A stretch of 64,000 bases of DNA from Leptolyngbya sp. 'hensonii'. Lineage in GTDB: Bacteria > Cyanobacteriota > Cyanobacteriia > GCF-001939115. Position numbers and translations under genes: made by a program. Location of the stretch: positions 10,869 through 74,868 of the forward strand of contig NZ_MQTZ01000017.1 of the NCBI RefSeq assembly GCF_001939115.1, in the 5' to 3' direction. This document shows, piece after piece, positions 1-64,000 of this stretch. Numbering within the stretch: the stretch's first letter is position 1; every line of letters begins with the position of its first letter. The notes under the pieces are model-generated. The model had not been told where the DNA came from. It did no database searches and worked only from the letters and a program-made list of their open reading frames with translations.

Positions 1-229
1 GCGGGAGAGGGGGCAGGGGGGTGAGGGCAATCAGGAGTTTATCGGTGTTATTTAATTCTCATTCCTAACATGCCTTACATAGGTTGAGATTTTTCTAAGG
101 ATCGTGGATTAAATCACCTGGATTTCTTCAGCCCTCACCCCCAACCCTTCCCAAATTTGGGAGAGGGGGCAGGGGGGTGAGGACAATCAGGAGTTTGATA
201 CTTTATTGAATTCTCATTCCTAAGCATTG
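1..229. repeat. Two copies of a G-rich palindromic dispersed repeat
   Basis: A segment of about 70 bp occurs at 3-69 and again at 159-229, offset 156 bp. Both copies share the GGGAGAGGGGGCAGGGGGGT core, then CAATCAGGAGTTT, and later TTCTCATTCCTAA. The second copy is complete on its left side: CCTCACCCCC (133-142) pairs with GGGGGTGAGG (173-182), enclosing an inner TCCCAAATTTGGGA palindrome. The first copy is cut by the window edge. This resembles the C/G-rich palindromic repeats common between cyanobacterial genes. No gene is seen in 1-381. Confidence 0.7.
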
Positions 230-381
230 TCCGGAACAGGATGTTTGCTAACACTTGTTAATCTAGGTAAAAAAAGTGGAAACATCGGGTAGAAAATGCT
301 AGCTTGCTTGGTTCCCAATCCCTCGGGCCAAAGCTGCTCCTGGTCCAAGTCCATTTGAGTCCCCAACGACACAACTGAAAA

Positions 382-2046
382 ATGGCAAAACTGACACCTG
401 ATCAGCGCAACGCTTTTTATCTGCTGGAAGCAGAACGAACTGGGATTCACAAGTCAATTCTGGCAGCCCTCTATGCTGTTCATGAACAGCTCTTACTGCC
501 AGATGGAGAAACTGGTTTGGGTATTTCTCCAGCTAACCGAATCACCCTGGAGCAGGTCAACTCCTTCCCAGGTCAAGTCCAATTTGCCGCCAATACCATT
601 CGAATCCTGACGGATAGCCTGGTAACCAGTGGTTGGAAAGGCAATGACCTGTGGGATGCCGATCGAGGCCGGTACGCTGAAAAGTTTTTACGAAAAGTGG
701 CTGATGGTTACGCCCCCCCCTCGACCAGTCCAGTGGCAGCTCGCCTGGAAATCGCCGATCCAGAAGCCCTGCAGCAGGCTTATATCACAGACTTAAATAT
801 TGATTTCAAGGCAGAAAAGTTACCCCAGAATCTGGCCTACCTGGACAGTGCCCTCCTGGGCCTAACAGAGCGTCTACCGTCCTATTACCTGCGCCTCCCT
901 TACCAACGAGAGGCAATCCTGGAAGCAGTCCGGATTTGGCGCAAACTGGATAGTCAGCAGGCTGCGATCGAGAGCCTGCAACTGCAACCACCCCCCACCC
1001 CCGACACTCCCCCGGATGAACCCGCCCTGGATCAGGCCCTGGTGCAATTCATGCAGCGAGCTTCTCTGAACTACGGCGGTCTACCTTACCAGCGGGAAGC
1101 TTTACTACGCTTGGCCCAACTCTGGCGACAGTTGGATTCTAGGGAAGCCGCAATCCGGGATCTGGGCAACAATAACTCTCCCGAAACCAAGCTGAACATC
1201 ATTGATCCCGCCCTGATCGCCTTCGTCGAGCGGGTGCCCCAATACTATAAAAGTCAGGGAGTCCATCGAAACGCTCTTGTGGAAGGATTTCGAATCTGGC
1301 GCAAACTGGATTCCCGCCCCAGTGCTCTGGTCGCCCTGGGCATTCATCCACAAATTCTCTCAGGCAACAGTACAGATAAAACAACCCTGAACAATGCTGC
1401 AGCCCAGCTAGATCGAGAACTCCTGGAATTCATCCGCCGGATTCCGGGAGCCTATCGGGAAGGGGAGGACCAGCGGGAAGCCCTGATTCGCCTGGTCCAG
1501 CTCTGGCGAGGTCTGGAAACGCGGGATCAAACCATTCGTTCCTTACTGGATGATGTCCGGCGTATGCAGCAGGCCCGTTCCAACACCCCAGAAGCCGCAC
1601 CCCGTCCTACTCCGATCGCCCTCCCCCCCCGTCCAGCCCGCTGGACTCCCAACAATCTCCAGCTCTATGCCTCGATCATTCCAGAGGGCAGTTTCACCTG
1701 GGCTGAGGCCACCCATGGGGGCACCCGCATGCCCCCTGATCAGGCCACGGTAGAGGCCATCATCCGGATCGCCCGGTTAGCCCAGCAGGCCCACGATCGG
1801 ATTGGGCGACCCTTTCAAATTACCAGTTGGTATCGCCCCCCTGATGTCAATGCAGCCGTAGGCGGTGTTTCTAACAGCCGCCATATTGTCGGCGATGCGA
1901 TCGATTTTTACTGTGAAGGCTTAACTGGCGATCAGCTCTATTGGGCCTTAGATCCCTGGTGGCCAGGGGGGCTGGGCCGTTATGTCAAATTTCCCTATCT
2001 GAGCCATCTGGATGCCCGCAATTACCGAGCTCGTTGGCAGCAATAA
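382..2046 (+). CDS. M15-family peptidase domain protein with four internal repeats
   Basis: 554 aa. The C-terminal ~120 residues match the peptidase M15 (D-Ala-D-Ala carboxypeptidase-like) fold: SxHxxGxAxD is present as [10 protein letters not shown] (H501, D508), with a further His in LSHLDAR (H542), the expected zinc ligands. Before it lie four degenerate repeats of about 45 residues (near 154-199, 219-261, 276-319, 345-388). Each has an aromatic/Pro start, a QREAL-type helix and a W-R-x-L-[DE]-[ST]-R core. I do not recognise this repeat. There is no signal peptide, so how it reaches peptidoglycan is unclear. Pro-rich linkers (about 203-213 and 402-418) separate the parts. The 3' end overlaps lipB tail to tail by 62 bp. 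Confidence 0.8.
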
Positions 2047-2785
2047 TCTGGTTCCGAAGATAGGACGACCCTGGAAGTGCATCATCAGGCTCTTTCAGGG
2101 TCACTCCAAAGACCTCTGAGAAAGCAACAGCAATCGCAACCCGCACCTGATCAGGTTGAATCCCCGGCACAAATTCAGCCAGACTGCCCACCGGTTTATC
2201 CCCGATGCCACAGGGAACAATGTGCCGAAAGCCCTCCAGATCGGGACAAACATTCAGAGCAAAGCCATGCATGGTGATCCAGCGGGAAACTTTAATCCCG
2301 ATCGCGGCTACTTTGCGTCCCTCCAGCCAGACTCCTGTAAATCCGGCCAAACGCTCTCCAGACAACCCATATCCGGCCAACACCCGTATCAGCACCTCTT
2401 CCAATTGGCGCAGATACCAGTGGAGGTCCTGGCGGTATTGGTGGAGATTCAGGATGGGATACCCGATAATTTGACCGGGACAATGGTAAGTCACTTCCCC
2501 GCCCCGCTCCACTCGCCACACCTGGACCTCAGAGGCCGCCGGATCAAACTTGAGAAAATCCGGGCTGGCCCCCTGACCCAGGGTATAGACGGGGGGATGC
2601 TCCAGCAGCAGTAGGACATCCTCCAAATTTGGGTTGGCGCGACGATCAGCCACCAGCGCCTGTTGCCATTGCCAAGCCATTGCATAGGGTGTCAACCCGA
2701 GGTTATAGAACCGACAGGGAATGGAGTCTACCCGAAGGGCTGTGTTGGCGGTAGCACCCGCCCATGCGCTATGGCGATTCAACAT
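1985..2785 (-). CDS. lipB: Octanoyl-[acyl-carrier-protein]:protein N-octanoyltransferase LipB
   Basis: 266 aa. Transfers octanoyl groups from octanoyl-ACP to lipoyl domains, the first step of protein lipoylation. The family signature [12 protein letters not shown] is present. So are the K-x-AAIGIK-type segment ([13 protein letters not shown]) and the catalytic Cys/Lys region (HIVPCGI). The N-terminus has about 20 residues before the core. The last ~30 residues after EPDD are poorly conserved and are encoded in the overlap with the convergent peptidase gene. No lipA lies nearby. Identification is firm; the exact start is less certain. Confidence 0.93.
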
Positions 2786-3211
2786 GAGAAACCATCCCTC
2801 AAATCTTAAAGAGTTGGAAAAGTACTCTTAATCCCCGAGAAAATCAAGAGCCCTATGTAGCAAAATGGGAGGCTTGCAATCAAGAATTATCAACGGATGC
2901 AAAAGATCATAAAGCAGCCTGTTCTCCAGAATACAAAGTGCTAGGGTGTTGATATGACAGAGTTATGGGTTTCGCATGTTGAGTTTTGAGCAGAATCGAA
3001 TCTCGACAGGTCCATGTAACAGTATTCAGTCAACCCCCTTTCCAGGGCAGGTGGAGGAAGGAAGCGACGGCTTGTCAGTTCCAGATCTCTCCCTGTCATC
3101 AGAGAGGGGGTGTGTTTTCAGGCACTGCCGATCGGACCTGAACCAACCTGCGCCCTCCAACTCATAACCTCTAGTTGACGATTTATACCCAACGTTAGGG
3201 GAGGAAGCTCT
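2786..3211. other. Intergenic region; promoter of lipB and long leader of lrtA
   Basis: 426 bp between the divergent lipB and lrtA genes with no convincing ORF. The part next to lrtA holds a run CTCTCCCT...AGAGAGGGGG (about 3088-3112) that can fold into a hairpin. A strong Shine-Dalgarno, GGGGAGGAAG, precedes the lrtA ATG. Long leaders are known for the light-repressed lrtA transcript of other cyanobacteria; a leader of this kind here is inferred from spacing only. Confidence 0.45.
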
Positions 3212-3865
3212 ATGAAGCTTGTTATCCAGGGCAAAAACATCGAAATCACCGACGCAATCCATGAGTATGTGCATCAAAAAGTTGAGAAGGCCATTAGCCA
3301 TTTTCAGTCTCTGGCCATGGAAGTAGATGTCAACCTGTCAGTGGCTCGCAATCCCCGGATAAACCCTAAGCAGACGGCTGAAGTAACGATCTACGCCAAT
3401 GGTGCCGTGATTCGTGCTGAGGAAAGCAGCGAGAATCTTTATGCCAGCATTGACCTGGTGGCAGATAAGATCAGTCGTCAGCTTCGTAAATACAAAGAGC
3501 GGCGGCAGGATAAGGCTTACGCCAAGCCTAAACTGGGAACTGTCGTGGAAGATCTGGCTGTCGAAGCTGATCTCATCGGAGACCGCACGCCAGAATTGCC
3601 AGCCACAGTGGTACGCACCAAGTATTTTGCCATGCCTCCGATGACGATCGAGGAGGCTCTGGAACAATTAGAGATGGTTGATCACGATTTCTACATGTTC
3701 CGCAATGCGGAGACCGGTGAAATCAATGTGATTTACGAGCGCAACCACGGGGGATATGGCGTCATCCAGCCCCGCAATGGCAATGGAAACGGCAAAAATG
3801 GGAAGGCTGCTATTCAGTCCAACCAGAACGGCCATGGAGAAAAGCCAAATCTGACCAAGATTTGA
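3212..3865 (+). CDS. hpf: Long-form ribosome hibernation promoting factor (LrtA-type)
   Basis: 217 aa. The N-terminal ~105 residues are the S30AE/YfiA domain (starts [12 protein letters not shown]; basic [11 protein letters not shown] helix). It binds the decoding site of the 30S subunit. The C-terminal ~60 residues ([20 protein letters not shown] to [14 protein letters not shown]) are the dimerisation domain that makes 100S ribosome dimers in long HPF proteins. The cyanobacterial form is the light-repressed transcript LrtA. It ends in a low-complexity Asn/Gly/Lys tail (GNGNGKNGK). The start is well supported by GGGGAGGAAG just upstream. A hairpin follows the stop. Confidence 0.95.
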
Positions 3866-3871
3866 GGGTTT

Positions 3872-3899
3872 GGGCTGCCAGAGCATGCCCTGGCAGCCC
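3872..3899 (+). terminator. Hairpin after lrtA/hpf
   Basis: GGGCTGCCAG (3872-3881) and CTGGCAGCCC (3890-3899) form a perfect 10-bp stem with an 8-nt loop, 6 bp after the lrtA stop. No T-run follows, so it may act as an mRNA 3'-end stabiliser rather than as a strong intrinsic terminator. Confidence 0.6.
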
Positions 3900-3963
3900 C
3901 TATACTTACAGGAGCTGAAAATAGCGGTATACTTCTTCTACAAAATGATTTATACCGCTGGAT

Positions 3964-4446
3964 GTGATGTTTCACCTGGCGCAGGTCATCAAAGTAGAAG
4001 CCTCCGGAGCCTTAGGGCTGCGTATGCTTGCCTATCAAAAAACGGAAACCACCTGGGTCCTTGCTCCTGCGGAAGATGTTCTGGCCAGTGATAAGGCGAG
4101 TGTTTTTGTGGAAGGGTCACTGGTTCTGGTTCAACTCTCTAGCAAGCGTGAAATCCTGACGATCGCTGACGCTAAAGATTGGGTCATTGATCTGGTGCGA
4201 AAATATCTGACCCTGGGGATTACTCCCGCATTCTTGCAACAGGAGGCAGAGCGGGCAGAGCAATGGCGGCAATCCCTGACGCTGGAAAGCCAGGAATTAG
4301 CCCGGAGAACGATGGAGCTTGAAGCCCGCCGGGAGCAAATTGAGTCTTTGGAGGAGGATCTAAAGCAGGAACGTCAAAAACTGGAGCTTCTGGCTACCCA
4401 GTTAAGGATGACTGGGGGTCTGGGCATGGATGATTTACCCGATTAG
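3964..4446 (+). CDS. Conserved cyanobacterial hypothetical, C-terminal coiled coil
   Basis: 160 aa (GTG at 3964; an in-frame ATG follows directly at 3967 and is an equally likely start). Residues 1-85 are a compact globular region with no motif I can name. Residues ~95-150 are a charged heptad-rich helix (EQWRQSLTLESQELARR, EQIESLEEDLKQERQKLELL) predicted to be coiled coil. There is no signal peptide or membrane segment. It lies 98 bp after lrtA on the same strand, and a hairpin separates them. Function unknown. Confidence 0.72.
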   Translation: MMFHLAQVIKVEASGALGLRMLAYQKTETTWVLAPAEDVLASDKASVFVEGSLVLVQLSSKREILTIADAKDWVIDLVRKYLTLGITPAFLQQEAERAEQWRQSLTLESQELARRTMELEARREQIESLEEDLKQERQKLELLATQLRMTGGLGMDDLPD

Positions 4447-4604
4447 ATGACCTATCAGATTAGACCTATCAGATTAATGGACAATTCCAATCCGTAAAGA
4501 AACTGAGCTACCCATGCAAAGGCTGATCAAATTGAGTGATCTGGCGCTCGTTTGATTTTTAAGCGTCTGTCATCCTGGCTATATACCTGAACAAGGATCC
4601 TGTC

Positions 4605-4634
4605 TGCCCCCAATCAAACCTGGGGGCATTTTTT
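4605..4634 (+). terminator. Intrinsic terminator
   Basis: TGCCCCCA (4605-4612), loop ATCAAACC, TGGGGGCA (4621-4628), then TTTTTT. This is a classical rho-independent terminator for rightward transcription from the coiled-coil gene. It lies in the gap before the convergent response regulator. Confidence 0.88.
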
Positions 4635-4652
4635 GTCTGGGACCAGAGAACC

Positions 4653-5414
4653 CTAACCAAAGCGGTACCCAAACCCACGCACCGTCAGCAGATGCTCTGG
4701 ATGGCTGGGATCCAGCTCCAGTTTTTCTCTCAACCAGCGGATATGGACATCCACCGTTTTGCTATCGCCCATAAAGTCAGCCCCCCAGACTCGTTCAATC
4801 AGCTGCTCCCGCGACCAAACCCGACGAGGATGACTCATGAACAGTTCTAGAATCCGGAACTCCTTAGGAGACAAGTTAATTTCATCACCTCTGACTGTCA
4901 CCCGACATTGCTGGGGAAACAGAATAATATCTTGATATCGCAACACAGCTTCCTGGGTCTGAGGTTGAGGATGATGATGACGGCGCAAGAGTGCCCGACA
5001 TCGAGCAATTAACTCCCGCATTCCAAAAGGCTTAGTCAGATAATCATCCGCCCCCACTTCCAAACCCACGACCCGATCGGTCTCCGTTCCCTTCGCACTT
5101 AACATGAGAATAGGGACGTTGTTGCCATGGTGACGAATCCAGCGGCACAGATCCAGGCCACTCAGATAAGGCAGCATCAAATCGAGGATAATCAGATCCA
5201 GCCTAGGTGAAGTCTGATCCTCCCGCGATTCTTCCAGGCGACGGATCATTTCCAGGGCAGTCCGACCATCTTCAGCGACCAGGACTTCGTAGCCTTCGTC
5301 TCCCAAGGTCAAAGAAATTGTTTCTCGAATCAATTCTTCATCCTCGACAATCAAGACTGTGCCTAACTTCAGGCCTGCTTGAGGTTTACTGACTTCTAAG
5401 GACAACATAGGCAT
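4653..5414 (-). CDS. OmpR/PhoB-family response regulator
   Basis: 253 aa. Receiver domain (about 18-140): acidic pair in VLIVEDEEL, phospho-acceptor Asp in LIILDLMLPYLSG, invariant Lys in DDYLTKPFG. A His/Gln linker follows, then a winged-helix DNA-binding domain (about 155-252) ending in HLLTVRGFGYRFG. The layout is that of two-component transcription factors. Within cyanobacteria it looks closest to the SphR/RpaB group, but I cannot assign which one from sequence memory alone. No histidine kinase is adjacent, so its partner must be encoded elsewhere. Transcribed leftward toward the terminator region at 4605. Confidence 0.9.
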   Translation of the reverse strand: MPMLSLEVSKPQAGLKLGTVLIVEDEELIRETISLTLGDEGYEVLVAEDGRTALEMIRRLEESREDQTSPRLDLIILDLMLPYLSGLDLCRWIRHHGNNVPILMLSAKGTETDRVVGLEVGADDYLTKPFGMRELIARCRALLRRHHHPQPQTQEAVLRYQDIILFPQQCRVTVRGDEINLSPKEFRILELFMSHPRRVWSREQLIERVWGADFMGDSKTVDVHIRWLREKLELDPSHPEHLLTVRGFGYRFG

Positions 5415-5543
5415 GTCTTTGGGATAGGCTTTTGGGAATCCAGGTAGATTTTACCATTCGTTTTGCTGTACAAGCGGATACCCCTTCAGGAAATCACGGC
5501 CAGGGGAAACCAATACTGGCAAGCTAAACCATTTCCCTGAGTT

Positions 5544-5564
5544 GCTTTGAGCGCAATTCAAAGC
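5544..5564. terminator. Small hairpin between AEC transporter and response regulator
   Basis: GCTTTGA (5544-5550), loop GCGCAAT, TCAAAGC (5558-5564), directly beyond the stop of the transporter gene. The stem is short and no T-run follows on the minus strand, so this is a weak or mRNA-end structure. Confidence 0.35.
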
Positions 5565-5565
5565 T

Positions 5566-6510
5566 TTAACTAAACAGGAATAGCCAGAGCGGAATCGTTC
5601 CCAAAATTCCTATGGTAGACAGCACCACACTACTGGCAACAATCTCCCGATCCAGGTCATACTCTTCAGCCAAAATTAAATTGGCAAAAGCACAGGGCAT
5701 TCCCGCCATCAAGACCACAGCTAGTCGGGTCTGCGATTCTATCCCCAGCAGGGTCAAGATCAGACCAATCAGTACAGGCAAGACCACAATTTTCAAAACC
5801 ACAGGCATTAGAGCGACTCGAAAACTCTGGACACCCCTGAGTTGACGCAACCTCAGGCCCATCAAAAGAAGTGCACCTGCAATGACAATGGCCAGACCTA
5901 TGTTCAGCCCCTTCTCTATCCCGTCTGGAAACACAATCGCCTGGGTGGAAATCCCCAGAACAAAAGCCCAGAGAGACGGCACTGTCAGCACATCTCGAAT
6001 CTGCAGCCACCAGTGGTGACCCCCAGAAGGTCTCCCATAATAGCTGGCAATAAACACCCCTAAGCCATACGTCCCCAAAACATTATTAATAATGCTGTAA
6101 AGCACAGCCCAGGTCAGGGCAGCACCATTCACCAGGGAAGGAACCATCGCTAGGCCGACAAAGCCGGTATTCCCCAGAATGGAAGCCAGCACAAAGCTAC
6201 CCCGGTGGGAACGATCGTAAAGAACCAGAGACTCGGTCTCAGAAGCCAAACAACGATTTGCCTGCAAGCCGAGCCAAGCCAGACAACAAGCTAATCCCAG
6301 AGCCAACATGACGACCCCTGGAGCCAGCCCCACCTGGATAGAAAAATCCATGTGACGGGCTAGGGCCAAAATTTGTAAAGGAACACCAACCCAGTAAAGA
6401 ACCCGACCCAGAAGGCGGGCAAAAGAGGGGGGTAAAAAGCCACAGAGAAGCAGACCCAATCCCGTCCAGAGGAGCAGAGGCGTATAGGCATGCAGGAGGG
6501 CTTCAGTCAT
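5566..6510 (-). CDS. AEC-family (auxin efflux carrier-like) permease
   Basis: 314 aa, almost wholly hydrophobic with about ten membrane segments in two five-helix halves around a central loop. Motifs typical of the AEC/MdcF family are visible: GNTGFVGLAMVPSL in the first half, and GMPCAFANLILAEEYDLDREIVASSVVLST in the last two helices. Members export small carboxylates or other organic anions; the substrate here is unknown. It sits alone on the minus strand between the response regulator and zipN, 53 bp from the latter. Confidence 0.88.
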   Translation of the reverse strand: MTEALLHAYTPLLLWTGLGLLLCGFLPPSFARLLGRVLYWVGVPLQILALARHMDFSIQVGLAPGVVMLALGLACCLAWLGLQANRCLASETESLVLYDRSHRGSFVLASILGNTGFVGLAMVPSLVNGAALTWAVLYSIINNVLGTYGLGVFIASYYGRPSGGHHWWLQIRDVLTVPSLWAFVLGISTQAIVFPDGIEKGLNIGLAIVIAGALLLMGLRLRQLRGVQSFRVALMPVVLKIVVLPVLIGLILTLLGIESQTRLAVVLMAGMPCAFANLILAEEYDLDREIVASSVVLSTIGILGTIPLWLFLFS

Positions 6511-6563
6511 GGTCTGAGGTGGGCGTTAGCATAATGACAGAGGCCCGGCGACATCCCCAGCCT

Positions 6564-9011
6564 TTACCTCAAAACCACTATATCTCGAATCCGCCACTCT
6601 CCATTACGGCGCACCAGCTCATATCGGACCTTCAAATCCCAATCTGCTGAAGCTGCCTGATTCAGGACACCCCCTTCAAACAACTCAGCAGTTTCATTCA
6701 CTGAAGCTTCTACTTCAGCAGACTCTGGATTGGCCTGGTTCACCTTCACCGCATCAACGCTCAAACGATACTTGTACTGTCGATACCAGTCTTCCCGCTT
6801 GGATTCTTCCGAGAGCTTTTGAAACTTGGAAAGTACGGGATCGGTGAGCACCTCTTTCAACTTACTTCCATCATGATTGGGTCCAAGCGCAATCGCTTTA
6901 GCATTCAACCAAGCTTGAATAATCAGTTCAGCACTTTTTTTGTCGAGAGGCCCCTTCCAAATGGCACGGGTATCTGGCTCCGGAATTTCTATCAAGGGCC
7001 GGTTCAACCCAACCATAGGTTGGTCTTTCTGGAGATCAGGCAACGCACTCTCTGAATTCCCCTGAGTCAGATACTGATAGACCCTGAGGGTAACTGCCCC
7101 AACGCCAACCAGGAGTAATAGGCCCAGCACCCAAGGAAGAAACACAGAAGCACCGCTCCTCCCTGCAGTGGAGGAAGCAGGATAATTCCGACGAGCTCCT
7201 TCTCCAAGCCCCTGTTGATGAGAATCCAGGCCACTACCCAGACCGCCAGTATGGGATCGTTCCGACGATTTCACCCCATTGCGATCGGGCAATGGTCCTT
7301 TAGCGGGAGTGGCAGACCGCGATCGAGATCCGCCTGCTGCTCTGCCCCCAGCAGAAGAACGGCGGGCTGTCGTTTCCGGCAACACTGTCTCCCGTTCCGC
7401 TGTTTTCACCGCAGAAGATTTTGGCCCTGCTGCAGCCATCTCATCGACCCGCAGGGAGGGAGCCTCCCGATAGGTTGAAGCCGAGACAGTTCCGGCAGAA
7501 GCTTTATAAGCTCCTGAGGTGGTTGGCTTCCAACCATTTAGCGGTTTCATCCCCACTTCAGCACCCACAGGCCCTGCTGTCGGTTTTCCCACAGCAGCCC
7601 GCTCTGTCCGCACCACTTCCCATTCGTGGGTGGACTCCATCTCTACAGGCAACTCTTCGAGATAAGCCTGAACCTGGGAATCTGCAAAATATTCCTTGAG
7701 GACTGCCCGGCGGTTAGCCAGATCCCGGAAATGGGGAAACACCTCTTCCTGAAGCCATCGTTCGCTATAGAGACAGAGGCCTGGCAACAAGTCAGGTGAA
7801 CCCTGGGAATTTTCCTCAATAAACAAGAGGGCTTCATCCTCACTGCTGGATTCCAGCGCCCGACTCGCCTCCTGGGTTTGCCCCAAGAGCAAAGCACAGA
7901 CAGACTGCTCCAGATAAACATCTTGGCGACTGCTGAGCCGGTTTAGCATCGCCTTAGCCCGCCGAATTAGCGCAGGCTGAAATTCGACAAACCCTCTCGC
8001 AATCAGAGCATAAACAGCCAGGTAAGTAGCCACAGCTGAAGGGCGACGGGCTTCTTCTTCAAACAAAATTTGCTGCTCAGCCGCAGTCAGGTAACTCCTC
8101 AATTGCTGAATAAAGCGGAGAAAATCATCGATCGTCAGGCCAGATTGATCTTTGCCCGTTCCATCAATCCCACCCCGCTCCTGCAGCATGTCACAGAGCA
8201 GTTTCATCCCATGCCGTCGGGCACCCATCTGCTCATCGGGCAGGGCTAGTAACTCTAGGACCCGATAAGGACGCAGCTTATATAAATCTGCCTGAATCTC
8301 ACCCCGCAGGGTGGCAAAGACCCCTTCCCGGAGCAAGAGCTCCTGACCTGCATCCAGCGCAACCGCCGCATTTTCATACTGCCCCTGATGCCACTGTTCC
8401 CGGCCCATTTCCAGATAAGCCAGGGCAACGGTCAGGACGATATCAACCTGGGCAATGCTAGGTTCCCCAACCTGCAACGTATTCAGGTTAAAGCCTCGAA
8501 CACCCAGGCAAGGCTGCGCCAGGGACAAAACTTGTTCATACTGACCCAGCTCCAGCAGGATCATCAGGGCTCCAATCAATAGCTCGGTGTCGATCTCAAG
8601 ACTGAGGGGTTGCAGAGCTAGAGTTGGAACCGCCGCCGCTGGCGTTTGCACAGAGAATTGTGGCAGGGAGAGAGAAGGTTCCTGAACGGACAATGTATCA
8701 ATCGCTCCCCCAGCCCCCTCAGAGTCTTGGGGACGGGAACGATCGGCATAAGTCAGTTCAGGCGCTCCAAATTCAGGCTGATAGGCTTTGCCCAGAATGG
8801 CGGCGTTATAGGTCTGCCGTTTCTCTGGGTCAAAAAGAACCGTATAGGCTTCGTCGATCAACTGCTTGCGGGCAGCAATGGCTGCCTCTGAATAGCCTCG
8901 ACGAGGCAATTGCAGCAGGCGATCGTGATGGGCCTGTCGGATCTGTTCGACAGTGGCCTGAAGCGGTAGCCCTAGAATTCGGTAGTAATCGAGCGGAACT
9001 CGCACAGTCAA
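6564..9011 (-). CDS. ftn2: Cell-division protein ZipN/Ftn2 (ARC6 homologue)
   Basis: 815 aa. The N-terminus is a J-domain-like module (DYYRILGLPLQAT... to EKRQTYN, about 6-68) whose HPD signature is absent. A helical TPR-like region fills about 130-460. A Ser/Thr/Ala-rich low-complexity linker covers about 470-615, and one membrane helix lies near 620-645 (LPWVLGLLLLVGVGAVTL). The C-terminal ~120 residues are the DUF4101/IMS domain (IIQAWLNAKAIALGP..., RYELVRRNGEWRIRDIVV). This architecture is that of cyanobacterial ZipN/Ftn2 and plant ARC6, the membrane anchor and hub for FtsZ rings. Confidence 0.93.
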   Translation of the reverse strand: MTVRVPLDYYRILGLPLQATVEQIRQAHHDRLLQLPRRGYSEAAIAARKQLIDEAYTVLFDPEKRQTYNAAILGKAYQPEFGAPELTYADRSRPQDSEGAGGAIDTLSVQEPSLSLPQFSVQTPAAAVPTLALQPLSLEIDTELLIGALMILLELGQYEQVLSLAQPCLGVRGFNLNTLQVGEPSIAQVDIVLTVALAYLEMGREQWHQGQYENAAVALDAGQELLLREGVFATLRGEIQADLYKLRPYRVLELLALPDEQMGARRHGMKLLCDMLQERGGIDGTGKDQSGLTIDDFLRFIQQLRSYLTAAEQQILFEEEARRPSAVATYLAVYALIARGFVEFQPALIRRAKAMLNRLSSRQDVYLEQSVCALLLGQTQEASRALESSSEDEALLFIEENSQGSPDLLPGLCLYSERWLQEEVFPHFRDLANRRAVLKEYFADSQVQAYLEELPVEMESTHEWEVVRTERAAVGKPTAGPVGAEVGMKPLNGWKPTTSGAYKASAGTVSASTYREAPSLRVDEMAAAGPKSSAVKTAERETVLPETTARRSSAGGRAAGGSRSRSATPAKGPLPDRNGVKSSERSHTGGLGSGLDSHQQGLGEGARRNYPASSTAGRSGASVFLPWVLGLLLLVGVGAVTLRVYQYLTQGNSESALPDLQKDQPMVGLNRPLIEIPEPDTRAIWKGPLDKKSAELIIQAWLNAKAIALGPNHDGSKLKEVLTDPVLSKFQKLSEESKREDWYRQYKYRLSVDAVKVNQANPESAEVEASVNETAELFEGGVLNQAASADWDLKVRYELVRRNGEWRIRDIVVLR

Positions 9012-9309
9012 AATCCCCAGCGGCTAATCAAGCTAATCCATGATAACGAATAGGCTGTAGGAGTGAACCAAAGTATCAGACCCACCTTTATTACAGCCGG
9101 AGTGTATCAGCTTAGTGAAAGAATGACACGGCTTACACCATGTTTTACATAAGTTTTAACAACTTTCAGCAAATTGGCAATCTTTTGGTCCTGAACAGGA
9201 AGAAATGGATAGCTTAAAACCGCGAATTTATGAGTATGAATTTCTTGAGGCATCCCGTTAGCCCCACCTGCAAGGTTTAATCCCGCCAAGCAGTTTAATC
9301 CATGAATCC
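9012..9309. other. Upstream region of ftn2 with TTTACA-type direct repeat
   Basis: 298 bp between the ftn2 start and the corA stop, both on the minus strand; no credible gene. At 9142-9169 it holds TTTTACATAAGTTTTAACAA, which closely resembles the segment at 50533-50555 upstream of a candidate small RNA. Read on the minus strand it gives TTGTTAAAACTTATGTAAA, a plausible promoter or OmpR-family binding region for ftn2. Confidence 0.4.
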
Positions 9310-10533
9310 TTAAGAATCCTTTCTAACCGTAGAGAAGTTCTCAAACCAGCCTCGCTTCCAGAAGAAAAAGACCATCCCCCCAGAAATGAGGAGCATCATG
9401 ACAAGACAGGCCGCATAGCCAAATGACCAGTTTAGCTCTGGCATATTCCAGGAAGAAGCCTCTGTATTAAAGTTCATGCCGTAAATCCCAGCAATAAAAG
9501 TCAGAGGAATAAAGATTGAGGAGATGACCGTTAGCAGTTTCATAATTTCATTCATCTTGTTGCTGACGGAAGAAAGATAGATATCCATCAAGCTAGAAGC
9601 TAGTTCTCGGTAAGTTTCTACCATGTCCAGCACCTGAACCGTGTGGTCGTAGCAGTCTCGCAGGTAGATGCGGACCTCCTCGCTAATCAGGGGGTTACCA
9701 TCTCGAATCAGGGAATTGATGGCATCCCGCTGAGGCCAAATAGCCCGCCGCAGGGTAAGCAATTCCCGCTTCAATTCATGAACTTTCTCCAGGGTCTGGC
9801 GAGACGGGTTAGCCACGACCTCATCTTCCAGTTCTTCCAACTGTTCCCCATAGGTCTCCAATACCGGGAAAAAGCCATCGATAATAGAATCGATCAGGGC
9901 ATAGGCCAGATAGTCCGCCCCCATTTTCCGGACCAGCCCCTTATTCGTCCGGATGCGCTCTCTCACTGGGCCAAAGGAGTCATATTTAGGCTCTTCCTGT
10001 ACGGTCAGGAGATAGTGTCGGCTCAGAATAAAGCTGACCTGTTCGCTGACAAAACTCTGACGATGGGGAACGACATTGACCATGCGGCTGATAATCAGCA
10101 ACTGGTCTTCGTATTCCTCAACCTTGGGCCGTTGGGGAACATTAACCACATCTTCCAGCACCAGAGGATGCAGGTTAAACACTTTGCCCAGGCGATTCAA
10201 AACATCTTCGCTTCCCAGTCCTTTGACATCCACCCAGGACACAGACATGGTATCCAGGTAAGCTGCGCACTCTTCAGGAGCTTCAATCTGGATGCGCGTT
10301 GCCTTATCCTCGTTGTAGTCAATCAGGACAATAACTGGTGGTGGCGCATCCCTCTCAATGAAGAGGGTGCCCGGTAATGCACCAGGTTCGTCATAGTAAT
10401 AGTCCACATAGGATTCTTCATCATCCCCATCATTGGAGACATCCGCGCCAAAGCGGATGGCCGGACTGGTGTATCCGGGGTAGCTACTCTCTGGCTCATA
10501 GCCTGTTGTGGAAGGAGAAGGTTTCTCTGCCAT
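9310..10533 (-). CDS. corA: CorA-family magnesium/cobalt transporter
   Basis: 407 aa. The C-terminal membrane hairpin carries the family signature YGMNFN between two helices (SSIFIPLTFIAGIYGMNFN, then YAACLVMMLLISGGMVFFFW) and ends in a basic tail. The N-terminal ~300 residues form the cytoplasmic funnel domain, with the EYEDQLLIISRMV and LEELEDEVVANPSRQTLEKVHELKREL helices typical of CorA. Residues 1-60 are an acidic extension (GDDEESYVDYYYDEPG). It lies 111 bp beyond the groEL stop, and a terminator hairpin separates the two. Confidence 0.95.
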   Translation of the reverse strand: MAEKPSPSTTGYEPESSYPGYTSPAIRFGADVSNDGDDEESYVDYYYDEPGALPGTLFIERDAPPPVIVLIDYNEDKATRIQIEAPEECAAYLDTMSVSWVDVKGLGSEDVLNRLGKVFNLHPLVLEDVVNVPQRPKVEEYEDQLLIISRMVNVVPHRQSFVSEQVSFILSRHYLLTVQEEPKYDSFGPVRERIRTNKGLVRKMGADYLAYALIDSIIDGFFPVLETYGEQLEELEDEVVANPSRQTLEKVHELKRELLTLRRAIWPQRDAINSLIRDGNPLISEEVRIYLRDCYDHTVQVLDMVETYRELASSLMDIYLSSVSNKMNEIMKLLTVISSIFIPLTFIAGIYGMNFNTEASSWNMPELNWSFGYAACLVMMLLISGGMVFFFWKRGWFENFSTVRKDS

Positions 10534-10559
10534 GGGGTTTCTGTCTCAGTACAGCAAAA

Positions 10560-10587
10560 GCAGCTTATCTACTCAAAGATAAGCTGC
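10560..10587 (-). terminator. Intrinsic terminator of groEL
   Basis: GCAGCTTATCT (10560-10570), loop ACTCAA, AGATAAGCTGC (10577-10587): a perfect 11-bp stem. Read on the minus strand it is followed by TTTTGCTGT, so it suits termination of groEL transcription ahead of corA. Confidence 0.8.
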
Positions 10588-10644
10588 CTCTATCCATTTA
10601 TACGCACTGGGAGATGGAAATGCCAGGATGGCGGATGACCGCAG

Positions 10645-12324
<1,680 letters not shown>

Positions 12325-12354
12325 CTATCATGCTCCTAGTTCTCCAACTAGAAT

Positions 12355-12381
12355 TTAGCACTCTCTGATGTCGAGTGCTAA
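12355..12381 (-). promoter_or_regulatory. CIRCE element (HrcA operator) of groEL
   Basis: TTAGCACTC (12355-12363), 9-nt spacer, GAGTGCTAA (12373-12381): an exact match to the CIRCE consensus TTAGCACTC-N9-GAGTGCTAA. It lies 30 bp upstream of the groEL ATG and ends one base before the stop codon of the upstream tetR gene. The groEL promoter must therefore overlap CIRCE or lie within the tetR coding end. Confidence 0.97.
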
Positions 12382-12382
12382 A

Positions 12383-13045
12383 TCAGATCACTGATTTTGT
12401 AGATTCCGGGGAGCAGCGGCCCAGAAGCAGATATTCCAGGGCATTGATCAGGCGATCGCTCTCCATCGGTAGGATCTCTTTGCCATGCAGCATCTCCTGC
12501 AGCATCTCAAAGTAAACCACTGACCCCACCAGAATCCGGGCGATCGCTTCCGGATCAGGCAGATTCAGTTCCGGATGGGCTGCCAGGTAATGGGCCATCG
12601 TCTCAATCCCCGGTTTGGCCAGGTTCTGCACAAAAGTCTGGGCCAGTTGAGGAAACCGGCCCGACTCCCCAATCACCAGGCGGACAAAGGCCAGATGTTC
12701 TGGATCCGTCTGCAACTCGTCCAGGGCCTTTTTCGCCAGTTGTCGCAGCAGGAACTGAGGCTCCCCCTGCAGGGGTTGTTCACCATAGACCTGGGCAAAC
12801 TTTTTCTCAGCTAGGCGTTTGATCAGGGCATTAAATAGCCCTTCCTTATCCTGGAAATGGCTATAGACCGTTGCTTTCGAGACACCGGCAGCACTGGCCA
12901 CCCGATCCATACTGGTGGCGGCATACCCATGTTTGAGGAATTCCTGCATTGCCCCTATCAACACCTGCTCTGCCTTGTCAGAAGCAGCCTCTGGATTGGG
13001 TATCGGGTTGCCCGATCGAGTCATGTCTTGATGGTCTTTAGTCAT
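12383..13045 (-). CDS. TetR-family transcriptional regulator
   Basis: About 220 aa from the ATG at 13045 (an in-frame ATG at 13099 would add 18 residues; 13024 is another option). The N-terminal helix-turn-helix is typical: AEQVLIGAMQEFLKHGYAATSM..., VSKATVYSHFQDKEGLF. The C-terminal ligand-binding part resembles the AcrR C-terminal domain found beside efflux operons. It is divergent from devBCA, with paired inverted repeats in between (13158-13197). I infer that it represses that exporter and itself. It is also immediately upstream of, and co-directional with, groEL. Confidence 0.9.
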   Translation of the reverse strand: MTKDHQDMTRSGNPIPNPEAASDKAEQVLIGAMQEFLKHGYAATSMDRVASAAGVSKATVYSHFQDKEGLFNALIKRLAEKKFAQVYGEQPLQGEPQFLLRQLAKKALDELQTDPEHLAFVRLVIGESGRFPQLAQTFVQNLAKPGIETMAHYLAAHPELNLPDPEAIARILVGSVVYFEMLQEMLHGKEILPMESDRLINALEYLLLGRCSPESTKSVI

Positions 13046-13157
13046 CACACTATCCCATCTGGAAACAGGGTCCAGGTCTAAATAAAAAGGCCTACACAAA
13101 AATTCAAATCACTCCCTCCGCTCATCCGATCGGATGAAGCCCCCTCTAATCTGAACC

Positions 13158-13197
13158 GTTTAGTTTAGTACTAGCCTAAAAACTAAACTGTCTAGTT
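13158..13197. promoter_or_regulatory. Probable TetR operator in the tetR-devB divergent promoter
   Basis: GTTTAGTTT (13158-13166) is mirrored by AAACTAAAC (13180-13188): a perfect 9-bp inverted repeat with a 13-bp spacer. A second, overlapping pair is AACTA (13181-13185) / TAGTT (13193-13197). The position, 28 bp before the devB start and about 110 bp before the tetR start, fits an operator for the adjacent TetR protein. The assignment to that regulator is inference. Confidence 0.65.
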
Positions 13198-13224
13198 CAA
13201 TTCTAAGCCAATTAGGGGTGTCCC

Positions 13225-14421
13225 ATGACCCATGATGTGACAGATAAGGTTTTGTCTCCCTTCAACTTTGCGCTCCGTCCCTCGATCACCGTGGCTACTC
13301 TGGCTGCAATTCTGGTGGGAGGGGGTAGCCTCTATACCATCTGGCAGTTGCGGAGCGCCCAGGGAACAACCCGGAACCCAGTTCAGGTCACAGCCCCGGC
13401 ACGCACCGTCACAGCCCTGGGCCGATTGGAACCCCAGGGCGAAGTCATCAAGCTCTCTGCCCCAACATCCAGCGAAGGGAACCGGGTCGAGCAACTCCTG
13501 GTGCGGGAAGGCGATACCGTCAAAGCGGAGCAGGTGATCGCCGTTCTGGATAGCCGCGATCGGCTGCAGGCATCCCTGGAACAGGCCGAGGAACAGGTGC
13601 GGATCGCCGAGGCCAATCTGGCCCGGGTGCGGGCTGGGGCCAAGCGAGGCGAAATTCAGGCCCAGCAAGCCACGATCGCCCGCATCGCCGTCGAACGCAA
13701 GGGAGATATCAACGCCCAGATCGCCACCGTTAATCGGCTCCAGGCAGAACTTCGCAATGCTGAAGTCGAGAATACCCGCTACCTAGACCTGTATCGGGAA
13801 GGAGCCATTTCCGCATCCCAGCGAGATAGCAAACAATTGGCCCTGCAAACGACCCAGGAACGTCTACAGGAAGCCCAGGCTACCCTGGAGCGCACCCGAT
13901 TGGCCCAGATCGAGCAACTGAGTGAAGCCCAAGCAACCCTGGACCGGATTGCCGAAGTCCGTCCCGTGGATGTATCTACCTCTGAGGCCGAATTGGGTTA
14001 TGCCCAGGCCAGTCTGCGACGCGCCGAGGCCAACCTGAAGCAGGCTTATGTGCGATCGCCCCAGGCCGGTCAGGTGCTGAAGATTCACACCCGATCGGGG
14101 GAACTGGTCAGCCCAGACGGCATTGTTGAGATCGGCCAGACCCATCGCATGGTGGCCGTCGCCGAAGTATATGAGAGCGATGTCGCCCAGGTGCGTCGGG
14201 GGCAACGGGTGCGCGTCACCAGTGACGCCACGACTGGAGAACTGCATGGGACCGTGGAGCGCATTGGCCTCCGGGTACTGCGGCAAAACGTAATCAATAC
14301 GGATCCCTCAGCCAATGTGGATGCCCGGGTCGTCGAAGTGCGGGTGACGCTGGATGAAGCCTCCAGCCGTAAGGTGGCTGGGTTAACCAATTTGCAAGTC
14401 AAGGTGGTGATTGAACAGTGA
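13225..14421 (+). CDS. devB: DevB-type membrane fusion (HlyD-family) protein of an ABC exporter
   Basis: 398 aa. One N-terminal membrane helix (TVATLAAILVGGGSLYTIW) is followed by a biotinyl-lipoyl-like half motif (GRLEPQGEVIKLSAP), then a long alpha-helical hairpin (about 110-255, rich in Ala/Glu/Gln/Arg) and a beta-barrel region (VRSPQAGQVLKIHTRSGELV..., VAVAEVYESDVAQV). This is the periplasmic adaptor layout of DevB. In heterocyst formers DevBCA exports glycolipids via TolC; paralogues in other cyanobacteria export other substrates, so the cargo is open. It overlaps devC by 4 bp. Confidence 0.92.
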   Translation: MTHDVTDKVLSPFNFALRPSITVATLAAILVGGGSLYTIWQLRSAQGTTRNPVQVTAPARTVTALGRLEPQGEVIKLSAPTSSEGNRVEQLLVREGDTVKAEQVIAVLDSRDRLQASLEQAEEQVRIAEANLARVRAGAKRGEIQAQQATIARIAVERKGDINAQIATVNRLQAELRNAEVENTRYLDLYREGAISASQRDSKQLALQTTQERLQEAQATLERTRLAQIEQLSEAQATLDRIAEVRPVDVSTSEAELGYAQASLRRAEANLKQAYVRSPQAGQVLKIHTRSGELVSPDGIVEIGQTHRMVAVAEVYESDVAQVRRGQRVRVTSDATTGELHGTVERIGLRVLRQNVINTDPSANVDARVVEVRVTLDEASSRKVAGLTNLQVKVVIEQ

Positions 14422-15593
14422 GTCCCATCCTAGAACGGATTCGTCGCCGTACCCCCCTGGGTTGGCTCCAACTCAACCATCAGAAGGGACGCCTCCTGGT
14501 GGCCCTAGCCGGGATTGCCTTTGCCGATGTATTGATTTTCATGCAGTTGGGCTTCCAGGGTGCCCTGTATGACAGCAACACCCGCCTCCACCGCAGCCTG
14601 GACACCGATATTGTTTTAATCAGCCCTCAGGCCCGCAACCTGGTGAATATGTCCACCTTTCCCCGGCGTCGGCTCTTCCAGGCCGAGAATGTCTCCGGTG
14701 TCGCCTATGCCGATCCCCTCTATACCGCTTTTGCCAACTGGAAAAATCCCCAAACCCACAAGGAAACAGCCATTCTGGTGATTGGTTTTAATCCCAACCG
14801 ACCAGCGTTCAACCTGCCAGAGGTAAATCGCTACGAGGATGAGATCAAGCTGCCCGATCGGGTGGTCTTCGATCGGGCCTCCCGAGGAGAGTACACTCAG
14901 GCCCTCAGCCAACTGGACCAGGGACAGACCGTCACCACGGAGCTGGAACGACGCACCATCTACCTGATTGGCACCTTTAGAGTCGGGGCTTCCTTTGCGA
15001 CCGATGGCACATTGATGACCAGTGATCAGAACTTCCTGCGGCTGTTCCCACGACGCAAAGCAGAAAGCGTGAGCGTGGGGCTGGTGCGGGTCAAGCCAGG
15101 GTTTGATCCTCAACAGGTCGCCACCATTCTGAAACAAACCTTGCCGAACGATGTGTTGGTGTTGACGCTACCAGAATTTGTGGAATTTGAGAAAGAGTAC
15201 TGGTCCAAGAACACGGCGATCGGCTTTGTGTTTGGCCTCGGTACGGCCATGGGCTTTGTGGTAGGGGTGATCATCGTCTACCAGGTCCTCTCTACCGATG
15301 TGAATGCCCACATGGCCGAATACGCCACCTTTAAGGCCATGGGTTTTCGGACGGTCTATCTACTAGGCATCGTGTTTGAGGAGGCGGTCATTCTGGCCAT
15401 TCTGGGGTTTTTGCCGGGGGTAGGGGCCTCCCTGGGGTTGTATCACCTGACCCGCAATGCCACCAATTTGCCGATCGTGATGACGGTTTTTCGGGCGACG
15501 GAAGTACTGGTGCTGACGATCGTCATGTGTCTGATTTCGGGGACGATCGCGACTCGGCGACTGCGATCGGCGGATCCGGCGGAAATTTTTTGA
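14418..15593 (+). CDS. devC: DevC-type ABC exporter permease
   Basis: 391 aa, starting at a GTG that shares bases with the devB stop (GTGA overlap). Layout is that of the MacB/FtsX-like DevC permeases: an N-terminal membrane helix (LLVALAGIAFADVLIFMQLG), a large extracytoplasmic domain (about 50-260), then three membrane helices (IGFVFGLGTAMGFVVGVIIV, LGIVFEEAVILAILGFLPG, VLVLTIVMCLISGTIA). The LRSADPAEIF end is a common terminus in this family. Translation is probably coupled to devB. Confidence 0.92.
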   Translation: MSPILERIRRRTPLGWLQLNHQKGRLLVALAGIAFADVLIFMQLGFQGALYDSNTRLHRSLDTDIVLISPQARNLVNMSTFPRRRLFQAENVSGVAYADPLYTAFANWKNPQTHKETAILVIGFNPNRPAFNLPEVNRYEDEIKLPDRVVFDRASRGEYTQALSQLDQGQTVTTELERRTIYLIGTFRVGASFATDGTLMTSDQNFLRLFPRRKAESVSVGLVRVKPGFDPQQVATILKQTLPNDVLVLTLPEFVEFEKEYWSKNTAIGFVFGLGTAMGFVVGVIIVYQVLSTDVNAHMAEYATFKAMGFRTVYLLGIVFEEAVILAILGFLPGVGASLGLYHLTRNATNLPIVMTVFRATEVLVLTIVMCLISGTIATRRLRSADPAEIF

Positions 15594-15605
15594 CCGGCAA
15601 CCCAT

Positions 15606-15654
15606 AACCGCGATAAATCATCCAATCCCGATCCAACGGCGATAAATCGCGGTT
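15606..15654. repeat. Dispersed palindromic repeat between devC and devA
   Basis: AACCGCGAT (15606-15614) is mirrored by ATCGCGGTT (15646-15654), and the right half contains the small palindrome GGCGATAAATCGC. This resembles the widespread cyanobacterial repeat of the form GCGATNAATCGCGTCTCTAC. It interrupts an otherwise tight operon, leaving an 87-bp gap before devA. Confidence 0.6.
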
Positions 15655-15680
15655 CTACGAGTACCACACAACATTACAGG

Positions 15681-16469
15681 ATGGGATGGAATATGGTTCG
15701 TAATGCTGTTGAATTGACGCCTGATGCTCTGCTGGCGGGTCCGGTTGCGGCGCATCCGGTGATTACGGTGCGTCACCTGGATCATTATTTTGGGCAGGGA
15801 CAACTGCGGAAACAGGTGCTGTTTAACATCAATCTGGAGATCCAGGCCGGGGAGATTGTGATCATGACGGGGCCTTCCGGGTCGGGCAAGACAACCCTGC
15901 TGACCCTGGCGGGGGCGTTACGATCGGCCCAATCCTCTCCCAAAGAGGCTGATCAGCGAGCCAGCTTGCAGGTACTGGGACGAGAATTATGTGGGGCCAA
16001 TTCAGAACAACTGGTCCAGGCTCGTCGCAATAATGGCTATATCTTCCAGGCTCATAACTTACACAGCAGTTTGACCGCCCTGCAAAATGTGCAGATGGGG
16101 CTGGAGGTGCATGGCAAGCTTACGAAATCGGAAGTCAAGCAGCGGGCGACGGAGATGCTACAACTGGTGGGGCTAGGAGAACGCCTGACCTACTACCCTG
16201 AGGATCTGTCCGGAGGCCAGAAGCAGCGGGTGGCGATCGCACGAGCACTAGTCAGCCATCCCAAGATTGTCCTCGCAGACGAGCCCACGGCAGCCCTGGA
16301 CAGCAAGTCAGGTAGGGATGTGGTCAACTTGATGCAACGGCTGGCGAAAGAGCAGGGCTGTACCATTTTGATGGTGACCCATGACAACCGAATTCTGGAT
16401 ATTGCCGATCGCATCGTTCACATGGAGGATGGTCAGTTGGCCACTGCCCATGCTGAGGCGGTGCATTAA
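15681..16469 (+). CDS. devA: DevA-type ABC exporter ATP-binding protein
   Basis: 262 aa (an ATG at 15693 is an alternative start). Walker A GPSGSGKTTLL, Q-loop YIFQAHNL, signature LSGGQKQRVAIARAL, Walker B IVLADEPTAALD and the switch His in LMVTHDNR are all present. It belongs to the MacB/LolD-like group that pairs with DevC permeases. It completes the devBCA operon controlled, by inference, by the divergent TetR regulator. Confidence 0.94.
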   Translation: MGWNMVRNAVELTPDALLAGPVAAHPVITVRHLDHYFGQGQLRKQVLFNINLEIQAGEIVIMTGPSGSGKTTLLTLAGALRSAQSSPKEADQRASLQVLGRELCGANSEQLVQARRNNGYIFQAHNLHSSLTALQNVQMGLEVHGKLTKSEVKQRATEMLQLVGLGERLTYYPEDLSGGQKQRVAIARALVSHPKIVLADEPTAALDSKSGRDVVNLMQRLAKEQGCTILMVTHDNRILDIADRIVHMEDGQLATAHAEAVH

Positions 16470-16498
16470 CAGAGCCCAATTAGCCGGGCATTCAACCC

Positions 16499-17098
16499 TC
16501 AGTTCACCACCTGGCTGCCGTGACTGCGGGGATCGGTCTGTCCCTGTGCACTGACCGGACTGGAAAAGCTGGAGGTCTGGCCACTGGCTTGCGCGTAAGG
16601 CAGCGCCTCTCCAGCGACGAGGGCATCTAGATTGGTCGCCAGGATGGGACGGGGTTGCTCTCCGATCGCGCTGGCAATCGCGTCTCCGGCCTGGTTCAAA
16701 AACACAAAATGGGGAATGCCATCGACCCGATAACTCAGAATTTCTGGCAACCACTTGCTGTTATCCACATTCAGCATGACGAAGTTGACCCGTTCCCCAT
16801 AGGTCTGTTTCAGGGTTTCCAGGTCGTCAGCCATCGCCTGACAACTGGTACACCAATCGGCATAGAACTCCATCAGGGTGGGCTTGCCATTTACCAGTGC
16901 GGTCTCCAAAGGCACCGCTGCTTTGGCCTGAGTCTCCAGGCTGGCTGTGACCGTTTGTCCCTGAAGCCCCAAGAAGACGGCCAGACTCAAAACTACGGCA
17001 ACCATGACAATCAGGAAATTGCGCAGCCGGTTGGCCAGAGTAGCCGCTGAGGATTGGGAAGTCGGAGCGGGTGAAACGGTCGATGAATTTTGCGCCAT
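16499..17098 (-). CDS. txlA: Membrane-anchored thioredoxin-like protein (TxlA/HCF164 type)
   Basis: 199 aa from the ATG at 17098 (upstream in-frame codons exist but look poor). One N-terminal membrane helix (LRNFLIVMVAVVLSLAVFLGL) anchors a thioredoxin fold with the active site WCTSC (FYADWCTSCQAM) and the cis-Pro segment VDGIPHFVFLN. This is the layout of TxlA and of plant HCF164, which face the thylakoid lumen and act in cytochrome b6f assembly. The C-terminal ~35 residues are low-complexity Ser/Gln. Divergent from the NIL-ferredoxin gene, 51 bp apart. Confidence 0.9.
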   Translation of the reverse strand: MAQNSSTVSPAPTSQSSAATLANRLRNFLIVMVAVVLSLAVFLGLQGQTVTASLETQAKAAVPLETALVNGKPTLMEFYADWCTSCQAMADDLETLKQTYGERVNFVMLNVDNSKWLPEILSYRVDGIPHFVFLNQAGDAIASAIGEQPRPILATNLDALVAGEALPYAQASGQTSSFSSPVSAQGQTDPRSHGSQVVN

Positions 17099-17149
17099 GA
17101 TAGTGATTAGTTCAGTTGATGAGCCCACCAGAACCACTGTAGCAAGACT

Positions 17150-17554
17150 GTGAAAAAGCGGGTCACCCTAACCTTCCCCAAACGATCGGTACAAATGCCC
17201 GTCACCTATCGACTGGCAAAGGATTTCAACGTCGCCGCCAATATCATCCGCGCCCAGGTTGCCCCCAATCAGATCGGTAAGCTGGTGGTGGAACTTTCTG
17301 GAGATATTGACCAATTGGATTCGGCGATCGACTGGATGCGATCGCAGGATATCGGGGTTTCCCTGGCCAGCCGGGAAATCCTGATTGATGAAGATCGCTG
17401 TGTTCACTGCGGTCTCTGTACCGGCGTCTGCCCAAGCGAAGCCCTGAGCCTTGATCCCCAGACTTTTCGTCTGAATTTCAATCGCTCCCGCTGCATTGTT
17501 TGTGAACAATGCATCCCGACCTGTCCGGTACAGGCCATTTCAACCAATCTTTAA
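17150..17554 (+). CDS. NIL domain plus 4Fe-4S ferredoxin-like protein
   Basis: 134 aa from GTG at 17150, chosen because the domain begins at once (KKRVTLTFPKRSVQMPV). Residues 2-75 are the NIL domain, known from the C-terminus of MetN methionine importers. Residues 80-134 bind two 4Fe-4S clusters: CVHCGLCTGVCP and CIVCEQCIPTCP. Proteins of this two-domain type occur in cyanobacteria and other anaerobe-related lineages, and have been linked to sulphur amino-acid metabolism. Its exact role here is not known. Confidence 0.88.
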   Translation: MKKRVTLTFPKRSVQMPVTYRLAKDFNVAANIIRAQVAPNQIGKLVVELSGDIDQLDSAIDWMRSQDIGVSLASREILIDEDRCVHCGLCTGVCPSEALSLDPQTFRLNFNRSRCIVCEQCIPTCPVQAISTNL

Positions 17555-17623
17555 AGCAAAATCTCCAACTTCTTGGAGAAGTTGGAGATCTAGTGCGCCT
17601 TAGAGGAGTTGGAGCTTAGAACC

Positions 17624-19183
17624 CTACTGGCTTGAGGCCAGCTTGGTTTCACTGGCAGGGGGATTCACGCTGACCAGGGTCGATCGGAACATCGGAGTTT
17701 TGGTAATCGCATCATTGGAGAGGGTAAACAGGGGATTGGATAGGATACCCGCTAAGGAGGTGGCAACCAGGGACAGCACCAAGCCCACTTGTAGAGGCCG
17801 CATACCTGGCAAAGTCCACTGCACGGTAGGATAATTCTTCACTGATTCTGACATTTCCTGGGGTTCCTTCACCACCATCATCTTCACTACTCGAATGTAG
17901 TAGTAAATGGAGATCACACTGGTCACCAGGCCCAGCAACACCAGTCCATAGGCTCCTGCCTTCCAACCAGCCCAGAACAGGTAGATTTTGCCAAAGAAGC
18001 CTGCCAGGGGGGGAATCCCTCCAAGGGAGAGGAGACAGATACTCAGCACCAGGGTGAGCAAGGGATCCTTTTGATACAGACCGGAGTACTCACTGATCTG
18101 GTCAGTCCCAGTCCGCAGAGAAAAGAGAATCACACAGGCAAACCCACCCAAGTTCATGAACAGGTACACAATCAGGTAAAACAACATACTGGCGTAACCC
18201 TCTTGGGTGCCTGTAATTAACCCGATCATGACAAAACCAGCTTGGGCGATCGAGGAGTAAGCCAACATCCGCTTCATACTAGTCTGAGCCAGGGCCACCA
18301 CATTGCCCAGAACCATACTGAGGATGGCCAGAGCCGTGAACACGAACCGCCACTCTTCTGAAAGGGAGGGGAAAGCAGTCACCAGCAGACGAATTGCCAG
18401 GGCAAATCCGGCAGCCTTGGAGCCTACAGACAGGAAAGCCACGACCGGGGTGGGCGATCCCTCATAGACGTCAGGGGTCCACTGGTGAAAGGGCACCGCC
18501 GCGATCTTAAAGGCGATCCCGGCAATCGCAAACACCAGGGCAATCACCAATCCGATCGAGGGTTCAGCCGTTGTACTGGTTAAGCTGGCCGCGATCGCGC
18601 TCAAGCGGGTTTCTCCACCGGATAACCCGTAGAGCAGAGAAATGCCGTAGAGGAAAATAGCTGAACTGGAAGCACCAATCAGCAAATATTTGAGGGCTGC
18701 CTCATTGGAACGGGGATCCCGCTTCATGTAACCCGTCAGCAGATAGGAGGCAATACTTAAGGTTTCCAGAGAGACATAAACCATCACGAGTTCGTCTGCC
18801 CCAGCCAGAAACATGGCACCGACCGTAGCTGAGAGCAGAATGGTGATAAATTCTCCCAGGGATGTGCCAGACTGCTCCACATAGGTCACGGACATCAAAA
18901 CTGTCACCGCTGCAGACAGGGCAATGATGCCGCGAAACACCACACTGAGGGCATCACCATTGAACCCCCCCAAGAAGGAGATGGGATTGCCAAGATCCCA
19001 CTGAAAGTAGAGAGCAACAACCGACAACACTAAACCAGCGATCGTGACATAGGGGGTCCAGCGGGAGGAGGTCCGTCCGACGATCAAGTCCCCAACCAAC
19101 ACCACCAGCAAGGTGATAATCACAATGCCTTCAGGCAGAATGGTGCCGGCATTTAGTTGAGCGGCAAGGCTGGCAAAATCCAT
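17624..19183 (-). CDS. ndhB: NAD(P)H-quinone oxidoreductase subunit 2 (NdhB)
   Basis: 519 aa from ATG 19183, where the usual cyanobacterial N-terminus [19 protein letters not shown] begins. An in-frame codon at 19216 gives a less typical start. It has about 14 membrane helices of the antiporter-like ND2/NuoN family, with the conserved proton-channel Lys/His region in [23 protein letters not shown] and [20 protein letters not shown]. It is part of thylakoid NDH-1, which drives cyclic electron flow, respiration and CO2 uptake. As usual in cyanobacteria it stands alone. Confidence 0.97.
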
Positions 19184-19527
19184 AGGTTCAGCTGAATTGA
19201 AGAGAAGATGAGTCAAACTCTGTTTATCATACTGGATTCTACCCTGCCCATTCGATCGTGGGTTGAGGATCCGGAACGAATTGAGGCCAGGGGTTTGGAA
19301 TGATTAGCATAGACCTGCTGCTATTTCTGCACTGAAAAACTTTAACTTTCGTTGAAAACAGCGCATTTGGTAATTATTGGTTATAAGTAGAGATCAGAAG
19401 CCTTAACCTGCAAGGTTATTTTTTGTCTGCAAGTTTTTAGTGCTGCGCATGACTAATTCTGCCTCGTGGGGGTCTGGGGCTTCACCCCCTTCTCCCCTCC
19501 AAACCGTTTAGTTTGCTTTACGAGTCC
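19184..19527. other. Divergent promoter region of ndhB and topA
   Basis: 344 bp with no credible gene. It includes an AT-rich stretch (about 19325-19400) likely to carry promoters, a small terminator-like hairpin at 19404-19424, and a GC-rich segment GTGGGGGTCTGGGGCTTCAC (19468-19487) that can fold back just before topA. Confidence 0.4.
19404..19424 (+). terminator. Small terminator-like hairpin upstream of topA
   Basis: TAACCT (19404-19409), loop GCA, AGGTTA (19413-19418), then TTTTTT. It points toward topA but no annotated gene precedes it on this strand. It could attenuate topA or end a very short leader transcript. The stem is only 6 bp. Confidence 0.4.
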
Positions 19528-22281
19528 ATGGCAACCCTCGTCATCGTCGAATCTCCAACCAAAGCTCGCACCATTCGGAACTATCTACCCTCCAACTACC
19601 GGGTAGAAGCATCCATGGGGCATGTGCGTGATTTACCTCAGTCCGCCAGCGAGATTCCAGCGGCCATCAAAGGAGAAAAATGGACGCAATTGGGGGTCAA
19701 CGTTGAGGCCGATTTCGAGCCCCTGTATGTAGTTCCTAAGGACAAAGCCAAGGTGGTCAAGTCCCTCAAGGATGCCCTTAAAGAAGTAGATGAACTGGTC
19801 CTGGCTACTGACGAAGACCGGGAAGGGGAAAGTATTAGCTGGCATCTATTGCAGTTACTGAAACCCAAAGTCCCCACCAAACGCATGGTTTTCCATGAGA
19901 TCACCCAGGAAGCCATTCAGACTGCGCTCCAAAACTGTCGGAATGTAGATGAGCAACTGGTACGAGCCCAGGAAACTCGACGCATTCTCGATCGCCTGGT
20001 CGGCTATACCCTCTCTCCCCTGCTCTGGAAAAAAATTGCCTGGGGCCTCTCAGCCGGACGAGTGCAGTCCGTGGCGGTGCGGCTCCTGGTTACACGAGAG
20101 CGCCAGCGTCGGGCCTTCCGGAAAGGCTCTTACTGGGATCTGAAAGCAGAGTTAACTAAGGATGATAATCTCTTTGAAGCCAAACTACTGACCCTAGCTG
20201 GAGTCCGGCTGGCTAATGGTGGGGATTTTAATGAAGCCACAGGTCAGGTGATCGCTGGTCGGAATGTACGGCTCCTGAACGAAGCGGAAGCCCGGGCCTT
20301 ACAGGAACGCCTGCAGGATAAAACCTGGCAGGTAGCGGCTCTGGAAGAACGGCCCGTCACCCGCAAACCCTCCGCTCCCTTTACCACCTCAACCCTGCAG
20401 CAGGAGTCGAACCGCAAGCTACGCCTGTCGGCACGGGACACCATGCGGGTCGCCCAAAGTCTCTATGAGCAGGGCTACATCACCTACATGCGAACCGATT
20501 CAGTCCATCTGTCCCAGCAGGCGATCACGGCTGCCCGGGACTGTGTGGAAGCCATGTATGGAACAGCGTATCTGAGCCCGAAGCCGCGCCAGTACGCCAC
20601 CAAAAGCAAGGGAGCTCAGGAAGCTCACGAAGCCATTCGCCCAGCCGGGAGTACCTTCCGAACCCCCCAGGAAACAGGCCTGAGTGGCCGGGAACTACAG
20701 CTCTATGACTTGATCTGGAAACGGACGGTGGCTTCCCAAATGGCAGAAGCTCGCCAAACCCACATTACCGTGCAACTCCAGGTGGAAGATGCAGAGTTTC
20801 GGGCCAGCGGCAAACGGATTGATTTTCCAGGGTTTTTCCGGGCCTATGTGGAAGGGTCTGATGATCCGGATGCTGCGATCGAAAACCAGGAGGTGATCCT
20901 GCCCGATTTGCAAGTTGGAGACAGCCCCACCTGTACTGAACTGGCTGCAATCGGCCATGAAACCCAACCCCCGGCCCGCTATACCGAAGCCTCTCTGGTA
21001 AAAATGCTGGAGAGCGAGGGCATTGGTCGGCCCAGTACCTATGCCACAATCATTGGCACCATTATCGATCGGGGCTATGCCCAGATGACGAATAACACAC
21101 TGGTGCCGACCTTCACCGCCTTTGCAGTCACTTCTCTACTGGAGCGCTATTTTCCTGACTTGGTGGATACCAGCTTCACCGCCCGCATGGAACAGACTCT
21201 GGATGAAATTTCCACCGGAGAAGCAGCCTGGTTACCCTATCTGCGGAACTTCTATCTGGGGGAAAGCGGGCTAGAAACTCAGGTCAAGGAACAGGAAAGT
21301 CAGATCGACCCAGCTGCTGCCCGTACCGTTGAGTTGGCAGATCTGGACGCGAAAGTTCGAATTGGTCGCTTTGGTCCCTACCTGGAGGTAGAAAACGGAG
21401 AAGGGTTAGTCAAAGCCTCAATTCCCAAAGATGTCATGCCTGCCGATCTAGATCCAGATCAGGTGGAAACCCTACTCCGGCAGAAAACGGAAGGGCCAGA
21501 CAAGCTGGGTTTCCATTCCGAGACCGGGGAACCCATTTACATTCTGGTTGGCAGCTATGGGCCTTACGTCCAGTTGGGAGATGCCACGGCAGAAAATCCC
21601 AAACCCAAGCGCGCCTCCTTGCCCAAAGGCAAAACCATGGAAGCCCTGACCCTGGAAGAAGCAGAAGGGCTCCTCTCCTTACCCCGGTTGCTGGGGTCCC
21701 ATCCTGAGAAGGGGGGTAAAATCCAGGCGGGTATGGGCCGCTTTGGACCTTACATTGTCCTGGATCTAGGCAAAGAGGGGAAAGAATATCGATCGCTAAA
21801 AGCGGGCGATGATGTAGTGACCATTTCTCTGGAGCGGGCGATCGAACTCCTGAATGAGCCGAAAACAGGTCGCGGGAGCCGTAAAACAGCCAAGCCTCTG
21901 CGGGAGTTGGGGGCTCATCCAGCCGATGCAGAGCCTGTTAATGTATATGATGGTCCCTACGGCCCTTACATCAAGCATCAAAAGATAAATGTTTCTTTAC
22001 CTGAGGGGCAGACGGTAGAATCCCTGACTCTGGAAGCGGCTCTAGAATTGCTGGCAGCCAAATCAAAGACAGCGAAGTCTGGTCGAAAACCTAAGGCAAG
22101 CCGCACAGCAACCACCGAACCGGAGACGGACACAACTGCGGCGAAGAAGACTACGACAAAGAAAACTACAACCAAAAAGACTGCAACTAAAACGGCTGCA
22201 ACTAAAACGGCTGCAACCAAAAAGACTACTGATAAAACCACTAAAACCACAACCACCAGCCGAAAAAAGGCCGCATCGTAG
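19528..22281 (+). CDS. topA: DNA topoisomerase I, type IA
   Basis: 917 aa from ATG 19528 (a TTG at 19513 would add five residues; the family begins [16 protein letters not shown]). Toprim domain with [14 protein letters not shown]; catalytic Tyr320 in [13 protein letters not shown]. The core is followed by three cyanobacterial-type C-terminal repeats ([38 protein letters not shown] and a further [11 protein letters not shown]) in place of Cys4 zinc fingers. The end is a ~50-residue Lys/Thr/Ala tail ([19 protein letters not shown]...), histone H1-like and presumably DNA-binding. It relaxes negative supercoils. It ends 11 bp from a convergent gene. Confidence 0.97.
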
Positions 22282-22292
22282 CTGCAATGTTA

Positions 22293-23060
22293 TTAAGGGG
22301 ATGGGTTTCGGCCTGGGATCGCCGCTTCAATCACCTTATGGGTGGCGATCGGCTTGCGAAATTGGTTCATCATCACAGATTCTTTCCGCCGCCGCAGAAA
22401 CTCCCGCCGACTGAAACGGCGAATCTTGCGTCGCAGCTTTGCAATATCCCGATCTCCAGGGCCAATCTTCACCTCTTCTCCAGTTCTCAAGAGCATTTCT
22501 TCGTTATGGCCCTTCACCCGCACCGCCACGGTCCCCTCCCAGGAGAAAAATGTCGCTGGGGTTTTACCATCTTTGGGCACACTGACGAAAACAGTGGTGC
22601 CCCGAATCCCAGCAATGGCAGTGGGAGTGACGATCGTAGCCGGAATTTTCCGGCCCGGTGGCACCCAGGTGAGCATATCTCCTGAAGTCAGATTCAACTC
22701 ATTCTGAGGGTTGATCGTCAGTACGGAGTTGCGGGCCAGTCGAAATCCCAGGCCATTCTGCAGGGTAATTTCGGCCATTGCCTCTCCCTGAGTCCGAATG
22801 GTTTCTCCCATCTGCAATCCCATCCCTTCACGGCCCGCAATCTCCTCCTTAGCCTGTAATTGCCGGACCAGGACTGGCTGTTTCTGAATTTCTGTAATCT
22901 GGGCGGTTGGGTCTACCTTGGCTAAAGGCTGGGGAGAACTCACGGCAGACGAAGGAGATTGAGAAACCTCTCCTTCCGAAATAGCAGCACCGCAACTGGC
23001 CATTAGGGAGCCAATGGCAATCAACATTAGTCCTCTCAAGAATCTGAAGGTCATACTCAT
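22293..23060 (-). CDS. FecR-domain lipoprotein
   Basis: 255 aa. Lipoprotein signal peptide with lipobox ASC at about 21-23 (LIAIGSLMASCG), so it is anchored by Cys in a membrane. The middle (about 70-200) is a FecR/iron-dicitrate sensor-like fold: GETIRTQGEAMAEITLQNG, RLARNSVLTI..., ATIVTPTAIAGIRGTTVFVSV. Here the domain stands alone with no sigma factor or TonB receptor beside it, as is common in cyanobacteria. The C-terminal ~50 residues are strongly basic (KLRRKIRRFSRREFLRRRK). Function unknown. Confidence 0.82.
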   Translation of the reverse strand: MSMTFRFLRGLMLIAIGSLMASCGAAISEGEVSQSPSSAVSSPQPLAKVDPTAQITEIQKQPVLVRQLQAKEEIAGREGMGLQMGETIRTQGEAMAEITLQNGLGFRLARNSVLTINPQNELNLTSGDMLTWVPPGRKIPATIVTPTAIAGIRGTTVFVSVPKDGKTPATFFSWEGTVAVRVKGHNEEMLLRTGEEVKIGPGDRDIAKLRRKIRRFSRREFLRRRKESVMMNQFRKPIATHKVIEAAIPGRNPSP

Positions 23061-23483
23061 CCCTTGCTAAATCTTCCTTCCGACGCATCAATACCAACTA
23101 GACGGGCAATCTGTTTGAAATCACACCGGGACATTTTTCTTACACCGATGCTGCATATAACACTTGTAACCAGGCAATTCCCCGATAAATCGGATCAGAG
23201 GGGCTTGCAATCGTTCCTTTCATTTCGTTATGATTAATGGTCTTGGCTAAAATTCTTCGTCACCCATTTCCTCGCCAGAAATAATATCGGCGTTGAGAAA
23301 TTAAGATTTTGGGAAGATCAGCTTCTGAACAGTCGATCGCGTATGGGCAATAGCTTTACTGGAACTCATTATTATGCGAAGGATTGATTCAGAGCTGGAT
23401 AGCCAGGTTGGACAGGCCAGTTTCTGTCTGGGTACCTCCATTCCCCTTATTCGATTTAGATTCACGGTTAACAGGACAAAGCT
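23061..23483. other. Intergenic region with leader of rplI
   Basis: 423 bp between the divergent FecR lipoprotein and rplI; no credible gene. It contains a plausible sigma-70-type promoter (23205-23234), which would give rplI a leader of about 240 nt. Such a long leader is compatible with ribosomal-protein autoregulation, but no structure was verified. Confidence 0.4.
23205..23234 (+). promoter_or_regulatory. Candidate rplI-dnaB promoter
   Basis: TTGCAA (23205-23210), 18-bp spacer, TATGAT (23229-23234). Both hexamers are near consensus and the spacing is acceptable. The start would be near 23241, some 240 bp before the L9 ATG. Confidence 0.45.
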
Positions 23484-23942
23484 ATGGCAAAACGGGTTCA
23501 ACTAGTCCTTAAGCAGGACATCAGCAAGCTGGGCAGGACAGGCGATGTGGTTGAAGTTGCCCCCGGTTATGCCCGGAATTACTTAATTCCCTCCGGTCTG
23601 GCCCTCCGGACAACCCCTGGCATTCTAAAACAGGTCGAACGGCGCAAGGAAGAAGAACGGCAACGGCTTCTGGAGCTAAAAAAAGTGGCAGAAGCTCAAA
23701 AAGTCGAGATCGAGAAGATTGGCAAAATCACCATCAGCAAACAGGTGGGGGAAAACGATGCTATTTTTGGTACAGTGACTGAGCGGGAAATCGCTGCGGC
23801 TCTCCAGGAAGCTCTGGGGCAGGACGTGGACCGGCGGGAAATCACCCTGCCTGCGATTCATAAATTGGGCTCGTACCAGGCCGAGATTAAGTTACATCCA
23901 GAAGTCTCTGTAGAGATTGAAGTTCAGGTTGTGGCGAACTAA
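23484..23942 (+). CDS. rplI: 50S ribosomal protein L9
   Basis: 152 aa. The typical L9 N-terminal domain ([32 protein letters not shown]) binds 23S rRNA. It is joined by the long helix ([24 protein letters not shown]) to the C-terminal domain ([14 protein letters not shown]). Length is normal. The rplI-dnaB order is conserved in many bacteria. No Shine-Dalgarno of full strength is seen (AACAGGACAAAGCT). Confidence 0.97.
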
Positions 23943-24100
23943 AGTCCATCGCCTGAGGCTTGATTCTTCACAATCCAATCGCAGGCTGATCTAAACCCCC
24001 GATGAACCCCTACCCCTAGCGTTGATACTTTTGACGGACACTGTTAGTAGGGTGTACTATCTAATTCGGTGTAGATCAGTCTGTGACTTATATTTTTATT

Positions 24101-24119
24101 AGTACTTATGTACTATAAT
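24101..24119 (+). promoter_or_regulatory. dnaB promoter with LexA-type box
   Basis: AGTACTTATGTACT (24101-24114) matches every position of the published cyanobacterial LexA consensus RGTACNNNDGTWCB. It abuts and overlaps by one base the -10 hexamer TATAAT (24114-24119). A start near 24126 would leave a leader of about 25 nt before the GTG of dnaB. The -35 region (TATTTT) is poor. Binding of LexA here would occlude the -10. Confidence 0.7.
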
Positions 24120-24150
24120 AGTTGCTACACCGTTTTTCCCTCTTCATCTG

Positions 24151-25518
24151 GTGTCAGCAGTTATGGTGCAGGAACTGAACTTTCAGGCTGTCAGTGATCG
24201 TCTTCCGCCCCAAAATATTGATGCCGAGGAAGCGATTCTCGGCGGTATCTTGCTGGATCCGGAGGCTATGGGTCGGGTTGCTGATCGATTACGCCCGGAA
24301 GCCCTCTATATCAACGCCCACCAGCAGATCTATCGGGCCATGCTGGCCCTGCATAGCCAGGGTAGACCCACAGATTTAATGAGTGTCACTGCCTGGCTGC
24401 AGGATCATCAACTCCTGGGCAAAGTGGGGGGGCAGGGGCGGCTGGCCCAACTGGTAGAACGCACGATCAGCGCTGTCAACGTAGACCAGTATGCCAGCCT
24501 GGTGATGGATAAGTACCTGCGTCGCAAACTGATCCAGGCAGGGCAGGAAGTGGTGCAACTGGGTTATGAAACGGGTACAGACCTAGCTACCGTCTTAGAC
24601 CAATCCGAACAAAAGGTTTTCAGTATTACCCAAGATCGGCCTTCCCGAGGGCTGATGGCCACTTCCGACATCCTGACCGATACATTTTCGGACATCGAGA
24701 ATCGCTCCCTGGGGCTGGTCCTGCCTGGGATCGCCTGTGGTTTCTATGATCTGGATGCCATGACTCAGGGATTCCAGCGATCGGACCTAGTGATTGTAGC
24801 AGGGCGTCCATCGATGGGAAAAACCAGCTTCGTGCTGAACATTGGCCGTAACATTGCTGCGTTCCATAAGATGCCGGTAGCCGTCTTCAGCCTGGAGATG
24901 TCCAAAGAGCAACTGGTTTACCGACTGCTATCGGGGGAATCCCAGGTGGAGAGTGGGCGGCTGCGGGCTGGTCGGATCAGCCAGAACGAATGGGAACCCC
25001 TGGGCCATGCCATCAGCAATCTCTCCCAGTTGCCCATATTTATTGACGATACCCCAGATATTACGGTCAATGAAATGCGATCGAAGGCCCGCAAGCTGCA
25101 GGCGGAGAGCGGCCAGCCCCTGGGTCTAATTTTGATTGACTACCTCCAGCTCATGGAGGGCAGTGGAGGGGATAACCGGGTCCAGGAACTGTCCAAAGTC
25201 ACCCGAGGGCTGAAAGGCTTGGCCAGGGAGTTACAGGTACCGATCATTGCCCTGTCCCAACTCAGCCGGGGTGTGGAGTCCAGGACCAACAAGCGCCCCA
25301 TGATGTCGGATTTGCGGGAATCCGGCAGTATCGAGCAGGACTCAGACCTGATCATGATGATTTATCGGGATGAGTACTACAACCCCGATACCCCCGATCG
25401 AGGAATTGCCGAAATCATCATCACCAAACATCGGAATGGCCCCACCGGCACTGTGAAACTGCTGTTCGAGCCCCAATTCACTCGCTTCCGCAACCTAGCC
25501 ACCCCGAATCGCGGTTAA
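24151..25518 (+). CDS. dnaB: Replicative DNA helicase DnaB
   Basis: 455 aa from GTG 24151 (ATG 24163 is the alternative). The N-terminal domain (LPPQNIDAEEAILGGILLDP) binds primase. The RecA-like C-terminal domain carries Walker A GRPSMGKTSFVLN, Walker B LILIDYLQLM, and SQLSRGVESRTNKRPMMSDLRESGSIEQD. Length is that of an intein-free DnaB, whereas many cyanobacteria carry an intein here. It unwinds DNA at the fork. Follows rplI after 208 bp with its own promoter. Confidence 0.97.
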   Translation: MSAVMVQELNFQAVSDRLPPQNIDAEEAILGGILLDPEAMGRVADRLRPEALYINAHQQIYRAMLALHSQGRPTDLMSVTAWLQDHQLLGKVGGQGRLAQLVERTISAVNVDQYASLVMDKYLRRKLIQAGQEVVQLGYETGTDLATVLDQSEQKVFSITQDRPSRGLMATSDILTDTFSDIENRSLGLVLPGIACGFYDLDAMTQGFQRSDLVIVAGRPSMGKTSFVLNIGRNIAAFHKMPVAVFSLEMSKEQLVYRLLSGESQVESGRLRAGRISQNEWEPLGHAISNLSQLPIFIDDTPDITVNEMRSKARKLQAESGQPLGLILIDYLQLMEGSGGDNRVQELSKVTRGLKGLARELQVPIIALSQLSRGVESRTNKRPMMSDLRESGSIEQDSDLIMMIYRDEYYNPDTPDRGIAEIIITKHRNGPTGTVKLLFEPQFTRFRNLATPNRG

Positions 25519-25532
25519 GAAAATTCAATGTT

Positions 25533-25558
25533 TTCAGGACGCAGGGCTGCGTCCTGAA
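25533..25558. terminator. Hairpin between convergent dnaB and FKBP genes
   Basis: TTCAGGACGCAG (25533-25544) and CTGCGTCCTGAA (25547-25558) form a 12-bp inverted repeat 14 bp after the dnaB stop. It is flanked by short A/T-rich runs on both sides, so it may serve both directions. Confidence 0.7.
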
Positions 25559-25566
25559 TTTCCATT

Positions 25567-26139
25567 CTAATTAACGCCTAACAGCTCCACATCAAAGATC
25601 AGGGTCGCATTGGGAGGAATCACACCTCCTGCCCCTTGAGCCCCATAACCCAGATCGGGTGGAATAATCAGTTGGCGGCGACCCCCAACTTTCATCGAGC
25701 CGACGCCCTCATCCCAACCTTTGATCACCTGGCCCACGCCAATCTTGAATTGAAAGGGACGGTCCCGATCGCGGGAACTGTCAAACTTTTTGCCATTCTC
25801 CAGGGTGCCTGTGTAGTGAACCGTCACCATCTGCCCAGTTTGGGGAGTGGCTCCGGTGCCTTCGACCAGTTCAACATACTGAAGACCGGAGTCAGTCGTA
25901 ACGGATGTTTGATTGTTTTCCATGGAAACCTGTAGGGGGGTAGCGTCGGCCAGAGTCAGGACGGGTGTTTCTGAAATCGATGGGTCAGGAGCTTGGATTT
26001 CGGCGATCGAGACCGAAGGCTGTTCCGCCGCCAGGGCTGAGCCCCGGCTCGTGCTGATTTGGGTCACCACGAGCAGCAGGCAGAAGGCCAGCATGACCCC
26101 CAGGCTAATTAAAATATCTCGCAAAATAACTTCCTCCAA
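25567..26139 (-). CDS. FKBP-type peptidyl-prolyl cis-trans isomerase, membrane-anchored
   Basis: 190 aa. An N-terminal hydrophobic segment (ISLGVMLAFCLLLVVTQI) acts as signal anchor, followed by a ~55-residue linker. The FKBP domain fills ~85-190: GQMVTVHYTGTLENGKKFDSS, FKIGVGQVIKGWDEGVGSMKVGG, IPPDLGYGAQG, IPPNATLIFDVELLGV. All binding-pocket residues of the family are present. Likely acts in the periplasm or thylakoid lumen. Confidence 0.93.
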   Translation of the reverse strand: MEEVILRDILISLGVMLAFCLLLVVTQISTSRGSALAAEQPSVSIAEIQAPDPSISETPVLTLADATPLQVSMENNQTSVTTDSGLQYVELVEGTGATPQTGQMVTVHYTGTLENGKKFDSSRDRDRPFQFKIGVGQVIKGWDEGVGSMKVGGRRQLIIPPDLGYGAQGAGGVIPPNATLIFDVELLGVN

Positions 26140-26215
26140 AAGGCAGCAGCTATTAATTATTCATCCACGATAGGAGGCAAATGACAAATACCCTCCAACA
26201 GGATGTGGGGAAGGG

Positions 26216-26539
26216 CTATCGCCAGAGGCGATTTTCCAGATCGCGCATCTGCCGTTCCAGGCGATCCAGACGGCCCCGCAATTCATCCATTTCCGACTGA
26301 CGGGGCACCCCAATATCCTGTAAGACATTGCGGAGTTGACGCTGCATCTGGGTTTCAAAATTCCCCTGTTCCATTTTAAGATGCTCCATCAGATCATCCA
26401 CAAAGCCCTTGGCTTGTTCAGGGTTGATCTTTCCTTCCCGCACCCACTCATCACTGACCTCGCGCAGTTTCTCTGCTACCAGGGAAGTGGTGCCGATACC
26501 AATCATCAGTAGCTGCTGCAGCCAGTTATTATTGTCCAT
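26216..26539 (-). CDS. Phasin-like small helical protein
   Basis: 107 aa. A short hydrophobic N-terminal helix (WLQQLLMIGIGTTSLVAEKL) is followed by amphipathic helices. A C-terminal coiled coil covers about 78-105 (EMDELRGRLDRLERQMRDLENRL). It matches the pattern of small phasin/polyhydroxyalkanoate granule-associated or DUF-type coiled-coil proteins common in cyanobacteria. No PHA genes are nearby, so a granule role is only a family suggestion. Confidence 0.7.
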   Translation of the reverse strand: MDNNNWLQQLLMIGIGTTSLVAEKLREVSDEWVREGKINPEQAKGFVDDLMEHLKMEQGNFETQMQRQLRNVLQDIGVPRQSEMDELRGRLDRLERQMRDLENRLWR

Positions 26540-26787
26540 CCTGATTGTCCTGCCAGTTGACTAAAAAGAGACTGAGGGTGAGCGATGCAAGCCACGTTTC
26601 GCCGATCGGATTGCCTCCAGCTTACCGCTCTATTCTGGCAAATTTAGCAACAATTGAATCGCCGGATCCCCTGCCCAAATTGTGGTAATCCCACCCTTGA
26701 GGCCCGTGGAACAACCCGGACAAACCCTTCAGAATAACCGGACTGAGGGCACAGCACCGGATAGATCACCCCTCCCCAGCAAGACAG

Positions 26788-26813
26788 GGAGCAGAGTCAA
26801 ACCTCTCTGCTCC
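26788..26813 (-). terminator. Hairpin after eno
   Basis: GGAGCAGAG (26788-26796), loop TCAAACCT, CTCTGCTCC (26805-26813), just past the eno stop on the minus strand. No T-run follows, so it is a candidate mRNA 3'-end structure or a weak terminator. Confidence 0.5.
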
Positions 26814-26826
26814 TGCCTCACTCCGA

Positions 26827-28164
<1,338 letters not shown>

Positions 28165-28296
28165 CTACGCCAAGACGGTTAAGGAAGGACTCTAAATCAA
28201 GATTAAAATGTCATTGCATACCATCAATCCAGAACGTCCCCACCCTCACAATGCATAAAATACACCCAGGGCAATTGTGGAACAAGGAGTAACGGC

Positions 28297-29802
28297 GTGA
28301 AGCAGATCTGGTTGCAAATCGGGCTGATGGGCATCCTGGGCTGGGTCAGCTTCCACCCATCGGCAGCGGCCCAAAGTCGCCCTGGCGACTCTGTTGCCGA
28401 TATTGACCCCGCCATGTTGGAGGTTACCTCGGTTTCTGAACTCACTGATGTTCAACCCTCTGACTGGGCCTATCAGGCCCTAGAATCCCTGATCAGGCGC
28501 TATGGGGCCTTAACCGGTTACCCCGATCGTCGCTTTCGGGGCAACCGAACGCTATCCCGCGATGAATTTGCTGCCGCCCTTTATGCCTTCCTGCAAAAAA
28601 TTCAGCAACAGGTGGCCACCGATCGGGGGGCGATCGTCCTGGAGCAGGAGGATATCCTGACCCTCAAACGCCTGCAAGCGCAGTATAAAGTTGCCCTACC
28701 AGAACTGGCAAATCGTCTCACCGATCTGGAAACCCGGACCCTTAACCTGCAGGGAAGACAATTCTCACCAACCACAAAACTGCAGGGTCAGGCCATTCTG
28801 GCCTTCACCGGGGGGAGCGCTGCCGGAACCACCGTGGTTGCCCGTACCAGATTGGACTGGCTGACCAATTTCACCCCGAAATCCCGTCTGGTGGTGCAAC
28901 TGGAAACCGGAAACAATGGCCTAGACGCGATCGGGCTGGCTCACCAGGATGGCACCAATCTGCTGGGCACAACCGGATTGCTGGCGGATGGGGGAGGGCT
29001 GGACTATACCGCTGTTGGGAGTACGGTCATCCTGCGGCGGCTATCCTACACGTTCATGCCCCTACCTGACCTGGCCATCACCGCAGGCCCCCAGATTTTG
29101 CCCCGTGATTTTATCGATCGCAACAGCTACGCCAATAATTCTGCCGTTGATTTCAGCTCCAGTTTCTTCGTCAACAATCCCTTGATTGTCCAGAACCGGA
29201 TTGATCGGCCAGGTGGTGCAGGAGCAGCATTGGTCTGGAAGCCGAGCCAGAGCCCCTTCACCTTCAGAGCTCTCTATGCGGCAGCCAACGCCAATTTACC
29301 CACAGGGAATGGGGGGCTCTTGGGGGGGAATCAGTATCAGGGCAGTGCCGAAGTAGAATATCGGATGCATCCTGCGATCGCGATTCGCCTGCAATATACC
29401 AATGCGAACATCGATCAAACCCGCATCAATGCTGGGGGGATCAACGGGGAATGGGCTATGACCCGCAAAATGGGGCTATTCGGTCGCTATGGCTTCGGCA
29501 CCTATCAGGGTTTCAATAACCTGTTAGGAACGAATCTGGACTTGAGCGTCCAGACTTGGGCGATCGGGGTAGGCTTCCGAGATATTGGGATTCCAGGTAC
29601 CATTGCCGGAATCGCAATCGGCCAGCCCTTGATCGAAAACCAGCTAGGCAACGCAACCCAGACGAACTATGAGGTGTTCTACAATCTTTTTCTGAGCGAC
29701 ACCGTCAGCCTGACCCCCACCCTGAGCATTGTGACTCATCCGAACAACCGGGCTGGTACAACGATCTGGCAGGGCACTGTGCGGACGGTTTTCTCCTTTT
29801 AA
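28297..29802 (+). CDS. SLH-domain outer-membrane porin (OprB/iron-uptake porin type)
   Basis: 501 aa from GTG 28297, preceded by AAGGAG at a good distance. Signal peptide (LMGILGWVSFHPSAAAQS). An SLH domain lies at about 48-108 (SDWAYQALESLIRRYGALTGYPDRRFRGNRTLSRDEFAAALYA), binding the peptidoglycan-linked polymer. A short coiled coil (ILTLKRLQAQYKVALPEL) and a beta-barrel of OprB type follow. The end IWQGTVRTVFSF gives the C-terminal aromatic of outer-membrane proteins. Cyanobacterial members conduct inorganic ions including iron. No clear Fur box was found upstream. Confidence 0.92.
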   Translation: MKQIWLQIGLMGILGWVSFHPSAAAQSRPGDSVADIDPAMLEVTSVSELTDVQPSDWAYQALESLIRRYGALTGYPDRRFRGNRTLSRDEFAAALYAFLQKIQQQVATDRGAIVLEQEDILTLKRLQAQYKVALPELANRLTDLETRTLNLQGRQFSPTTKLQGQAILAFTGGSAAGTTVVARTRLDWLTNFTPKSRLVVQLETGNNGLDAIGLAHQDGTNLLGTTGLLADGGGLDYTAVGSTVILRRLSYTFMPLPDLAITAGPQILPRDFIDRNSYANNSAVDFSSSFFVNNPLIVQNRIDRPGGAGAALVWKPSQSPFTFRALYAAANANLPTGNGGLLGGNQYQGSAEVEYRMHPAIAIRLQYTNANIDQTRINAGGINGEWAMTRKMGLFGRYGFGTYQGFNNLLGTNLDLSVQTWAIGVGFRDIGIPGTIAGIAIGQPLIENQLGNATQTNYEVFYNLFLSDTVSLTPTLSIVTHPNNRAGTTIWQGTVRTVFSF

Positions 29803-30030
29803 GAATCCAGGCCGGTGGCGGACACTTAAAAGAATCAGAATTAAGACCGTCGCATGCAAAATTCCTAAAATAATCGCCCCAGCATCTCCTGACGGGGAGG
29901 ATTGCGGCGATTTATTCAGATCGTCTTTGTAGTGACAGTAAATACATTCAAACTTGTAACTGTCCCCATGCAAACGAACAAGACCATTTTTTTGACACTT
30001 GGGACATTCAAAACCAACATCCGTGGACAT
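29644..30030 (-). CDS. Small zinc-ribbon membrane protein (tentative)
   Basis: About 128 aa from ATG 30030 (MSTDVGFECPKC), with GGGAG upstream. The N-terminus is a zinc ribbon: CPKC at about 9-12 and CIYC at about 31-34. A Ser-rich linker and one membrane helix (AIILGILHATVLILILLSV) follow. The last ~50 residues are antisense to the porin 3' end and look unconstrained, so the C-terminus may be variable. No named family recognised. Confidence 0.5.
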   Translation of the reverse strand: MSTDVGFECPKCQKNGLVRLHGDSYKFECIYCHYKDDLNKSPQSSPSGDAGAIILGILHATVLILILLSVRHRPGFLKGENRPHSALPDRCTSPVVRMSHNAQGGGQADGVAQKKIVEHLIVRLGCVA

Positions 30031-30210
30031 ACTCGCACTCCCGACCCACTCAAAAAATACGTTCACCGCAGGGCCAGCAACCCTATTTTTTTTCTTCAAG
30101 ACTATTTAACTTAAACCTTGACCAGGGATCAGGGAATGAGTTTTTCTCTTATCAAGACTTAAAGGATCGTCGCTGAGGGTCACATTTCTACACCGATCGA
30201 GGGCCAGGGA

Positions 30211-31623
30211 TCAGTCTGGTAACTGGATCGACTGCAGCAGTTTTTTAGTGATGGGTCGCTTGGCATCGGGAAACACCTGAGCCTGGATGAAGCCCAAACA
30301 GGGCGGACTGCTCAAAAATGCCTGGATTTGCTGAGCTTGGTCTAAGGAGTGGCAGGGGAGAAAATAGCAGGTATCATCCAGCAGCATGGGCCGATCGTGA
30401 ACCGATGTCAGCAACCGAAAGCGAGGCTCGGCATAGAAGCCCGCGATCGCGACCTTGTAGGGAGAAAATGTATAGTCCCCCACCCCAAACATGGAAAAGG
30501 CGGGTTTGTTTTGATAAAGTGAGGACTTACGCCTGGCAAAAAAAGCCTGATGGTGCTGCAGATAGCGCCAAAGGCGGGGAGCCTCTTTTTCCAGGTGGGC
30601 AGTATCCTGGCCCAATCGGGTTTGAGTCACAATCACAGCCCGTTGACTCCCTGACCTGTCTCGAAACAGATCAGAACTTTTCAACAGGGGGTAGAGATAG
30701 GCCGGTTCAATGTCAACCGTTTCGCCCAGTTGATTCTGAAAACGCCCTGGCCCCTTCTGGGTCAATTCCATCACCGGGGCCGCATCATGTTTCACCCCCT
30801 GTCGCCAGATTATCCCACTGCGCCCCTCCAGAAAGGAAAATTGCTGGTAGAGTGTCGCATTAGCAATTAACTTTTTGCCTGCCAGGCTCAGCCTAGAGGT
30901 TGGGCAATCGATCTCCAGATCGGGATACAGGCCCACCTCATAGCAGGGCGTGGCGGACGTAATCTCCAGGTGAAACAGACAGGCCCCCACCGCCGCACCG
31001 AACCAGCGGCGAGCCTCGATCGTGTGGATGGCCCCATTCCCGATCGGCCACTGCCGCTCCCAGGCAATCTGCAGAATGCGCCGGGCCACCGCAGTCTTGC
31101 ACAACAGGGCGATCGTTGGGCATTGCTCCAGTAGGTCTTCAATCAGTTTGCACCAGACTGCCTCCGCCAGGTCAAAGTTGGAGGCCCCCGTCAGGGCATC
31201 AATGCCCCGCAGTCGGCGTAAATTACGCTTGGCTGGCAGGTTAGCACTCCCTAGAGAACCCAAGCGGGCATTCGTCACCCAGGGGGGATTACCCATCACC
31301 AGTAAGGGACCAGACGTTTGCCAGGGCAGATGCTGCAGAGGGACATCGAACAGATGCGCCTGCCGTACCCAAATCTGGGTCTGAACCGACTGTTGGGCTA
31401 AATACTGCACCTGATCCACATAATCAGTATTAGCCTCAATCGCCCAGATTTCCCTGGGGGGGTCCGTCAGTGCCAGCAACCCCCGGATAAAGTTACCGGT
31501 GCCACAGGTCGGTTCTAGCACTCTAGGCCAGCGATCGCCCCGTACCTGCAGGCAGCGCAACACCGCTGTCACCAGATCAGGTGGGGTCGGAAAATCACCG
31601 CAGGCCGGAGAGGGTAAAGCCAT
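30211..31623 (-). CDS. Solitary DNA adenine methyltransferase (TaqI-like class)
   Basis: 470 aa. Order of motifs is that of gamma-class N6-adenine methyltransferases: motif X-like FPTPPDLVTAVL, SAM-binding motif I VLEPTCGTGNFI, acidic motif II AIEANTDYVDQ, catalytic motif IV VMGNPPWV (NPPW). A C-terminal ~230-residue region follows that would hold the target-recognition domain (YTFSPYKVAIAGF..., FLPCHSLDQAQQIQAFLSSP). No restriction endonuclease is adjacent. It starts 4 bp after the stop of the GGDEF/EAL gene, so they are likely co-transcribed and perhaps translationally coupled. Target sequence unknown. Confidence 0.85.
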   Translation of the reverse strand: MALPSPACGDFPTPPDLVTAVLRCLQVRGDRWPRVLEPTCGTGNFIRGLLALTDPPREIWAIEANTDYVDQVQYLAQQSVQTQIWVRQAHLFDVPLQHLPWQTSGPLLVMGNPPWVTNARLGSLGSANLPAKRNLRRLRGIDALTGASNFDLAEAVWCKLIEDLLEQCPTIALLCKTAVARRILQIAWERQWPIGNGAIHTIEARRWFGAAVGACLFHLEITSATPCYEVGLYPDLEIDCPTSRLSLAGKKLIANATLYQQFSFLEGRSGIIWRQGVKHDAAPVMELTQKGPGRFQNQLGETVDIEPAYLYPLLKSSDLFRDRSGSQRAVIVTQTRLGQDTAHLEKEAPRLWRYLQHHQAFFARRKSSLYQNKPAFSMFGVGDYTFSPYKVAIAGFYAEPRFRLLTSVHDRPMLLDDTCYFLPCHSLDQAQQIQAFLSSPPCLGFIQAQVFPDAKRPITKKLLQSIQLPD

Positions 31624-31627
31624 TTAT

Positions 31628-34516
31628 TTATCTGCGAGGGTGGAGCAACAACGCTGCATCTTCGCGGGTCACAGCTTTAGAGAAGAAAAAGCCCTGACCG
31701 TACTCACAGAGAATCGCCCGCAGTTGAATCATTTGCGCTTCGGTTTCCACCCCTTCAGCAGTCACCGTCATACCCAGACTGTGGGCCAGGGTGACGATCG
31801 CCCGCACAATCTCCAGGCTATTATCTTCGCTGCCAATGCGACGGACAAACGACTGATCAATTTTGAGGGTGTCTGTCGGAAAGCGATGCAGATAACTGAG
31901 GGAGGCATAGCCTGTGCCAAAGTCATCAATCTGGAGTTGCACCCCCAGGGCTTTCAGTTGGCGCAGGGTGGCAATCACAGACTCAGTATTCTCCATCACG
32001 ACCGTTTCCGTAATCTCCAGTTTCAAGCAGCGAGGATTCAGGTTAGTTTCTGCCAGCACATCCGTCACCTCCTGAACCAATCCTGGCTGGGAAAATTGTC
32101 GTCCTGAGAGGTTAACGCTGATCGTCAGGGGGGGCTCAGAGGGAAACTCCCGTTGCCAGCGACAGATCTGATGGCAGGCTTCCCGCAGGACCCAGGCCCC
32201 GATCGACACAATCAGCCCTGTCTCTTCCGCCACCGGAATAAACTGCACCGGGGGAATTAGCCCCCGCTGGGGATGTTGCCACCGCACCAGCGCCTCAAAC
32301 CCCCCAATCTGACCCGTGACCAGGGAGACGATCGGCTGGTAGTAGACCAGAAATTCCTGCCGTTCCACAGCCCAACGCAGATCATTTTGCAGCATCAGGA
32401 GCTCGACTGCACGAGCATACATTTCTGTATCAAAGACCTCATGGCGAGCTCGTCCCAGAGATTTGGCCCGATACATGGCAATGTCCGCATCCCGCAGCAG
32501 ATCCTCCGGGCGATCATACCCCGTCTCACTCAGAGCAATGCCAATGCTGGCTGTGGTAAACACCTCATGCCCATTAATGTTAAAGGGGATTTCCAGAGAA
32601 GTATGGATCTTCTCAGCCACCTGGGTCGCTTCATTGACCGAGGCAATATCCTCCAGGAGAATAACAAATTCATCGCCGCCCAGCCGAGCCACCGTATCCC
32701 GAGGGTTCAGGCAGGGCTGCACCGTCTGGGCAAACTGGACCAGCAGTTTGTCGCCAATCATGTGCCCCAGGCTGTCATTCACGATTTTGAACCGATCCAG
32801 ATCCAGGAACAGCACGGCAAACAAATTGCCCGATCGTTTGGAGCGCTCGATCGCCTGTCCCAGACGGTCAATCAACAAGGCCCGATTCGGCAAACCTGTC
32901 AGGGTGTCATGCAGGGCATCATGCAGAAGTTGCTCTTCGGCCCGTTTGCGATCGGTAATATCCGTCAGAGAACCCGCCATCCGGGTCGCCTTGCCATCCC
33001 GATCCCGTACTGCCAATCCCCGGTTCAGCATCCAGCGATCGCCCCCATCCCGGTGCAACATCCGATGCTCACTCTCAAAATGGAGAACGTTCCCATCCAG
33101 GTGTAGGCCAATCTGGGCCTTCAGCCGCTCCAGATCATCGGGATGCACCCGACTGAACCATTCTTCAGGGCTATTGCCCACCTCCCCTTCCTGACAGCCC
33201 AGCATGGTTTTCCAGCGCGGACTGAAATAGACCTCATTGGTTCTGAGATTCCAGTCCCATAGACCATCATTGGCCCCCTGAACGGCCAAGGCATACCGTT
33301 CCTGGCTTTCCCGCAGGGCCTCCTCCACCTGTTTACGATCGGTAATATCAATGCCGATAAAGACGGCAGCCTGGTCTTGGTAATATTTCTGAGCCACCAT
33401 CAGGTAGTAACGGGGCACCCCTCGAACATGGGCAATTAACTCGACAGAGCTTTCTTTCAAAGAACTCTCAAAGAACCGATCCAGGAATTCCCCCAGCCCC
33501 CCGCTACTTTCCAGGAAGCCAATCTTTTTGCCAATAAAATCTTCCGGCTGCAGATTAAACGTGGCCGCCAGATAGCGATTAATCCCCAGATAGGTGCCAT
33601 CGGCACTAAACCAGGACACTGCCCCAGGAACGGCATCCAGCACCGCCTGCAACTGATCCTTCGCCTGGTGCAGGGCCTCTTCCGCCCGTTTGCGATCGGT
33701 AATATCTCGCCCAAAAACCGCTGCCCCCTTAATCCGGCCTTCTTTCGTGCAAATGGGGTTAAAAGAAATCTCAAAGTCAATCGATCGACGGCTGAAGGGG
33801 TAGTTGGCCTCGATCGAAAACCGCTCCCCTTCTAGCACTCGATCGTAATAGCCGCGCCAGCGTGCCTGATATTCCAGGGGTAAGGAAGTCACCAGATTCA
33901 CCCCTTTGGACGGTCGGGTCTTAAAGGTCGTGAAGAAGAGTTTGCGAAAGTTGGAGTTGAACGTAATCAGTCGGCACTCCACATCGATCGACCAGACGAC
34001 ATCCTGGGTATTTTCAATCAGGGCCAGCAGGTTGGCTTCGCTTTCCTGCAGTGTTTCTGCCGTATGCCGTTTAATCGAGCGCATTTCTGCTTCTCGCAGT
34101 TCCCGGTCCACGGTAGGAGCCAGACGGGCTAGGTGCTTTTCCGCCAGGGAATCTGGTGCACCCGCTTTAATCACTGATACGGAATGATCTTCACTGATGT
34201 TGCAGGAGACAACCACCACAGGGATATCCAGATCCCGCTGATCCAGCAATTTCAGAATCCGTTTCTCATTCAGATTCGGCATTAAGTAATCCACAATGAT
34301 CAGGTCCCAGTTTTCCTGATCAAGCGCTGCTGGCACCCCCGTCGCTGTAGCAACCCATCCGTAAGTGGGGGTATAACCGCTGCGTTGCAATTCATCTTGA
34401 ATCAACGCAAAGTCTGATTTTGAATCTTCAATGACTAGAACACGGAGTAACGTGCTCACCTGAGCCTTCCTCGCTGAAACAATAACTGCCTGACTTTCAG
34501 AGGCAGCGGGTCTCAC
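31628..34516 (-). CDS. Receiver-PAS-PAS-PAS-GGDEF-EAL cyclic-di-GMP signalling protein
   Basis: 962 aa. Receiver domain ~24-135 (acidic pair E30/D31, phospho-acceptor D76 in IIVDYLMP, K127). Three PAS/PAC units follow (~160-280, 285-400, 405-530), each ending in a DITDRK-type segment. GGDEF lies at ~535-700 with intact GGDEF at 613-617; the usual RxxD inhibitory site upstream is not conserved (Asn in place of Arg). EAL lies at ~715-950 with EAL at 741-743 and DDFGTGY at 864-870. Both synthesis and breakdown of c-di-GMP look possible. Preceded by ygfZ (44 bp) and followed by the DNA methyltransferase (4 bp). Confidence 0.95.
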   Translation of the reverse strand: MRPAASESQAVIVSARKAQVSTLLRVLVIEDSKSDFALIQDELQRSGYTPTYGWVATATGVPAALDQENWDLIIVDYLMPNLNEKRILKLLDQRDLDIPVVVVSCNISEDHSVSVIKAGAPDSLAEKHLARLAPTVDRELREAEMRSIKRHTAETLQESEANLLALIENTQDVVWSIDVECRLITFNSNFRKLFFTTFKTRPSKGVNLVTSLPLEYQARWRGYYDRVLEGERFSIEANYPFSRRSIDFEISFNPICTKEGRIKGAAVFGRDITDRKRAEEALHQAKDQLQAVLDAVPGAVSWFSADGTYLGINRYLAATFNLQPEDFIGKKIGFLESSGGLGEFLDRFFESSLKESSVELIAHVRGVPRYYLMVAQKYYQDQAAVFIGIDITDRKQVEEALRESQERYALAVQGANDGLWDWNLRTNEVYFSPRWKTMLGCQEGEVGNSPEEWFSRVHPDDLERLKAQIGLHLDGNVLHFESEHRMLHRDGGDRWMLNRGLAVRDRDGKATRMAGSLTDITDRKRAEEQLLHDALHDTLTGLPNRALLIDRLGQAIERSKRSGNLFAVLFLDLDRFKIVNDSLGHMIGDKLLVQFAQTVQPCLNPRDTVARLGGDEFVILLEDIASVNEATQVAEKIHTSLEIPFNINGHEVFTTASIGIALSETGYDRPEDLLRDADIAMYRAKSLGRARHEVFDTEMYARAVELLMLQNDLRWAVERQEFLVYYQPIVSLVTGQIGGFEALVRWQHPQRGLIPPVQFIPVAEETGLIVSIGAWVLREACHQICRWQREFPSEPPLTISVNLSGRQFSQPGLVQEVTDVLAETNLNPRCLKLEITETVVMENTESVIATLRQLKALGVQLQIDDFGTGYASLSYLHRFPTDTLKIDQSFVRRIGSEDNSLEIVRAIVTLAHSLGMTVTAEGVETEAQMIQLRAILCEYGQGFFFSKAVTREDAALLLHPRR

Positions 34517-34560
34517 ATGCTTACAGGTTATTGTATAACTCGTCCATCCGAGTAACCTGA

Positions 34561-35643
34561 TTAGCCTTTTTCGTCTTGCTCCAGCGGGTGAGTCAGAAAG
34601 GGAACGGCCACGAGTTCGCCCTGGATCGGCTCGGCATCTGCCTGGGGCGACAAAACACGCACCTGGAGGCCGCTTCCACCTGCTTTTGTCCGAACATAGG
34701 CCAGCCCCAAGGGACCCGTTTCAGTTTGGATCACACTGGTGAGTTTGCCGACCTTATCTTCCTCTACCATCAGAACCGCCCCCGATTCCGCAAAACTGCT
34801 CAAACGCACCCCCCAGAGCCGCTGCTTCACACCCTGGTAAGTGTTGAGGCGGGCGATCGTTTCTTGCCCGATATAACAGCCCTTGGTAAAGGAGATGGTG
34901 GGCCACAATCCCGCCTCCAGGGGATTGTAGTCTTCCGTCAGTTCCCGGCCTGGCAAGGGTCGTCCCTGCTCAATCCGCAGTTGCTCCCAGACCTGCTCCC
35001 CCATCGGCACAGCCCCCGCAGCCTGCAGAGCCTGCCAGAGGATGGCCCCATCGGCGGCTGCCGTCATCAGCGTGTAGCCCGCGATCGCCAGCCCCGTCCC
35101 GCTCGCCAGCCGCACCGGCACCCCCGCGATCGTCATCTCCCGGTGGCTGGCTTCCGGCTGTCCGCCCAGCACGGCAATGCCCAATTTTGTCAGGAGATCC
35201 TGACTCGCAGGGCCAATCAGGTTAAAGATCGCCATCGTGCCAGTCAGGTCTGTTAAGGTCACCCGATCAGCCCCAAAAATGTATCGATCGAGCCAAGCCA
35301 TCAGCTTGCCATTCTGCCCTGGTGACACCAGCAGCAGCACCCCATCTGCCAGCACATAGGCCGTGGCTAGGTCAATGGTGCGGGCCGTCGAGGTGACAAA
35401 GACCGTCTCACATCCCTGACCGGGCTGAAGCTGGTAGAAATCGTTGGTGCTCTGGTTGTGCAAGTAGCGGATGCGATCGTCACCCCCGACCTGAATGAGC
35501 CCCCAGTGGGAGCGATCGTAGAGACTGACCCCGGTTCGGGCACTATCCAGGGCGATCGCATCATTGCCAAAACTGAGGGGCTGACTGGCTGGACCCAATA
35601 CTGCTCCTGCTGCCACCTGGACTCCTCGTAAATCCTGCATCAT
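34561..35643 (-). CDS. ygfZ: YgfZ/GcvT-like folate-binding protein
   Basis: 360 aa from ATG 35643 (MMQDLRGVQ). A longer reading frame to 35817 runs into the neighbouring gene and a repeat and is not family-like. The fold is that of the tetrahydrofolate-binding GcvT/YgfZ family. The YgfZ signature KGCYIGQE with its conserved Cys is present, with Asp/Arg motifs such as YNPLEAGLW. YgfZ supports repair or assembly of some iron-sulphur enzymes. It lies within the minus-strand run between an unknown gene and the c-di-GMP protein. Confidence 0.9.
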   Translation of the reverse strand: MMQDLRGVQVAAGAVLGPASQPLSFGNDAIALDSARTGVSLYDRSHWGLIQVGGDDRIRYLHNQSTNDFYQLQPGQGCETVFVTSTARTIDLATAYVLADGVLLLVSPGQNGKLMAWLDRYIFGADRVTLTDLTGTMAIFNLIGPASQDLLTKLGIAVLGGQPEASHREMTIAGVPVRLASGTGLAIAGYTLMTAAADGAILWQALQAAGAVPMGEQVWEQLRIEQGRPLPGRELTEDYNPLEAGLWPTISFTKGCYIGQETIARLNTYQGVKQRLWGVRLSSFAESGAVLMVEEDKVGKLTSVIQTETGPLGLAYVRTKAGGSGLQVRVLSPQADAEPIQGELVAVPFLTHPLEQDEKG

Positions 35644-35669
35644 ACCCAATGACCCATGACTCATCCAAC

Positions 35670-35718
35670 CACCCCCCGGCCCTGTGGGCCACCCCTCCCC
35701 AGAGGGGATGAATCCAGT
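35670..35718. repeat. Degenerate palindromic intergenic repeat
   Basis: Read on the minus strand, the segment contains ATCCCCTCTGGGGAGGGGTG, then GGCCCACAGGGCC and a GGGGGG run. This pattern of CCCCTC...GAGGGG with a G-run resembles dispersed repeats seen in many cyanobacterial genomes. It fills the 88-bp gap between the genes at 35732 and 35643. Confidence 0.4.
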
Positions 35719-35731
35719 GACTAATGACAGC

Positions 35732-36220
35732 TTAACCTGGCAACTTGGCAAAAATTGCTTCCACCAAAGACTTCGTTTTGTCATCCAGAATTTGCCAGTC
35801 CACCTGGCCCGTTTCATCCATCAGGGTGTGATCAATCTCAACCGGGGCTGACTGGCCTGGGACATAGTTTCGGAAACAGACCTGGTAGCAGAGATCCCAG
35901 AGATCGACCACCCACCGATGCCCTTGCTGTTCCAGGCACAATTCATAGCCGGGATGGGGAGCTGGTAAGCGGACCAGGATCTCCTGAATTTCCTCCGTCT
36001 GCTCCGGGGTCGCACTGTCCAGACGCTGACGCAACTCCGCCACAGCAGCCTTGATCTCCTCCGTGGTTCCTGGCGGCCAGACCTCCACGGTCTGGTACGT
36101 GCCTTTCCAGGTCGAAAGATCCAGTTGCTTGCGAATGTTATCAATGACGCGGATGAAAGCCGGTTGCATCAAAACTTCAGCCTGCTGCCACGCGATCGTA
36201 TCTCTAAAAACGGGTTGCAT
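35732..36220 (-). CDS. Conserved cyanobacterial hypothetical protein
   Basis: 162 aa. No signal peptide or membrane segment. Two parts are visible: an N-terminal helical region (EVLMQPAFIRVIDNIRKQLD, VAELRQRLDSATPEQTEEIQ) and a C-terminal beta-rich region (YELCLEQQGHRWVVDLWDLCYQVCF). I do not recognise a named family. It is 21 bp behind the Uma2 gene on the same strand. Confidence 0.75.
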   Translation of the reverse strand: MQPVFRDTIAWQQAEVLMQPAFIRVIDNIRKQLDLSTWKGTYQTVEVWPPGTTEEIKAAVAELRQRLDSATPEQTEEIQEILVRLPAPHPGYELCLEQQGHRWVVDLWDLCYQVCFRNYVPGQSAPVEIDHTLMDETGQVDWQILDDKTKSLVEAIFAKLPG

Positions 36221-36241
36221 AACTGTCTCTAAAAATAGGTT

Positions 36242-36829
36242 TTATCCCTCTATGTCACCCAGGTTAAAGTTGACATTTTCATAGATATCTAAAACGGTCA
36301 TTTCAAGGTTAAGAGAAGCAAAAAGCATTGTCTCAGTATCCGCTTCGTAGGCTCGAAATAGCCATGAATTCCCTTCAACCTTTGTATAATGCTCAATCCC
36401 AATTTCGTACTGATTAATCAGCACGTATTCCTGAAACTCTGGAATGGAGCGGTAATAACGAAATTTATCAGTCCGATCATAATCTTTGGTGGACTTGGAT
36501 AAAACCTCAATCATTAAGCAGGGATTCAAAATCGTATCTGTACGTTGATCTTGAAAAACAGGCTGACCTTTAATTAGCAATACATCCGGATAAGTATACT
36601 GCCGATATCGAGGAATCCAGAGTCGCAAATCACCGATGTATGGCTTGAACTCTGTCTTGCGAAGCATAAACTTCAAAAAAGCGTAGACATTGCCCGCAAT
36701 CTGGTTGTGATTGATTGAGCCACCGGTCATTGGCACAATTTCTCCATCTCGGTATTCGTTGCGAAACGCCGCAACGTCTTCTTGCACCAAATATTCTTCT
36801 GGAGTGTAATAGCGTTGCTTGGTTTGCAT
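36242..36829 (-). CDS. Uma2-family (DUF820) PD-(D/E)XK nuclease-like protein
   Basis: 195 aa. The typical opening of the family is present (YTPEEYLVQEDVAAFRNEYRDGEIVPMTGGS). The catalytic core follows: acidic residue in YTYPDVLLIK, then MIEVLSKSTKDYDRTDKFRYYRSIPEFQEYVLI, giving the E-x-[VL]-S-x-S-T...D...K pattern. Cyanobacteria carry dozens of copies per genome; the biological role is unknown. 38 bp downstream of polA. Confidence 0.9.
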   Translation of the reverse strand: MQTKQRYYTPEEYLVQEDVAAFRNEYRDGEIVPMTGGSINHNQIAGNVYAFLKFMLRKTEFKPYIGDLRLWIPRYRQYTYPDVLLIKGQPVFQDQRTDTILNPCLMIEVLSKSTKDYDRTDKFRYYRSIPEFQEYVLINQYEIGIEHYTKVEGNSWLFRAYEADTETMLFASLNLEMTVLDIYENVNFNLGDIEG

Positions 36830-36867
36830 TTCTCACCACTCCACTGGGCAGCTTAGTCCATAGAATA

Positions 36868-39804
36868 TCACTTGGTTTCCATCCAATTTTGGCCCGATCT
36901 AATTTCAGCCACCAGGGGAATCGAAAGACTGACGGCCTCTTCCATGGTCTGCTGAATGCGCGGGGCCAGGGTCTCCCACTCCGTCGGGACCATCTCAAAC
37001 ACCAGTTCATCATGGACCTGCAACAACAGGTGGGCCTCATGCTCCGCCAGAATATTCTGCAAACGAACCATGGCAATTTTAATAATATCGGCACTGGAGC
37101 CCTGAATCGGTGCATTTGCGGCAGCTCTCAGGAGACCGGCATCATACTGATCGCGGGTCTTGACCTGATCCAGGTTAATGTCCGCCGGATCTCGCCCCCG
37201 CAAGCGGCGGATCGCCTCACTCGTGAAGTTGAAATAACGCCGACGCCCCAGAATGGTTTCCACATAGCCCTGGGCGATCGCCTGCCGCTGCATTTGTTGC
37301 AGATAGGCAAAGACCCTGGGATAGCGCTGGTTGAAGCGTTCGATAAACACTTTGGCATCTGCTGGGGCCACACCGGATTCCCGAGCAAAACGCTGGGCTC
37401 CCATCCCATAGATGACGCCAAAGTTGATGATCTTACCCAGACGCCGTTCCTCACTGGAAATCTCCTCCTTCTCCAGCAACAAACGGGCCGTCAGGGTATG
37501 CACATCCTGGTTCTGCTGGTAAGTTTCGAGCAGCACCGGTTCCTGGGACAGATGGGCCAGAATCCGCAGCTCGATCTGGGAGTAGTCAGCCGCCGCCAGA
37601 ATCCAACTGGGTTCCGGGATAAACGCTTTGCGAATCTGACGGCTGAAGGCCGTGCGAATGGGGATATTCTGCAGGTTGGGATTGGAGGACGAGAGCCGTC
37701 CTGTGGCTGTAACCGCCTGGTTGAAATCCGTGTGGACCCGTTGCGTATCTGGACGGACCAACAGGGGCAGGGCATCCACATAGGTAGACTTCAGCTTAGC
37801 CAAAGTGCGATATTCCAGTACCGCATCCACAACCGGATGATCCCCCTGCAACTTCTCCAGGGTGGCAGCATCCGTGGAGTAGCCGGTCTTGGTCTTGCGA
37901 GATTTGCGTCGATCGAGGCCCAGCTTCTCAAACAACAGTTCTCCTAACTGTTTTGGGGACGCCAGGTTGAAGGTTTCCCCAGCAGACTCATAGGCCCGTT
38001 GCTCGATCGCCTGGAGATCCTGCTCCAAGTTTTGGGAAAACTCCCGCAGGTATGCCTGATCAATGCGAATGCCGCAGTACTCCATCTCGGCCAGAACTGA
38101 CTCCAGGGGTTGCTCCACCTCCAGCAACAGACGATGGATCGACGGTACGGCATCCAAATCGGCCCGCAACTTCGGCACCAGATGGAAGGTACAGTAGACA
38201 TCCATACCGCAATAGTTGGCCACTGCCGGAATGGTCAGATCGGCGATCGTCTTCCCTTTCGGCACCAGATCTTCGTAGCTCGTGCCACTAAACCCCAGAT
38301 AACGCAGACTCAGGTCACTCAGATTATGGCTTCCCTCCGGATTCAGCACATAACTGGCCAGCATCGTGTCAAAACAGACCCCAGCTATGTGAATTCCCTG
38401 GCAGCGCAACACCAGACGATCGAACTTGGCATTTTGCAACACTTTGGGATAATCGGCGCTCTCCAGAATGGGGCGCAGGCTGTCCAGAACCAGAGCCTGA
38501 TCCAACATGGAACCCTGACGATGCCCCAGGGGAATGTAGGCCAGGTCAGAAAGCGCCGGTCCCCAACAACAGCCGATGCCCACCAGATCGGCATCACGAG
38601 GTTCCAGGGCCGTGGTTTCCGTGTCCCAGGCCACAGGCTGAGCCCGATCGGTATGGGTGCGGAGCCGGTTGATCAGGTCCGTCAGCTTGGCCGGAGTATC
38701 AATGATCTGGGGTGCGATCGCCACCACGGGAACCACCTCGGCGGCATCCGTTTCCTCAGCACTGAAAAACCACAGATCCTCGCTTTCGGGGATAACAGCG
38801 GCCTGATTGGGCTGGATCACAGCAGCTTCGGTTGGGCCTGCAGCGACATCTTCCGCCGGACCTTCGATCGTCCCCCCCAGCAGGTGCTGCCAACGACCCA
38901 CCTGTTTCAGGAAGGAGCGCAGTTCCAGTTTTTCTAACCAGGGCGTGATGGCGGCCTGATCAAACCCCTGCAATCGGTAATTCTCTAGCTCCATTTCCAG
39001 AGGCACATTCAGAAAAATCTGAGCCATGTACTGGGAATGGCGCGCCGCATCCTTTCCAGCCTCCAATTTTTGCTTCACCGCCCCTTTGATCTGATCCAGG
39101 GAAGCATAGATCTGCTCCAGAGAGCCATAGGTCTGCAACAACTGCACGGCAGTCTTGGCCCCAATACCCTTTACACCAGGGATATTGTCAGAGGCATCTC
39201 CACACAACGCCTTGTAGTCCACCACCTGAGCCGGAAGCACCCCCAGTTTGGCCTGCACCCGATCGGCATCATATTCTATGGGGCCGGTCGTAGTTCTTTG
39301 ACCATAGACTGCCCCACTCAGATGCAAGACGGTGATACCCAGATTCAAAGCAATCAATTGAAACAAGTCCTGATCGCCACTCAGAATCCTGACCTGGCAT
39401 CCCTGAGTTCCCGCCCGTCGGGCCAGCGTGCCAATGATGTCATCGGCTTCGTACCCGGCCACGGTAACCACGGCCAGATTCAGACTCTGTAAAACGGCCT
39501 GGAGGTTTTCCAGATCGGGTAAAAAATCCTCTGGAGTTTCTGGTCGCCCCTCCTTGTAGGTTTCATCCACTTCATGGCGGAAGGTGGGTTCCCCCCGATC
39601 GAAGGCGATCGCCAGATGGGTGGGTTTTTCTGCCTCGACCATCTCAAACAGTGCTTTGAGAAATCCAAAGCTGACACTGGTTGGAATTCCCGTTTTGGTG
39701 CGCAGGCCCCCATCCCGACCCTTGGCATAGGCATAGTAGGAGCGAAACGCCAGGGAATGCCCATCCACCAGCAGGAATTTGGGTTGCCCATCAAGAGCCA
39801 TCAA
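36868..39804 (-). CDS. polA: DNA polymerase I
   Basis: 978 aa (ATG 39804 or the adjacent ATG 39801). The 5'-3' exonuclease domain is at ~8-295 (FLLVDGHSLAFRSYYA, VVDYKALCGDASDNIPGVKGIG). The 3'-5' proofreading domain is at ~380-560, with its DxE intact in AWDTETTAL. The polymerase domain is at ~600-978: RVHTDFNQAVTATGRLSSSNPNLQNIP, motif A AADYSQIELRILAH, O-helix RRLGKIINFGVIYGM, motif C LLQVHDELVFE. Needed for Okazaki-fragment processing and repair. Its start overlaps the end of the upstream unknown gene by 14 bp. Confidence 0.97.
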   Translation of the reverse strand: MMALDGQPKFLLVDGHSLAFRSYYAYAKGRDGGLRTKTGIPTSVSFGFLKALFEMVEAEKPTHLAIAFDRGEPTFRHEVDETYKEGRPETPEDFLPDLENLQAVLQSLNLAVVTVAGYEADDIIGTLARRAGTQGCQVRILSGDQDLFQLIALNLGITVLHLSGAVYGQRTTTGPIEYDADRVQAKLGVLPAQVVDYKALCGDASDNIPGVKGIGAKTAVQLLQTYGSLEQIYASLDQIKGAVKQKLEAGKDAARHSQYMAQIFLNVPLEMELENYRLQGFDQAAITPWLEKLELRSFLKQVGRWQHLLGGTIEGPAEDVAAGPTEAAVIQPNQAAVIPESEDLWFFSAEETDAAEVVPVVAIAPQIIDTPAKLTDLINRLRTHTDRAQPVAWDTETTALEPRDADLVGIGCCWGPALSDLAYIPLGHRQGSMLDQALVLDSLRPILESADYPKVLQNAKFDRLVLRCQGIHIAGVCFDTMLASYVLNPEGSHNLSDLSLRYLGFSGTSYEDLVPKGKTIADLTIPAVANYCGMDVYCTFHLVPKLRADLDAVPSIHRLLLEVEQPLESVLAEMEYCGIRIDQAYLREFSQNLEQDLQAIEQRAYESAGETFNLASPKQLGELLFEKLGLDRRKSRKTKTGYSTDAATLEKLQGDHPVVDAVLEYRTLAKLKSTYVDALPLLVRPDTQRVHTDFNQAVTATGRLSSSNPNLQNIPIRTAFSRQIRKAFIPEPSWILAAADYSQIELRILAHLSQEPVLLETYQQNQDVHTLTARLLLEKEEISSEERRLGKIINFGVIYGMGAQRFARESGVAPADAKVFIERFNQRYPRVFAYLQQMQRQAIAQGYVETILGRRRYFNFTSEAIRRLRGRDPADINLDQVKTRDQYDAGLLRAAANAPIQGSSADIIKIAMVRLQNILAEHEAHLLLQVHDELVFEMVPTEWETLAPRIQQTMEEAVSLSIPLVAEIRSGQNWMETK

Positions 39805-40216
39805 AAATCTCCAGTACCTGTCTACAGAAAGACTTTAGCTCATGAGCGGCTTCCTCTGCCGGACAGGTTTTTCCCTCAAAATCCCATTGGCCAATCGTCG
39901 AGAGTTGCCATTGCTTGCCGGTATGGTCAAACCCGGCTAGTTCAACCCCAATCGCTCGGCACTCCTCAGGATGCACCGGATCATCAGCCAGACGAATCTG
40001 CACCAAAATACTCCGGCTCTGAAACCGCCGCGATCGGCCAGGGAAATGAAAGCCGATGTCGATCGAATCAGGATCGACCAGATCCCGTGTATCAGGATCA
40101 TTCATCCAGGGCTTTAAATCAGAACGAACATCTTGAAATTTGGCCTTAAATAGCCCCACAACGCTAGCAATCTTACTGGCAGCTCGAAGGTTTGTCGCCT
40201 GTTCAGCAGCATTCAC
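39791..40216 (-). CDS. Conserved hypothetical protein upstream of polA
   Basis: 141 aa from GTG 40216. I chose this start because AGGAG sits 8 nt before it and because the upstream frame (to 40279) looks non-coding. Visible parts: an N-terminal helix (ATNLRAASKIASVVGLFKAKF), a central segment SIDIGFHFPGRSRRFQSRSILVQIRL and an acidic C-terminal helix (AAHELKSFCRQVLEIF). No family recognised. Overlaps polA by 14 bp, so translational coupling is likely. Confidence 0.72.
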   Translation of the reverse strand: MNAAEQATNLRAASKIASVVGLFKAKFQDVRSDLKPWMNDPDTRDLVDPDSIDIGFHFPGRSRRFQSRSILVQIRLADDPVHPEECRAIGVELAGFDHTGKQWQLSTIGQWDFEGKTCPAEEAAHELKSFCRQVLEIFDGS

Positions 40217-40360
40217 TCGCAGGACTCCTATCGGATGAAATTTTATGATAGCGATCGGTTCCAGGCCGACGCAAGCCAACCAGGAAAGGTCACTCTAAGG
40301 CCACTTCCAATTAACCTTATTTCAGCAGGGCTGGAAGTAGTCAGCAATACGACTCACACC

Positions 40361-40777
40361 CTAACGGCAATCTGCGTTTAAAGGCTCCACATCAAATTGC
40401 CTTTCCTCACTCCAGGCCGTCCACTGGCCATTGACTTTAGCCCTGACCTTCCAACGCCATCCGAGGCGATTGCGATCGATGATGTAACTGCCGGACTGTT
40501 TATCGATATACTCCGGAAGACGAATATTGGCATTATTGATCACTGGACTGGTCGCATTGGATCCTTTCACATACAAGTGATAGGCGGTGGCATTCGGCAC
40601 TGGCGACCAGATAAAAGTCCAGTAAATTCCACTCCGCAGGTTTTGGCAACCATTGTCTAACACATCTCCGATGTCTGGAAACAGCAGCCTGGGGGGAGGG
40701 GTAAAACTGCTGGGCTGGGCCAAGACCATGGGACTGAACAACAATACCGCCCAAAATCCGTAACAGAACTTGCTCAT
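40361..40777 (-). CDS. Small secreted fibronectin III-like protein
   Basis: 138 aa from ATG 40777 (MSKFCYGFWAVLLFSPMVLAQ, a clear signal peptide). The mature part looks like a single fibronectin type III-like beta-sandwich: WTFIWSPVPNATAYHLYVKG, WRWKVRAKVNGQWTAWSEERQFDV. Two Cys (in NGCQNL and NADCR) may form a disulphide. It lies 59 bp downstream of the secreted CHAT protein on the same strand, so a shared secreted function is plausible but unproven. Confidence 0.75.
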   Translation of the reverse strand: MSKFCYGFWAVLLFSPMVLAQPSSFTPPPRLLFPDIGDVLDNGCQNLRSGIYWTFIWSPVPNATAYHLYVKGSNATSPVINNANIRLPEYIDKQSGSYIIDRNRLGWRWKVRAKVNGQWTAWSEERQFDVEPLNADCR

Positions 40778-40836
40778 ATCGATTTTTCTCCTCACAGTAT
40801 TGGGACCTGGCCAGATGAATCAGGCCAGCGGATCGA

Positions 40837-43281
40837 TCAGTTTGCTTCACCAATCAGGATGAACCCAGCCCAGGCTTTCGGATCGGGATAGTCTTTCATC
40901 GTGGCCAGCATCGCCTGCCGTAACGCCTGCGCCTTATCCGGTTGGGTCTGCAAGTTCCGGTAGAAGCGGGTCATCAACTCCGCTGTGGGGCCATCTGGAA
41001 CTTTCCAGAGGGAGACCACCACCGTGGGCACCCCAGCAGCCAGCAGCGATCGGGACAATCCAATCACCCCTTCGCCGGTAATGATCCCCCCACCGGTATC
41101 ACAGGCACTCAGCACCACCAGTTCAGCCTGCAGCTTCAGATCAAAGATTTCATCCGCAGTGAGCAAGCCGCTGTCCTGTCCCTGGGAAGCCAGGGCTATC
41201 ACACCAGGAATGCCAGAGGCTGTCGTCTCATAGAGCAAGCCATGGGTGGCCAGGTGAATGATGCGAGCCTGAGACAGGCGCTGGAGCACAGCCTTTTTAG
41301 TCGCCTGTGCCCCTAACAGCGGGGGGGTTTGCAACAGTTTGCCGATCGCGATCGCCTCTTTTTCGGCCCCTGGTAGCTGGGTCAACTGTTGGGCTGCCGT
41401 ATTGGGCGTCAGGACCACTTTCGGCATGGTGGGATTGCCCACGATCAGCACATCCCCCTGGAAGGACTGGGCCTGATTGCGGCGCAATTGTTCCGTCAGG
41501 GTCAGCACCTGAATGGAGGGGGCTATGATCAGGGTATGGCGCTGAATCAAATAGGTCCCGGCGGGATCCTGTAACGCGGCAAAGGGCACCAGGAACAGAT
41601 CCCCCTGGGGAATCACAATCACCCGGTCCTGGGGATTGGACGGCAGCAGATCCGCGATCGGCGCAATCAACCATCGATGCAACTGTTGCAAATCCGGCTG
41701 CTGGATCTGGGGGAACGGTTCGTTCCCGATCGCGGGACTCTCCTGAAACTGCGCTCCCCGGTTCCTGACGCCGATCGCGATCTGACCCTGGGCCACCAGA
41801 CGCGCCAGGGAGGTCCTCTGCTGCGCCAAGGGTTTCAGGTCCATCCGACGGACCGTAATCTTCCCCGTGGGTTGCACCACATAAATCACCAGGTCCGTTG
41901 GCGGAGCAGGCTGCAAATTCGCCTCCAGATCAGGCTGCAGGATGGAGTATTGCACCAGAGTAGCCTGACGGGTTTTGGCCACCTGCTGCATGCGGCTCAC
42001 ATCCAGGGGGGGATCCAGGGGAGTGCCTGACAGGAGTTGTCCATAGTAAGAGAGCGCCAGGGAGAGGTCTACCAGCCCCTGATCCGGGTCCGGGACAAAT
42101 TCTCGAACCACCTGCGTTCCCTGCGCCATCTTACAGACCCCATTCAGACAAATTTTATGGATGGTAGGCTGCCGTCGCTCCCGCCAGGTTCCTTTCAAAG
42201 GCTGGCATATCCCATTACGACAGGTTTGCCCCCCGACTCCCCGGCTGCCTGTTGGGGCAGCAGCAGTCTGCCGAGCCGGTTGCTGTTGCATCACCGCTAA
42301 CCACTTGCGCCGATTCAGTAAGTTAGCCAGGGCACGGGCCCGCTTCTGCTCCGACACTTCCAGGGCCTGCTCTGGGTTGCCAGATGTCACTAGGAGCAGT
42401 TCCAGAATGTCGCTGCTTCCCCCGGACCCGATCGCCGTTGTCAAGGAGTCAATCCTACTGGAGGCAAAGCCCCCAAAAGGTAAGGAGGGCATGGCATTGG
42501 CAAAGTTCAACCATTGCTGCAGCACGGTCTGGGCTTCTGCCAGCCGCCCTGCCTTGTAGAGGGCATAGCCCAACTGGGGAGATGCCGCTGGTGGCTGGAC
42601 TGGCTTCAAGCCAGGGAATGATCCGGTGGGCACAGTAAACTGCTGCCAGCGCTGATTAGCTTGCACTTCTTTCTGGAAATACTCGATCGCCTGGGGATAC
42701 TTTTGCTGCCGCAAGGCAATTATGCCCAATCCGCTCCAAACCACAGTCTCACGCCAGGGAGCCAAGGCATCCGTCAGCCCCTGATTAGCCGTCAGACTTT
42801 GTTGATAGGACTGGATAGCCTGGGCGGAGTCCCCTGCTGCACCATAGGCATCTCCCAAAACCTTCAAAGCATAGGCTTCTTCACTGCGGTTACCTCCCGG
42901 CTGACGGGCGCGGGCCAGACGCTGCTGGGCTCCCTCGATCGCTCTGGCCGTCTCCTGGCGCAACAACAGCAGCATCTGCAACTGGGTAAATGCCTCCACT
43001 TCACCGGGACGGTCTTTCAATTCCTGGTACAGAGCCAGGGCGCGCTCCAGCTTCTGGGGTGAGGGCAAGGATTTCCGATCTGCCCGGTAGGGGTTCATGT
43101 ACCATTGCCAGAGTTCCGCCACCCCTGCCTGCAACAGGCGATCGGCCTCGGCTTTCCGATCGGTCATCGACTGCGCCTGGGCGGGAAACGAAAGTCCCAG
43201 ATCAGGGATGGAAGCACTATGCAGCAAGAAGCTACAGCCCAACACCGCCATCAGATAGGACGAGAGACAACGCAGACGCAT
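40837..43281 (-). CDS. Secreted TPR-CHAT (caspase-like) protein
   Basis: 814 aa. Signal peptide ending in AQA (about residue 37). TPR-like helices occupy ~40-330 (ALKVLGDAYGAAGDSAQAIQSYQQSL, GLGIIALRQQKYPQAIEYFQKEV). A linker at ~340-395 carries twin CxNGxC motifs (CRNGIC 354-359, CLNGVC 378-383). The CHAT domain lies at ~530-814 with the catalytic dyad: His680 in HLATHG and Cys727 in LSACDTGGG. CHAT proteases are clan CD cysteine peptidases; cyanobacteria hold many TPR-CHAT forms, including HetF. The predicted location is outside the cytoplasm. Confidence 0.9.
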   Translation of the reverse strand: MRLRCLSSYLMAVLGCSFLLHSASIPDLGLSFPAQAQSMTDRKAEADRLLQAGVAELWQWYMNPYRADRKSLPSPQKLERALALYQELKDRPGEVEAFTQLQMLLLLRQETARAIEGAQQRLARARQPGGNRSEEAYALKVLGDAYGAAGDSAQAIQSYQQSLTANQGLTDALAPWRETVVWSGLGIIALRQQKYPQAIEYFQKEVQANQRWQQFTVPTGSFPGLKPVQPPAASPQLGYALYKAGRLAEAQTVLQQWLNFANAMPSLPFGGFASSRIDSLTTAIGSGGSSDILELLLVTSGNPEQALEVSEQKRARALANLLNRRKWLAVMQQQPARQTAAAPTGSRGVGGQTCRNGICQPLKGTWRERRQPTIHKICLNGVCKMAQGTQVVREFVPDPDQGLVDLSLALSYYGQLLSGTPLDPPLDVSRMQQVAKTRQATLVQYSILQPDLEANLQPAPPTDLVIYVVQPTGKITVRRMDLKPLAQQRTSLARLVAQGQIAIGVRNRGAQFQESPAIGNEPFPQIQQPDLQQLHRWLIAPIADLLPSNPQDRVIVIPQGDLFLVPFAALQDPAGTYLIQRHTLIIAPSIQVLTLTEQLRRNQAQSFQGDVLIVGNPTMPKVVLTPNTAAQQLTQLPGAEKEAIAIGKLLQTPPLLGAQATKKAVLQRLSQARIIHLATHGLLYETTASGIPGVIALASQGQDSGLLTADEIFDLKLQAELVVLSACDTGGGIITGEGVIGLSRSLLAAGVPTVVVSLWKVPDGPTAELMTRFYRNLQTQPDKAQALRQAMLATMKDYPDPKAWAGFILIGEAN

Positions 43282-43559
43282 CCAGACATTCTCCCCAGAA
43301 GAAAACCACTTGCTAACAGTCTAGCCCCTGGCCCATCCAGCGTCAGGCGCAGCATCCAGGTTATAATTGCTACCCAAATCCCAGAACTCACCAGGCAGGG
43401 GGATGTAAAATCTGAAGGACGGGTCACTGCAGCGACTGCTAATCTTGGGAAAAGAGCAGTTAGTTTCACTACGATCGCACTGCCCATTCTCTCCACAGGC
43501 GTCGATAAAACGCCCCCGGTCAGCCAGCTCACCCTATTTCAGTTCTACTCAGAGTGGTC

Positions 43560-43991
43560 ATGAATACGTCTTGCCATATCATCGTTGAAGGAAATCCTGC
43601 TATCATTTTCGCCAGTCGTAACGGCAGCCCAGCCAGGGTCATGCCTGTTCTAGAGCCTTTTTTAGAGAAGTTCTGGCAGGAGCGGGATAGCTCTGGAGAA
43701 ACCCACGATACCCCTGAATGCCTGGTGGCTCAAATTATTGTTCGGTTCGGGTTTGAGAGCTGTGAAGATGACTTTTCTAACCTCAAAGTTGGCGTAGGGT
43801 TTAAAGCCAAGGCAGACTACCTGTACTGGATTGGGGAAGACCGATCGCTAACTGTCTGGGTGCCAGACATTGAATATCGCGGCAATCCGAAATCGGGTCT
43901 AGGGGGCTGTCGCCTCTGGACGAAAGATGCGATCGTAGATCGGAATCTAGTCAGCTCCTGTGCCTATCCCCGGGAAAGCAATCATCCCTAG
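43560..43991 (+). CDS. Hypothetical protein
   Basis: 143 aa from ATG 43560 (a GTG at 43554 is two codons upstream). Soluble, acidic. Segments seen: VEGNPAIIFASRNGSPARVMPVLEPFLEKFW, CLVAQIIVRFGFESCEDDF, GVGFKAKADYLYWIGEDRSLTVWVPD. No family recognised and no signal peptide. It is divergent from the CHAT gene with a 278-bp gap and is followed by a dispersed repeat. Confidence 0.65.
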   Translation: MNTSCHIIVEGNPAIIFASRNGSPARVMPVLEPFLEKFWQERDSSGETHDTPECLVAQIIVRFGFESCEDDFSNLKVGVGFKAKADYLYWIGEDRSLTVWVPDIEYRGNPKSGLGGCRLWTKDAIVDRNLVSSCAYPRESNHP

Positions 43992-44024
43992 TGGGTCATT
44001 GGCCTGAATTGTGGCCATTACTGG

Positions 44025-44105
44025 CCTCACCCTAAATCCCTCTCCCTCTGGGCGAGGGACTTCAATCAGGCTCTCTTTCTCCCCTGAGGAGCAGGGATGA
44101 GGGTA
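44025..44105. repeat. Dispersed palindromic repeat (CCTCACCCTAAATCCCTCTCCC type)
   Basis: CCTCACCCTAAATCCCTCTC opens the element, CGAGGGACTT follows, and CAGGGATGAGGGT (44092-44104) closes it in inverted form. This is the familiar intergenic repeat of cyanobacteria that folds into a long imperfect hairpin. It lies in the gap between convergent genes. Confidence 0.6.
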
Positions 44106-44154
44106 GTAATGACGATGTTTCGGCCAAATGCCCCCCTAGGTGCAGGTGATCCCG

Positions 44155-44484
44155 TCAGGGCACAAAGGGCTTCACCACGATCTCGGTAGAAGCCTGTATG
44201 GCCCAAAATCGTAAGACTGCGATATGACAGAGACACAGCAGCCGCAGGCGGTTAATCCAGGGGGTGCGATGGCGGGCGATCCAGATCACCAGGATCACCC
44301 CATTCAGCACCACAGAATCCAGGAGAAAAATAAGATCCCAACTGTTCTGGCAGATCAGGCGGGTGGCATACATTCCGGAACTGGTCCCCGTAAACCAGAC
44401 CTGGGCTCCCAGGAAGGCCACAAAATAGCTCCCTTCCCCGATCAGCAGAATGGGCAGGATGGACCAGCGGATCAGTGATTGCAT
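44155..44484 (-). CDS. Small three-helix membrane protein
   Basis: 109 aa with three membrane helices (WSILPILLIGEGSYFVAFLGA, FLLDSVVLNGVILVIWI, LRLLCLCHIAVLRFWAI). Preceded by the strong Shine-Dalgarno AGGAGG at 44491-44496. It is the last gene of a likely operon of aldo/keto reductase, 33-codon ORF and this protein. No family recognised. Confidence 0.68.
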   Translation of the reverse strand: MQSLIRWSILPILLIGEGSYFVAFLGAQVWFTGTSSGMYATRLICQNSWDLIFLLDSVVLNGVILVIWIARHRTPWINRLRLLCLCHIAVLRFWAIQASTEIVVKPFVP

Positions 44485-44496
44485 GCCCCTGTCCTC

Positions 44497-44598
44497 CTAA
44501 TCAAACAACCAGTCGCCGCGACGGGTGGGTTCCACTAGCAGAAACCCGATCAGCAACCTACAGACCAGACAGTGCATCCCCCAGTAGGCAATTGCCAT
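44497..44598 (-). CDS. 33-codon small protein between AKR and membrane protein
   Basis: The ATG at 44598 is one base after the TAG of the aldo/keto reductase (TAGTATG), and the frame stays open for 33 codons to TAG at 44497. The product starts MAIAYWGMHCLVCRLLIGFL and ends VEPTRRGDWLFD. It has one hydrophobic helix, a CxxC pair and a charged end. The next gene's AGGAGG begins in its stop codon. Position and spacing suggest coupled translation. No homologue recognised. Confidence 0.55.
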   Translation of the reverse strand: MAIAYWGMHCLVCRLLIGFLLVEPTRRGDWLFD

Positions 44599-44599
44599 A

Positions 44600-45547
44600 C
44601 TAATTCAACCAGGGGCGGCTGGCCCTCTCCAGATTTTCCAGTTCCTCAGCAGTCATTTTCCACTTCAGGCATCCCAGATTCTGACGCACCTGCTCTGCCG
44701 TTTTTATCCCAACGATCGGAATCACGTTCCCCTGGGCGATCAGCCAGTTGAGAGCCACCTGAGCGGGGGTTTTCCCATAGAGGTCGGCGATCTGCCGCAA
44801 CAACCGGGTCACGGGGGCAATCTTGTCCATCCCTTCCCGACCAAACCGGGTATCAAACTGACGAGCCCCTGCTGGAGGCTTGGAATAGGCCGTATACTTG
44901 CCGGTCAATAATCCCTGGGCTAGAGGGCTGTAGGCCAGGATCGTCACCCCCAGATCGCGGGCTGCCGCGATCGTGCCCTGGCTCTCCACCTGACGACTGA
45001 GCAGGGAATACCGGACCTGGTTGGAGGCCAAGCGCACTCCCCGATCGGCCAGAATTTGGTGAGCTTCCCGCATCTGAGCAGCGGAATAATTGCTCACTCC
45101 CACTGCGATCGTGCGCCCCAACTTCACCTCATCGGCTAGGGCATTCATCAGGGTTTTCTGACTTGTCAGAAACGCAAAGGGCCAGTGGATCTGATAGAGC
45201 AGAATCTGTTTGGCCTGCAATCGCTCCAGACTTTTGCTCAGGGCGATTTTGACGGCCTGCCCTGAGAGTCGCCAGGGCAGGGGACCATACTTGGTGGCAA
45301 TTTGTACCGTGGCTCCTGTCTCCTTGACAAACTGCCCCAGCAACTGTTCCGAGGTGCCTGGACCATAGACTTCAGCCGTATCAAAGAAGGTCAACCCGGC
45401 ATGAACAGCTGCATCAAAAGCCTGCCTGACTTCGGCAGCCCCATAGTCTTTGCCGTAACTCCAAAATAACTTGTCTCCCCAAGCCCAGGTTCCTAAGCAG
45501 AGCGCAGGTACAGTCGGGCCATTGGCCCCCAGCGTTGTGGTTTGCAT
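44600..45547 (-). CDS. Aldo/keto reductase
   Basis: 315 aa from ATG 45547 (MQTTTLGANGPTVPALCLGTW); upstream codons to 45685 run into the apcC terminator and are not family-like. Catalytic tetrad visible: Asp and Tyr in FFDTAEVYGPG, Lys in IATKYGP, His in LYQIHWPF. The C-terminal NADPH-binding part includes VIPIVGIKTAEQVRQNLGCL. Resembles the plant and cyanobacterial AKR family with NADPH-dependent reduction of aldehydes. Substrate not known. Confidence 0.92.
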   Translation of the reverse strand: MQTTTLGANGPTVPALCLGTWAWGDKLFWSYGKDYGAAEVRQAFDAAVHAGLTFFDTAEVYGPGTSEQLLGQFVKETGATVQIATKYGPLPWRLSGQAVKIALSKSLERLQAKQILLYQIHWPFAFLTSQKTLMNALADEVKLGRTIAVGVSNYSAAQMREAHQILADRGVRLASNQVRYSLLSRQVESQGTIAAARDLGVTILAYSPLAQGLLTGKYTAYSKPPAGARQFDTRFGREGMDKIAPVTRLLRQIADLYGKTPAQVALNWLIAQGNVIPIVGIKTAEQVRQNLGCLKWKMTAEELENLERASRPWLN

Positions 45548-45656
45548 CACAGAGCTTCCTGACGAATTGACATTTTCAGTGTAGCCTCCGACCCGCCAGA
45601 CAGGTCCTTCCTGGCACAACGGTTGACGAACACTCCTGTCAAAAAGCCCAAAAGTG

Positions 45657-45680
45657 AAAAAGAGGCCATTTTGGACCTCT
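45657..45680 (-). terminator. Intrinsic terminator of apcABC
   Basis: AGAGGCC (45661-45667), loop ATTTT, GGACCTCT (45673-45680), with a TTTT run on the minus strand (45657-45660). It lies 34 bp beyond the apcC stop. Confidence 0.75.
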
Positions 45681-45714
45681 TCCACAGCTAATTGTCGCTC
45701 GGAAATAGAGAATT

Positions 45715-45918
45715 TTATGCCAAACCAGTATTCGCACCAGGACGACCGGTAGCCAGCTCAACCTTAACAATCTTGCCGCCCATTTTCATGATCCGCTGCT
45801 GCTCACGAAACCAGTTTTCGAAGGGAACCAGCTTGGTGAAGTAGGTATTCTGCAGTTCACGCTGGGTGCGGATGCGAGTTTGACTTGGAACACAAGCAGT
45901 AATCTTAAACATGCGCAT
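45715..45918 (-). CDS. apcC: Phycobilisome core small linker ApcC (Lc7.8)
   Basis: 67 aa, near-identical in pattern to cyanobacterial ApcC: MRMFKITACVPSQTRIRTQR, ELQNTYFTKLVPFENWF, then a GGKIVKVELATGRPG end. It caps allophycocyanin trimers at the ends of core cylinders. It is last in the apcABC operon, after a 263-bp gap that may allow its separate expression level. Confidence 0.97.
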   Translation of the reverse strand: MRMFKITACVPSQTRIRTQRELQNTYFTKLVPFENWFREQQRIMKMGGKIVKVELATGRPGANTGLA

Positions 45919-46181
45919 GGCTAATCTCTCCCAAACTGAGCCAGAAAAATGACAAGGATCTCAACGGATTAACTTAATAATGATTCCAAAGCCTGGAACA
46001 TCTCAGTCACTGCCAGATTATTGAAACCAATCTAGTCATGAAACAAGTCATGAGACAAGCCTGCAATAATATGGCACTCACTCAAGACATCCCAGGCTTC
46101 AGACTTAACAGTTTTGAGCCCTAAGCATCACGTTTGGTCAATTAGACCAACCCTCAGCCCCAGAACCCATAACTCGCAGAT

Positions 46182-46667
46182 CTAGCTCAAGCCAGAGCAG
46201 ATGTAGTCGAGGTAAACACCCATTTCCTTACCAGCATCAGCGCCTACCAAGCTGGCAGTCACTTCTTTGATGGCTTGGATAGCCTGGACAGTAGCACCAA
46301 CGGGTACACCCAGGGAGTTGTAGGTCTCTTTCAGACCGTTCAGAACCCGCTCATCCAGGATGGAGGGGTCGCCAGCCAGCATGGCATAGGTGGCATAACG
46401 GAGGTAGTAGTCCAAGTCGCGGATGCAAGCAGCATAGCGACGGGTGGTGTACATGTTGCCACCGGGACGGGTGATGTCAGAGTACAGCAGGGACTTAGCC
46501 ACAGCTTCTTTAACGATCGCAGCCGCGTTAGCGCTGATCGCGGTAGCTGCACGAACCCGCAGTTCACCAGTGGAGAAATAAGCTTTCAGCTTATCTAAAG
46601 CGGAGGAGTCTAAATACTTACCTTGAACGTCAGATGAATTGATAACAGCAGTGATTGCGTCTTGCAT
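46182..46667 (-). CDS. apcB: Allophycocyanin beta subunit
   Basis: 161 aa. Phycocyanobilin attachment Cys81 in [21 protein letters not shown]; Asn71 in TRPGGNMY is the usual methylated Asn. Length and sequence pattern are exactly those of ApcB. Forms the phycobilisome core with ApcA. 59 bp downstream of apcA. Confidence 0.98.
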
Positions 46668-46726
46668 GTTTTTACTTCCTTAAAGTTATGTAGTCTGGAT
46701 TGTTGACCTTGAGGCAGGTTAACACC

Positions 46727-47212
46727 CTACTGCATTGCACCAATGACGTAGTCGAAGTAGGAGCCAGCTTCAGCAGCATCTTCACCAGACAGCAGGGAAG
46801 AAGCCACGCTCTTCATAGCCCGAACGCCTTCAACGATAGCGTCGATGGGGGTACCCAGGGATTTGTACATTTCACGAACACCCACGATACCGATTTCTTC
46901 GATCGGGGTCACGTCGCCAGCCACAACACCGTAGGTCACGAGACGCAGGTAGTAGTCCAGGTCACGCAGACAGGTTGCAGTCATTTCTTCACCGTAAGCG
47001 TTGCCACCGGGGGAAACCACATCAGGGCGCTTCTGGAACAGTTGGTCACCAGCTTGCTTCACGATGCGCTCACGAGACTCGGTCAGAACCTGAGCAATCC
47101 GAAGACGGCGCTCACCGGTAGAAACGAAGCCTTTGATCCGGTCCAGTTCGCCTGGGCTCAGATAACGAGCTTCAGCATCAGCATTCACGATTGATTTCGT
47201 GACGATACTCAT
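46727..47212 (-). CDS. apcA: Allophycocyanin alpha subunit
   Basis: 161 aa. Chromophore Cys81 in [21 protein letters not shown]. Starts [21 protein letters not shown], as in other cyanobacteria. Shine-Dalgarno GGAGGA lies at 47221-47226 (minus strand). The apcE core-membrane linker, often directly upstream, is not here; the upstream gene is a YbjN-type protein. Confidence 0.98.
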
Positions 47213-47239
47213 TGATCAGTTCCTCCAAGATGTAAAACC

Positions 47240-47255
47240 GGGGTATTTATACCCC
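47240..47255 (-). promoter_or_regulatory. Palindromic hairpin in the apcA leader
   Basis: GGGGTAT (47240-47246), TT, ATACCCC (47249-47255): a perfect 7-bp inverted repeat about 14 bp upstream of the apcA Shine-Dalgarno. In RNA it gives GGGGUAU-AA-AUACCCC. It may stabilise the abundant apc mRNA 5' end or tune ribosome access; this role is inference. Confidence 0.5.
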
Positions 47256-47364
47256 CTCTGATTTTTGGAAAAGAGGTTCAGGGCAGAGTATTCTCAGCCA
47301 CCCACCGGAATCATTTTCCGGCATTGAGTTCACACTCTAAGGTTCTTCTTAATAGTTTTTAATA

Positions 47365-47850
47365 CTAAGCCTCTTCCGTCTCATCTTCACCCAGGGGTGC
47401 AGGGACGAGCTGACGATCGAGGGCTCGCTGGCCTCCCCACTTCGCCACAATCTTGTCATCATACTCATCGGCAAATTTGATCACGGTAATAACCGAGGTT
47501 TTCAGCTCTTGCTTATCGCAGGTGGAACCCACAAGACTGTGCTCAAACATGACATCATCCTGGCTGTCAATCGAGAATCTGCCGAAGTAGAGACTGTCAT
47601 TCTCTCGCAGCAAGTAGTACATCAAGTCAGGCGTAATTTCAATATTGGTAACCACACAGGCCTGGGTGACCACGATCGCCTCCGTTTCCCCCCAGGGAAC
47701 AACTTCTGTAAATGCCGAAGCTGAACCAAAGTTAACGGTAAACAACGGTTCTCGATCGTTCATCGTCAGGATGGCATCTTGAAACAGTTCTTCCATCCAG
47801 GGCTTGATTTTCTCATAGCAAGATTTTTGCACTGGTGTCACAAATTCCAT
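47365..47850 (-). CDS. YbjN-domain protein
   Basis: 161 aa from ATG 47850 (MEFVTPVQKSCYEKIKPWME). It matches the YbjN/type III secretion chaperone-like fold: an N-terminal helix pair, then strands such as LFTVNFGSASAFTEVVPWGETEAIVVTQACVV, and DLMYYLLRENDSLYFGRFSID. Cyanobacterial members are conserved but of uncertain role; proteins of this fold often act as chaperones or stress-response factors. It lies 152 bp upstream of apcA on the same strand. Confidence 0.85.
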   Translation of the reverse strand: MEFVTPVQKSCYEKIKPWMEELFQDAILTMNDREPLFTVNFGSASAFTEVVPWGETEAIVVTQACVVTNIEITPDLMYYLLRENDSLYFGRFSIDSQDDVMFEHSLVGSTCDKQELKTSVITVIKFADEYDDKIVAKWGGQRALDRQLVPAPLGEDETEEA

Positions 47851-48017
47851 GGGGTTGCTCCTTAATCCTGGGCTGTTTAGATGGTACTCCAAGCCAACTC
47901 TTGCGGATATTGCATACAATCCAGATCTACTCCGGTTTCAGCCAATAATGACCGGAAAAATAATGGGAACCCAAAGATCTACCCGCCACTCCTCATCCTT
48001 ATGGGTTACTGAGAACT

Positions 48018-48536
48018 ATGCTGAAACCAACCATACCCGTCCTCATCGCCAGTTTAGTCGGGCTATCCTGTTGCACGACAGCAGCTCTGGCGTCCATCTC
48101 CACTCCCTTTGGCGACTATCCAGACACCACTCCTCAAGAGGCTGAAAACCTTCTCTGCTACATGCGACTCAGCAATGGCACCGCCTTAAATTTGTCCAGT
48201 CTGTGTGGTAATCAGCAACTCCTGACGATGCCGGTCCAGGAGTTACCGGTTTCAGAGGTCTCCCCCCAAAACTCCGCCGAGACGCAAGAGCCTGATGTCG
48301 CTGTTGTTCAGCTCGGACGCTCCGGCAACAGCATTGTTGGCCGGGTGCAAAACAATACCGGCAGAACCGCTAAGTCCATCATCGTGAACTATCAGATCGT
48401 CGGGGCCGATAACAAAATCACCACCGGATTTGCGATCGTTCAACCGGTCAATCTGGCCCCTGGTCAATCCGGTCAATTCCGGGGAGAAGGGAGCAGTGCA
48501 GGCAAGGTTAAAATAACGTCAGTAGACTGGGACTGA
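48018..48536 (+). CDS. Secreted FxLYD-like hypothetical protein
   Basis: 172 aa. Signal peptide (LIASLVGLSCCTTAALAS). A ~60-residue region with two Cys (ENLLCYMRLSNGT, SSLCGNQQL) is followed by a linker and a C-terminal beta-sandwich like FxLYD domains (NSIVGRVQNNTGRTAKSIIVNYQIV, LAPGQSGQFRG). It probably sits in the periplasm. 25 bp upstream of the phosphoesterase on the same strand. Confidence 0.75.
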   Translation: MLKPTIPVLIASLVGLSCCTTAALASISTPFGDYPDTTPQEAENLLCYMRLSNGTALNLSSLCGNQQLLTMPVQELPVSEVSPQNSAETQEPDVAVVQLGRSGNSIVGRVQNNTGRTAKSIIVNYQIVGADNKITTGFAIVQPVNLAPGQSGQFRGEGSSAGKVKITSVDWD

Positions 48537-48561
48537 TAGGGCTGAGACGGAGACATAGGGA

Positions 48562-49419
48562 ATGCACAGGCTTCTGACAGGCCCCTTGAGTGTTGAACAG
48601 ATGACGGTTCCAATCATGGATTTGCCCCAGACCTGGCAGGGGGCCAGAGTTGTTCAACTCTCCGACTTTCACTACGACGGTGTGCGTCTCTCGGAATCCT
48701 TGCTGGCAGAGGCCATTGCAGCCACTAATGCAATGAAGCCCCTTCTGGTCTTCCTGACCGGAGACTTCGTGACAGATTTACCCAACCCGATCCACCTGCT
48801 GATCCAACGGCTCAAGCTGCTTCAGAGCCAGCTTGGAATCTATGCCGTGTTAGGCAACCATGACCTGTACTATCCCCGATCGCGGCGGGAAATTACCACA
48901 GCCCTACAAAGTATCGGCATCACAGTGCTCTGGAACGACATTGCCTATCCAGGGTCGGGTGAGCTCGCGATCGTGGGGTTAGCAGATTTCTGGTCCCCAG
49001 AGTTTGATCCTGCACCCGTCTTCGATCGACTGCCATCGCACCTGCCTCGGATCGTCCTGTCCCACAATCCGGATAGCGCCATGAAACTGAAACGCTGGCG
49101 GGTTGACCTGCAACTCTCTGGCCATACCCATGGGGGTCAGATCGTCTTGCCTGGTATGCAACCATTACCGGCTTATGCCACTTCTGTCATGGATCTGTTT
49201 CCCAAAGATCTGCGACACTGGCTACCCTGCATCCAGATCTCTGGGAAGAAGGTCATTCATCACTGGGAATGGTCCCAGGGCTTTCATCAGATTGGCTCTA
49301 ACACCCTGTATGTAAATCGCGGCCTGGGCACCTACTATCCAGGCCGTTTATTTTGTCCCCCTGAAGTCACCGTCCTGACTCTGGTCAAGCAGGAGCAACA
49401 AATCGCACAGACTGGCTGA
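48562..49419 (+). CDS. Calcineurin-like metallophosphoesterase (YaeI/YkuE-like)
   Basis: 285 aa. Metal-binding motifs in order: SDFHYDG (D-x-H), LTGDFVTD (GDxxxD), LGNHDLY (GNHD), VLSHNPD, LSGHTHGGQ (GHxH). Members of this group act on lipid or nucleotide phosphoesters such as UDP-2,3-diacylglucosamine. No signal peptide is evident. The start may be ATG 48562 or the later ATG 48601. Pairs with the upstream secreted protein by strand and spacing only. Confidence 0.9.
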   Translation: MHRLLTGPLSVEQMTVPIMDLPQTWQGARVVQLSDFHYDGVRLSESLLAEAIAATNAMKPLLVFLTGDFVTDLPNPIHLLIQRLKLLQSQLGIYAVLGNHDLYYPRSRREITTALQSIGITVLWNDIAYPGSGELAIVGLADFWSPEFDPAPVFDRLPSHLPRIVLSHNPDSAMKLKRWRVDLQLSGHTHGGQIVLPGMQPLPAYATSVMDLFPKDLRHWLPCIQISGKKVIHHWEWSQGFHQIGSNTLYVNRGLGTYYPGRLFCPPEVTVLTLVKQEQQIAQTG

Positions 49420-49420
49420 G

Positions 49421-49450
49421 CGGCTTGTCCTGAGCCGGTCGAAGGGAGCC
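49421..49450. repeat. REP-like palindrome
   Basis: The segment CGGCTTGTCCTGAGCCGGTC followed by GAAGGGAGCC matches the widespread REP pattern GTCCTGAGC..GTCGAAGG. GGCT and AGCC at the ends are complementary. It sits just after the phosphoesterase stop, where REP units usually lie. Confidence 0.5.
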
Positions 49451-49492
49451 GTCCACCTAATGTCACCGCCCAGAGATCGAGGGGATCAGGGC

Positions 49493-50290
<798 letters not shown>

Positions 50291-50383
50291 CTATTTGCCT
50301 GGACCTTGGGGTTCCGCCCCATATTTCTATCCAGGCATTGCAAGCAATGCTTCTGGTAAGAGCATGGGCATCCGATCCATCAT

Positions 50384-50419
50384 AAAAAAAGACGCACCTG
50401 ACTAGATCATCGGTGCGCC
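50384..50419 (-). terminator. Intrinsic terminator
   Basis: On the minus strand GGCGCACC (50419-50412), 13-nt loop, GGTGCGTC (50398-50391), then TTTTTTTATG. The stem contains one G-U pair. It ends the phosphodiester glycosidase operon and/or the candidate small RNA. Confidence 0.85.
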
Positions 50420-50518
50420 TGAGGGAGCTTAAACTGTGTCAACTTGGAGAGAAAACCTCACAGGTCAGAAGGATGCTGACAGGGACTCAACCCTTACAAG
50501 TCTGAAAGTGGATTTTCT
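50384..50518 (-). ncRNA. Candidate small RNA or fabG leader/attenuator
   Basis: A sigma-70-type promoter on the minus strand, TTGTAA (50548-50553), 17-bp spacer, TAAGAT (50525-50530), starts just after the upstream gene. About 130 nt further lies a strong intrinsic terminator (50391-50419 plus T7). In between, short hairpins such as GTCAG-N7-CTGAC and AGGG-N6-CCCT are possible. No ORF of note. It is either an independent small RNA or a leader with a terminator 117 bp before fabG. Confidence 0.45.
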
Positions 50519-50524
50519 TCATTA

Positions 50525-50553
50525 ATCTTAACAATTTACATAAAGTTTTACAA
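50525..50553 (-). promoter_or_regulatory. Promoter upstream of candidate small RNA
   Basis: -35 TTGTAA (50548-50553) and -10 TAAGAT (50525-50530) with 17 bp between them, read on the minus strand. The spacer includes AACTTTATGTAAA, which on the other strand is a TTTACA-type direct repeat with 12-bp period. Confidence 0.5.
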
Positions 50554-50557
50554 CAAT

Positions 50558-51490
50558 TCAGATTCCAGGCACAGGTTGCGCATAAATGCCCAGATGGTTG
50601 GCAACCGCTCGCTGGCGTAAGGGAATTCGGGTATGAATAGGAGCGTTCAGCAGGCGTGGACCGCTGATCTCAGCCACCACCAGAGTCGTTGAGCCCCCTC
50701 CATCCAAATTCATCGCCATGTCACACCCCTTTCCCCTAGCCAGTTCAGAGAGTTCAGACAATTTCAACCCTTCGCTATAGAAAGGCTGCCGTCCATCTAC
50801 CAGAAACAGGTGAAGAACATATCCGGTAATATCAACACAAGCAAAGGTTCTGGGTTCCACATAGTGATCCCGGGGAGCGATCGGGACGCCTCGCTCCAAT
50901 AACATAAAGTTCCCAGACAAAGCTTGCACCGTCTCTGGGCTGCAGTATACCCGACGGATCTCGGCCCGATTGTCAGACCGAATACATAAGACGGGCTCCT
51001 TGGTTCCAGGCTCAGCGTAGGGGATGCCATTAGACATAGCCAGACCGATAACCCGAACAGGATCACCACTATGAGGGTAGTAATCGAGCGGGGTATGGGA
51101 GTAAAACGGACGGAAATAGCCCCCATTGATCGCTAATTGCAACCCATAGCGCTGCAGAAACTCAGTCGTGGTCTGGGCCAGCACTTCCCCTCCCTGGGCC
51201 GGATCTCCTGGCGTCACCAGAACTTTCAGACCTGGAACTTTTAAATCAAGGGTGACCACATGAATCACGACCGGACGAGGGGTCGTGAGAATCTCACGGG
51301 CATAGATGACCCCCTGGAAAATCTGGCGAACCAGCGGTGTTCGGGGGGGACGCTGCCAGCAGAGCCCGAGGTAAGCCAGCAGCAGCAAGGTCAATAGCCC
51401 CAGACCCCCGATCGCAAACCCCCGCAACAGAGGGCGGACCAAGGCTCCAGTTGCCCACCTCAGGAGTCTACGCTTCGTAGACCGTTTCAT
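50558..51490 (-). CDS. Phosphodiester glycosidase (NAGPA-domain) protein
   Basis: 310 aa from ATG 51490 (MKRSTKRRLLRW), which overlaps the cupin stop by 23 bp; longer frames run into the cupin. One N-terminal membrane helix (FAIGGLGLLTLLLLAYLGLC). The NAGPA fold follows: LQLAINGGYFRP, CVDITGYVLHLFLVDGR, and the active-site motif MNLDGGGSTTLVV. Related enzymes uncover or cleave phosphodiester-linked sugars, for example in exopolysaccharides. The extracytoplasmic placement suits a cell-surface glycan substrate. Third gene of an overlapping cassette. Confidence 0.87.
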   Translation of the reverse strand: MKRSTKRRLLRWATGALVRPLLRGFAIGGLGLLTLLLLAYLGLCWQRPPRTPLVRQIFQGVIYAREILTTPRPVVIHVVTLDLKVPGLKVLVTPGDPAQGGEVLAQTTTEFLQRYGLQLAINGGYFRPFYSHTPLDYYPHSGDPVRVIGLAMSNGIPYAEPGTKEPVLCIRSDNRAEIRRVYCSPETVQALSGNFMLLERGVPIAPRDHYVEPRTFACVDITGYVLHLFLVDGRQPFYSEGLKLSELSELARGKGCDMAMNLDGGGSTTLVVAEISGPRLLNAPIHTRIPLRQRAVANHLGIYAQPVPGI

Positions 51491-51833
51491 CCTCTTTCCG
51501 CCATGCCGGATCCACAATACAGATGAACAGGAGGGGCTCGTCTCCCAGGTTGTGAATGAATTGTTTGGCCTGAGGTGGAATGTAAACCGCATCCCCAGGT
51601 TCCAGCACCTGCACCTCCCCGTCAATATGCATCTCGCCCGTACCACTGAGGATGTAGTAAACCTCGGAAGTGGTCAGGGCGTGGGGTGTAGACGTTTGGC
51701 CCCCTGGGACGATCGCCTGGGCCAGACTGTAGCGCAGGTCGATCGGCTGTTTATCTGGATGCAACAGCTCTCGCAGCAGGGTCCCATCCCCCGCTACAAA
51801 TTCAGGACAATCGTTCAGCTTGCGAACCAGCAT
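51468..51833 (-). CDS. Cupin-domain protein
   Basis: 121 aa, a single cupin barrel. Motif 1 is TSEVYYILSGTGEMHIDGE and motif 2 is PGDAVYIPPQAKQFIHNLGD. The first motif has Ser in place of one usual His, so metal binding may use fewer His (H at HALTTSEVYY, E, and H near QFIHN). Small cupins bind sugars or metals or act as isomerases. Overlaps its neighbours on both sides (32 bp and 23 bp). Confidence 0.88.
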   Translation of the reverse strand: MLVRKLNDCPEFVAGDGTLLRELLHPDKQPIDLRYSLAQAIVPGGQTSTPHALTTSEVYYILSGTGEMHIDGEVQVLEPGDAVYIPPQAKQFIHNLGDEPLLFICIVDPAWRKEDETVYEA

Positions 51834-52137
51834 AGTAAAGACTTGTTTCAGGTTGATAATCGAGGCAGCCGATCGCCGCTTCAGAGAGGGCAGTCGTTGG
51901 ATGGACCGTGCACTTCAGACGATAATCACGGGTAAAAAACTGACAGTGAGCACAGGGAATCTGATGCAGTTTTCGGGCTTGAGCAATTCCATTTTTGGTG
52001 GCAGCCACCAGACTCCAGGTCAGCAGAAGGGAAAAGACCCAGGCCATCACCAAGCAGAAGGGAACAAGCACAGACTGAATCAGGTGCAGCAGCGTATGCA
52101 GAAGATGCAGCATCAACACCACCCAGAAGGAGAGCAT
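51802..52137 (-). CDS. Membrane protein with conserved four-Cys C-terminal domain
   Basis: 111 aa from ATG 52137 (ATG 52182 is possible). Two hydrophobic helices (about 3-25 and 24-45) precede a soluble domain with C62-x2-C65, C76 and C91 (IPCAHCQFFTRDYRLKC, AIGCLDYQPE). This looks like a small metal- or cluster-binding site. I do not recognise a named family. First gene of the overlapping cassette with the cupin and the glycosidase. Confidence 0.72.
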   Translation of the reverse strand: MLSFWVVLMLHLLHTLLHLIQSVLVPFCLVMAWVFSLLLTWSLVAATKNGIAQARKLHQIPCAHCQFFTRDYRLKCTVHPTTALSEAAIGCLDYQPETSLYYAGSQAERLS

Positions 52138-52331
52138 AGAATTATGGTAATGCAACCGATATCCATCCTGAACGCTTGCCATCGCTTCTTAGGTCTACAG
52201 TGACCTAGACGGTTGATTGAACTTTTTTCCCAACTTTGTTGTCTGAGCCAGATTTTACTGAATCGATTGAACTTTTTCCCCGGCTTGACTGTCTGAATAC
52301 TTGTGCAACGTTAAAAGGTTTAGGAAAATCT

Positions 52332-52754
52332 ATGTTCCGCAATTCGCTTCGCTCCCTGTCAATTGCTACTGTTACCCTCACCCTGGGATTGGCCGCAACT
52401 CCTGTCCTCCAAGCAGTCGCTCTGCAGAGCCCGGCGACGATCCTGGCTCAAGTAGCACCCACCAATAACTCGGAAAAAATCAGGCTGAATCTGACGGAGA
52501 AGCAAAAAGAGCAGATTGAAACTATCCGGGAAAAGCAGCAACAGAAAATCGCCGATGTGCTAGTAGGAGAACAACGGACCCGCTTTCTGCAATCCCTCCA
52601 AGCTGGTCAAAAAATGAAACAGGCCCTGCGATCGTTGAACCTGACTGAGCAGCAGCAACGGCAAGTGCGAGAGATCACAGAAGAGACCCGCAAGGAGATC
52701 TACAACACCGTACTGACACCAGAACAGCGCCAACTCTTGCAAAAACGCCAATAG
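52332..52754 (+). CDS. Spy/CpxP-like periplasmic protein
   Basis: 140 aa from ATG 52332 (MFRNSLRSLSIATVTLTLGL, signal peptide). Mature part is alpha-helical with two related LTxxQxxQI segments: LNLTEKQKEQIETIREKQQQKI and LNLTEQQQRQVREITEETR, the pattern of the Spy/LTXXQ family. It ends LTPEQRQLLQKRQ. Such proteins act as ATP-independent periplasmic chaperones or stress sensors; here the role is inferred. Confidence 0.78.
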   Translation: MFRNSLRSLSIATVTLTLGLAATPVLQAVALQSPATILAQVAPTNNSEKIRLNLTEKQKEQIETIREKQQQKIADVLVGEQRTRFLQSLQAGQKMKQALRSLNLTEQQQRQVREITEETRKEIYNTVLTPEQRQLLQKRQ

Positions 52755-52797
52755 GCTCCCATCCTTCCTTTCCGCCCAGGCCCAGCAGTCAATACTT

Positions 52798-53211
52798 CTA
52801 ATTCAAATCCGGAGGTGCCCAGTTCTGGCAAGTTGCAGGGGACCGGATCAGTTCCAGACTGCAGGATTCACGAAACAGATTTTTGCGCTCTCCATACTTC
52901 AGAATCAGCTCATGCGCCCGTGCTGCCAGTGATAGTTCCGGGTTAGACTCAGCCAGAAATTGCCGCACAATCGCGATCCAGAACAACGTCAGGGTTTCAT
53001 GATATCCCCCTGTAGGGGTTGTCCCAATTCCCTGACTTTTGTTGTAACGTTGGATCCCCTGACAAATGCGCAGGACGGCCTCTGCATCGGGGAAACAGAT
53101 CAGATACCAGAGGGCAACTGTCAGGTGAGCCGCATGGTCCCACTGAGAGCGGGGTAAGGTGCAGGCTTCAAACTGATGCACCAAATTCATGATCTCCACG
53201 TTCGTCATCAT
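52798..53211 (-). CDS. Conserved hypothetical protein
   Basis: 137 aa from ATG 53211 (MMTNVEIMNLVHQFEACTL); the longer frame to 53289 lies in the promoter region of the divergent MATE gene. Mainly helical and soluble. A HAAHLTVALWYL segment and a GGYHETLTLFWIAIVRQFL segment, with spaced His residues, suggest a conserved helical-bundle family found in several phyla. Name not recalled. Confidence 0.72.
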   Translation of the reverse strand: MMTNVEIMNLVHQFEACTLPRSQWDHAAHLTVALWYLICFPDAEAVLRICQGIQRYNKSQGIGTTPTGGYHETLTLFWIAIVRQFLAESNPELSLAARAHELILKYGERKNLFRESCSLELIRSPATCQNWAPPDLN

Positions 53212-53302
53212 CGTTGACTCAATTCGGGTATCCGGCCCATTCCCTTTAAACTGGAGATGGCCACCCGTCGTATTACAATCATAAAACAATCATATTACAG
53301 TC

Positions 53303-54616
53303 TTGGGGCAATTTTTCCGACTGGCCAGCATTAATATTCTTGCCAATCTACTGGTGCCCCTGGCCGGGTTGATTGACACGGCGTTCTTAGGGCATCTGGC
53401 CGAGATCCGCCACCTGGCAGGGGTTGCCCTGGCCACAGTGCTGTTCAACTATCTGTACTGGACTTTTGGCTTCCTGCGTATGGGAACCACGGGCATGACG
53501 GCCCAGGCAATCGGGCGGGGCGATCGAGATGCAGCAATCCTAATCGGGCTGCGCCATGGCATCGTTGCCCTGATTCTGGGCCTGATCATTGTGCTGCTGC
53601 AGGTCCCCCTGCGGGACATTGGGTTTACCCTCTTGCAGGCCACACCAGCAGTCAAAGCCGCAGGCCAATCCTTTTACAACGCCCTGATCTGGGGGGCTCC
53701 GGCCACACTGATCAATTTCGTGCTCATCGGCTGGTTTCTGGGACGAGCCCAGAGCGATCGGGTCCTCCTGATCACGGCTGTCAGCAGTGGAGTCAATATT
53801 CTGCTGGACTATGAATTCATTGTTCATCTGGGCTGGCAAAGCACTGGTGCTGGTGCCGCAACGGCAGCCAGCCAGTACCTGACTCTCCTGGTAGGCATCG
53901 GACTGGCCGGATGGGAACTCCGTTCCGAAGCCATTCATGCCCTGACCAGCCAACTGCTGGATTTAGGAGCCCTAGGAACGATCGTGACCCTGAATCGGGA
54001 TATTCTGATTCGCACCTTTGCTCTGATTACTACCTTTGCCCTGTTCACGAATTTGAGCTCTCTCCTGGGCACCGTAACCCTGGCGACTAATGCCATTCTG
54101 CTCCAGATCGTGACGCTGGCAGCCTATTTCATCGATGGGTTGGCCTTTGCCACAGAAAGCCTGGCTGGCGTCTATCAGGCTCAGAATGCCCGCCAGGAAC
54201 TGACCCAACTCCTGCGCCTGGGGGTTAGAGCCAGCGTGGCTCTGGGTCTTGCCTTCGCCCTCAGCTTTAATCTACTGGCAGGCCCTCTGTTTGGCCTGCT
54301 CACCCCGGATTCATCTGTCCGGAGCCAACTTCAAACTTTTGTCCCCTGGCTCCTGCCCGTATTGGGGTTTGGGGCGATCGCTTTCCTGTTGGATGGCTAC
54401 TTTCTGGGGTTAACGGCAGGTCAGGTGTTGCGACAAAGCACGGTCTTGTCTGCAGGGATAGGCTTTGCTCCGGCGGCCTTGGTGGCCTGGTTGACCCATA
54501 ATAACCATGTGCTCTGGCTGGCCCTGGCTGGTTTCATGACTGTCAGAGCGATCACCCTGGCCCTCGCTGTACAACGCTCACAACCCAGAGACCCTGAAGC
54601 GCATCAGGCGGGCTGA
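53303..54616 (+). CDS. MATE-family efflux transporter
   Basis: 437 aa from TTG 53303, chosen because the family N-terminus begins at once (FFRLASINILANLLVPLAGLIDTAFLGHL). No good Shine-Dalgarno is visible, so the start is uncertain. Twelve membrane helices in two homologous halves; conserved GMTAQAIGRGD and DYEFIVHLGW segments in the first half. DinF-like subgroup, which exports cationic drugs or metabolites in exchange for Na+ or H+. Overlaps the convergent RNase gene by 13 bp. Confidence 0.92.
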   Translation: MGQFFRLASINILANLLVPLAGLIDTAFLGHLAEIRHLAGVALATVLFNYLYWTFGFLRMGTTGMTAQAIGRGDRDAAILIGLRHGIVALILGLIIVLLQVPLRDIGFTLLQATPAVKAAGQSFYNALIWGAPATLINFVLIGWFLGRAQSDRVLLITAVSSGVNILLDYEFIVHLGWQSTGAGAATAASQYLTLLVGIGLAGWELRSEAIHALTSQLLDLGALGTIVTLNRDILIRTFALITTFALFTNLSSLLGTVTLATNAILLQIVTLAAYFIDGLAFATESLAGVYQAQNARQELTQLLRLGVRASVALGLAFALSFNLLAGPLFGLLTPDSSVRSQLQTFVPWLLPVLGFGAIAFLLDGYFLGLTAGQVLRQSTVLSAGIGFAPAALVAWLTHNNHVLWLALAGFMTVRAITLALAVQRSQPRDPEAHQAG

Positions 54617-56685
54617 GCCGTTTGGACCAGCAGCTCTTCCAGTTGAATCACATCCTGCCGGGGATCGGCATAGGCCACTTTGACTTGGCAACGATCTCCC
54701 GGTTCAATGGGCCGATTAAAGCGCATGGCCAGTTCCAGTCCCAGGTCCTCCAGCATAATCAGGGCCAGATTTTCATGCTCTCTCAGCCAGCGCAGCATCA
54801 AAGCCTGCCAGACCTCCCCACCATGGCGTCTGAGGAATTCCAGGCTCCAATAACGGTTCGTCTGACGTTCCACCAGAGAAGCTTCCTGGGCTGTGGTTCC
54901 AATACTGAGCAGCAGCTCTCGCATTTCCGCTTCCGAGAAGGGAAGGGAGTCTCCTCGCAAATGGGCTTTGAGCTGAAAATGGGCCAGTAAGTCGTTGTAG
55001 CGCCGAATGGGGGAAGTCACCTGAGTGTAGGTATCCAGACCGAGACTGGCATGACGGGATGGGGTGATACTGACTTCGCTGCGGGGCATACAGCGGCGGA
55101 TAGCACAGGAGCGAACTGGCCCTGCCGGAAGCTGGAGTAGCTCCGTTGGTGGAGGCAGTTCAGGCTGGGACTGATTTCTAAAAGGCAAGACCAGGTTATG
55201 CTCCTGGCCATATCGAGCTGCAACTTCCCCCGCCAGGATCATCATTTCAGCCACCATCTGCCGGGAGGGAGAATCCTCCAGTAGCTGAATCGTAATTTCA
55301 TCATCCCGGACCTTAATGGATGACTCCGGCATGTTGATGCTAATGGCTCCCTGAGATTGACGCCATGCCTGCCGTTGCTTGGCCCACCCGGAAATCGCAT
55401 CAATTTCTGGTTCTGCTCGCACCCCCAGATCCAGGATCTCATCGACATCTTCGTAGGTGAGGCGATAAGTCGGTTTAATCAGAGAAGTATGGATAGTGTA
55501 ATTCTCCACAGCCCCCGTCTCGTCCAGCGTAACCCCAAAACTCAACGCATAGCAGGTCCGCCCCTGAATCAAACTCATGGGACCCGTTGCCAGCTCCGTT
55601 GGGAACATGGGGATCATCCCCGTGGGCAAATAGATGGTTGTGCTGCGACGGCGGGCTTCTAGATCTAGCTCATCCCCAGGCAACAGCCAACGGGTGGGGT
55701 CCGCAATATGAATCCAGATTCGCTGACGATCGTCTTCCAGATATTCCAGGCTCAATCCATCATCAATTTCACAGGTACTTTCATCATCAATGGTCACGAC
55801 TTTCAGGTGCGTCAGATCCAATCGCTGATTGGAGTCACTATCCGGAAGAGAAGATTCTAAACAACGCTGCACCACTGGGAGCACCTTAGTTGGAAAATGA
55901 GTCGGGATCTGACTCCGTCGCAGAAACAGGTTCTCATGAACCCCCCACAGGCCCAGATCAACTAGGAGATCAAAGGCTCCCTGAGGGGTTTCTGACCGAC
56001 CCAAGGCTGCCAGAGTTTCCATTGCCGGGGCACGATGGGTTGCTTCTTCACCGAAAACAGCAAACCGTTCCAGAGCCTCTATGCGGGAACGATATCGATC
56101 AGCCCAGGGTTCGGGAGATGGAACCGTTGCAGAATCCGGAATCAGAATTTCTGAATCAGATGCCCCCGAAGTGTTGCGCTTTTTTCCTGCCAAACTTTGC
56201 TGAAGACAGGTGATAAAATCCTGCCATTCTAGCTGTCGCTGGGCCTCTACCGAGATCTGATGCTTCAATTCTGCGACCTGGGTAGCAGAGCGAGGCTCAT
56301 AACGATCCCCCTTCTGCTTGAAATATAACTTATCTTCCGAAAGAAGATAATAGGCCGCATAGCAGGGAGCTGGACCTTGATCCGAAAACAGCAGTTGAGC
56401 CATCTCAGCGGGCTCCACAGCAGCATTATCTGGAGCCAGCAATTCCCAGGCAACTTCCAGGCTAGAGGGATCTAACAGGGGTTGGACCTGCTCCAGAAAG
56501 TTGGGAATTTCCGCAGACCGGTAAGCCTGCCCCGTTACTTCATAGCTGACCTGGCGGGGATGAAGGGTATGGGCATGCCCATTCACATCGATCGCAATCC
56601 AGTTTTTCTTACCTTCTGGACGCTCTATAACGGCAAGGCGACGGTCACCATGCAGCCGAAATTCAACTAGGGTTCCCTTCTCCAC
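54604..56685 (-). CDS. RNase II/RNase R family exoribonuclease
   Basis: 693 aa from GTG 56685 (product MEKGTLVEFRLHGD); the frame extends to 56733 but enters the inverted repeat upstream. N-terminal beta-barrel/cold-shock region, then the RNB catalytic domain: VVTIDDESTCEIDDGLSLEYLEDD holds the metal-binding Asp cluster, followed by IHIADPTRWLLPGDELDLEARRRSTTIYLPTGMIPMFP. The C-terminal S1-like segment is short. Degrades RNA 3' to 5'. Last in the rpmG-rpsR-RNase cluster. Confidence 0.93.
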   Translation of the reverse strand: MEKGTLVEFRLHGDRRLAVIERPEGKKNWIAIDVNGHAHTLHPRQVSYEVTGQAYRSAEIPNFLEQVQPLLDPSSLEVAWELLAPDNAAVEPAEMAQLLFSDQGPAPCYAAYYLLSEDKLYFKQKGDRYEPRSATQVAELKHQISVEAQRQLEWQDFITCLQQSLAGKKRNTSGASDSEILIPDSATVPSPEPWADRYRSRIEALERFAVFGEEATHRAPAMETLAALGRSETPQGAFDLLVDLGLWGVHENLFLRRSQIPTHFPTKVLPVVQRCLESSLPDSDSNQRLDLTHLKVVTIDDESTCEIDDGLSLEYLEDDRQRIWIHIADPTRWLLPGDELDLEARRRSTTIYLPTGMIPMFPTELATGPMSLIQGRTCYALSFGVTLDETGAVENYTIHTSLIKPTYRLTYEDVDEILDLGVRAEPEIDAISGWAKQRQAWRQSQGAISINMPESSIKVRDDEITIQLLEDSPSRQMVAEMMILAGEVAARYGQEHNLVLPFRNQSQPELPPPTELLQLPAGPVRSCAIRRCMPRSEVSITPSRHASLGLDTYTQVTSPIRRYNDLLAHFQLKAHLRGDSLPFSEAEMRELLLSIGTTAQEASLVERQTNRYWSLEFLRRHGGEVWQALMLRWLREHENLALIMLEDLGLELAMRFNRPIEPGDRCQVKVAYADPRQDVIQLEELLVQTAQPA

Positions 56686-56724
56686 AACTGCACAAGATAA
56701 ATTCCAGGTTGGCCCAAACGACTG

Positions 56725-56792
56725 AGAGTTCAAAGTTCAAAGTTCACAATTCAATGTTAAGAATCTAGAACTCGCTTTGAACTTTGAACTCT
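56725..56792. repeat. Perfect 18-bp inverted repeat between rpsR and the RNase gene
   Basis: AGAGTTCAAAGTTCAAAG (56725-56742) and CTTTGAACTTTGAACTCT (56775-56792) are exact reverse complements, separated by 32 bp. Each arm has a tandem GTTCAAA unit. It could fold into a long hairpin in the rpsR-RNase message, or be a dispersed repeat unit. Confidence 0.85.
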
Positions 56793-56813
56793 TAACTTCG
56801 AACTGAATAGATT

Positions 56814-57029
56814 TTAGCCTTCCTGATTAATGAAAGGCAGCAGAGCCAAAATTCTGGCTCGCTTCACTGCAATAGTCAGATCTCGCTGCTGTTTAGCAGT
56901 CAAGCCCGTGATCCGGCGGGGCAAGATTTTCCCTCGCTCGGTAATGAATTTCCGCAATAGATCAACATCTTTATAATCTATGGGTTCTTCAGGTTTAATC
57001 GGAGAAACGCGACGACGAAAGTAGGCCAT
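56814..57029 (-). CDS. rpsR: 30S ribosomal protein S18
   Basis: 71 aa. Typical S18: [64 protein letters not shown]. Zinc-free form. Lies 49 bp after rpmG. Confidence 0.97.
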
Positions 57030-57078
57030 AGTAATGGGTCAATAAAGTTAGGAGGTTGAGGGGAAAACAGGAGGCAGA

Positions 57079-57267
57079 CTATTTAATTTCTTTATGCACC
57101 GTGCTCTTATTGCAATGGGGACAGAACTTTTTCAGTTCCAGCCTTGCAGTTGTGTTCCGACGGTTTTTTGTCGTCGTGTAGCGGGAAACACCGGGCGATC
57201 GCTTGTCAGAATTGGTGCGACACTCCGTACATTCCAGGGTAATGATAATTCGTACGCCCTTAGCCAT
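57079..57267 (-). CDS. rpmG: 50S ribosomal protein L33
   Basis: 62 aa. [19 protein letters not shown] start, [33 protein letters not shown] end; the four Cys (CTEC and CPHC) mark the zinc-binding C+ form. The rpmG-rpsR order is conserved in cyanobacteria. Confidence 0.97.
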
Positions 57268-57314
57268 AAATCACTCACAGAAATTACAACGAAACCAGAT
57301 CCAGACGCGATCTA

Positions 57315-57893
57315 CTATCGTCTCATATAACTGTTCATTTTAGCAACCAGGCTATTCAGCCTGAACCCTAAGGCTAAGCCCCGGCGGGTTGGGACAACCA
57401 TCGTTTTCATCAGCCGATCATGCAGCGCATGCCGTCGAGGCTGAATCAGCACTGCCCCACTATCCACCAGCAAAGGGAGCAGGAGCAGCAGACTGGAATG
57501 AGTCTGATTGCGGATCGCATCTGTGATCCCCAGGATAGACAGCAGCAGCAGCAACCCAATCATCAACTCACGGGCTAGCAATACTTCGTACTTGGGCGTT
57601 CTTCCCCGCTCAAGCTCCAGGAGTTTAATATCCCCACACCAGCGTCCGGGGCTTTGCCCATGCAAGCCTACAACCACTAGAACCCTCAGGGTCATCCAGA
57701 CCAGCAGAAAACACCAGGATTGGGAGACCGATCCGGGTTCCCCACAGAGCAGGCTGATGAACCAGGTCAAGCCCACATCCAATCCCAGAGCGATCGCTCG
57801 TCGCCACAGCTTTGCTCGCGGAAAGCGGGGCGAAACCACTCCTCTGGACAGCCGTGACGCTGCAGACTCCAGTTTTACCTTTAGTTTTGCCAT
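57315..57893 (-). CDS. RDD-family membrane protein
   Basis: 192 aa from ATG 57893 (MAKLKVKLESAASRL). RDD motif region: KLWRRAIALGLDVGLTWFISLL (R..D pattern), then helices SWCFLLVWMTLRVLVVVGLHGQSPGRWCGDIKLLE and LARELMIGLLLLLSILG, and the final RRHALHDRLMKTMVV typical of the family. Function of the family is mostly unknown; some members transport ions or solutes. Begins 48 bp after rpmG's upstream region on the same strand. Confidence 0.88.
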   Translation of the reverse strand: MAKLKVKLESAASRLSRGVVSPRFPRAKLWRRAIALGLDVGLTWFISLLCGEPGSVSQSWCFLLVWMTLRVLVVVGLHGQSPGRWCGDIKLLELERGRTPKYEVLLARELMIGLLLLLSILGITDAIRNQTHSSLLLLLPLLVDSGAVLIQPRRHALHDRLMKTMVVPTRRGLALGFRLNSLVAKMNSYMRR

Positions 57894-58242
57894 TCTAAGA
57901 CAATGAATAGCGGGTCCTGCTTCTGGCTGCATCCCCCAGGATAGAGGCTCATCTGCTCAGAGGGTCCGTTTGGACAGCCGTAAACAGGAGAGTCAAACTG
58001 GGTCTACTGACACCAGCATTTCGATTTAAATCCCAATTCCTTAAAAATATAAATTCGTCAATTACTATGGCCATTTTTATGTATTGACTATATCTTAGCG
58101 GCAGGGTTTGGCCAGAAATATTTGCAATCTGAATAATTCCATGCCAAAATCTGCAATTTTTCCTGCAAACTCAAGCGAACTGAGCTATTGTATGGCATCT
58201 GAACTTTGCCCGATGGGATGTAACCGTGTTGCTTAAGTCTTT
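57894..58242. other. AT-rich intergenic region
   Basis: 349 bp between the divergent RDD gene and the 212-aa gene. The middle (58020-58160) is AT-rich and likely holds both promoters; no hexamer pair is convincing enough to mark. No RNA gene seen. Confidence 0.4.
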
Positions 58243-58881
58243 ATGGCCCAACTGAATCTACTGCCAATGGCCAAGCAGGGCGATCCAGAAGCGATCGCGG
58301 ACCTGATTAACCGTGTCCTCCAGCCCAAGGGAATCTCCGCCCGAGCTGAGTTGCGCGGACAAGCGCTGCACATTGTGCTGGAGGCAGCCCAGGTTCCTGA
58401 TCAGGAATCGCTTTCCAACTTTATTCAGCTTGGGATGCTAAAACTGGAACCTGGGCCAGTAGAAGTTCTCTTTATCTATGGTCGCCAGACTAGCAATCAC
58501 ACCCCCCAGTGGTGTCGCCGGATGCCATTAAGAAAAGAGCCTCACTCCCCCCACCTCTGTAATTCTGCGATGAAGATGAGTTCTATCGAGCCAGGAGAGT
58601 CCATGGTCAGATCTACCCCATCCTCCATAGAGAGTGCAGATGAGGTTTCAGAAAGGCCACTCAACAGCGATCGTGGCCAACCCATTTACAAGCGGGTGAG
58701 AAAGAAGAAACGAGTTCGGCAGGTTGTCAAAGAAGCCAATCGCCGCATGCTGATCCGGCATTTACTGACAGGTCTGGCCCTAACTGTTCTCGGTTTCGGA
58801 GCAGCAGCCTCTGCCATATCTCTCATAGACTGGGTTCTGGTTCATTCCAATGCCCCCAGCAGTCAGCCTATCGGCAAATAA
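58243..58881 (+). CDS. Conserved cyanobacterial protein with C-terminal membrane helix
   Basis: 212 aa. The N-terminal ~85 residues form a compact domain (LLPMAKQGDPEAIADLINRVLQPKGISARAELRGQALHIVLEA), seen in other cyanobacterial proteins, sometimes duplicated. A Ser-rich linker and a very basic patch (KRVRKKKRVRQVVKEANRRM) follow, then one membrane helix near the end (LLTGLALTVLGFGAAASAISLI). Function unknown. Its TAA shares one base with the moeA ATG. Confidence 0.78.
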   Translation: MAQLNLLPMAKQGDPEAIADLINRVLQPKGISARAELRGQALHIVLEAAQVPDQESLSNFIQLGMLKLEPGPVEVLFIYGRQTSNHTPQWCRRMPLRKEPHSPHLCNSAMKMSSIEPGESMVRSTPSSIESADEVSERPLNSDRGQPIYKRVRKKKRVRQVVKEANRRMLIRHLLTGLALTVLGFGAAASAISLIDWVLVHSNAPSSQPIGK

Positions 58882-60164
58882 TGGACCCAATGTTGACCGT
58901 TGCCCAGGCTGAAGCACTCATTCTGCAACGGGTACCCAGACCCAATGCCGATCAGGATCGGGAGTTCGTGGATCTGATGGCCGCCTGCGATCGCATTTTG
59001 GCCCAGCCCCTGACCACGACAGTGGATTTCCCCCATTGGGATAACTCTGCGATGGACGGCTATGCGGTCCGGTTTGCCGATGTTCAGGTCTGTCACCCCG
59101 ATCGACCGGTGGCTCTGCAAGTCATTGCCGAAATTCCAGCCGGAGCAGCCCCCCAATGCACCGTTAACCCAGGTCAGGCCGCCCGCATTCTGACGGGCTC
59201 TATGATGCCTACCGGAGCAGATACAGTGGTGATGCAAGAAAATACCCGGCGGGACGGGGAACTCGTCTTCATCCTGACCCCTCCATCCGGCTCAGGAGCC
59301 TTCGTTCGACGGCAGGGAGCATTTTATCAAGCGGGTACCCCCCTATTGCCTGCAGGCATTCGGTTACAGGCTCCAGAGCTGGCGGTGTTGGCAGCCGCCC
59401 AATTAACCCCCGTGCCCGTTTACCGTCGCCCCAACGTTGCCATCCTATCCACCGGCAGCGAGTTGATTCCCCCCGATCGACCGCTCCAGCCCGGTCAAAT
59501 TGTGGATTCAAATCAGTACGCCCTGACCGCCCTGGTGGCTCAGGCAGGGGCCAATCCGCTACCGCTAGGTATCATCCCGGATGATCCAACCATTCTGGAG
59601 CAGACAATCCACCAGGCCGTCGCGACTGCCGACCTAGTGATTTCATCCGGCGGGGTTTCCGTGGGTGATTATGACTATGTGGAGGCCATCCTGGCCAAAC
59701 TGGGGGCAGAGATCGCTGTAAGATCGGTGGCCATGCGCCCGGGCAAACCCCTGACCGTGGCAACCCTGAAGTCCCCAACTCGATCGACCCCGGTTCTCTA
59801 TTTCGGCCTGCCCGGCAATCCAGTTTCAGCCCTGGTCACCTTCTGGCGATTTGTCCAACCAGCTCTGCTCAAACGCGCTGGTCTGGCCCGATCGTGGGGT
59901 CCCGTCTTTACCCAGGCTCTGACTACCCAGGAACTGCGGGGAGACAGCAAGCGAGAAACTTACCTCTGGGGCCAGATCCATGCAACTGAGCAGGGATATC
60001 GGTTCCACCCCGTTGAGGGAGGGCACAACTCTGGCAATCTGATTAACCTGGCCCAGACCAATGCCCTGGCAGTTTTGGCCACTGGTCAGCAAGTTCACCC
60101 AGCCAACAGCCCGGTTCAGGTCATGGTCGTGGGTCAGCCCCTTACAGGCGGAAATTATCTGTAA
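58881..60164 (+). CDS. moeA: Molybdopterin molybdotransferase MoeA
   Basis: 427 aa. Inserts molybdate into adenylated molybdopterin. Motifs: FPHWDNSAMDGYAVR, RILTGSMMPTGADTVVMQE, then the MogA-like domain with ILSTGSEL, SSGGVSVGDYDYV and MRPGKPLTV and FGLPGNPVSALVTF. The C-terminal beta domain is complete. Start overlaps the previous stop by one base (TAATG), so coupling is likely. No other molybdenum cofactor gene is nearby. It overlaps the next, convergent gene by 23 bp. Confidence 0.96.
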   Translation: MDPMLTVAQAEALILQRVPRPNADQDREFVDLMAACDRILAQPLTTTVDFPHWDNSAMDGYAVRFADVQVCHPDRPVALQVIAEIPAGAAPQCTVNPGQAARILTGSMMPTGADTVVMQENTRRDGELVFILTPPSGSGAFVRRQGAFYQAGTPLLPAGIRLQAPELAVLAAAQLTPVPVYRRPNVAILSTGSELIPPDRPLQPGQIVDSNQYALTALVAQAGANPLPLGIIPDDPTILEQTIHQAVATADLVISSGGVSVGDYDYVEAILAKLGAEIAVRSVAMRPGKPLTVATLKSPTRSTPVLYFGLPGNPVSALVTFWRFVQPALLKRAGLARSWGPVFTQALTTQELRGDSKRETYLWGQIHATEQGYRFHPVEGGHNSGNLINLAQTNALAVLATGQQVHPANSPVQVMVVGQPLTGGNYL

Positions 60165-60837
60165 GCCGCAGCTCGATCTTGTCGCCGGGATTAATCACGA
60201 CTGCTTGAGGCGCTGTCACATTCCCCACCACAACCCCTGCAACAGCACCACCGAGAATTTGCTCCAGGGTAATCCCCCGTTGACCGAGAACCTGGCCGAG
60301 AACAATCCCACCAGCAGCCCCGATCGCCGCATCTCCTGCGATCGCCCCCGCATCGGTCTGGGTCGGATCTTTGGTGTCATGAATCGTCCCAGAAGCAGCA
60401 GGAAAATTATAAGCAGTGTTATTCACCAGAATGCGCTGGGCCACAAACTGGCCGCCGCCTTCCACAGGCACAATCTCACCCTCAATCACACCGCCGGCTG
60501 GAAGCACCGTTCGCCCGGAGCGATTTACCACAGGCTCAGCCAGGGTCAGAACCAGTTTGCGGGTTTCCCCGGCTTGAATCACCTGACGGTCTTTGCCATC
60601 GTAGCGCGCCATCACAATGTCTCCAGTCTGCAGGGTGCTCTGGTCGATCGTCAGACGACATCCTTGAGGACCACAGCCACCAGAATTGCTGGGGGGCCGC
60701 TTGAAAAGTTGGGCTACTTGGGATGAATCGGCGTCCTGGGGAGAGGCCGCAGGATCACGGAGGACCGCCAGCGCCATCGGGCTACCCGTTGCCAGGAGAC
60801 TCACCCCCAGGGCAGCAGCGCCGAGCCATTGTTTCAT
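60142..60837 (-). CDS. Secreted protein with glycine-zipper region
   Basis: 231 aa from ATG 60837, chosen for its clear signal peptide (KQWLGAAALGVSLLATG, cleavage near ALA); ATG 60873 would add 12 residues. A GCGPQGC motif at about 53-59 is followed by a beta-rich part (IDQSTLQTGDIVMARYDGKD..., LVLTLAEPVVNRSGRTVLPAGG). A glycine-zipper (AIAGDAAIGAAGGIVLGQVLG, GGAVAGVVVGNV) may insert in the outer membrane. Ends in VVINPGDKIELRLTDNFRL. Family not named. Confidence 0.8.
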   Translation of the reverse strand: MKQWLGAAALGVSLLATGSPMALAVLRDPAASPQDADSSQVAQLFKRPPSNSGGCGPQGCRLTIDQSTLQTGDIVMARYDGKDRQVIQAGETRKLVLTLAEPVVNRSGRTVLPAGGVIEGEIVPVEGGGQFVAQRILVNNTAYNFPAASGTIHDTKDPTQTDAGAIAGDAAIGAAGGIVLGQVLGQRGITLEQILGGAVAGVVVGNVTAPQAVVINPGDKIELRLTDNFRL

Positions 60838-60937
60838 CGAAGCAGCAGATACCCGGATTGTGAGCTGGACCATAGCAGTCTCCCGCAGGAATGTAGCAAC
60901 GTTTTATGGGATTAAGGACGATCCGGGAGAGGACAGG

Positions 60938-60971
60938 TTCCTGACCCACAACCCATGCCCCTGGTCAGGAA
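60938..60971. repeat. Inverted repeat in divergent intergenic region
   Basis: TTCCTGACC (60938-60946) and GGTCAGGAA (60963-60971) form a 9-bp stem with a 16-nt loop, between the secreted protein gene and the small gene at 61067. It could be a leader hairpin or an operator. Confidence 0.45.
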
Positions 60972-61066
60972 GATTACAGTTCATTGCAAGACTCTGAAGC
61001 AACTTTACCTGCATGGTAATTTCATTAACGAATAGTAACGATGCGGTTTTTGAGAAGGAGAACACC

Positions 61067-61267
61067 TTGAATTTGCACTCAGGCCAGGCCCCGGCTCACA
61101 CAACTCGCGAAGACTTCAGCGAGTATGTAGCCCATTTACAGCTTCACATGGCATTACAGGCACGCAATCTGGTCCCTACCCTCACCGATGCGGAAGGCAG
61201 CCGAGAGCAATTACTTCATCAAACTCAGGCAACAATTGAGAAGCTGGTTTCCCGCCAATCTTCTTGA
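61067..61267 (+). CDS. Small hypothetical protein, TTG start
   Basis: 66 aa from TTG 61067. The start is set by AAGGAG at 61055-61060, six bases upstream; an in-frame ATG at 61013 has no such site. The product is a soluble helical protein (TREDFSEYVAHLQLHMALQAR, SREQLLHQTQATIEKLVSRQ). No family recognised. A strong terminator follows at 61352. Confidence 0.62.
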   Translation: MNLHSGQAPAHTTREDFSEYVAHLQLHMALQARNLVPTLTDAEGSREQLLHQTQATIEKLVSRQSS

Positions 61268-61351
61268 ACTCCGGACTGGTTGTTCTGAGGCCAAGGGCTG
61301 AACCCCTTTGCTATTGGTCGGGACAAATTTTAAGAAAAATAATTTTAAACT

Positions 61352-61382
61352 GCCAGAGCGACATGACTCTGGCTCTTTTTTT
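61352..61382 (+). terminator. Intrinsic terminator
   Basis: GCCAGAG (61352-61358), loop CGACATGA, CTCTGGC (61367-61373), then TCTTTTTTT. Terminates the small gene at 61067. Confidence 0.9.
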
Positions 61383-61482
61383 GCAAAATTCAGGGATCCC
61401 TGACTCTAGAGAGCAGGCCAGGAATCCGATCTTGGGTTTCCACCTCTGTCTCTGGTAAATTAGTTAACAAAACTTCAAGATA

Positions 61483-62085
61483 ATGGCCAAACCCAACCAG
61501 CCCTTTCTGACTGAGGTGACCCCTCTTTTAATCGAAGCTGCTGCGGCTTTTCAGCGTCGAGGGTCGGATCGTCCACCAGCAACCGCTGTTACCCGTGCCC
61601 TGCTGGATGCTGAAAGAACGACGCGACAGCACCACCTCACTTTCCCCCTCGAATCTCTGAGGGGAGACTGGCGACTTTGTTTTGTGGTTTCGCGCCGAAG
61701 TGCCCGTCAACAGAATGGGGCTCCGATCGGAACAGGCTGGTATGTTCCCCCGCTTGGTGTCGCCCAGATTTCTTTTACACCTACAGAATTGTCTTCTGGC
61801 GCAGGGACGATCGCAAATCAGGTTCGGATTGGATCACTGGTGTTTCAGCTCACGGGACCGATCCGCTATTCGGGTCAGAAGAATCTGCTGGCTTTTGACT
61901 TCACGGAGGCCACCCTGGCGCTGCTGGGACGCAGCGTTTATCGGGGCAACATCGGCAAGGAGAAAAGGTTTGCGGATCAGCCGATCGGAAAGCTGCCTTT
62001 TTTTGCGTTCTTTCTGGTCACAACAGAGGTGATCGCAGCCCGGGGACGTGGGGGAGGCTTGGCTCTCTGGGTCCGGAACTCATAA
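61483..62085 (+). CDS. Plastid-lipid-associated/fibrillin-like protein
   Basis: 200 aa. The lipocalin-like PAP/fibrillin pattern is visible: RGDWRLCFVVSRRSARQQNG near the start, GSLVFQLTGPIRYSGQKNLLAFDF, and the end YRGNIGKEKRFADQPIGKLPFFAFFLVTTEVIAARGRGGGLALW. Fibrillins bind lipids at thylakoids and plastoglobules. 37 bp upstream of the alpha/beta hydrolase on the same strand, so a shared lipid-related operon is possible. Confidence 0.75.
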   Translation: MAKPNQPFLTEVTPLLIEAAAAFQRRGSDRPPATAVTRALLDAERTTRQHHLTFPLESLRGDWRLCFVVSRRSARQQNGAPIGTGWYVPPLGVAQISFTPTELSSGAGTIANQVRIGSLVFQLTGPIRYSGQKNLLAFDFTEATLALLGRSVYRGNIGKEKRFADQPIGKLPFFAFFLVTTEVIAARGRGGGLALWVRNS

Positions 62086-62122
62086 ATCACTGAGGTGCGG
62101 AAGACACTCAAAAGAGGGCAAT

Positions 62123-63073
62123 ATGGTAGTGGAAATTCCAAATCAGTTGACGGAGGCTGCTTCGATTGCGATGGCTGGGGCGATCGAGGTCCAACCGATC
62201 CTGATGTCTCTCGCAGATACCCCGATCGGAACGGCTTATGTGCGGCAGGGTGAGGGGAATCCGCCTGTGGTCTTGATCCACGGCTTCGATAGTTCTCTGC
62301 TGGAGTTCCGACGGCTCCTACCGCTGCTGGCTGCCCATACGGAAACCTGGGCGTTGGATTTGCTGGGGTTTGGGTTTACCCAACGATCGACCACCATTCC
62401 TCCCAGTCCAGCTACGATTAAAACCCATCTGTATTGCTGCTGGAAGATGCTGATTCAACGACCCATGGTTCTGGTCGGAGCATCCATGGGGGGCGCTGCT
62501 GCGATCGAGTTCACCCTGACCTATCCGGATTGTGTCAGCCATCTGATCCTGATCGATAGCGCTGGGATACAGGGTGGGGCCATCCCTGGTGGGCTGCTGA
62601 TCCCACCCCTGGACAAACTGGCAACGGCGTTCTTACGCAATCCCAAGGTGCGGCAGCGGATCAGCATCAATGCTTACCATGACCCCAGTCTCGCTTCTTC
62701 CGACGCCCTCTGCTGCACGTCCCTGCACCTGACTCAACCAGGCTGGAGTGAGGCTCTGATCGCCTTTACTAAAAGTGGTGGGTATGGATCTTTTCGGCAT
62801 CAATTAGCCCAGATCCAACAACCAACCCTGATTCTGTGGGGCGATCGGGATCGGATTCTGGGCACTGCTGCCGCCGATCGCTTCCGGCAGGCTATCCCCA
62901 ACAGCACCCTGATCTGGATTCCCCAGTGCGGTCATGTCCCCCATCTGGAAAAGCCAGAGGTGGTGGCCCATCATATTCTCGGTGCCCTTGACCTCAATCA
63001 GCCACAAGCTTGCCCAGCAGATGCAACAGGCGACGCTCATACCGGAAAATCAGAAACGCCAGAACCGGCATGA
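62123..63073 (+). CDS. Alpha/beta-hydrolase fold protein
   Basis: 316 aa from ATG 62123 (an upstream frame to 62048 overlaps the fibrillin gene). HG-oxyanion region VVLIHGFDSSLLEFRRLLPLL, nucleophile elbow VLVGASMGGAAAIE (Ser), acid Asp in LILWGDRDRILG, and His in PQCGHVPHLEKPE. Catalytic triad complete. Similar cyanobacterial and plastid proteins act on lipids or pigment esters; substrate unknown. The 3' end overlaps the convergent metalloprotease-like gene by 80 bp. Confidence 0.9.
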   Translation: MVVEIPNQLTEAASIAMAGAIEVQPILMSLADTPIGTAYVRQGEGNPPVVLIHGFDSSLLEFRRLLPLLAAHTETWALDLLGFGFTQRSTTIPPSPATIKTHLYCCWKMLIQRPMVLVGASMGGAAAIEFTLTYPDCVSHLILIDSAGIQGGAIPGGLLIPPLDKLATAFLRNPKVRQRISINAYHDPSLASSDALCCTSLHLTQPGWSEALIAFTKSGGYGSFRHQLAQIQQPTLILWGDRDRILGTAAADRFRQAIPNSTLIWIPQCGHVPHLEKPEVVAHHILGALDLNQPQACPADATGDAHTGKSETPEPA

Positions 63074-64000
63074 CCAAGCAGGCAATCAGAAACTGGGTGA
63101 TCAGGGTAGATAGGGGACGGTTGAAATAATCGTTTGCCAGAATGACGAAATCATTGTCGATCACTCCCCCCTTACCCGCTTCATACCACTCTTGAAAATC
63201 CACATCCTGCAGCAGCTTCCAGGAAAACTGCAAATCGAACAAGAGGGTAAACCATCCCAGCAGGCTGTAAATAGTACGATCGCCGCCCAATCGGGAAAAG
63301 CGGCCACTGATGCCCAGATACAGGCACAACAGGATGGCGATCAACTCCATGCCATGGCCCATAAAAGTGGACAAAATCCAGTTCCAGTTGGTGCGCAAAC
63401 AATAGGTGTAGAAACCGGTCAGGATTGTCAGTAGGACCAGCATGGGCGGGTACAAGCGAAACAGGAAAAATAGCCCCCCGATCGCCAGATAAATCAGACC
63501 GACCAACCAGCCCACCTGATCGAAGGTGAGGGTAACACCCCCGCCAAAGGCCAGGTCTACCGAGGGAATGGAGGGGCGGCCAAATAACCAGTGGGTCAGG
63601 GCATGGCCCATCTCATGGGTCAGAATCAGAAATCCGGACAACAAAAACTTTAGCGGACTGATAAAAACCAGCAGGGCCAGCACCAGTCCTATGATCAAGG
63701 CCCCCCATCCCTCCCGATCAAGGGAACGGGGCGCAAGCCCATTGTCCCTGGGTTGAGTCCGTTCCCTTGGGGTCGATCGGACTGGAGCAGACGCCGATCT
63801 GGAGGGCAGATTGAGCCGAGATCCGGGTTCAAAGGTCTCTTCCCAGGTTATCTGACCCGTCTCCTCGTCCAGAGCCTGGACCTGAACCTGCTGAATGCAG
63901 GGTGAATGCAGTTTACCTAAGGCCCGATCGATGAGGGTGTTCGCAACGTTCGGAGGAGGCATCAAAGCCCCCTGGAGCTGGATCTCTAAACGGCCCTCCA
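62994..64000 (-). CDS. Site-2-protease-like membrane metalloprotease, N-terminus cut by window
   Basis: At least 335 aa. The reading frame is open through the window edge upstream of the ATG at 63962, reading ...EIQLQGAL into MPPPNV, so the true start lies beyond 64000. A soluble N-terminal part with a TWEETFEPGSRLNLP segment is followed by several membrane helices. The first of these bears the zinc motif HEMGH in FLILTHEMGHALTHWLFGRP, as in M50 peptidases; a second metal ligand is not certain. Overlaps the convergent hydrolase. Confidence 0.78.
   Translation of the reverse strand, partial: EGRLEIQLQGALMPPPNVANTLIDRALGKLHSPCIQQVQVQALDEETGQITWEETFEPGSRLNLPSRSASAPVRSTPRERTQPRDNGLAPRSLDREGWGALIIGLVLALLVFISPLKFLLSGFLILTHEMGHALTHWLFGRPSIPSVDLAFGGGVTLTFDQVGWLVGLIYLAIGGLFFLFRLYPPMLVLLTILTGFYTYCLRTNWNWILSTFMGHGMELIAILLCLYLGISGRFSRLGGDRTIYSLLGWFTLLFDLQFSWKLLQDVDFQEWYEAGKGGVIDNDFVILANDYFNRPLSTLITQFLIACLVMPVLAFLIFRYERRLLHLLGKLVAD

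Follow-up and report, generated by a model that had tools for sequence, protein, structure and literature searches.

A predicted secreted TPR-CHAT protein encoded in the window (the whole 64,000-nucleotide stretch of Leptolyngbya sp. 'hensonii' DNA that was analysed) carries two CxNGxC motifs in an insertion between its TPR and CHAT parts, and this twin motif is a singleton within our sample of same-class genomes, none of which shares the order, family or genus of this organism. We lean towards the view that the insertion is a lineage-specific elaboration of the linker, probably built as two disulphide-pinned beta-hairpins. Judged by its sequence, the gene itself belongs to a family of secreted TPR-CHAT caspase-like proteins that is large and expanded in this genome. 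The small FN3-like gene that follows it most likely encodes an independent beta-sandwich module, secreted and with a conserved cysteine pair of its own, that owes its position to local gene order.

The open reading frame, the Pfam matches and the motifs agree with the original prediction of a TPR-CHAT protein with a signal peptide and an intact His-Cys dyad, secretion being called by sequence rules. The CHAT domain (PF12770) covers residues 529-812 (E=5.9e-75; 252.8 bits vs a curated cut-off of 24), the TPR_12, TPR_1 and TPR_2 families match above cut-off on its N-terminal side, within residues 105-208, and both residues of the dyad sit in canonical motifs, H680 in HLATHG and C727 in LSACDTG. 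Protease activity is putative. The N-terminus reads MRLR, then a hydrophobic stretch, then PAQA/QS (the slash marks the cut), which is the pattern of a type I signal peptide, and the protein is therefore predicted to be secreted. Cleavage at this site would remove C5 and C16 and leave a mature protein with exactly five cysteines, of which four belong to the twin motif and the fifth is catalytic. The features of the two genes are collected in the table.

Features of the TPR-CHAT gene and its FN3-like neighbour (positions in the window; residues of the encoded protein)
Feature	Position	Strand	Details and basis
TPR-CHAT gene	40837..43281	(-)	814 aa; ORF and translation, Pfam CHAT and TPR, alignment with homologues
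Signal-peptide-like segment, residues 1-36, inferred cleavage PAQA/QS	43174..43281	(-)	sequence reading and crude hydropathy rule
TPR region of CHAT protein	residues about 75-335
Linker insertion, residues 340-424	42010..42264	(-)	MAFFT alignment with 27 homologues; helix-to-CHAT distance
CRNGIC, residues 354-359	42205..42222	(-)	translation
CLNGVC, residues 378-383	42133..42150	(-)	translation
Catalytic His680 codon (putative), in HLATHG	41242..41244	(-)	motif and Pfam CHAT
Catalytic Cys727 codon (putative), in LSACDTG	41101..41103	(-)	motif and Pfam CHAT
Predicted secreted FN3-like gene	40361..40777	(-)	138 aa from ATG; ORF, homologue alignments, model and Foldseek; neighbour by adjacency

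The setting is cyanobacterial, with phycobilisome proteins encoded at 46182-47212, and CHAT proteins are abundant in this genome. There are 33 matches to PF12770, and 21 of the 26 CHAT ORFs longer than 400 aa that we collected, the window protein among the 21, pass a crude hydropathy rule for signal peptides. Therefore, secreted TPR-CHAT appears to be the normal form in this genome, and the window protein ordinary for its family. Several of the matches are clustered on single contigs (C12, C44, C63), and most have signal-peptide-like starts. The C-terminal 390 residues share up to 61% identity with paralogues and with proteins of other cyanobacteria, and matches to the protein occur in 51 genomes of a 59-genome sample, its own included. 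In a tree built from 47 CHAT parts, the branch of the window protein was unresolved and had no supported sister (the bootstrap had not settled). A plasmid search returned 213 records with matches, the best at 42-50% identity. No CHAT relative was seen in the viral contigs searched, a search of a defence-system library gave nothing beyond a weak TPR match, and among solved sequences the A3 profile hit just one (8rot/8rw5, 'CHAT domain-containing protein').

What sets the protein apart is its linker. The positions of CRNGIC and CLNGVC between the TPR and CHAT parts, as given in the original prediction, were confirmed in the translation. In the MAFFT alignment, residues from about 340 to 424 form an insertion of some 85 residues that is missing from all 27 homologues, in which a conserved helix (ALEIAERGRARAFAELL) is joined to the start of CHAT (ATLVEYS) by a short linker. 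Helix and CHAT are 133 residues apart here, whereas 52 homologues have a median of 48 and reach 81 at most. The insertion holds every cysteine of the mature protein except the catalytic one, four in all, and its third-position GC is 0.58, as against 0.67-0.72 in the rest of the gene.

That such a pair is unfamiliar from other CHAT proteins was borne out, and the same searches count against its being a conserved motif. C.NG.C occurs in none of 78 CHAT homologues (nine loci of the gene itself had been dropped beforehand), and CX4C in none of the 52 linkers that could be read, the other 26 homologues having no readable linker. The pool scanned for C.NG.C and linker cysteines included the ORFs of five of the matching plasmid loci. 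Counting back 100 residues from the start of CHAT, 49 of these 52 homologues have no cysteine at all, one has one and two have two. CxNGxC beside CHAT domains was thus absent from the homologues sampled, and the motif does not have the conservation that would define a CHAT subfamily. As a term, CxNGxC or C-x-N-G-x-C was not found in the literature searched.

Wider searches gave the same picture. Our class sample consists of 388 evenly drawn genomes, all related to this one at the level of class. The insertion on its own found no significant relative in them; the best match had E=0.0016, and we take these weak matches to be noise, the top ones lying in frames with stops. Outside the gene itself, the full protein against 59 genomes and residues 29-424 against the 388 gave CHAT-part or TPR matches. 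At the DNA level, the twin pattern (39-69 bases between the two motifs) is present in 5 of the 388 class genomes, including this one, and in the other four it never falls in a CHAT homologue; some of those occurrences are short tandem repeats (G007, G058). The twin motif is not a common chance pattern, since the DNA pattern occurs a single time in this 5.9 Mb genome. We also considered two possible sources of the insertion. A dispersed repeat was rejected, as the genome has only the one DNA copy. An internal duplication of 24 residues is not supported: the units agree at 33 of 72 bases, but their similarity beyond the cysteines is not significant, as 111 of 500 shuffles did as well when Cys-Cys pairs were left out of the scoring.

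The role that we consider most likely for the twin motif is structural, as pinned hairpins in a lengthened linker. C-x-N-G-x-C is what we would expect a two-residue beta-hairpin to look like, with an Asn-Gly turn and a disulphide across the strands; N-G is the classic pair for two-residue hairpin turns, and secreted proteins usually avoid free cysteines. AlphaFold2, run on residues 340-424 as a single sequence, gave a low-confidence model (mean pLDDT 53, with block means of 66, 51, 59 and 63 around the motifs) that has strands at 352-355/358-361 and 374-379/382-387, with one modelled turn per hairpin, at N356-G357 and at N380-G381. Disulphides in the envelope are plausible because the genome encodes a VKOR fused to a thioredoxin-like part (E=7.7e-34 for the VKOR match; a 309-aa ORF that carries CPYC and a thioredoxin-like CPHC). 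The earlier suggestion that the motif could form disulphides is a sensible one. We propose that each C-x-N-G-x-C would fold as a two-residue beta-hairpin that turns at Asn-Gly and has its cysteines facing each other across the strands, and that the VKOR-thioredoxin oxidase could make a local disulphide within each hairpin, the periplasm (or lumen) being oxidising. Two hairpins pinned in this manner would turn a linker that would otherwise be flexible into a compact, protease-resistant one, and would fix the spacing of the TPR module, for recognition, from the CHAT module, for cleavage. It weighs against this proposal that the model is a low-confidence, single-sequence one, that secretion is called by sequence rules, and that the cysteines show no mark of selection, the insertion being without an orthologue in the sample.

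The main competitor, which we regard as a good deal less probable though a serious contender, is that the insertion has no particular function: the linker would have been expanded by a mostly disordered stretch under weak constraint, and the cysteines in it would be incidental. It would account for the low confidence of the model and for an insertion seen in one genome only among the 388 class genomes and 78 CHAT homologues, and the lower GC3 could equally be that of a stretch acquired recently and under little constraint. The site, moreover, seems to be insertion-tolerant, because the CHAT protein of locus L065 (genome G303) has a linker of 81 residues there that contains two cysteines, is of low complexity in one stretch and is unrelated in sequence to the insertion in the window protein. 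However, two C-x-N-G-x-C motifs inside 30 residues would be improbable by chance, and both the turn propensity of N-G and the usual avoidance of free cysteines in secreted proteins speak for hairpins.

Two other roles for the cysteines seem to us improbable. The original prediction had also raised metal binding, and the two CX4C pairs, 18 residues apart, would supply four potential ligands for a metal such as zinc, in the manner of a four-Cys knuckle pair. However, Pfam has no match in the insertion, to a zinc ribbon or to any other family, the predicted secretion would favour disulphides, and the motif is not conserved. Equally slim, in our judgement, are the chances of a redox switch, in which reduction of the hairpins would loosen the linker and so release or block the CHAT protease. 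Developed further, and with as little confidence, the twin hairpins might be a latch, recent in this lineage, that couples a TPR sensor to the protease and through which the periplasmic thiol state switches the enzyme. The cysteines do sit exactly between the TPR and protease modules, and the genome does encode a VKOR oxidase, but local hairpin disulphides are usually structural and the homologues lack the motif.

The next gene does encode, as had been predicted, an FN3-like protein that is probably secreted, secretion being read from its signal-peptide-like start. The likelier start is ATG 40777, which AGGAG precedes; the alternative is GTG 40795, which would give 144 aa. No Pfam family, FN3 included, matches the protein by sequence. 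Its AlphaFold2 model (pLDDT 79.8) has eight strands, and the Foldseek best match is the Fn3-like protein 3mpc (E=3.2e-5, TM 0.58/0.70), so that the modelled fold is a beta sandwich matching solved FN3 domains. The family profile of the small protein weakly matched two solved sequences (E=0.01 and 0.21), a result that we put down to chance. Two cysteines, one in DNGC and one in a C-terminal DC, are conserved: both recur in the G368 relative and in three tandem copies in a secreted protein of a Saprospiraceae MAG (L117:5890-7923), and a fragment in G008 has the second only, the first part of the protein lying beyond the contig end. Transfer of the domain between phyla is possible, to judge from these sequences. 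Between the FN3-like gene and polA lies a 162-aa ORF (window 39791-40279) without a Pfam or NCBIfam match.

Whether this protein is a substrate or partner of the CHAT protein, as the original prediction ventured, can be judged from the loci of its relatives, and we now think it very doubtful. What favours it lies in the window: the FN3-like gene shares the strand of the CHAT gene and begins, from its ATG, 59 nt past the CHAT stop, both proteins have signal-peptide-like starts, and co-transcription is possible because a scan of the gap found no terminator-like site. Elsewhere the two genes were not seen together. FN3-like relatives occur in just 5 of the 388 class genomes at E<=0.01, the present one included, and no plasmid in our search had the small protein. 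The single full-length relative (G368, 58% identity) has SRAP and alcohol dehydrogenase genes on either side, and nothing within 16 kb matches the CHAT protein; two weaker loci (G262, G305) and the Saprospiraceae locus gave no CHAT-protein match in the locus DNA examined. A CHAT gene thus stands beside an FN3-like gene in 0 of the 4 other loci that could be read, the G008 locus, cut by its contig end, being left outside the count. In the 59-genome sample, moreover, the CHAT protein has matches in 51 genomes and the small protein in 2, with this genome in both counts. Therefore, within the sample searched, the two genes do not form a conserved unit, and nothing beyond adjacency speaks for a partnership.

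We suggest that two points follow. In a very expanded family of predicted secreted caspase-like proteins, the linker that joins the recognition module to the protease appears to admit large lineage-specific insertions, and a striking motif in a single protein need not signal a new family. If the cysteines did gate the protease, they would offer a testable activation switch for secreted CHAT proteins; on current evidence, the twin-motif linker is a local curiosity.

HetF is described as a CHAT protein of the Anabaena divisome (PMC8406250), and conflict systems are described as using CHAT as an effector domain (PMC10907252). Csx29 of type III-E CRISPR systems (Craspase) is reported to have a similar TPR plus CHAT layout. 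The window protein differs in its predicted secretion, which argues against its being a type III-E Craspase component. The small neighbour has its closest parallel in the Saprospiraceae protein, whose three tandem copies are each 45-49% identical to it and share both cysteines, whereas the domain stands alone and single here. The nearest known counterparts of the CHAT protein itself are the secreted TPR-CHAT proteins of cyanobacteria, including those on Nostoc and Tolypothrix plasmids annotated as 'CHAT domain-containing tetratricopeptide repeat protein', which have the same domain order and His-Cys dyad and share with it the last TPR-side helix and the start of CHAT. They differ in lacking the insertion of about 85 residues with two CxNGxC motifs, which among the proteins compared is seen in the window protein only.
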